Shown here piece after piece: positions 1-39,399 of a DNA stretch of 39,399 nucleotides (position 1 is its first letter; the number at the start of each line of letters is the position of its first letter). Position numbers and translations under genes: made by a program. The notes under the pieces are model-generated. The model was not told the origin of the DNA, did no database searches, and saw nothing but the letters and a program-made list of their open reading frames with translations. Location: contig JAHBMJ010000860.1 of assembly GCA_018398765.1 (NCBI GenBank), forward strand, positions 1-39,399. The letters are read 5' to 3'. Source of the DNA: Chromera velia. Its lineage: Eukaryota; Sar; Chromeraceae.

Positions 1-28
1 CCACCCGCACACACACACACACAACACA

Positions 29-84
<56 letters not shown>

Positions 85-120
85 GAGAGAAAGAGAGAAA
101 GAGACAGACAGAGGGAGAGG
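1..120. repeat. (CA)n/(GA)n/(GAAA)n microsatellite
   Basis: Compound simple repeat: CA dinucleotides to about 45, then GA to about 73, then GAAA-type units. It lies directly downstream of the last visible POLQ exon (minus strand), so it is probably intronic. On the sense strand it reads as a CT-rich tract. Confidence 0.95.
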
Positions 121-133
121 GAAAACAACTGAC

Positions 134-993
134 ACCACTTCCGCCAATCGATCTCTGCGGACTTCCAGCAGAAGCTCGTCGTGGAGCTGCATCACCACGC
201 GACCAACAAACTCCCCCCCCGTCCCTCGGGGTCTTCCTCTGTCTCTTTCCATGTCCGTCCTCGCCAAACCCAGGGCAGAGGAAGGGGACGCCCAGTCTGA
301 CTGCTCTGAACAAAAGCTTTTTGCACTGGAGCAGCTGCCGTCTCTTTTCACCTCCCAGCGCCCTCCGCCCCTTCCTGATCCGTGCAGACCCTGTAGTCCT
401 CCTCCTCCTGTCTCTTGGAAAGAGCCCAAACGAGCACCAGAACCTCCCTCCTGCATGGCAAGGCCGTCAAGGGCTGCCTGCACTCTCACCATTGCGACTT
501 TGGCAACGTCTGCTGCCGAGGCCTGGCAGAGAGAGTTGACGGCCTGCCGCTCTGCTCGAGCCTTCGCCCTCCACGTCAACCGAGAAGCAGCACCCGAACC
601 GGCTGACGTCCTGCGTGCAGCGGCGGCAGTCGACAAAAGAAAAGTGAAGAGCGGTCAGCGAGAAGGGAAGGGTAGCATCCGGGACTGAAAACAGCTCCAA
701 GCAAGAGAATGTAGCTTTCGGGAGAGTGACACACATATGGTAAATGGAGGGTAATGCGAACGGAGAGGCCCTTCGGTATCACTGGCAGAACTTCATATGA
801 ACACACGCACGCACAGAAACACACACGCACGCACACGCACACACACACATACACACACACACACACGCGCGCGCGCGCGCGCGCACGCAAACACACACAC
901 ACAGACACGCACGCGCACGCACGCACGCACCCACGCACGCATACACACACGCACACACATACGCATACACACACGCACACACATACGCACACA

Positions 994-1047
<54 letters not shown>

Positions 1048-4000
1048 CAGAGCAAGACTTCAGTCTCCCCACGGACCCTGCAGGAAGAAGTGTCCGGGTC
1101 CTGCCCGCAAGCGATGTCACGGCAGTCTCACTTTTTTGTTGCTGGATGAACGCTGCGAGAGTCTGCAGACAAGAAAGAATCTCGAACCATGCACTTCATT
1201 GCTACCGATTCATATTCAGGGACTTGGGGAGCACGTTTCAGAGACGGCAGGAGAGTCAACAAGAGGGAGAGTCCGTCGGAAATCGAAAGGCAAGTCGAGC
1301 ATCAGAAATGCATCTCAAGGACAGAAGAACCACGGCAGATGTCATCAAATTGAGAATCTCTCAATCGAAATAAAAAAGAATGTATTTCCATTTTAAACCA
1401 GAAGAAAGGACAGAAGACATGTTTACATAGAAGGAAAAACCGCATCGTCAGGGCCTACAGGGAGATCGCCATGCAGGCAAACAAGAAAAAAGTATCCACA
1501 CACACTATGGATGAGAGGCCCCCGAATGTCTTCCTCACTAATTCACCTTGAAATGACTGAGAAACGCTCTCTGCAGCCCTTCTGCCTCCTCCACACAGCA
1601 GCTCCCACTTTCTCTTTGTTGCCCTCCCGTTCTTCTCACCCCCCGTTCACCAGCCCCCCCCTCTCGTTTGGTTCCCTCGTTTTCTGAGGATCCTGATGCA
1701 GATCCCGTTTCTCCTCCCACCACTCCCCGAGGACCAGCAAGGGGATCTGCAGTAGGCGGCAACGCAAAGCCCCCTCCCTCCAGCTCCTCCGCCAGGCTCT
1801 TCGATCCCATACCGTACACAACCGCATAACAGAGCCGCTTGGCCCCCGCCCTCTGTTCGGCTGTGACTTCGTCCGGATCTATCTGGAGCCAGGAGGCTGC
1901 AATGAGGAGAAAGGGGTCCTTGTCGGCAGCGAACAGCTCGCACAGACGCGGGTCTCCACTGAAGTGAGCCAGGAGACGCAACTGCATCAAGCAAGCAAGC
2001 AAAGCAAGGACGTAAGGAAAAGAATAAATACACGTAGAATCACGAGAAGAGAGCATACACGCAGAAACAGATACAAACGGACGGAGACAGCGATTGCGAT
2101 TGAAGTACAACGAGACACACGAGCTCCAATATAATATCCCCTCCTCCGGAGTTGAAAAACGGACAAAGGAGAAAGGAGGGTCGTTCCTTGTGTGTGGCTC
2201 TCTTCTTTTCCATCTGTCCTCTTCCTTCCTCTCCCTCTTCTTTTCTGCTCCCTCACCATGCAGACCAACCTCCAGTTGGCAGAAGTCCAAAGAGACAAGA
2301 ACCCACTGCATGGAGGAGTCACACGCAAACAGGGAACGCAAATTTAGCTCAAAGTTCAAAGGACCCCCACGCCCGTCTCCTCCCTCGAGACTCTTTTCAC
2401 TTCCACGCTGCGATTGCGACTGAGACTGTTCAGACTGTTGCGAGAACCCCCCCCCGCTACTGCTGCTGCATCGAGCCCCCAGTCCCATTCCCTGCAGGTC
2501 TTCCCACCCCCACACTCCTCGCAGCTCCTCCATCAGATCCTTCCGGGGAGACTCTGCAGCTTCGCAGACGAAAACCTGATCGGCAGGATAGGTGAGGACC
2601 GTCTGACGACCTCCGAAACCCTCCACTGCCACTCTGACTTGCCGGATTCGTCTTGCCTTTGCGTCTGGATACGCATGTCCCTGCTGTCTCCAGTAGTCAG
2701 CCAGAGTTCTTCTATCAACAGCCAGAGTACCTCTATGGCCTGACTCCGGCGCTCCTCCTGTCCTGTTCTTCCAGTGGTAAGAAGAAGAAGAAGAGGAAGA
2801 AGAGGGATTCTGTTCTGTGTCTGCGAAGGGATCTAGCATCGACCTGGTCATGCACACCTCCACCAACTCGCAGGTCCGTCCGTCCCCCCCCATGTCCTTC
2901 CCTCCTTTCTGATTTCCATGAACCCCCCCTCTTCTCCCACCCCCCCTTACTTCTTTCTTCGCATTCCGTGCAAAGACAACAAACGGAAGTGCCCTGTCAG
3001 AAGCTTCCCTCGAGTGCGATGGGGAGAGGACTGAGCCCGGCTCGAAGTTCATCAGAGACCTCAGGCGGGTGTGCCACCTTGGCGGGCCCCTGGCGTCCCG
3101 AGAGGATAGGAAAGCCGAAGACCTGCCCCCCACCGACGCTGTGTCTCCTTGAGATGCTAAGCCTTGAGACTGCTGTGTCACTGGGGGAAAGTCTCCGTCT
3201 CCTTCTGCCCCCGCTGCTTCGGCAAGGGACCCCATTTCCTCTATTGCTTCTTGTATCGAGACAGGCGGCCTTCGGACTATCGAGAAGGGACGGTCAACAC
3301 ACAGGAGGTTGGGGGAGCGGGTCTGCAGACGGCCTGTCACAGAGTGGGTCTGCAGCCACGTGCACCTGCAAGCATCAATGGAATCGCAGTGAAGAGATGA
3401 AAACAAGCGGTTAGAAGATTCCACCAACAACTAGACGAAGGCAGGACCGCTCCCATCATTTCCGGTGACAGGAGAGGAGCAAATGACAAGAAAAGCGGGC
3501 CGGACGACAGAGCACAGCTACAAAGCCAAAGAGAGAACTTGCTCCCACAGATTGACTGCGCTGACTGACCGCACGCGGAGAGAGCCCTGCGGTTGTGCCC
3601 TGCCACACAGAGCACATCCCCGCTCCCCGCCTCCCTCAGTGGAGGTGGACAGAGCAGACATCCTTGGAGGTCCCTGACTCGACGGGAGAAACAGAGAAGA
3701 GGAACAGGGAGAACCTTCTTTCGCTTCCCCGCCCTGTGCGGACCCTCGGCGACTCTCCACTCCCCCACACCCACACGCAGGGCAGCCCGAGTCCCTTGCA
3801 GTGTCCGCAGCACTCTCCTCAGCAGCTTTTTTGATTGCGCGCACCTTCTGCTGAAGACTGCTGACACGCCTGCCAAAAAAAAAAAAAAGAATGTGGGGAG
3901 CCAAACAAGAAAAGCATAAATGGAATTCCACCAGAAAGCAGCGGGCACTCTCACAATGCGTTTGCAGGGGGAATGTAAAGTACCAGCGGACCCAATGCAG

Positions 4001-4474
4001 ACCAACTAACTGTCCCATTCTTTCCTCTCAAATGCCTAACAATATATTTTCTGTCTGCCTCTGCCTGCACTCCCTGCATGCCCAAAGAGCCAAAACCGGT
4101 TGGAGCCTCGAAGTTCTCCCAAGCCCTATCCCTCCAATTTGCGTTGACCCCACACGCCTTTTTGAGTGTTGTTTTCTATCTTGCCCCTCCATCTCTCCTG
4201 CCTACCTGAACATGACTGCAGCCGCAGCGACCATCCCCGCGATCCTCCGCCTCTGCAGACTCATGCGGCACGCTCCTTCAGGACTAGTCAGGAACGACAA
4301 CACACGCCGCAACACACGCTGCCCGCTTCCCAAACCCTTCCCCACACCCCGCCCAGCTTTGGCGCTTCCACTGCCGACTTGCGCAGGCACCCCGAGGTCT
4401 CGAAACAAGAGGTGATTGACGTCCTCAGTAGAGAGCCAACGGACCGGACGGGACCCGATCTCCTGTCCGAGTTT
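134..4474 (-). other. POLQ family A polymerase domain
   Basis: Exons 14-19 cover the polymerase core. Exon 14 contains [18 protein letters not shown] (thumb entry). Exon 16 opens with [14 protein letters not shown], equivalent to the TATGRL-x-SPNLQ segment of the family. Motif A ([17 protein letters not shown]) spans the exon 16/17 join. Motif B ([17 protein letters not shown]) is in exon 17, GRTRTLLP in exon 18, and [19 protein letters not shown] plus motif C ([10 protein letters not shown], catalytic Asp) in exon 19. Long non-conserved insertions lie between TGRL and motif A (about 300 residues), after motif B (about 80 residues) and before motif C (about 70 residues). The catalytic aspartates of motifs A and C and the motif B Arg/Lys are present. 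Confidence 0.88.
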
Positions 4475-4747
4475 CTGCAGGCGGGCAGGTAGATGAATGA
4501 AGAGGCAGCGAGACACCAAAGCCCATGCAGAAGAGAGGTCGCGTGTCCAGCATGAGCCTGTGCCTGTTCGTTCGACGGCATTAAGAAAGGGCCTTGTGCA
4601 GGTAATGTTCAAGGGCAGGGCCGAAAAAAAAAAACAAATGGGGCGGGCCATCAACAATTTACTGATGCCGGTCTGCGTCTATTGTTCACTCTGCAACAAA
4701 AGTCGATATCAAAGCAAGATGGAATAGCAAGATAGAATCAACGCACG

Positions 4748-4788
<41 letters not shown>

Positions 4789-4796
4789 CACACACA

Positions 4797-4854
<58 letters not shown>

Positions 4855-7800
4855 GCAGACCTCAAGAGCAGTCAGTCTGGTCCCCGCCGCCTCCTCCAGC
4901 TCTGCAGCAGCACTGCCAAAGAGGACGGGCATGCCCCAGGCTTCCATGCGAGCCAGTAAGACTGCCGTGGGTATCTCGACGGCACGGAAAGCGAACAGCA
5001 TTGCACCGCTGCCTCCCTCCGACGAAGGCGAAGAAGAGACCATGCGGTTCATCATCACAGAGAGGCTCATAACGACAGCCCACAAACTCTTCACTTGTGT
5101 CAAAGAAAGAGCAGCATGGGAAGAGGAAATGGGACGGGTTCCATTGCTAAGATTTGAGCTTTGAGCAGCTTGAGCGGCTACTTCAAAAAGGAGACGGACG
5201 TTCGAACGGGAGAGAAAATTCCGGCAACACTTCAGGGGCAAGATACCGTCTCCTGCATCTGCCGCAGAGGGCGCGTCGTCTTCCGCCGTCTCGTCCGCCC
5301 CTTCTTGCTCCCCCTCCATCCCTCCCCCAACATTTTCAGGATCAAGGACCCATGAAGCAATCACAGGGTCTGAAAGGTGACACTTTGGAGAGAAGCCAAA
5401 AGAGAAAAAAAAGGACTTGGTAAAAACTTTCGCGTCGGGAACTACGGCCACATTGGTCGTCTCACGCATCCAGGAGGCTATCTGCTTGGGAAGGCGGAGC
5501 CTGTCCGACTGTTGATGCGCTACTTTGGGGTGTCTTTCTCTTCCTCTTTCTCTGTCGCAGGCTGAGGGTACGGGACTCTGTTGATCACTTGCACGGGCAT
5601 GGGGGAGCAGCAAGGTGTATGAGGAGCCGCAGAAGGGAAAGAGCACAAGCAGTGAAGGGATTGGCTCGTCTGAGGGTGGAATCTGTTCGCCCGCGTTTCC
5701 TTTCTTTTCCTGCAGTGCCTTTAATGCTTCAGCGGGGAGGTAAGGCTGTAAGGGTCCTCTTGTCTTCGTCTGCCTCATCATCTCCTCCCCTGCTTTTCTC
5801 TTTCCTGTGGACGGAAGGCAGAGCGCTAGGACGGATGCGGCCTTCAATTTCTCCAGAAAGGAATGCCACCCCGCGTTTGTGTGGGAGTCGATCTTTGAAG
5901 GATCTCGGAGGTCCAACACGTGGGGGGGGATGACAGTCACACGAAACGTCTTTGGAGACCCAGTCAGGCCTGTGTCAAGGCACTCACCCACACGCACAGT
6001 TTCATTCCTGACTGCCGACCCCTCCAGAAGGCTCTGGAGAGACGGACAGTTCCATGGTACAGATAATGTCCGCAGGGCTGATGTATCTTTTGTGTCTGCA
6101 GGCGTCCTGTGATCGCCCCCAAACTCCCCCCTGGCTGCCACCCAGGAATTCTCCGCATGCTCGGGGATGAGGATAGGTGGGATTTTCCTGGGGGGGTGCG
6201 TGCTGATGCTAGTGGGAGGGACGGGACCATCAGGCATCAGCTCTTTCTCTCTCTCTTTTTGTAGAGGCACATCCTTGCGGATCCTCTTTGCACCCTGATG
6301 GAAAGGAACCGGCAGGGGGCTTGGGGGCGGCATGGGATCAGACTGAGGGGGCCTGTCTGAACCGGGCACGCGGCCTCGCTTCTGAGTCTCCTGCCGCGCT
6401 CCGACGGGAGAACTTCCTTCGAGTGCAGAGGGCAAAGCGAAGGCAGAGGAAGGGAGGTGAAGGGGGGTCTGCAGGGGGGGCCGTTGTCTGAAATTCGTGT
6501 CCGTGCACTGCTGTGGATTCTGCTGCTGCTGCTGCTGCTGGCGATGGTGATGTGGTTGCAGCGCGTTTGCAACTGCGCGGGTGAGTTCCAGGTGCGGGAA
6601 AGGGGGCTGAAAGGCTCCTCGACTGAAGTTTGCATTCACGGGGGTCTGGAGAGCAGAGGCTGCGGGAGTAAAATTCGGTGTGTGGACTACCAGAGCAGAA
6701 GCCGAGCCGGGGAGGAACGGCGGGGCAGACTGCGGATGGGGGGGCGCCCTGTAGGGATGCGAGACAGAGCTGCCTGACCAGGGAGATGCACCACCGATGT
6801 CCCTCTGTCCCCTCACCCCCCCTTCCACTTCCTTCAAAGCCCCCCAATGCAGCTTCTCCCGTCTCAGCAATGCAGGCAGACTCTGGAGACTCCACCGACG
6901 ACCCGAATCACCGGGCCTGTCCGCCTGAGAGAGAAATTCCCCATTCTTCAGTACAGGCACAATGGGGTGATGGCCTTTCTCCAGAGTGCATGGACCACCG
7001 GTGAAACCCTCAGGATGGAAGGGAAGAGATTGTCGAGTCACCTCCCTGTCTGCATCTCTCACGGACCTTCTGCCGACCTGCACAGTTCATGCATGCAGAT
7101 CATATCGTATCCGTATCCATGCACGCAATATGCATGTACATAAAGTGTGTGACATCTCTCACCAGCCCACTTTCACCGAGCACGAAAACCTGTTTCGTGC
7201 AAGTGGATTTGTTCGGCCTCTCTGTCAATCCATCTGACACGCAAACTCTGGCTGCTCTGTCTGGATTCATGAGCCACTTTCAGGCACACCGCTCTGCAGC
7301 AAGGGCTCAGTTCATTTCCCGGGCAGACAAGGGAACATTCAACCCACAACACTGTCGCTTGGCAATTTCGTCCTCTCTTGCATTGTCAACTGACTCTTGT
7401 AAGGACATCGGCAACCCTGGATAGCGCAGCACCTGCCGCGCCAGTCTCCTGGAGGTCTCCCCCTACCTCTCCCCCTGCCACCACGGTCGCAGCCGTCTCC
7501 CCCCCCGCTACGAGTGCTGTTGGACGAACGCGATGCTGTCCATCGGACTGTGCCGTGTTGATGACTTCATCAGGGAGGGCAGCCTGCCAGGTGCCTCCTC
7601 CAGGTCTTTCAATGAGATTGAGCAGAGGGAGGGCAGGGCAAGCGGAGGGGGGCATGACGGCATGTGAAGGGAAGGGCACAGAGACCCGATCGTCCGTACA
7701 GGCAATCAGAGAGGCGACTTGGGGAAACTGAAAGCAGAAGAGACTTGGCAGACCGTCTGCAGAATTCGGCCTCTCGAGCCCGTCACACAAAGGTTCCGAC

Positions 7801-9090
7801 GGACACATCTGGGCAGAGCAGAAAGAAGAATCGAGGGGGGCGGTGGTGGGGTTGGTGGGTACTGGGTTTTCTTGAAATGCTGAGCGATGGGTGGGATTTC
7901 TGCCGGCAGGAAGATGCTGGACACTGCTCGGACCCCCATACCCCGGGCTTTCACTCCCTGTAGGAATTTTTTCAGCGATGGAGGCAGAGAGAGAAGACAC
8001 GAGTGGGTTCTGAACAGGACCGCAAGTTGACGAATTGAACGTTCCGATGGTTGCGGGCATCATCTCATTTGTCCCCAGCCCCTCCCTTCCCCTTCCCTGG
8101 AGACCCTCCGCAAGGTGCTGTCTGTGCCTGGGTTCTGTGGCTTTGTGAGGGCCCATTGCGCCGGGATCGTGCGGTTGTCTCACCCGAAAAACTTGAATGG
8201 CAGGGGCGTGAGTGGAAGAGGACGGAGGATTGTTTGGTCCCGTTTGCTCTCTACCGCTTCCCGCGGACCCCGTTCCTACTTCCTGTACAACTTCAACCAT
8301 CCGACATTCTTCATCCCATGCATCATCTACGTCCCCTCTCATGTCATCAATCCCGAACCCCCCTCCCCTCCCATTTTCTGGATAGGCCCTTCTTTCAGTC
8401 TGTGTTGATGAAGCGACGGTCGCGTGGTGCTGCAGTGCCGAAGCAAACGGTGCTGTACTGTTCGGATCAGGAACTCCTGCTTTTTCTGCCCTTTCTCTTC
8501 CCCCGCCCCCCCCGTCTTGACCTCTTTGCCCCATGCCACCGAAAGCACCCCTCCCCCCTCTTCCGTGTCTCTGTCCTACCGGATCCACTCCCTGGCTGTG
8601 GTGGCCATGGACAGCCAGAGGAACTGCAGAACGCCCCCCTCCTGCCAATCCCCTGAATCCCTGGGAGGGTTCAGGAGAGGGATCTGCAAGGACGTCCACC
8701 ATCTCATCGTCACCCGCTGCTCCCACTCCCCCACCCTCCCTCTTGAATGACTTCGCAGACACCACAGCTTTGTCCTCGCCCTTCTGGCGAGAGGAAGAGG
8801 AGGAAGAGGAGGCACCCGCAAAGAGAACAATGCCTTCGTCTTCCTCTTCCTCATCATCTCCTTTGGGCCCGTATCGTTTTTTCTTTTTTCCTCGTGCCGT
8901 CACCAGCAACTGTCTCCGATGTTCTCCTGCCTGGTAGAAGGACACAAGAAAGAACGAAGAGAATGGAGGGAAAGGTGCCAGACGGATACTGAGCAAGCGG
9001 CACGCTAAAGAGAATGTAAGGGCGGGGGAGGCGAGGGGACAGTGAGGGAGAGAAGGACGCTGAAGGGCAAAAGGAAGAACAACTGTCCCA

Positions 9091-9127
<37 letters not shown>

Positions 9128-12100
9128 ATTCTTCTGGAAGGAGGGAGGCAAGATTTGTGCGTTTGTGTCTGTGTCTTGTTTCGTCTTTTTCGATCGACCT
9201 GCCTTCTCTCTCAGCGTGAAGTCGACTGACCGCTTTCCGAGCTCCACTTCTCAGCCGAGCTGCGAACACAGACACGACCTGCCCATCACACGACTGCTCT
9301 GAGAACGAATCCTTCACCCCCTCTTTCCCCCCTGAGGCAGCCCCTCCACCCCCACTGACGACAGAAATCGCACCCGGACCCTCAGAGGATGGGCTCTCCT
9401 CCTGTTGAGAGGGGCCGGTTTGAACAGACGCGACTCCCCCACCAGGCTGCAACGCAGTAAGGACACCGGGCCGAGGGGGCACAGGCATTCCTGCTGCCGT
9501 TGCTGGGCGCTTTGCTCCTGTGGGAAGGAGAACAGGAGGGGGCCGGTGGGTCCCTCCCGATTGTGGCCCTGGGAGCCTTCGGGGACCTGAGTTTGAGGCT
9601 GTCTGTCTCCCAAGTCGATTTCCCTCCAGCCGCTTGAAGTACAGACGCACAGCCTGCTCGAGCTCCTTATCTGACGATGCCAGGACATCGGCGGGAGTGC
9701 GCATGTCGAGATCGTACAGGACACTGCACGCATGGATGGATGCACAGCGATCACAGGAAGAGACTAAAACTCAGAAGAATCGTCATTTATGGCGACCGGC
9801 TTGATGGAGTGCTGAAACAAAGCGAAAGAAGCAGTGCGCTTCCCTTTCCAGTAACAGCAGGAGACAGGCTCGATCTCCCTTCACTGACAAGTTGTCTGCA
9901 TCCATCGAGGGAGTATTGCGTCTGTAGACGTTGTTTGGCTGTATGTCTGTCGGACTGTCTGACTCATTCACCGAGTGGCTCACTGATTGCATCGCTAATT
10001 GTCTGACTGACTGACTGACTGACTGACTGACTAACTGACTGACTGACTGACTGACTGACTGACGTTGCGAGGGTTGCAGTGGCCCCTTCAATCGTCATCA
10101 GTGCCTGCAGCTCTTCCTTCTTCCCGAAGTGAAGACGCTTCCTCACGTCTCGGATCACCGCAGCCAGGGCCAAAAGTCCAAGCTCTTCGCTGCATGGCCA
10201 GAGGAAAGGAGGGTATGAGGGTACTGGAAAATAGAGGAAGACACACGGAGAGAAACACATTACTGGCGAGGAAGAGCTGACACACAGGGTGTGCGACTGT
10301 GTTTGATCAGTCGTGGGAATAAAAAGAGGGAGCATTGTTCTTCCTTCTCGTTGTTTTGACTGTGCATGACCTGCTTGCTGTAGAGGGAAATTGGGAATTG
10401 CAGAGCAAGAGACAACAAAAATGATCCGAGATGCAGACGGACCAGAAGACTGCGACCATGGCTGCGAAGACCCGTGTGCTCTGTTGGAGGTTCTGAATGT
10501 CTCCCCTCGAGAGGTCGAACTTTGAGGCGATTCTGTCTGCGTTCTCCTCGGGAGCTTCTTGAAGAAGCAGCGTCAGCACAAAGGACGCGTACAGCCTGTG
10601 GCACCTTCGCAAATCTTCTGGAGGCACATGCCTCTCTTCCAGCTTTCCTCCCTGAGCTTGGGCCTGCATCACCAGGTCCGTGCGAACGCCGACTGACTCC
10701 ACAACCTTCCAGTCCTGCTGGCTCAATCTCTGCATGCACTGTGCCAGTTTCTCCCATCGGAGCGGGAAGCTTGGCTGGAGAGGGACGACCAGGTAGACGA
10801 GGTGAAGGTCTGCTCTCAGGACCTGCAAACAAAGGAAACTTTTGATGAGTCGCTGGTTAAGACGGAAGACATCTGGATGACTTCTTTCAGACACCGAGGG
10901 GGGAACCAAGCGAAGAAAAAGAAACAAAAGAGAAAGCAGGCCTACTGAAGGTAAGGCACTTTAGTGAGAGGGTGGAGCTTTGAATCTAGATTCCCTGGAG
11001 GGCTCAAGAGGACACAGCTTGTTTTGCGGCAACATAGTGATTTTTTCTGAGCGCGTTTGGACGTACACACAGCCTGCTGTATGCTCGAGGGGTATGTACA
11101 GTCAAAACGGCTTTTGGGTCACGCACAAACAAAACGAGCTCGTCCATGTACGTGAAAAAACTACCACGACTGCACTAAAACCAACTGACGAGGCGTTTGG
11201 CAGCTCTGCGCAGTTCCTTCTCCACGAAGAGCCCGTCTTGGGGACTCATGCCAGAGACACACGATGCCCTTGCAACAGCCTTCACAGAAAAGGTCGGCAC
11301 TGGCACGGGTACCTTGGGAGTGCTCTCAGCGCTCCCCGCCTCACTCTCTTGGCTGTCTTGGGTCTGCTTTCCCTTTTGCTGTGTCTCTGTCAGCTCCCCC
11401 GGCGTCACGTTCTCCTTGTCACTCTCTCCCGCACGTCCCAGAGGACCCTTCCCCGGAACCCCTGCAGGTCCATTTTCTGACGAGACGGCCGGAATGGGGG
11501 GGAAGGTTCTTGCTGCCTCCTGAATGACCTGGAGAAGAAATACGCGAAACGAAATGGGGGGGTAGACAGTACAACTGTGCAGACGTCTACTGGACATTAA
11601 ATGAAAGAAAAAACGAATACCTGGGACGAACTGCGAAAGGGCGATCTGTCTACTTTGCGTGTCTTTAGATATTCAACATTCTTTATCAGAAAGATTCACG
11701 CTCAAACTGTTTAAAAAGGCGCGACGCAGGAAAGACGGGACGACCACGAATCGTGGAACTTCTGACGGCATGCAGACTCATGCATGCACTCACACAGCGA
11801 GAGAAGAGACAGGACGGACCTGACCACGAGACATCAGTGCCCGCAGTGCGTCTCGCAAGGCGACAAACACACCCAGTCTCCATCCACCAGTGCTTTCCTT
11901 CCCCTTCTGTGTCTGTACACTTCCTGCCGGACTGGCTCCTCCCTCATCCTCCCTTTCCACAGAGTCCTCCTGACTCTCCCCACCCATTTGCGTCCTCGAG
12001 AGCGCCCTGCTCTCTAGTTGGGAAAACAAGAGCGTACTCCGGGCAAGTCGGAACAGCTCGTCGTTCCCGATCCGACACTCAGCCACCGTCAGGACATCCT

Positions 12101-13544
12101 GAAGGGACGCATGAATGAGAGCAGTACAACGCCAGAAATGGAGTAAGTCAAATAAACTGCCGCTTAGTTTTGACGATTGTCTGCCTATACTTCTCTTCCT
12201 GTCTCTCCACAGCAGGTCTTTCTCGTACCCAAAGCACCCCCACAGGTAGAGACGGACCATACAGTATCGGCGTCTGTCTTTTTCTTTGCTTTTCCTAATT
12301 CAATAAATCAGATGAATGTATAACGATCCACACAGCGACAGCACTGCATGACCCGACAGAAAGGGGCACACGAACGCATCCTTGTAGGCGCTCAATTCAG
12401 GACTGGCTACCACGATCACACCTCTACAAGCCGACTCACGTGCAACATATTCACACCGCAGAAAACGAACACTTCGACAATCACAGGTGCGGAAACCGCC
12501 CCGCTGACCGACTGACCACGAGAAGCCTTTCCAGTCCACGAACCCCCTTTCCCTTTTCCTTTCCATTTCCCTTTCCGTGAGAGGCCACAGAATCAAATGA
12601 AGCTGCAGACCCCTTTGTAGTTGCAGAACACCCCCCTCCTCCTGGTGGAGAGGCCCCCCCTCCACATGGAGAGGCGGCAGAGGACGCAGAAGGCGAGTCC
12701 CCCCCACTCGATGCCCCCCCCGTGTCGACCCGCTGCATTCCTGTCTGACCACCTTCCAGGTGCTCTCTCGGAACCTCCTCCAAGAGACAACTGTCGAGGG
12801 GCGCAGAGTCTGCGCACATCATTTCAGAGACCCACCGAGCGTCTCGGATGTTGCACAGCATCACTGCCTCCCCTCGTTCCCTCTGTCCTGCTCTTCCTGC
12901 CCGACCCGCCATCTGCCTGTATCTGTTGTTGCACATCTTCTCAATGCCGATGCGGGGACCCTTCAACACGACCCTCCCTGCCGGAAGGTTCACTCCTGCC
13001 GCCAGAGTGGAGGTTGCGGCAATCAACCGAATCGCCCCTTTCCTGCACATAGTCAGAGGGGAAGAAAAGGATCTTCAAGGCTTCTCGAGGTCACAACGAA
13101 AGAAGAACAGAAGCAACATTGTTCGACAGAGAGAACCAGTAGGAAGGCGAGAATGGTAAGCAGACTGGAGAGAGAGAGAAGCCGTCCGGAGAAGTGCTTT
13201 CTAAATAAGGAGAACAAAATCGACCGACCTGTATGCGTTCTCGATTATTCTCCTCTCTTCCACTGTCAAAGCCGAGGTGTGGTAAGCGACGCCCTGAGGG
13301 AGAGAGACGGCGAGAGTGGGGTCCAGTCCGCAAGGCAGACCTCGCAGGGCTGCCACTGCTCTGTTTCTGCTTTCCTGAATTTCTTTTTCCAGAGAGGGAA
13401 GGGGTGGGACCTCAGAAGGACACCCTTTTCCGCCCTCCCTGGAGGACTCAAGTGCATTGTCGGGAAGGGCTAGAGAGACTCTCTTCGCAACAACCTCACA
13501 CTCCCTCTTGGAAGGGCAGAACACCAACACCTACGAAGACCAAA

Positions 13545-13579
<35 letters not shown>

Positions 13580-14692
13580 ACAGAGCAAGCAACAGACAAT
13601 GGCATAGGCAGGAGGGGACAGTATAACACAAACACCGTCTGTCAGACACGCACGCACAGATGCAGCAGCTGAGACGAGCATGCAGTTCCCCCGAATGGCG
13701 GAAGGAGACGAGGACCCCTCATTCCCTTCCAAAGCGGAACGATCAAAGCACTGAATTCAATTCACATCCAGAAGGATGATCCAACCAGACATGGCATGAC
13801 AGACACAGAGGTGCGGCCAGTAAGATCGAGAGCAGACATCTTCTATTTCTCATTCCCTCCCTTCCTTTTTCATTTCATCAGTTAGGCAACCCATTCCGTC
13901 CGTTATCTGCTGAAGAGGCTCTCACAGGGTGCTGGTCTTCTGTATTCACTTCTTGTTGTACGTACATAATGCAGGTCAAAGACATGACCTAATCAGTATG
14001 AGAGAAAGTGCGCAAAGAAACCGACGTACCTGGTCGTTCCTCAGGAGACTCTCATAGCAAGCCTGCAGGAGACCGTCGGGATCTTCAGAGAGAGAGAAGG
14101 GAGAGGAGGACTTGACGATCTTTGCGTCAACTCCGCCTGTCCCTTTTCCGTCTGCCTCCTTCCCTTGTTCTTGCACCGTCCAGTCATCAGGCCACTGTAT
14201 TGCTCTCACCTCTCCCCCTCCCCTCTCCTTCATCTGCTCGTGAGAAGGTTTCACGTACAGAGTTTTCCCACCCACCACCAGCATCTCCTTCAAAGGAACG
14301 GGACGGAAAGCGCTCTCGAAGCATGACGCACGCAACCATCGAGCCACCTCACGAATGTTCGGCAGGGTGGCAGACATGCCCACAATCTGCGAACAGGTGC
14401 GGAGCAGACAGGAACGGAAGAAGAAAGGGTGGGGAGAAGCTTGGCGAACCCAGAGGGGCTTTCTCAAGTCCAAAACGCCGAAGGAAGATGCATGCGTGGG
14501 AGGGAGGGAAGGAGCATCGAAGAAATTAGGGGATGCATGCAGGGAACGGGAAAGTCAGAGAGGCATGCCGCAAGGAGGACAGGAGGGAAAGGGGGCCTGC
14601 CTGCCTGCACGTCGTCACACACCCCTTTCATGGCACTTGAATGAATCTGTCTGTTCCTTTGACTGTTGCACTTAGATTCAAATCTTCATTGG

Positions 14693-14741
<49 letters not shown>

Positions 14742-16153
14742 CCTGAACAAGTTTATTCATCTGCTTTCCGACTGTAGTTTTTGTTCTGCTGTTCGATGCC
14801 ACGACAGCTGACGGTTCTTCATCGGCATCCATCAGAAAGGAATTCATCCTCCCCCCTCGTTGACACAGAGGGGCGGCTTCTCTTTGCTGACTGATCCCTT
14901 CCTCCTCCTTCCCCCCTTTGTCTTTCCCCTCTTTGTTCTCTTTGGCATCGTCCGGATAGTTGAAGAACAGAATCTTGGTGAGGACCAACTCCAACAGGTA
15001 CCCTCTTTGCGCGTCTCCAACCATGTGGAGCTCATCTATGACAATCAATGCCAGCCTCTCCCGCAACGTTCCCTGATGAATCAGTCGGTTCACTATGATG
15101 TTCGCCTGCAGAACAACGTGAATAGACAGGAAACTGAACACTTTCGGGGAAGGAAGCATACGTATCGCACCACCGTGAATATAAAACAGGAGAAAACAAT
15201 CAGGGAGGACAAGGGAAAGGCGAAAACCGTTACAGACACAGAGACGGAGACGCGCAGGCACAAACCCAACCAAAGCTCTAATGCAGCAGGGCCTCTGTAG
15301 CTGTAGGTGTAGTCGGAACGGAAGCAGATGCCAGACAGTCACACGGAACGTTCCATCCAGACCCCCCAAAAATCACCTTCTCAATTGTGCAGATTGCGAT
15401 ATCGAAGTCATCATCCAACCCCGCCTTGGATCCAGAGTAGAACCCCGCCACCTTCCATCCTGCAGCAGCCGCTATGCCCCTCAAGGTCTGTTCCTTCTCT
15501 GTCACCACAGACACGAACGGAAGCACAAGCATCGCGGCGCTGTTGTCATCCTCTTTCCGAGTGGAGAGGTGCCGAAAAATTAGAATCTCGCTCACCAGAG
15601 TCTTGCCTGCACGTAATCATGCAATTAGGGGTTCAGATCATGGATGTAACTCAATCCAGGCCTCATGTAGACCGGGGCCATAAGGTGAAGGAAGTGCGTG
15701 AGCGCCTCCAAGAGCCTCTGTAAGGGCTGTGAATTGTAGATGGACATCCGTTTATGGTTGTTGAATGAGAACGAAAGGGGGTGCACTGTTGCCACACATA
15801 CTGCCGTCGCTTTTCTTTTTTCTCTGCCTCAAATGTTTAAAGGGAAAGAAGGGATACAGAGACGGCTCTTCCGACACAATCAATCAAGGAGACGCACCTC
15901 CGCTTGTCGGAGCAGAGTACACCAAGTTCCTCCCCTCATCCAGAACTCCCTCAGACGCAAGACAATCTCTCTGCCAATCGTAAAGGGACTTCAGTCCCCT
16001 CTCCCTGTAGGCTTTCACAACTTTCCGGTGAAGGCCGAACTGCCTGAGTTCGTCTGTCTTTTCCTCTTCGTCCCCATCATCCTTCCCCCCCAAGGAGCTT
16101 CGTTGCCAAGACCCTCCCTTCCCCTTTCCTCTTCTGCCTTGCTGCCGTCTCAT
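134..16153 (-). CDS. POLQ: DNA polymerase theta (helicase-polymerase fusion), 19 exons, 3' end outside window
   Basis: This gene encodes a homologue of DNA polymerase theta, the nuclear enzyme of microhomology-mediated end joining. Inferred exons, in order: 16153-15898, 15606-15377, 15105-14743, 14386-14030, 13530-13229, 13042-12517, 12098-11820, 11528-11190, 10822-10443, 10189-10064, 9723-9279, 8930-7395, 7077-4861, 4474-4206, 3869-3570, 3365-2270, 1981-1547, 1162-1077, 610 to about 134. Phases agree at every junction, giving about 3340 residues in the window (human POLQ is about 2590). Helicase motifs are [24 protein letters not shown] and [11 protein letters not shown]. Polymerase motifs are A (LDFCQLELRLLAHF), B (R-x3-K-x3-YAVVYGMG) and C ([10 protein letters not shown]). 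The ATG at 16153 is the first good one in the exon frame; an upstream exon cannot be excluded. The exon 6/7 join and the last donor are the least certain. The terminal C-terminal exon(s) lie left of position 1. Confidence 0.9.
797..1046. repeat. Compound (CA)n/(CG)n/(GA)n microsatellite in POLQ intron 18
   Basis: About 250 bp of CA dinucleotides with a GCGCGC core near 867-882 and a pure GA tract at 1011-1040. It fills much of the intron between the exon ending at 1077 and the one starting at 610. Alternating purine-pyrimidine tracts of this kind can adopt Z-DNA. Open frames across it in several phases are artefacts of the repeat. Confidence 0.95.
4740..4854. repeat. (CA)n-(GA)n microsatellite at the POLQ exon 13 donor
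   Basis: CA dinucleotides followed by a GA tract. On the POLQ sense strand the exon 13 donor (gtctgcctctctc, beginning at 4860) leads straight into CT then GT repeats, so the repeat starts within a few bases of the 5' splice site. Confidence 0.95.
4861..9723 (-). other. POLQ central low-complexity region and vestigial exonuclease-like domain
   Basis: Exon 11 (9723-9279) starts with the end of the helicase HhH-like domain ([21 protein letters not shown]), then becomes Pro/Gly/Ser-rich. Exon 12 (8930-7395, 512 codons) and the first half of exon 13 are low complexity, with a [10 protein letters not shown] basic patch, acidic runs and a short poly-Gln run near 6530. This corresponds in position to the poorly conserved linker of POLQ. 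In the second half of exon 13 the exonuclease-like fold returns: a W-x2[15 protein letters not shown] strand, [25 protein letters not shown], then [13 protein letters not shown], and [18 protein letters not shown] just before the polymerase. The first exonuclease acidic pair is not visible, so no proofreading is expected, as is usual for POLQ. Confidence 0.75.
9090..9123. repeat. (TC)n microsatellite in POLQ intron 11
   Basis: Perfect TC tract of about 32 bp between exons ending at 9279 and starting at 8930. Confidence 0.95.
10003..10063. repeat. (GTCA)n tetranucleotide repeat starting at the POLQ exon 10 donor
   Basis: On the sense (minus) strand the intron begins at 10063 with gtcagtcagt and repeats the GTCA unit about 15 times with one T-for-C interruption. 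The repeat therefore begins exactly at the splice donor and contains many copies of the GTCAGT donor hexamer. It is a tandem repeat with no spacers, so it is not a CRISPR array. Confidence 0.95.
13549..13576. repeat. (AC)n microsatellite in POLQ intron 4
   Basis: Short perfect AC tract just upstream (sense strand) of the acceptor of exon 5, which starts at 13530. Confidence 0.9.
14694..14738. repeat. (TC)n microsatellite at the POLQ exon 3 donor
   Basis: About 44 bp of TC. On the sense strand exon 3 ends at 14743 with donor gtatgagagagaga, so the GA tract starts about five bases into the intron. Confidence 0.95.
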
Positions 16154-16878
16154 AGCTTCTGCTGGGACATTAGAAACACCCTTTTTCTTAGGAATACAAG
16201 CTAAAAAGTGCAAAACAGAACACCTGGTGAGGGTCGATTCGGTTCTGATTCATAAGCACTTTTCCCTCCCCGGAGTCGAATTAGGCCCCCTCCAAAGCCT
16301 GATAGAAACGTGCGCAGCCTTCTGGATTCAAACTTTCATAAAGCGGAAAATCTGGAAAGAAGTAACTGTCACCTGCTTTCACCTTGCCTTCTGCCTGCAT
16401 GATTCTGGTGAATTCGGATGATTTCCCGTCATGCAAAGGAGAGGAGAAGCTCTTTCTTTCAAATTCTTTGCTTTGAGAATTGCAGGGGCGCTGTTCCTCC
16501 TGGTATGCAACTGCATGTACGTACGTCAGTACGTGCATCAGCGCGTGCCCACTGCCCGGCGGGTGCCCGGCGGCCCCGCGGCGGGCCGGTTGCCGCCCGG
16601 GGATACCCGGATACGGCGCCGCACCCATCGTTTAAATTTAATTCAAGCTACACCCTCAAACAACGCCTTATAAAACGTTTGATTGTACTGTTCACGGAAA
16701 ATGAAATGTATAGTTATTTGGATATATTTTCTGACATTTTTAATAGAGAAAGTTTTTTTTTTTGCTGAAATAGTTTAGTGTTACAAGAAGGTTTTTTCAG
16801 CCCCTTTGTGTATCCTTTCTCTATAAACATATTAAAACATATACTCATAGGTATTTGCACAGCTCAGGCCTATTAAAC

Positions 16879-16908
16879 GGGTCGGCGTTTATATGTATTT
16901 GCCGACCC
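16879..16908. repeat. 30-bp hairpin, arms GGGTCGGC/GCCGACCC
   Basis: Perfect 8-bp inverted arms around a 14-base AT-rich loop. A related hairpin lies about 55 bp downstream. Both are in the AT-rich island. Their function is unknown. Confidence 0.8.
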
Positions 16909-16962
16909 CTGACCCTGAAGAATTGGCCCCCGAACCAAGAAAATCATACCTTTACATATGTA

Positions 16963-16992
16963 AGGGTTGGCGTTTTAGGGGGTGCCGACCCT
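16963..16992. repeat. Second 30-bp hairpin, arms AGGGTTGGC/GCCGACCCT
   Basis: Nine-base arms with one G:T pair and a 12-base loop, the same overall length and nearly the same arms as the hairpin at 16879-16908. It looks like a diverged second copy. Confidence 0.75.
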
Positions 16993-17684
16993 ATTTTTTA
17001 AAGGCCTTTAACAGGCCTGGCACAGCTACGTATAGCATACAACGCTTGCGTCACTGCATGTGCCTCACTATGAGCGAAATTGAGCTAAGAAATTGTTAGA
17101 GAAATTGAGTTATTTACCTTATTCTCTCAGTTATTTTTCTTATAGACTGCATGTGAATGATTGACCAGGGACTGAGACTATGGCTTATTCTCATAGGCGT
17201 TCCTAGATCAGGTCAACACTTTACAAGCTACAGTCAATTGTTTACCCTGTACTATCTTATTAATTGCTTAGTTGTATGATCTGTTAATTTACTTCTCATA
17301 TGGAATTTCAAAAGTGTATTACGATTTGTGAGTTTAAATTAACATCAATGAAAAGTTATTATATAAGTATTATTATCATGTATCATCATTAGCGCCATCG
17401 CCATTGGCCGGCTTATAGTAGGCGTTTAGCGTTCCGCAGGTTACCGCAGGTCACTAACGGTGCTTGAAGAATACAATTTAATTAGAATTGAACTTATTAT
17501 TGAAGTTATATTATATATAGATTTATTAACTTTTTACAAACCCCGCACATTAACATTGTAAGGTGTATGTTCCTTTGAATCCTTTCTCTCCCCAGCGTAT
17601 CAAAATTGCAATTATCACTTTTCTAGACGAGTGAGTGTTTGAATTTTCAGAATAAGAAGACTTCTTTTCTATATGGAATCAAAA

Positions 17685-19033
17685 TCATAACGTCAAAAGA
17701 TTGCGCACGCGGCTGGGCTTTTCGACTTTAATTCTTGCTAATTTTTCTGTTACCGAAATGATTTTTGATCTAACTAGTGACATCGTTTGTGGAGCTGTAC
17801 CGGAACGCCTTTGAGAAGAGTCAGACATTTTTTGTTTGTTTGAATGAAGTTCAAGGAAGTAGAAAGCTTTCTTGGGGCTCTCTGTGGATCCTGCAACAGA
17901 AAAAACAAGGACGGCGTTCTCCCCTGACTCAGCGAACCACCTACAGATGTTCAGCCAATCACAGAGACAAGGAGGAAAACAAAGAGACAACAACGAAGGG
18001 ACAAAAGGCTGCATGCAAGCTTCACAATCTCTAAAAAACCAAAAGAGCGTTCAACCTCTTGCGAACTATACAATTAGCAATTTCATCAACCACCCTCTAA
18101 CAAAACATACAGAATGACATGGACAAGGATGATGACAGAGAAAGAAGGAGGCGGATCAAGAGGCAGTGGAAGGGGAGAACTGGAAGACATGATGCAAACC
18201 TGAAGAAGCGGAAGTGGAGCGGCGCCACCTTGTGAACCGCAGAAAGAGGTTCACAGACACACACACACACACACACGCACGCACGCACGCACACGTACGT
18301 ACACAGACAAAAGAACGGGGAGCATTGAAGGGACCCGTTTGCATCAGTCTGCTCTGTCTGACTGACTCTGTGTCGTCAACGCCGCAGTGGGGAAGCCTTT
18401 TTCCCCTCCAGGATTTGAACCCCCCCCGGACTCTCTGGCGACGCGAAGTTCCATTGCGTGTGTCTGACGATCATGTTCGTCCATGTCAGATATCTGTGAG
18501 GCAGATATGGAAGCGGAGTCATACATACTGTAAGGCTAATTGATGCTGTCACAAAAAACCAAAGCAATGATTACAAACGCCCGCACTCAGCTACGAAGTA
18601 AGAAGACAAAAAATGTGTGGCACTGCATGCTTCTGAATTTAATCAGAGGGCACAAATGTCCCCAGTATCCAGCACACAAGTGCATTGGATGGATCAATGT
18701 GTCGAGTATTCATGCTGCTACACTTTTGTACTCACTTACATGCATCAAATGGAGACAGCTAGATGCAAAGCTTCTTCGCACACACAAAAAGCAAAGAGGG
18801 GAACGGAAAGGGAGCCCTCCGGCCGGGATGCCAAAACTGTCTGATCGACTGACGAACTCTTCATCGCTCCCCTGAAAGAGGACTTCAAAAGTCTTGTTTC
18901 CCAGAAACAGATTCTCCTCAGTAACTCCAATTGCACGAATTCCCTCCTCTCCAGGGTTCTGCATGCAAGGAATGATCATGCAGCAAAAAAAGAAAAAGAA
19001 CGATCGAATGAACGAACGCGGGTCCGGGACGGA

Positions 19034-19075
<42 letters not shown>

Positions 19076-19077
19076 AG

Positions 19078-19144
<67 letters not shown>

Positions 19145-19325
19145 CAAGAAAACAGACAGTCAGAGTATACGCTTCTTCTTCTCCCTCGTTTTCTCCATGC
19201 AAACACTAGATGTACACAGCAGACAAAAAGAAAGAAATAACAAAGATAAACGAGCAGAACAAAAACTCAAACAACGTGGGCAGGGAGGCAGGCAGGGAGG
19301 CAGGCAGGCAGGCGGGCAGGCAGGC

Positions 19326-19364
<39 letters not shown>

Positions 19365-20929
19365 AAGAAAGGAAGAAAGAAAGACATGAACAAAAAAAAA
19401 AAAAACACAGAAAGAAAGAAAGAAAGACGTGAATAAAAAAGACCTGACCGACCTCGCCTTTGTACCGCACACCCCAGGCGTCCCGTGAATCCCCCCCAGA
19501 GCCTCGTGGTTGTTCGTCATCACATTCCATGCAGAGCGTCCAAGCAGCTAGAGACGTCAGCCCGAAAATTTTCTCCCGAAAGTCTCCTGCAGATGGGAAT
19601 TCAAACGTGGAAGGATCGAGAAGGATCGACGGACGAGAAGGCAGAGAAATAAAAAGCCTTCGTGCATGCGATTTGCTTTTGTCCCGTTATCTGCATGCTC
19701 TCAGTCTGACTCTCTGAAAGTCAGGGCCGAACAGGAAAGAAAATAGTCAGGGAGAAATAGAGCTTCGAAGATACCATCACACAGACAGACGCTCCGGCCA
19801 GAAAGGCAACTACGGCGTAGCGAAAAACAAGAAAATGTAGTGGGTGCACATGATCGAAAAAGGTCGGCACCTGCAGAGCACAGTGACTCCTTCCGTTCTG
19901 CACGGAATTCATTTCACCATTTGCAGTCGTGCTTTGTTTTTACACCCACCCACTCACCCTCTCCCTCACCCCCCTACACACAGAAAAGGATTGATGGATC
20001 GACAGGCCGGACAAAAACACAGGCAGAAAGAAATGTTGCCCCCCACACACCCGGGCCCCCGACCAGCTAGCTGATCGACTCACCGAAACTCGGGGGGGTT
20101 TTCTCTTTGCAGTCTGCCCACACCTTCTCCGTCTCGATGATCTGCAGGCCCCGCACAGTGCCCCGGAAAGTTGAATTTTGGAGTCCTCGAAAGAAGAGAT
20201 CTCGCTTGAACTTAGTGCCACCTGTCAGGGGGTTGAACTCCCCCCCCCCCATCTCCTTCAGGACTCGGGAGGGAAGAAGAACAGACTCAAAGGGGGCCTG
20301 TTGTCGGACAGCCGACCCTCCTGCACCAAGGACCCGAGCCTCCAGCTCCTCAAGCTCCTTATCTCTCTTTGCCTCCAAGTTTGCCTTCGTCATCTCTTTC
20401 CATGAGCTGTCCGTCTCCCTCTCTCCACCCGCTTCCTCCCCGCCACAGGGCCGCCGGACACCCAAGAAGCGTTCGAGGCTCCTTCTCGAGGACCAATCGA
20501 ATTGTCCTCTGCACCAATTTATTTGAAAAAAAGGCGGAAAATAAGGGGAAACGCAAAGGGGGATCAATTGGGTCAAAACGACTGCGACCTTCAGAAAGCA
20601 AAAAAAGACATCTAGAAAGATATCAAAAAAAAGGAAGCCGATGAAAAACAAAACTGGAAAGAAACTTTAAGACAGGAAGAGTGACGCTCTCTTCCGAGTC
20701 CCTCTTCTCAATTTGCCTTCTTCGTCGGCTTTCTCTTCGGCGCAGAGGAAGAAGATGAAAAGCAAGAAGAGAATGCCTCAGGCACGAAAGAAGCCAACAA
20801 GGAGACGTCCGAGTCGGTTGACAGGTAGGACTCCTCTGACTCCACCGCGGCGTCTCCAAAAACCCCCCAGGGTTGGCGCTTTTCCTCTGCCTTCTCTTGA
20901 CGAGACTGCATCAATTCACGCATATGCAT
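17685..20929 (-). CDS. Unrecognised protein, six-exon model of about 367 residues
   Basis: I do not recognise this family. Model exons: 20929-20823, 20508-20084, 19586-19453, 18958-18854, 18493-18367, 17890-17685 (TGA). Phases agree across all five junctions, and the total is 1104 nt. The best-supported part is exon 2: a charged, probably helical stretch (residues about 75-95, KRDKELEELEARV), then a conserved-looking segment EFNPLTGGTKFKRDLFFRGL followed by GLQIIETEKVWADC. Exon 3 holds KIFGLTSLAAWTLCMECDDE and exon 4 IGVTEENLFLGNKTFEVLF. The C-terminus is basic. There is no clear signal peptide or strong transmembrane helix. The first exon and the last two are the weakest. It is on the same strand as POLQ, 1.5 kb upstream of it, and divergent from the EGF gene. 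Confidence 0.5.
18257..18302. repeat. (AC)n/(ACGC)n microsatellite
   Basis: Simple repeat within the last intron (between 18366 and 17891) of the unknown minus-strand gene. Confidence 0.9.
19034..19134. repeat. (CA)n-(GA)n microsatellite
   Basis: Compound dinucleotide repeat in the intron between exons 19586-19453 and 18958-18854 of the unknown gene. Long open frames across it encode only Cys/Val, Thr/His or Ser/Leu runs and are not genes. Confidence 0.95.
19277..19432. repeat. (GGCA)n/(GACA)n tetranucleotide tract plus A/G-rich tail
   Basis: GGCA and GGGA units to about 19326, a pure GACA tract to about 19362, then GAAA-rich DNA with a short poly-A run. On the minus (sense) strand this reads (GTCT)n(GCCT)n, the same unit seen in other introns of the window. 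Confidence 0.9.
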
Positions 20930-22061
20930 TCATTTCTATCTCTTGAAGATCGTTTAATGGACTCTCTCAAAAAAAGACAACAGTTCTTCGATCTACTCAG
21001 TTGACCCACTGTTCTTTGAGTTGTGCACTTGGTTTTCTTGTTCCTGTGCCCTGATGTCTGCACGCAACAGAGAAGGAAAAGGTTGTCGAGGGGTATGAAG
21101 CCCTATGGGACAGTAAAGCTAGGTCCGACAGAGTCACGTGCGTGGAACGTGTAATCCCACAGACGAGGACTGCGCGGCGTTTCGTATGCAGTGGCACGGC
21201 TTCATCTAGCGGTTTCATGCGATTTACTGTTTGCTGCTTGGAAAACGAAGCTAGAAGAAGCAAACGATGTGAAATCAAGGTCAGACAAACATGATGTTGG
21301 AGAAGGCTGCATGTTCTTGATATACATATATTTTGTGCCTGACTGACTCTACAGTGACCTTATTACTGACCATCGCGTTGGGCCTGCTCTATCTGGTCAG
21401 TCTTGTCCGCGTCCATCCGGATCTTCCACTTGTCAGTCATGATGGAACTTCAAGTCGAGAGGAGGTTGAGGGCAAGGACCGCGGACAAGACTTATTGGCT
21501 GTTTTTTCTTCGAGTTCTTCGACACTGTGTACGTTTGTATAGGCTTCCAACTGGCTCTTTCCGTCAGTCAAGCGACTGCTCTCTTCAGGGACGGCAGCTT
21601 AGGCAGCTTGGCACTCTGTGCTGAGTCTTTTTGTTTCAAGATTGGAGCAAACGTCTATCGATATACTTTGGGTCTGCAGCAGAGAGAGTTTGTGAGAAGC
21701 GCGGGTTATGCTGCATGGCCCCCAGCGCGCCGTTCGGGCCCCGGCAGCAAACCGGGCGGATCATAGCCGATCAGGCCCGCCGCCCGCTGCGCTCTCAAAT
21801 TTGCGATTTGTGCCGGGGCCTCATCTTCATCAAGCGTTTGAATCAGCGCTCCCACAATCTCCCTGAAACGCTTGCTTGGCGGCGCGTGCAGAGTGATCGA
21901 ACATGATCCAACCGAGCTTGACAGGTGCAGAGTCGTCCCTGTCGTCCTGATGTTCTAAAGGAGGGAGGTTAACAGCCCCCAGACGCACCGCTGTTGTTTG
22001 AGCGACGAACAAAGCACTGGCTTCAGAAAAGAGTGACTATCTGATCACTTCTTGATCTGCG
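20930..22061. other. Divergent intergenic region
   Basis: Holds the start regions of both the unknown minus-strand gene and the plus-strand EGF gene, so both promoters should be here; no recognisable core elements were seen. Positions 20950-21650 show no credible coding potential. Positions 21706-22012 hold a bacterial-looking coding fragment described separately. Confidence 0.6.
21706..22012 (-). pseudogene. GC-rich bacterial-looking coding fragment with a probable frameshift
   Basis: Two minus-strand frames together read as one ordinary soluble protein tail. The upstream frame (from about 22012, with RLGAVNLPPLEHQDDRDD and PVKLGWIMFDHSAR) loses its sense near 21870, where a second frame takes over (REIVGALIQTLDEDEAPAQ, then GLIGYDPPGLLPGPERR) and ends at a TAA at 21706-21708. 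A one-base change in the TTTCAGG run near 21868 would explain the switch. The low repetitiveness, high GC and amino-acid make-up resemble proteobacterial coding DNA. The family is not recognised. Alternatives are two exons of a small host gene or chance. Confidence 0.4.
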
Positions 22062-23025
22062 ATGCCTCTGACTACCAGGAGGGCCCTCTTCGGGCTTCTC
22101 CTCCACATTGCTGTACAAACGGGACACAGCCAAAGTAAGTAGATGCACCTTTCCATGGTGCAGCCATAGTCGGATCACACATTTGACCTTCTTAGCAGAT
22201 AGTGGTGTCATAACATGACTCCCCTTTGCGGTTGTCAACATCCTTGCAGGTGTGCCCGAGGACGAGTGCGGCTCCGGGACGGACACATGTGCCACATACA
22301 CTTCGTGTCTGAACACTGTGGGCAGGTGGGCTCTCCTCTTCTGCCCTGTGCACTCGTCTTCTCTACACGAGTCACACGAGACGGCAAGTTGCTTCCTACC
22401 CCCACTCCCTGTTCTGCCCTGTGCCTGTCCGTGCAGCTTCCTGTGCCAATGCGACCCTGGGTTCGAGTCCTTCAACGACACGCACTGCATCGGTAGGTCT
22501 GTCCCTCATCTGTGTCCCCTTCACCCGGCTCTCTCCGTGCCCCGCCTCTTCTTCAGCCACCCTTTCCTATGACGAGTCTCATCTATTCCGTCATTTTCCT
22601 TCTTCACATCTTCCAGCGCGCCCTGCAAGCAGACTCCAGTGCTGCCGTAAAGATGGGGTGTCATCTGAACCCTGTATGCATGTGCAGGAAGGGAGTGCAC
22701 GGGAACAGTGCCCTGGTCGGGATGGACCTCTAGTGAGCTGGTGATGACTCCAGAGTTTTTCATCGCTGACGGGAGGGAGGTGGGGGGCGTTGACGGAGTG
22801 ACGGAGTGGAGGGCTGCGGATTCCGTTGTGTTCTCTTGCCCTGACGGTTTTGAGCTTCGGGGGGCGGCGGGCGTCTCCTGTGAGCCCCCCTCGGAGGAGA
22901 TGCCGCGAGGGTCCCCTCGTGCCGTCCCCTCTTGGGGGGAGGTGGGGGAGCGGCCTTCTTGTGAGAGTCAGTCAGTAGGGACAGGCAGAGAGGGAGAGAG
23001 AGACAGGCAGAGAGGGGGAGGGGGG

Positions 23026-23060
<35 letters not shown>

Positions 23061-24373
23061 GGAGTCACGATTCATGCTAAGAAGTCATTCTTGGTCACAG
23101 GGAGGTTTCGTCAAAACGGACAGGCCCCTTTGTCTCCCCCCTCTCTTTTCGTTCCCTGATTTTACGGATGACTGCACCAGCGTGTGGAGAAGAAGAAGTC
23201 CTACATTCAGGGCAAACTTGGATGCTTGAAAGCCCACAAAAAGGGTTTTGGACCAACCTGATTGTTCATGCAAGTCTTTTTCTTGGTTGACTATGCTTGC
23301 ACCGAGAGACAGCGAAGCGATGGGGCAGTTCGTCATGCTTGAGTTTCTTTTACTTTTGCTGTGCAGACTTGAACGAGTGCGAGCTGGGTGTTGACACGTG
23401 TGGTGCTGACGCCACCTGTGTCGACTCAGAAGGCTCCTTCGAATGCAGTTGTGAGAGTGGATATGAGCTGGATGCGGAGAACGACTGCAAAAGTCGGTTT
23501 TCCTGTCTTGGTTGTTTGTGATTTGGTTGTTCTGCCTCGATTCTCGACGCTTCATCTGCCTCCTCTGTCTGCGCCGGTCTGACGATCACTCTGAGTTGGT
23601 TGCTGAAGAGCTTTCACTCCTTCTCGTTAGCTCCCAGGCATCTGTCCTGTCTCACCATGCATCTACTGTCGGCAATGATAGTGCACTCTCCTTTCATCCT
23701 ATGCGTGCGGTCTTCTGCTGAGTGTCTGGAGAGGCGCCAGCTTGACTTCTGTTCCTTGGAAGAAAGGCTTCATCAGGAGGTTCTTGCATGGAGAGGGATC
23801 AAATTGATCAGAGAATCAACGGGCTTTCTTTCGAGCTGTGTGCTTCTGTGGTGCAGACATCGATGAGTGTGACCTCGGCCTGCACACGTGCAGTGTGAAC
23901 GCCACGTGCATCGATTCAGACGGGTCCTTCGAGTGCTCCTGCGAGAGGGGGTATGAACTGGATGAGGAGAACGACTGCAAGAGTAAGTCTGGGAAGAGGA
24001 AGAAGCGGAAGGGAAGCAAAGAGAAGGCGTCTTTGGTATCTCTTCGAACCTCTCGGAAAGAAAAGGGAAGAAAAGAAATGTTCGGAGGTCCTCTTTTTTG
24101 TATCTCTTAGAACGGAATGGGAAATGCATTTTTCTTTCTTTTGGTCCTGGAGCTACACCGTCTGTGGCCTCTGCCTTTTCTGACCTTCGCTCTACCCAAA
24201 TGCAGACATCAATGAGTGCGAGCGGGGTCTGGACACGTGTGGTGTGAACGCCACCTGCAACGATTCTGCCGGCTCTTTTGAATGTTCTTGCGAGAGTGGG
24301 TACGAACTGGATGGAGCGAATGACTGTGAGAGTAAGTCTCATAAAGAGGCTGGGGGGCAGGTAGTGTATGGGT

Positions 24374-24405
<32 letters not shown>

Positions 24406-26464
24406 TTGTAAACTTGGCGACAATAGTGGGGAAAGGGGAACTGAAAGTGTTGCAAGGACACCTGCAGGGGTTGCCCCCCCCTGCAGTCTCCTTTCACGAG
24501 GAAAGACTTGTGGCCATGCCGTTCTCCTCCCTTGCTGTGTTTCGTTCTGTGGTTGTCTGCAGACGTCGATGAGTGCGAGCGGAGCCTCGACAGATGTGGA
24601 AGTGGCGCTACTTGTGTCGACTCTACTGGTTCATTTGGATGCTCTTGCGAGAGTGGGTACGAGCTGGATGGAGACCACAATTGCAGAGGTGAGCGTGGTT
24701 GAGTACCTCTCCTTGGTTTGTTCTCTTCTTTTCTAGATGAAGGTCACCGCGCGAGAACGAGACTTTCTTCTTCCTCCGAGTTCTTGCAGGTGTTAACGAG
24801 TGTGAGCTCGGCCAGCACTCTTGCGGCGTTGGTGCTTCGTGCACGGACACTCCAGGCTCGTTCGTGTGCTCCTGCGAAGGAGACGGATTTGAACTCGACA
24901 GGGAAAACGACTGCAGAAGTCAGTTGTGGGATGTTCTCTTGGACAGAAAAATGTCGTCTGTCTGGATGTTTCTTGGTTGACTTTCTGCGTTGTCTGCGCG
25001 GCGTTCAGTTTTCTGGTTGCTCAGAAACCTTTCGAAACAGTCAGGAAAAGGAGAGACTTTTGATGTGAAAGTCCTCCTGACGTGTTCTTCTGATAGTCGT
25101 CACCACGAGATAGGGTCCCTTGTCTGACGCCGGTGTGCTTCTTTTGGTATGGTTGATGACTGAACTGCAGACGTCAACGAATGCGAGACGGGTGTCCATT
25201 CGTGTGGCGTCGGGGCGGCGTGCGTCGATTCGGAGGGGTCCTTCGCGTGTTCGTGCGAGGAGGGATTCGAACTCGGTGATCAGAACGACTGCAAAAGTGA
25301 GTGAGTCGGATGGGAACAACCAAGGAGAGCCTTGCTTCCAAATACTCCAGGAAACGCTTTCTTGATTTGAGGGGTCGAAGACTCGTGCAGACCTTCATGC
25401 TCTATTTCTGATCTCTATTTCTGATCCCTCAAAATCGACACGCTTCGCAGACTCCGTGTCTCGAAACACAACTGGTTGACTTCCTCCCTCCATCTGTGTC
25501 TAAGTGACTTACTGACTGACTGGCTCACGGGCTGCCTGCCTGCCTGCATGCATGCATGTCATAGTCAGCCCTTGAAGAGAAGGAGAGATTTCAAGTGGTG
25601 CTACCCCCGCACGTTTGCAGACATCGATGAGTGTGACCTCGGTCTGGACACATGCGGTGTGAACGCCACCTGCACCGATGCTGAAGGCTCTTTTTCATGT
25701 TCTTGTGAGAGGGGGTATCAGCTGGATGAGGAGAATGACTGCAAGAGTGAGTCTTACCGCGAAACGAGAAACAAACTCGTCCTGCATGCAATGGCATTTG
25801 CAGATCTGTCGGAGGCTTGGACTTGTCTCTAGTGCTGGAAACGCACATAGAGTAATCATCGGTGTCCCTTGTTTTTCCGGAGCGTTTTTGTGATCTCCTG
25901 GGGGGACACTGACCCTGTTTCTTCTGCTGAAATCTCTTCCTCTCTGTGAGTGAGTGCAGACATCGACGAATGCAGCCTGGGCCTTCACCCCTGTCACCCC
26001 ACAGGAGAATGTGTGGACAGTCAGGGGTCCTTCGAGTGCGCGTGTCCGGATGGGTACATCGGGGACGGGTTCTCTGAATGCCTGGAAGGTCTGTCTGTCT
26101 GTCTGTCTGTCTGCCTGTCTGTCTTCGTCAAGGGAAAACGATAAAGGGAACCCCAGAAGAAGAAAAGAAAAGAGAGGGGGAACCCCAGAAAAAAGAAAAA
26201 AAGAAAATGTTACTGCTGCTGGCGGTTGGGGGCCGCTGCTGCTGCTGCCTCGTAAACGAAAGGAGAAGAAAAGAAACGAACACGTCCAGATGGAAAGAAT
26301 GTGGAAGTGCAAAGGCGTAAGCCTGCACTGGGCAAGGAAGGGCCGCAGGGTACGCTTAAGGCCTGGAGCTCTGGTACCCTTCCACTGAGAGAGCGCGCCA
26401 AAAGAAGAAACAAAGAAACAGAAGCGAATGAAGAAGAAGAAAAAGGGAAAGAAAAGACGATATA

Positions 26465-26498
<34 letters not shown>

Positions 26499-26728
26499 GC
26501 GTGCGTCGGTTGAGTTGAAGGGAATGAAAGATGTGCAGCAGTTCAGTGTGGTGAAAAAAGAAGGCAACTCCGAAGAACCGAACCGAGACTGCGGCTGTCT
26601 CTCTCGCTGTCTTTGTATTTCGATACCTCTCGTCTTCTTTCTGACCACTCGGTGGAGATGAAAGAGACACTGTCTGCAGAATGACATATTTCAAGCCAAA
26701 TGATTCCAAGTCTCTTTGCCATCGAGTA

Positions 26729-26766
<38 letters not shown>

Positions 26767-29700
26767 GCAGACCCGAACGAGTGCACCAGTGGCGCCGCCA
26801 CTTGCGGACCCCACACGCGGTGCATCAACGGAGTTGGCAGGTCAGAAGGGCAGCCTGTGTGTTTGCATGTACAGTTCCCTCTCGTGTGCAGTCCTCGCAC
26901 TGGACAGTTCCTTCTTTTACTTACGCTTGCTTCGTTGTGCTGATGATGTCTATCTCCAGTCGTTCGCAAAACTTATGCTGGAGCATTCACGTTGCTCCAT
27001 CATACGATGACGGTGTTTTCCTCCGATCACAACGACCGTAAAAGAGGCGGTTATTGTTGGCTGCAGCGCTCCTTGCTCTTTTTCCTTTGCCGGCTTCACT
27101 CCTGCATCCCTGTTTGGTGAGCGGTCAAGAGGCTCCGGTTAGTTGTCGAATGCATGCACACGGCCCTTTCTTCCGTCTGTTCTTTGCATCGTCTTTTCAA
27201 TTTGTGGGGGGCATACTCTTTGCCCTGCCCTGCTGTCTGCAGCTTTGTCTGTCAATGCCACCCTGGCTTCAGAGAGTTGAACGAGACACACTGCCTCGGT
27301 CAGGATGGGAGAGAAGAGGGTAGAAGGGCAAAACACATAGAGGTGCTTGGCTTTCTGAGTTGAATCATCCTTTCGCTCTCTTTCTTTTCTGTGAAAAGGT
27401 GTCGGGGCTTTCTACTTGTTCTACTCTCATTTTCCTCTTGCTGTTTGCAGGACTTGAGTGCGATGGCCCGACGCCCTGGTCAGGGTGGGGTCCCGTCAGC
27501 GATGCGGGGGAGGATGGAGAAGAGGAGCTGGTGATGACTCCAGAGTTTTTCATTGCTGACGGGAGGGAGATAGGGGTTATTGACGGAATGACGGAGTGGA
27601 GGGCTGCGGATTCCGTTGTGTTCTCTTGCCCTGACGGTTTTGAGCTTCGGGGGGCGGCGGGCGTCTCCTGTGAGCCCCCCTCGGAGGAGATGCCGCGAGG
27701 GTCCCCTCGTGCCGTCCCCTCGTGGGGGGAGGTGGGGGAGCGGCCCTCTTGCGAGAGTCAGTCAGTAGGGACGCGAAGTCTCTTTCTCGGCTCTTCTGTC
27801 TTCCGCCCTTCCGTCTTTCCCTCGGCTCACCTTTGCTTCCCTTCGTTGCACTATTGCATTTGTTCTTCTCTTCTCTTCTCTTCTCAACCAGGTTTGCCAC
27901 CCCTCTGTTCCTTTCTGCTTGTCCGTATGGTTGTCTGCAGACATCGATGAGTGCGAGCGGAGCCTTGACACATGTGGATCTGGAGCCACTTGTGTCGACT
28001 CTAACGGGTCTTTTCAGTGCTCATGCGAAAGGGGGTATGAACTGGATGGAGACAACAATTGCAGAGGTCAGAACAGTCCATTCGATGGTGAGGTCTGACT
28101 GTCCCTGTGCTCCTGGCCAGTCGTCTGTTTGTCAGGCATCCTGAAAAACGACTCCGGAGGTTCATATATCTTCTTCGGTTTTCTGACTCTTCCGCCTTAG
28201 TTTTCTTCTCTGTGCTCGGACTGACCGTCTCTTTGCCTTTGTCAGCTTTTGTGGCCTCGGTTTGCATGCCTGGAATCAATTCTATTGTCTTGCTTCGGCC
28301 CCTGTCTGCAGACGTGAACGAGTGTGACCTCGGCCTGCACACATGCGGTGTGAACGCCACGTGCATCGATTCAGACGGGTCCTTCGAGTGCTCCTGCGAG
28401 AGGGGGTATGAACTGGATGAGGAGAACGACTGCAACGGTGAGTTTGGAAGAGGAAAGAGCAGACACACGTTTCTTCCAGTAAATTGAGGTGTGAGGAGAA
28501 GACCAAATAAATCCGCTTCCCGCTGGTTGCCTTCCCGCCTGTTTTGTTGGAGAGTTCTTCTGCTCGGGGCACCGATCTCTCTGCTTTCTGTTGCTGTGGG
28601 GACAGGTGTCTCGGTTTAAAGCCTTGCGTGTTACCAGAGTAAAGAAAGAAACACGACAGTTAGAGGATGTTCAATCTGTTTATTCTCATGCTGCAGATGT
28701 GAATGAGTGCGAACGCGATCTGGACACCTGCGGTGTCAGAGCGCGGTGTGCGGACTCTCCGGGATCCTTCTTGTGCTCCTGTGAGACGGGATATGAGATG
28801 GACGAGGAGAATAACTGCAACAGTCAGTCTAGTGAAGAGAGAGCAGAGAGGAGAGCTGAAGCTCGGGGTCGAAGGGGGGGAAGAGATTTTCGGGAGAGGG
28901 GGGGCGAGAATTCTGAAGGAAGAAATGGAGAGAGAGAGAGAGAGCATCAATCAGACATCTCTGCAGTAAATACTGTGTAGAGGGGAAGGAACGGCTTCAA
29001 TTGCTTATAAACTAATTTGAGAGTCCCCGAATTTCAAAGGAAGGCCGAGCGTGTGTCTTTTCTTTTTCTCAAGAAAGCCCATCCGAGAGTGAAATGTGCC
29101 TTTCCGAATGTTGACCTCGCTTTGCCGATGTTCATGTGCAGACATCGATGAGTGTAACCTCGGCCTGCACACGTGCGGTGTCAACGCCACCTGCATCGAT
29201 TCAGACGGGTCCTTCGAGTGCTCCTGTGAGAGGGGGTATGAACTGGATGAGGAGAACGACTGCAAGAGTAAGTCATTCACTGGAGAATGACAGTTCGACC
29301 GATGACAGAGACTTTGCTTAGATCTGTCTTCTGCTCGCCTTTCTCCGTACATATTTCCCCTCGTGTGGATTTTTGCAGCATTTCCCTTGCTGTGAAAAAT
29401 TTGTGGATTGATTGATTGATGGATTGCTTAAGTGAGTTTGTGAGGGAGTTCATGGATGTGGGGTATGAGGTGAGGAAGAGTCTCCTTCCCTTTCCTCCGC
29501 TTGTGGGTGCAGAAATCGACTGGTGCGAGAGGGCCCGTCTCTCTGCGAACAGCTCCGAGGTGTGCGAAGAGGGCAGCGAGTGCGTGAACACCCTCGAGGG
29601 ACACGTGTGTGTGCACCGCGGGTGCTCCTTGGAGGGCAACGGCTGCCCTGCGCTGGCTACGTGCGAGCAGACCACCCCTCTGGCTGCCCCTGTGTGCGTG

Positions 29701-32700
29701 TGTCGGGAGGGCCTCCTGTTGATGGACGGAGAGTGCAGAGGTGAGTGAGTGAGCCGGTGGGGGTGGAAGGAAAGAGACGGGGGGGGAGAAGAAGGCTTTG
29801 CAACGGCACTTTCTTAAAGGGTGCGAATCCATGCCCCTCCACCACCGGTTTGTTTTTCTTGTGTTGGCGTATCGCCCGCCGACAGGCCCCCCGTCGGTCA
29901 TGGAATGCTTTTGTTATTTCTTTCCCGCGTTTTCTTTCCGTGGCGCCTCATTTTGATGTCTTTCTTCCTTCTCCCCCCCATGCCTGATTCGTTTTTTTTT
30001 TTTTTTTGCAGTGGAGGGGCAAGATGCCGAGGCAGCCTTGGCAGGTGCTTCTTCCCTTCTGACGAATTTGGAGGACGATGATGAGTTCCTCGGCAGCAGC
30101 GAGGGGCTTGCGATGTTGGGGGCAGTGGCTGAGGGAGGGGAGACGTTCGCACAGGCTGCACAGCAGTCCGCAGAGCAGGCAGGGGCGCTGCGAGAGCTCC
30201 AGAACAGGGCGGTGAGTCTGGGTAGACGTGCTGTGACGACGATGACTGCACGTCGCCTGGACGAGTCGGAGGTTGGGGCTGTGGTGAAGACTTTGGGTCT
30301 CCTTGGAAACTTGGCTTCTGTGGAGAGTGAGAGTCAAGACGAGAAGAACGAACAGAGGGGAGCTGCGGCGTCTGAACGTGTGCGACAGAGGGCCCAGACT
30401 CTGCGAACGGTCAGTTAGTTGGAGGACGGCTTGTTCTCTGTAAGCATTTATCAGGCCTCTCTGCGGTAGAAAACGGACTCTCTGGCCAGCAATGCTCACT
30501 GACGAAAGCGTTCTCTCTGTCTCTGCATGGAAGTGCACCCTCCCTCCGTCTCTTCGCGCGCGAAGGGGCTCACTGGGAAGATGCGCACTGACTCCTCACT
30601 CTCTCCCTTTCTGTTCCTTTCTGTTTCTGCAGGCGGGAGACGCCTTAAAGGAAGCTTCCAGAGGTCTGAAGGGAGAGAGCGCCGCCAGCGTGACCAACAC
30701 GGACGCAGGGAACCTTGGATCGACAGTTTTGTCGCTTTCCGGGACCCTCAAGTCTCTGGGTGAACGCGCAGGGACTGCACCACAAGGGGTGCGGCGGCGT
30801 GCACCAGAAGCAGAAGGGGATGAGTCGGAGGAAGAGGAAGAGGAAGAGGATCCGGAGATGATGGAGAGAGAACAGGAGATGGGAAGGACGTCGAGAACTC
30901 TAGAGAGCTCAGCCAACGAAGCAGGTGGGGAGTGGGGCTCTGCCCTTCGTGCTTTCGGCTTGTGTGTCTGTATCCGTCCTTGTTCTTCAGAGCACCTTTC
31001 AAGTAGTTTGTGCTTTTGGTGTGTGTGCTCGTTCCACGTACGTTTTGCGCATCTTCTTTTCATGATCGCAAGACGGCATCGACTTTCATTCCTTTTTCCT
31101 CCTTCCTCTTTTCCCTTCCCTGCAGCCCTTCTGCTTGTCGAATCAGCAAGGGCAGTGAGAGGTTCTCGTGACGTCAGCGCTCTGTCTGGAGGACTGGGAG
31201 TGAGGGCTCTGAGCTTGGATGATTTCCAGAGAGACGGTGTGACGCTGGTGACACCCGACACGTCTGTCAAATTCCCTCCGCCCCCTCCCAGCATGATGTT
31301 GTCTCTCCGGCAGGTTCCCTCTTGTCCCGAAGAGGAGCCTGTAGTGGTCTCTCTTGTGAAGTGGTCCGTCTCGCCGCACGGCTTCGCTCAGAGTTCCAAG
31401 GGCTCTGCTGAAGATGCCACGGGTGTGAAGATCTTCCGTTGCGGAGTGCTCGTGCCTGCTGAAGGCTTCGGGCAGGAAGTGGGGGAGCAGAGAGAGTCTG
31501 ATGCAGCAGAAGCGGAAGAAAAACAGAATGGAAGAATTCGGATCGTCATGCGATTTAATCGGAAAGAGGGTGAGGGAGGGGTTCAGACTCAGTCACTGGG
31601 GGGAAGGCAGAGGAGGAGTAGGAAGAGTGCAATCAAGCGTCGATTGTTCGAGTTTTTTGGTCGAGCATCAAGGCAGGTTGCACAAGAGCCGGAGGTCATC
31701 CAGAAGAACGTCACGACGTTTGGAGAGACATGTCAGTTTTGGGATCACTCTCTTGAGAATGTCGGCGCTTACAGTCGAGAGGGGTGTGTGACAGGTCCCT
31801 CGAGCAACTCAACCCACACAGAGTGTTTCTGCACTCATCTGACGTCCTTCTCTTCTGTTCTTGACACGACTCGGGTTGTGTTGACGGACACGAACTACGA
31901 TGTGATCTGGAGATGGGAGGAGGCTGCAGAGAAATTCCGTTTCGACAACATCACTCTGTGGGTGTGGATCATCGTCACCCTCCTCTTCCCTCTGCAACTC
32001 TTCAGGTCCGTTTTTTCGGTCTATCTGTCATCTCAATGGGAGGGAGCGGAACACAACAGGGAGTGTACAAAGGAAATTGAGCGCTTCGTTTCACCGCTCA
32101 TGGTCTTCATTTTTTTATTGCTCTCAGTGACGGCCTCAGCTCCCCTCGGTGAAGCCTTCTCGAGAGAGCAGGTCTTGATGCGCCAAAAGGAAGGGGCACA
32201 TAGACAGGCAGGCAGACAAGCAGACGGACAGACGGACATACAGGCAGGTATGCAGCTGCAAAGTTCTCAATGTACCCCTTCTCTCCATTCCCTTCCTGTG
32301 CGCCTCCCTTGCTCTTTCCCTGCAGGGCGTCTCGGCGTGACAAGAAGGAAGGGAGGCACAGCGTGATGAGTGCTGCAGGAGAGGAGAGGTTCCTCGGGAA
32401 CGGCAGAATTCTGTCGAGGGTCGTGGAGGGACCCTACAAGTGTGTGCCCATCTGCTTCTGCTTCGAAGTCTGCAAATTGAGGCAAATTGCTAGACACCGG
32501 TCAGTCACTTAGTCAGTCAGTCAGTTGGGGGATCAAAGAGAGTGCAAGGATCGGCTGAGAGGTTAAAGGAAGAACGTGAAAGGGAAGGGAAGGAAAACCT
32601 GAAGCAATTCTCTTTTGGTAAGGCGAAGGTCTCAGAAAGTTGCCTGTTGTCGTTCATATGGCAGTACAGCTTTTTCATTTCTCTTTGCGTGAACGGCTAT

Positions 32701-35700
32701 GCGCCCTCAGGTTCTCTTCCTGCTTTGCGTAGCTTACCTCGGCTTGATGTGACACTAAGGAACCGTTTCTTTCTGTTCTCATCTCCTCTCTCTTCTGTGT
32801 GCAGACGCAAGACCAAGCTGCGTCACATGTCCAGTTCCAACCTGAGCAGGATGACCTCAGGCGGTTCTCTGGACATCGACCCTGATGGGGGAGGGGAGGG
32901 AGACGACAAGCAGCAGTCGGGGGGGTGGAAGAGGAGAAGGACTGTCCCCATTATTCCCCTGACGGTGAAGGATGCGGCAAAGGCGAAGGAGAGGGAGAAG
33001 AAGATCAAACTGGCTGCACAGTCTGAGTTGAGACACTTCCAGCTTCTCAGTCTCCTCCAAGAGGCAGCAGTCAGGGCCCTGGACTCCGGTGTGACCGGTC
33101 GGCCCGGGCAGCGTGTCCTGGTTTTGCAGGATGGGACGTTTGTGGCCTTCAACACCCGAAAGTCTCTCAGCGAGACGGCTTCCCACTGTTTCCATCAGTG
33201 TCAAGCTGCCCTCAGTTTTATATTCTCGTGTGCTTGGTGTCCGTCCCCCCCTTCGTGTTGTGGGAGGAGACGGAGCTCTTCCGCCTCTCCGCTTGATATG
33301 GCGGCCTCTGGTGGGTGGACTGCTCGTGAGGTGAAGTCGATTGCTTCCTACCTCCTTCGCACGGGACTTTTTGATAAGGTCCTGGAGGCACGTGAATTGC
33401 AGAACGCGAGGGAAGAGCGAAAAGCAGCACGGACGATCGGAAGGCATGCGCAGGCTTATCTGAAGCGACGATCCCGCACTTCAGAAAGCATCGAGACAGC
33501 CTCCCCTCATGCAAATGGGGAGAAAGAGGCAGAGGCAGAGGCAGAAGACGCACCTACTCAGTCCCCTCCTCAGCTCTCCAGAGGTACTGGGGAATCGCAT
33601 CAGGGAGTCTTCTCCCGCTCCGGGGAAGGGGAAGAGGGGGGGCTCAAATTGGAGGAAGTGGGCGGGCCCTCGACTTCCCCGAAATCTCGCACAGATCTCT
33701 TTGACGAGTCTCCCTCTGCAATTTCAGCAGGAGCACCCCACATTCTGCGGGTTCCCATTCAGACTTGTCGGTCCTGGACGAGGGATGACGAAAGAAGGGT
33801 GGAGGATGCAGTCAACGCTTTCTTTGATAGAGAAGACACGTCGCCCATCGTTGCCCTTGAACCCATCACCCGCCACCCGCCCCCACACAAACCCGAACCC
33901 CCCGTGATGAAAGGCATCTCTATGACAATGCTGTCAGGGGATTTCCCCGCCTCCTCCCCGGGTTCATCACCCATGAGTGCAGCACCAGCTGCACCAAGAG
34001 AGTCGAAATCCTCCAAGGTTCTCATGCAAGTAGAAGTCAACGTCCGTCTGACGCTCGTGCAGACTCTCACAGGGTCGGCCAGAAGACAGGTCTCCCGAGT
34101 CAACAGCATCGCTCCTGGTGGCTCTGTTTCAGCTGTTCCTGTGCAGCATCAGAACAGGAGTTTCTCTTTTGCAAGAAGTGCAAGTGGGCAAGAGACAGCA
34201 GAGATGCTGGAGAACATGACTGTGTCGACCTTGAGTCTCGAGGGAGACGAGGCAGAATTAGGAGGGGGGGAGAAGGGACAGGACCGATGGGTGAGGTGTC
34301 TGGCGACTTTCTCCGGCAAGGGCATCAGGGTGAGTCGGGGGAAAGGGGGGAGTGATAATCTTGTGGGCTTCGTTTCTGTAATCATAAGTCCCTCTTTCAC
34401 TTTTTTCAAAGAAGCGAATTGCCCTTCTCCCTTTTAAGTGTTTTCCTTCGCTGACTGTGCTTCTGGTCTGCTTTCTTCTTTCCTCCGACACCGTCTTCCT
34501 GCCTCTCCAGCTCAAAGATGCAGATCGACCCCTCATGCTTTTTCCTGGTCTTTCCTCTATTCTGTGTCTTTCCCTCCCGTGCAGTTGGAGCCTGCGGACT
34601 CGTGTGCCGAAGAGGAAGCCAGACTGGCTGGGGCTGTGCCTGCCGAACTTCGAGGCTTCGTTCTGTGGGACGACCGTCGTGGTCAAAAGGAGCAGAGGGG
34701 AAGGAGGCACTCAGCCCCCGTGTCCTCTTCGTCCTCCTCCTCAGTCGCTCTTGGGGATTCCAACACCCACACCCGTGCAGATCGCATGGAAGCCTTTACG
34801 GCAGCTTCAGGTAACCAGGAGTCTGGATTGTCTCTGCAGTCCAAGCAGGGGGAGGGGGAGGCAGAGCACGCGTCCTGCGTGCGTGTGCTGCTTGGAGCAA
34901 AGCGCATGCACAGAGCCACAGTGGTGCACCGACCCAAGTGGAAGACGGCCAAGGCCGCCCTGAAGAGTGCCGTGAATGCCATCAGAGCTCTGCAGGCCAT
35001 GCAGGGAGGAGACACGAGCACGCTGCAGGCTTCTGCAGTCACCCAGCAGCAAACGAGGAGGGCCTTGACAGCCTCTGCTGCCCCTTCAAGTCCCCCTACT
35101 CTAGAGAACCCGCAGACGGCGGCAAGAAACGAGGAGGCAGAAGATCTGGAGGCAGCAGGACAACAGTCACCGAAGGCAGACCCACAGGCAGCGGCCAGGG
35201 AGGGGGAGGAAGTACAAAAGCGCGAAGGTAGTGGAGGGGGTATGAAGGAATCCCGCGAGACTGTGCGTGTCTTTTTTGACATTCCTAACTCCCGCCGTCT
35301 GTGTGTGGACTTCCGTGCCCCAGGCGAAGTCTTCGTCGAGGACTCGAGTGAGTTGTCGAAAATCGAGGAGGAGGTAGAAGCGGGAGAGAAGGGGGAGAGG
35401 AAGGAGGAAGCCCCTGTGGACAAAACCCTCAGGAGAGTATTTGGAGTTGTGCAGAGGAGTGTGAAGCACCACCGAGACCCGGCCAAACAGCTGCCTGACT
35501 GGGAAAAGAGGCAGCAGAGAATCAAGAGCGATCGACGAAAGTCAGTACAAAAGGGCAAAAGCAGGAAGAGACATTGTAAACAGAAGAAACAGGGCGGATT
35601 CCGAGCGAACTTCTCAAAAACACAACCGTCTGTTCTGACCATCCTCGCAGTTTCAACTGAAAAGAAAAGGAATCGTTCTCTGCCCCACCACCTCACGACA

Positions 35701-37154
35701 AGCCGCTCTTCAGCTTTTTTTGCTTTTCAGAAGCCCTTCATTAATTTTCTTTGGGCCGCACGATTGAAGAGAAGAGGAAAACTCCAAGTTTCACCTTGCT
35801 CATGACTGCTTCTCCGTTTGGGCGAATGACTGCAGGATCGACATCGTGAACTGGTCCGTCCTCCGCACCATGCTCGCTGCTTTCGTCTCTGACCACCCTG
35901 CCGTGAGGGCGGTGGCGGGGGCAGAGCCAGATGAGGGCATGACGCACTTCGAGACGGCGATGATCTGTTGGGCTGAGGTGTGGGGAGTCCTTATGGTCAG
36001 TCAGTCACTCAGTCTGTTTACTTGAGGGGGAACTGTTTTCTTCGTTACGTTTTTCACGACACTGGTGGTTTCTCTGGTGGAGTTTTTTTTTTACGTTCAG
36101 TCAGTCAGTCAGTCAGCATTTTTCTCTCACAGTGTTCTGTCTTCCGTGAAGGCGGATCTTCGTTACTTTTTTTTGCCTTTCTTCGCGCCTGTCAAAGGGT
36201 TTGATCGGTTTTTCTTTCTTCCCTTAAAAATGCATGCAGCTGACGGCTCTGTTCTACACAGCCGACGGGGACGAGGCAGAGCCCTCGTACAACCCCGAGG
36301 AGCTCTGGTATGAAGTCTCGATCCTGACTAGCTGGAACATGCGCATGATCATTGCGGTTGTGCTGGCTGAGGTGTTCTCCCTCCCGATTCCCCTCCTGTT
36401 AGACCGTCTCCTCCACTCCCGCGTTCCGTTCATTCCCTCTCTGGCGCCTCTCCGAAGAGCGATCGTCAGATGCCAGAAGATCCCCATCGATCTCATCAAC
36501 AGGCTTTACACGTCAAAGAAGAGCCCCCTGTTCAAACCCAATGAGAGACAGGGTATTGTGAGATCTCAAATCCGCAGGGGGCGGACGGAGGAAGAGGCCC
36601 AAGCTCAAGTTGATGGTACAACAGAGAGTATTCTTCCTCCTGCATGGAGGAGAAAGTGGAGACGGGGGCAGACTGCCAAGCGTGTGGTTGGGTACAGTAT
36701 TGCTGGTGTATGGATTGGTGCCTGCATGGTGTACCTTCTCTCCTTCGCTCTTGTGTGGGACATCACACTTGAGGACGTGCGAGACTGGGCGATCTCCTCT
36801 TCCTGCGAGGGGGCTCTGGAGATCTTCATCAGACCCCTCGTTGTGGCTCTGCTGCTCACACTCATCACCATCTTGGCATTCCAGACACATGTGACGATTG
36901 CACAGAACCTAGTCAGGACCCACCCGGTTCTCGTTGCTTTCGCAGAGGGGGGGGCAGAGGACAACGTGGAGGCAGAAAAGGCGTATCTTGCCTCAGTGGC
37001 CGCGTTGGTGGTGGCTGAGAACAGTCAGAAGGTGACACAGGAGAATGGAGGTGCAGCTGTGGGGGTAAAGGAGGAGGGAGAGGAGGAGGGTGCTGGTGGA
37101 AAGAAACAAGGGGGGGAGGACGTGGGAGGGGAGATTGAAGGACAGGCAGCATAG
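22062..37154 (+). CDS. EGF/Sushi/GAIN-GPS membrane protein with polycystin-1-like helices, 28 exons
   Basis: Model exons: 22062-22134, 22250-22325, 22437-22492, 22688-22966, 23367-23492, 23857-23982, 24206-24331, 24563-24688, 24790-24918, 25171-25296, 25621-25746, 25960-26088, 26771-26840, 27243-27298, 27451-27756, 27941-28066, 28312-28437, 28697-28822, 29142-29267, 29513-29740, 30012-30409, 30633-30924, 31126-32005, 32326-32499, 32805-34329, 34585-35540, 35836-35995, 36240-37154 (TAG). Phases agree throughout; the total is 7962 nt, about 2653 residues. The ATG at 22062 opens a signal peptide ([18 protein letters not shown]). Order: EGF, Sushi, eight EGF, EGF, Sushi, four EGF, Cys-rich exon, GAIN-like region, GPS (cleavage expected after residue about 1356), TM1, a cytosolic loop of about 900 residues, then four more helices. 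It is a surface protein, probably adhesive or sensory. Ligand and partner are unknown. Confidence 0.85.
22250..22492 (+). other. EGF-like domain 1, split over two exons
   Basis: Exons 2 and 3 together encode [21 protein letters not shown] and [18 protein letters not shown], a six-cysteine EGF-like domain interrupted by a phase 2 intron. The same split occurs at exons 13/14 before the second Sushi exon, showing that the pair EGF(split)+Sushi was duplicated as a block. Confidence 0.85.
22688..22966 (+). other. Sushi/CCP-like domain 1
   Basis: One symmetrical phase 1 exon. Four cysteines in CCP order: [26 protein letters not shown] and a final RPSCE, with a Trp between the third and fourth. CCP modules bind protein partners in complement and adhesion proteins. 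It is shorter than copy 2 because the acidic stretch after PWSGW is missing. Confidence 0.75.
22735..22982 (+). repeat. Duplicated Sushi segment, copy 1
   Basis: 248 bp matching 27525-27772 without gaps at about 96% (about ten differences). The match runs past the exon end and includes about 16 bp of the following intron (gtcagtcagtaggg), after which the introns diverge. Confidence 0.95.
23019..23058. repeat. G/A-rich and (GA)n microsatellite
   Basis: Pure GA run of about 30 bp after a G-rich stretch, in the intron after Sushi exon 1. Confidence 0.9.
23367..26088 (+). other. Array of eight calcium-binding EGF domains, one per exon
   Basis: Exons 5-12, each 126 or 129 nt and all phase 1-1. 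Each fits the cbEGF pattern: an acidic N-terminus such as NIDEC, then C-x-D-x4-F-x-C-x-C (for example [12 protein letters not shown]), GYELD and a final DC. The Asp/Asn and aromatic residue fit both Ca2+ binding and the Asp/Asn beta-hydroxylation consensus. Symmetrical exons of this kind can be duplicated or lost without breaking the frame. Confidence 0.92.
24376..24405. repeat. (GA)n microsatellite
   Basis: About 30 bp of GA, some 45 bp downstream of the donor of the EGF exon ending at 24331. Confidence 0.9.
26089..26126. repeat. (GTCT)n repeat starting at the donor of EGF exon 12
   Basis: The exon ends at 26088 (GAA G) and the intron begins gtctgtctgtctg and keeps the GTCT/GCCT unit for about nine copies. 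The repeat start coincides with the 5' splice site. Confidence 0.95.
26465..26499. repeat. (GTCT)n tetranucleotide repeat
   Basis: Second GTCT tract in the same intron (26089-26770), about eight units. Confidence 0.95.
26730..26768. repeat. (CT)n tract used as polypyrimidine tract
   Basis: CT repeat running into ttctgcag at 26763-26770, immediately before the exon starting at 26771. Confidence 0.9.
26771..27298 (+). other. EGF-like domain split over exons 13 and 14
   Basis: [18 protein letters not shown] (exon 26771-26840) joins [18 protein letters not shown] (exon 27243-27298) through a 402-bp intron at the same phase 2 position as the first split EGF. The acceptor of exon 13 uses a (CT)n microsatellite as its polypyrimidine tract. 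Confidence 0.85.
27451..27756 (+). other. Sushi/CCP-like domain 2
   Basis: Paralogue of the exon at 22688-22966, with the same four-Cys pattern ([31 protein letters not shown]). It has an extra [12 protein letters not shown] segment after PWSGW. The shared 248 bp differ at about ten positions. Confidence 0.75.
27525..27772 (+). repeat. Duplicated Sushi segment, copy 2
   Basis: Direct-repeat partner of 22735-22982, about 4.8 kb downstream, covering the 3' part of Sushi exon 15 and its donor. Confidence 0.95.
27941..29267 (+). other. Second EGF array, four cbEGF exons
   Basis: Exons 16-19, all 126 nt and phase 1-1. Exons 28312-28437 and 29142-29267 are nearly identical to exon 23857-23982 of the first array, sharing the run from [20 protein letters not shown] onward. 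Confidence 0.92.
29513..29740 (+). other. Cysteine-rich exon, two degenerate EGF-like units
   Basis: A 228-nt phase 1-1 exon with about ten cysteines: [22 protein letters not shown] then [15 protein letters not shown] and [16 protein letters not shown]. It closes the EGF region before the GAIN-like part and lacks the Ca2+-binding consensus. Confidence 0.7.
30012..32005 (+). other. GAIN-like region, GPS autoproteolysis motif and first transmembrane helix
   Basis: Exons 21-22 encode a mostly helical Ala/Glu-rich stretch, as in GAIN subdomain A, followed by an acidic run. Exon 23 carries the [22 protein letters not shown] then [15 protein letters not shown]. The two Trp/Cys pairs and HL|T at the expected scissile bond (codons at 31836-31844, cleavage between CTG and ACG) are canonical. 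Family knowledge (adhesion GPCRs, polycystin-1) predicts self-cleavage leaving a non-covalent heterodimer. A hydrophobic helix, [18 protein letters not shown], ends the exon and is followed by basic residues at the start of exon 24. Confidence 0.85.
32326..35540 (+). other. Large predicted cytosolic loop between TM1 and TM2
   Basis: Exons 24-26 (about 885 residues) are hydrophilic, with basic patches ([20 protein letters not shown]), Ser/Glu-rich low complexity and short ordered-looking stretches ([36 protein letters not shown]). In polycystin-1 this position holds a PLAT domain of about 115 residues; I cannot recognise one here. Exon 25 is a single open exon of 1525 nt. Confidence 0.65.
32500..32525. 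repeat. Short GTCA repeat at the donor of exon 24
   Basis: The intron starts at 32500 with gtcagtcacttagtcagtcagtcag, i.e. imperfect copies of the donor hexamer. Confidence 0.85.
35836..37154 (+). other. Polycystin-1-like helices TM2-TM5 and acidic C-terminal tail
   Basis: Exon 27 ends in [17 protein letters not shown] and exon 28 starts LTALFYT, together one helix like the polycystin nalFyg segment. Three more helices follow: [21 protein letters not shown] (about residues 2384-2404), [22 protein letters not shown] (about 2498-2521), and [19 protein letters not shown] (about 2543-2562). The protein then ends in a Glu/Gly-rich tail with no polycystin TOP domain and no pore helices. Confidence 0.6.
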
Positions 37155-38622
37155 CACGTTCACCTTCTTTTGGTAGGGGGTCTGAAGGGGTCAAAGTGTG
37201 GGAGGCAAGGGCGTGAGAGAGATCAACATGAATTTCAGACAGGCACGAGCTTTTTTGCTGCTGAAAAGTCATTTTTCATTCAATTAGTGCTCGTTGCAGT
37301 TGTGACAACGAAGACCGAGACTGGTTTGTCTCGTTGCGACCTCATTTTTCTTCTTTCTGTGTGCACGCTTTTTCTATTTCGTTTTTTTGTAAATTTTCAT
37401 TTGTTCTGCCCAATAAGTTTTGAATGCCGATTCATGCTGTGTACGTTCACGCCTTTTATTTGTTTGTACTAGGTTTGACAAGTGCTCTCTGACTTGTTCA
37501 TTTTCATGTGTGTTCTCTGTGTCTGTCCGTGAGGGAGTTTGGGTTGATGCTTCATGCTGTCCGTGACTGCTTTTTTAAGGAGACCTATCCACTTTGCCAA
37601 ATTGTTAAATTGCCACACGTCATCTTGCACAGAGAGAGAGATGGAGTCGGTGGCCGTATGTACATGACAGTGGTTGCATGCCTGCATGTTTCTGTATGCG
37701 ACCAAATTCAATCGGCTGGCTTTGTCGGTCCATTACGCAGCCACTGCCAGTCTGCGCGTATACCCGTTGGTCGATACTTTTGTACGTGTGTAAATTAATC
37801 CATGTGGCTTTCATGCAACTCTGACTATGCATGGCGTCTGTTCATCTTGACGACAGTCTCGCCACAAGTTTTTTGGTGCCCCGGCATGCAGTATCATCAG
37901 TCGCTGGTGCAGGTGAAATCGAAGACATGCTGAGACAGTATTCTGTTGAGGTCCTAGCTGAGATCAGAAATGGAAGCAGACTCTCAAGCGAATACTTGAG
38001 CGAATAGTGGCCGAAGCTCGAGATGCGGTTTCACCAACAAAGTGAATTAATGTATTCAAGTCAGGCTTCTCTTGAAGAAAACTAGGAAGAAACATCCTTT
38101 CTTAAAAGTTTTACACTCTCGTATATAAACCACCTTGCCAGTAGTATTATTCTCGATTGATCAGATGTTGCATTCTTGGAGTCAGTCCGTCTGATATTGC
38201 ATGCACGGTTCAGGTGTGTCAGCACCATTGTATATGCAATCAGACCCGTGACTTCTCGCGAATGATGCGCGCGTAGAAGGTGCATACATTAATTATTCAC
38301 TTTTTTCGGCGTCCCCACCTGGATCGCACAAAAGTGAATTTTTTGCATGCATTCTTTTTGCTCAATTATTTGACTTACCCAGAAGTGAGAGCATGCCGTC
38401 ATATTGACCAATCTTGGAGATGGTGATTTCGGTAGAGTCCACCGTCGGTCCCTTAGCAAACAGTACGTGCATAGCAGGACTGTCTCGGCTGTTGGAAGAG
38501 AACTTATCATACTAGAACATTCCTCTTGTTCTTCTTCCGGGGCGCAAGTTTGCCGGAACCTCGGAGCTTTATTTACTGTGTCCGTCTTTCCATTGACTGT
38601 GAGTGACTTGTAGGTTTGGGCG
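37155..38622. other. Intergenic region, AT-richer
   Basis: Contains the 3' UTR of the EGF/GPS gene and the 5' region of the terminal reading frame. Short open frames of up to about 96 codons on both strands look random: no recognisable motif and no coding bias. I saw no tRNA, no terminal repeats I could confirm and no clear polyadenylation signal. Confidence 0.6.
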
Positions 38623-39399
38623 ATGAGTCGAACATTGGCAGACAGGCTCGGGAGGCCGAGGCATCTTGACTTCTCTGTTGTTGGGGGGAACGAGCCGCAG
38701 AACGGGGGAGGCCCGGCACTGCAGAACGAGTATGTGGTGCGTCCCTACGTAGAGGGGGAAAGGCTAGGGCCGAATGAGCAGAAGATGGAGGTGCAGAATG
38801 GACTGGGGGTGGAGCCCTACTACAAGATGGTACTCACGCAGGTGAAGCCCAAGGCAGCAGCAATGTTGAAGAGATCGAAGGAGGACCTGCAGAAGGAGGG
38901 GGTGTACATCGACGCAATTGAACGGAATAAGTACCTCCGCCTGTTCATGACGTCGGATAGAAGGAAGGAGGGGGGGATGAACGAGATGGGGAGGCCAGGA
39001 ATGATCGAGCTCAAGGAGGGGTGTGATGCGATTGTCCAAGACCTTCTGCTGCCGTATGTTGACATCCCGATGGAAGGGGTCTTCAGCTCCCTGTCGAGGG
39101 AGGCACAGATGGCAGGGGTGGGGGGACTGAAGTATCCAGAATACAATAGGAAGGTGTCTCTAAAGGTGAGGCACATCGCACAGGACTACCTTACCGGTGT
39201 CCGAGCAACGGACCAGACGTTCGTGGCTGCTGGGGGGGATCACGCGTGTGCAGCCGAGGTGTGTGTACTCCTGACGGAGTTAGCGTGGGAGGTGGGTGTC
39301 AAAGAAGTGAGGAACATACTCACTGGTGCTCTGGCTGGAAGGGGGAGGGGAGAGGGGGGAGAAAGGGGGCGTGCTGAGAACCCATCTGTGCAGCCGATG
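38623..39399 (+). CDS. Unrecognised uninterrupted reading frame, partial (runs off the window end)
   Basis: The frame is open for all 259 codons from an ATG at 38623, with an in-frame TAG four codons upstream, so this ATG is very likely the start. The visible part is soluble, rich in Gly/Glu/Arg, with no signal peptide or membrane helix. Segments include EYVVRPYVEGERLGPNEQK, YYKMVLTQVKPKAAAMLKRS, MIELKEGCDAIVQDLLLPYV and VLLTELAWEVGVKEVRNIL, the last like a helical fold; it then becomes a Gly/Arg-rich linker. No family is recognised. The absence of introns in intron-dense DNA raises the possibility of a retroelement Gag-like or other mobile-element protein, but no reverse transcriptase, zinc knuckle or LTR is visible. 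Confidence 0.6.
   Translation, partial: MSRTLADRLGRPRHLDFSVVGGNEPQNGGGPALQNEYVVRPYVEGERLGPNEQKMEVQNGLGVEPYYKMVLTQVKPKAAAMLKRSKEDLQKEGVYIDAIERNKYLRLFMTSDRRKEGGMNEMGRPGMIELKEGCDAIVQDLLLPYVDIPMEGVFSSLSREAQMAGVGGLKYPEYNRKVSLKVRHIAQDYLTGVRATDQTFVAAGGDHACAAEVCVLLTELAWEVGVKEVRNILTGALAGRGRGEGGERGRAENPSVQPM

Follow-up and report, generated by a model that had tools for sequence, protein, structure and literature searches.

A predicted five-helix protein with an EGF ectodomain and a canonical GPS as a candidate pore-less relative of polycystin-1 in a probable photosynthetic alveolate

In polycystin-1, a channel half is joined to the first five transmembrane (TM) helices and the self-cutting ectodomain, and this fusion makes those parts difficult to study. 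Helices 2–5 show a 2+2 grouping. According to the sections available of the papers cited here, the PKD1 family is built with a GPS before TM1 and often with REJ (PMC1934368). Among its sea urchin members, PLAT is present in 5 of 10, and 11 TM helices with a PKD2-like last six are not universal (PMC1934368). A channel-family match was reported for the Ectocarpus protein Esi0130_0068, for which channel function was held possible by its authors (PMC4700764). GAIN linked to a 7TM domain is reported only from holozoans in the available sections of PMC12716839 and PMC13197933. Our literature search, which covered mainly freely accessible papers, found no published account of receptors such as that described below in alveolates, and the main text of PMC4501334 contains no word beginning with GPS. 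It is therefore plausible that this receptor type has not been described in alveolates before.

The window analysed here is a stretch of 39,399 nucleotides. A chain of 28 exons was rebuilt from it and read through 2653 residues with no internal stop; the donors are GT in 27 of 27 introns, the acceptors end in GCAG in 27 of 27, and the phases are consistent, which bears out the exon chain of the original prediction. The whole chain would be transcribed as a single gene. We read its product as a type-I multi-pass surface receptor, kin to polycystin-1/REJ (PKD1), that stops where the polycystin-1 channel half would start, and we regard this reading as moderately probable. The features of the gene are listed in Table 1. 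The genome contains 58 light-harvesting matches and 11 alveolin-type IMCp matches (the latter profile also rang in Caulobacter), which suggests a photosynthetic alveolate; the host is probably a photosynthetic single-celled relative of malaria parasites.

Table 1. Features of the candidate receptor gene, in positions of the window.
Feature	Coordinates	Strand	Basis or remark
Complete coding chain (28 exons; product of 2653 aa)	22062..37154	+	Includes the stop codon, to 37154
Exon 1, likely signal peptide	22062..22134	+	Hydrophobic core by inspection, Kyte-Doolittle peak 0.95
EGF module 1 (exons 2-3)	22250..22492	+	Sequence pattern; split over two exons
Sushi-like module 1 (exon 4)	22688..22966	+	Pfam Sushi E 0.12, under cut-off
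EGF_CA modules, exons 5-12 (8 modules)	23367..26088	+	All 8 over Pfam EGF_CA cut-off
EGF module split over exons 13-14	26771..27298	+	Sequence pattern
Sushi-like module 2 (exon 15), almost identical in sequence to exon 4	27451..27756	+	96% over 248 nt
EGF_CA modules, exons 16-19 (4 modules)	27941..29267	+	All 4 over Pfam EGF_CA cut-off
Cys-rich EGF-like exon 20	29513..29740	+	EGF_3 E 7e-4, under cut-off
GAIN-like region (exons 21-22, first part of 23)	30012..31727	+	Position before GPS
GPS motif with HL/T	31728..31853	+	HLT codons 31836-31844; Pfam GPS
TM1, residues 1392-1412	31947..32329	+	Crosses intron 23; hydropathy, charges
Loop of ~920 residues, predicted cytoplasmic (exons 24-27)	32330..35944	+	No PLAT in exons 25, 26
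TM2-TM3, ALFY motif right after intron 27	35945..36404	+	
TM4-TM5	36690..36881	+	Hydropathy; conserved in paralogs
Acidic C-terminal tail, 90 residues, and stop	36882..37154	+	

The ectodomain had been described as an array of cbEGF and Sushi modules. The EGF part of this description stood: the gene has 14 EGF modules in total, all 12 that occupy a single exon exceed the Pfam EGF_CA cut-off, and the two split over exon pairs (2–3 and 13–14) were read by eye only. The Sushi part did not, as no Pfam Sushi match rose above the cut-off and exon 15 gave no match.

The GPS proved canonical, as predicted. It scored E 3.4e-11 with Pfam (43.9 bits, the cut-off being 22.5), was recovered at the same coordinates in a genome-wide profile search (E 5.5e-10), and holds a single HLT, with the predicted cut between residues 1356 and 1357. 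It lies directly before TM1, the first strong hydrophobic segment following about 30 residues past the GPS match. As the motif is present, the protein probably cleaves itself at HL/T. The name GAIN-like for the preceding region rests on position and could not be substantiated: the Pfam GAIN profile was silent across the genome in a search that had no positive control, and AlphaFold modelled exon 23 only poorly (pLDDT 42). Residues 1024–1341 of this region are partly conserved in the paralog on contig C100. Pfam REJ was absent from exons 20, 21, and 23 (E ≤ 10) and from the exon-22 frame (E ≤ 1).

Downstream of the GPS, five strong hydrophobic segments were found by Kyte-Doolittle hydropathy (peaks 1.67 to 2.53), in line with the five helices originally proposed; this count leaves out weaker peaks of 0.9 to 1.1, such as those at residues 1439–1457, 1597–1621, and 2297–2325. 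The cytoplasmic-side flank of TM2 has a net charge of −2, so the charges only partly favour the membrane topology that we propose for the five segments. The loop, to which exon 24 contributes 58 aa, yielded no PLAT in exons 25 and 26 when these were scanned individually (E ≤ 10); none was found in one loop frame from each of four paralogs (E ≤ 1), and a genome-wide PLAT search, in which no control rang, returned nothing. Exons 23 and 28 contain no 7tm_2 match at E ≤ 10, and the sole 7tm_2 match in the genome (E 0.0036) lies on a different contig and has five stops inside.

A search of the genome (177.8 Mb in 4040 contigs) identified 14 GPS loci over the cut-off, the window gene included, with the cut motif HLT in 12, HFT in one, and a degenerate form in one. 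At 11 of the 13 other loci, at least part of the TM2–5 module follows downstream on the same strand. Seven of these 11 paralogs, together with the window gene, had helped to build the TM2–5 profile and four were independent (C3608, C1291, C3392, and C3801); the best chance scores of the profile were E 0.08 with reversed frames and 0.48 with shuffled frames. Two loci fit the family poorly: in C1755, HLT is missing and the gene strand gave no helix match at E ≤ 1, and in C3575, HLT is present but the helix match (E 0.028) is comparable with that of the reversed control. The helices were read directly at 11 of the 14 loci (partly in C3392, where the contig ends), and C3801, C3575, and C1755 were judged by profile and motif results. 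The TM2–3 motif is kept across subfamilies, and C100 matches exon 28 at 45–46%. At no fewer than six other loci (C100, C3575, C3608, C3495, C612, and C1291), EGF_CA precedes the GPS by 3–24 kb on the same strand, although EGF hits at 13–24 kb may belong to other genes. In total, 28 contigs were assigned to the family, as the union of the 14 with a GPS, of which C1755 and C3575 are doubtful, and 24 whose helix match reaches E ≤ 0.01. The weakest of these helix matches score E 9e-3, in a search run with no chance control. On at least four contigs with a helix match but no GPS hit (C686, C1128, C2471, and C3760), EGF_CA likewise lies upstream on the same strand; for 10 of the 14 contigs of this kind, the 150 candidates scored, out of 1350, included no EGF.

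These paralogs bear on whether the gene model could be wrong, with the chain covering two adjacent genes (an EGF protein and a GPS membrane protein) or the pore half lying past the contig end. The chain is read from genomic sequence, and the contig terminates in a high-copy repeat that starts by 38600, 1.4 kb past the stop. However, the splice phase is consistent at the EGF/GPS junction, at least six other GPS loci have EGF upstream on the same strand, and C100 presents EGF, an exon-22-like stretch, GPS, and TM2–5 across the same junction as that between exons 20 and 21, where a break had been feared. As EGF, GPS, TM1, and TM2–5 keep their order on one strand across paralogs, we favour a single gene. 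Between the stop and the contig end, no exon for a pore came to light, consistent with the earlier statement that the gene ends before any TRP-like pore; no downstream pore was seen by eye in C185, C3948, C455, C100, C3608, or C612 either, and none of the nine contigs matched by PKD_channel/Polycystin_dom is among the 28 family contigs; C1117, C3827, and C2301 carry matches to PKD2-type channels. The channel search runs exon by exon and PKD_channel scored weakly where it matched (E 3e-5 to 1e-3), so the absence of a pore is a soft result; PLAT and pore would appear to be missing throughout the family. We consider a wrong gene model very unlikely.

The resemblance of the last four helices to those of polycystin-1, which the original prediction had put forward, was reached by neither sequence nor fold search. 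Profiles of TM3–5 and TM2–5 retrieved no polycystin chain among solved structures, in searches with no positive control, and Foldseek gave no match at E ≤ 0.001 with a query model of pLDDT 70 from which most of TM2 was missing. Because no match to solved polycystin-1 was obtained, homology of helices 2–5 is unproven, and we treat it as conditional. A mobile GPS might have been joined to an unrelated five-helix module, so that only the GPS and, in some paralogs, REJ would be polycystin-like, with helices of another fold and function. The silence of both searches fits such a convergent assembly, as do the lack of PLAT from the loop frames tested and of REJ from the window gene. In contrast, three paralogs (C3608, C3495, and C612) have a partial REJ match, covering the C-terminal third of the profile, 1.9–2.3 kb ahead of the GPS and on its strand, and thus combine REJ, GPS, TM1, and 2+2 remaining helices in the order of PKD1 proteins. 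REJ exceeds the cut-off in C3608, where Pfam confirmed it (E 1e-7), and in C3495, and falls under it in C612; the profile also rang, below the cut-off, in two prokaryote control genomes. As REJ co-occurs with the GPS and helices in three paralogs, coincidence must account for REJ too, and we judge convergent assembly quite unlikely. The proposed mixture of adhesion-receptor and polycystin features gained support on the polycystin side from the partial REJ; on the side of adhesion GPCRs, it came down to the shared GPS, with no 7TM domain.

The family is best read as an expanded set of apparently pore-less PKD1/REJ receptor relatives that are probably autoproteolysed. In the working that we propose, the EGF/Sushi-like array would bind a ligand or surface outside the cell, and the GAIN/GPS region would cut itself at HL/T, leaving the fragments non-covalently attached. 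A ligand or mechanical pull would then expose the new N-terminus (TSFSSVL...) beside TM1, and the five-helix fragment would signal via its long, predicted cytoplasmic loop or, alternatively, team up with PKD2-type channels that are products of other loci in the genome. Both the sensing of a ligand or force and a partnership with channels are put forward conditionally. The protein might instead serve adhesion rather than sensing, as a self-cut and reassembled EGF stalk with the membrane part as anchor and the loop as cytoskeletal tether, which would be compatible with PKD1/REJ kinship. Long Ca-EGF arrays, a low-complexity loop, and the size of the family would suit this role, as would the EGF and Sushi expansions that the chromerid genome paper mentions in passing, with data not shown (PMC4501334, available sections). 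However, multi-pass helices with a conserved TM2–3 motif exceed the needs of an anchor, and retention of HLT in 12 of 14 loci suggests that release matters; a purely adhesive role appears somewhat unlikely.

A natural family with a GPS and five helices, in which no channel was detected, would reveal, in a photosynthetic alveolate, the part able to act alone; it hints that the polycystin-1 receptor half is able to stand by itself. More speculatively, and in our view doubtfully, polycystin-1 could be a fusion of an ancient self-cutting receptor (GAIN/GPS plus five helices) with a PKD2-type channel, the alveolate keeping the receptor half separate, expanded on up to 28 contigs, and working with channels from other genes. 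The family would also add evidence for GPS/REJ receptors far beyond animals and provide candidate sensors in a free-living relative of parasites.

Among known systems, adhesion GPCRs share a modular ectodomain, a GPS, predicted self-cleavage, and an exposed N-terminal peptide (PMC12716839, PMC13197933), whereas the window gene has five helices and no 7TM domain. Some of the sea urchin SpREJ proteins likewise combine a GPS with fewer than 11 TM helices (one in SpREJ1, 8, and 9, two in SpREJ2, and six in SpREJ7); in contrast, they have animal REJ ectodomains, none of the 10 is assigned five TM helices, and the available sections mention no EGF array (PMC1934368). Esi0130_0068 is also non-animal, being algal, and has REJ, GPS, and 6 or 7 predicted TM helices, but it is a protein of 1427 aa with an REJ ectodomain, for which the available sections mention no EGF array (PMC4700764). 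Compared with polycystin-1, the window gene has an EGF array, and REJ, PLAT, and the TRP-type last six helices were not found in it; in place of 11 TM helices with a PKD2-like last six, it has five segments, as judged with a channel search of limited sensitivity. With polycystin-1 and PKD1-like proteins, it nevertheless shares a large modular ectodomain, a GPS before TM1, a predicted extracellular N-terminus, and an intracellular stretch that parts TM1 from the later helices (PMC1934368, PMC9672506), and its family shares REJ with them through the partial matches in three paralogs.

The 28-exon chain (22062-37154) rebuilt from the window encodes 2653 residues with one terminal stop, exactly the protein length in the original prediction. 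The splice sites were set by eye with the earlier exon count in mind, and the gene model is a predicted one; its 27 introns average 264 bases, all start with GT and end with GCAG, and 19 are in phase 1. The ectodomain had been described as an array of EGF and Sushi modules. The EGF modules held in a single exon, 12 in number (exons 5-12 and 16-19), all passed the Pfam EGF_CA cut-off, in agreement with the first part of this description; the second part stood by eye, exons 4 and 15 having a Sushi-like cysteine pattern, and did not stand by profile, as both missed the Pfam Sushi cut-off. Exon 20 is rich in Cys, with an EGF-like match under the cut-off.

Within the array, the pairs among EGF exons 6, 17, and 19 differ at 5-10 positions per 123 bases and, summed over three pairs, are identical at 34/40 four-fold sites, a measure whose baseline is lifted by codon bias (more diverged exon pairs share 6/12 to 11/12). 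The adjacent introns are identical at only 52/204 positions outside the splice signals (exons versus introns, Fisher P 1.6e-12 with non-independent pairs; P 1e-4 and 2e-5 for single pairs). Between the Sushi-like exons 4 and 15, four-fold sites agree at 42/44, and the introns are unrelated. On these alignments, the near-identity looks like exon-confined homogenisation (e.g. by cDNA) or intron turnover following duplication. Elsewhere in the window, long minus-strand open frames lie beyond the DNA polymerase stretch, as far as position ~10.9 kb, and may belong to the same gene; the terminal repeat recurs 27 times on 26 other contigs with 88-100% identity, in several cases at a contig end.

Features of the window and of related loci in the Chromera genome (G000)
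Feature	Position	Strand	Basis
Family A DNA polymerase stretch	1538-3430	-	Pfam E 2e-22
Exon 1, likely signal peptide			by eye
Two further, split EGF modules	exons 2-3; exons 13-14		sequence pattern, by eye
Near-identical Sushi-like exons 4 and 15	22688-22966; 27451-27756		
Near-identical EGF exons 6, 17, 19	23857-23982; 28312-28437; 29142-29267		
Exon 25, 3' end	34329	+	donor position keeping frame
High-copy repeat, contig end	38600-39399		sequence matches in genome
GPS loci without clear TM2-5 module	C1755:16254-16361; C3575:63936-64049		

The claimed canonical GPS with HL|T was confirmed by Pfam (E 3.4e-11) and by a single copy of HLT; in the genome search it scored E 5.5e-10, with matches in 0/14 control genomes. 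The new N-terminus after the cut is predicted to be TSFSSVLD, and its likeness to the tethered-agonist consensus of adhesion GPCRs, quoted as TxFAVLM in an excerpt of PMC12716839, is loose and nothing is concluded from it. Downstream of the GPS, five strong hydrophobic segments (Kyte-Doolittle peaks 1.67 to 2.53) correspond to the five helices claimed; weaker peaks in the long loop, up to ~1.1, were excluded from the count. TM1 begins ~30 residues past the GPS match and is separated by ~920 residues from TM2, where two pairs follow (TM2-3 and TM4-5, ~95 residues apart). Net flanking charges of +3 after TM1, +2 after TM3, +7 before TM4, and +1 after TM5 are in keeping with an N-terminus-out, C-terminus-in topology; the flank before TM2 (-2) disagrees.

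Genome-wide, 14 GPS loci scored above the cut-off, with HLT at the cut site in 12, HFT in contig C455, and a degenerate RFA-type end in contig C1755. A TM2-5 profile, built from an alignment (A4) of the window gene and seven paralogs, detected this module, at least in part, in the window gene and in 11 of the 13 paralogs, each time downstream of the GPS and on its strand. Among these, C3608, C1291, C3392, and C3801 did not contribute to the profile; contig C3392 stops after the segment preceding TM2, and the TM4-5 part of C3801 reached only E 0.0016. Since the best chance matches were E 0.08 (reversed frames) and 0.48 (shuffled frames), the C3575 match (E 0.028) was taken as noise level and the others as above it. 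C1755 gave no profile match on the gene strand; this locus has no HLT, and a proline/threonine-rich stretch follows its GPS. The frame breaks just 5' of an ALFF/ALFY motif in the window gene and in the nine paralogs for which both pieces were found, as expected of an intron common to the family; in C3801 the frame is apparently continuous through this point. The C3801 loop before TM2 (L029:3223-5796, minus strand) holds a very long Ser-Asp/Lys-rich stretch. As a protein query, exon 28 gave 29 matches, spread over 24 contigs of which 14 lack a GPS match; besides the window, C100 was strong (46%), and the others ranged from E 1e-12 to 9e-3, uncalibrated against chance. Four of these 14 contigs (C686, C1128, C2471, and C3760) have EGF_CA upstream of the helix match on the same strand, pointing to the same gene type there; EGF_CA counts are lower bounds, with 150 of 1350 candidates scored.

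The REJ profile gave eight genomic matches at E<=0.01 and also matched two prokaryote control genomes, under the cut-off. Three of the eight (C3608, C3495, and C612) lie 1.9-2.3 kb upstream of a GPS on the same strand and cover the C-terminal part of the profile only; the C612 match is under the curated cut-off, and the C3608 reading frame is above it (Pfam REJ E 1e-7). As EGF_CA lies 9-19 kb upstream in these three loci too, with TM2-5 downstream, the family of the window gene appears to contain REJ-GPS-TM1-...-TM2-5 proteins. Before TM2, the REJ-bearing paralogs have a stretch, ...SRTRIQRW..., which may resemble one in animal polycystin-1.

The 28 family contigs (those with a GPS or helix match) gave no PKD_channel or Polycystin_dom match. 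Such matches occurred on nine contigs, all outside the family, suggesting that PKD2-type channels are encoded separately in the genome; with PKD_channel reaching only weak scores (E 3e-5 to 1e-3) and internal stops in one match, the exon-by-exon search is evidently blunt. No PLAT was found in exon 25, in exon 26, or in the one loop frame scanned in each of four paralogs. The genome-wide PLAT and GAIN searches were silent and carry no weight, because the controls were silent too; some PLAT would be expected in a Chromera genome, since LAP1 proteins bear PLAT and LAPs are traced across the chromerid-colpodellid lineage in an excerpt of PMC11285972. Against solved structures, TM3-5 and TM2-5 sequence profiles matched nothing relevant, and Foldseek with a membrane model built from contiguous DNA (most of TM2 missing, pLDDT 70) gave no match at E<=0.001; second-look structural alignments rose no higher than common helical arrangements would give. 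Because these searches gave no relevant match, homology of the helices to those of polycystin-1 is put forward as a hypothesis only.

The best explanation, mechanism included, is an apparently pore-less multi-pass receptor kin to polycystin-1/REJ; we lean towards it with moderate confidence, tempered by the softness of the REJ and pore evidence. In function, the product may resemble the receptor half of polycystin-1. In the mechanism we propose from anatomy only, the EGF/Sushi-like array would sense a ligand or pull, the protein would cut itself at HL|T, release or rearrangement would expose a short N-terminal peptide at TM1, and either the long cytoplasmic loop or a PKD2-type channel acting as partner would carry the signal.

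Polycystin-1 has PLAT and a channel half, whereas neither was found in the window gene where tested, and the gene is therefore not filed as polycystin-1. In the literature searched, we found no account of an alveolate expansion of a five-helix form with an EGF array; an excerpt of the chromerid genome paper mentions SUSHI and EGF expansions, data not shown (PMC4501334, section 55). According to excerpts of the respective papers, some sea urchin REJ proteins with a GPS have 1, 2, or 6 TM (PMC1934368) and a brown-algal REJ/GPS protein has 6 or 7 predicted TM (PMC4700764); thus, a REJ/GPS protein with fewer than 11 TM is not new in itself.
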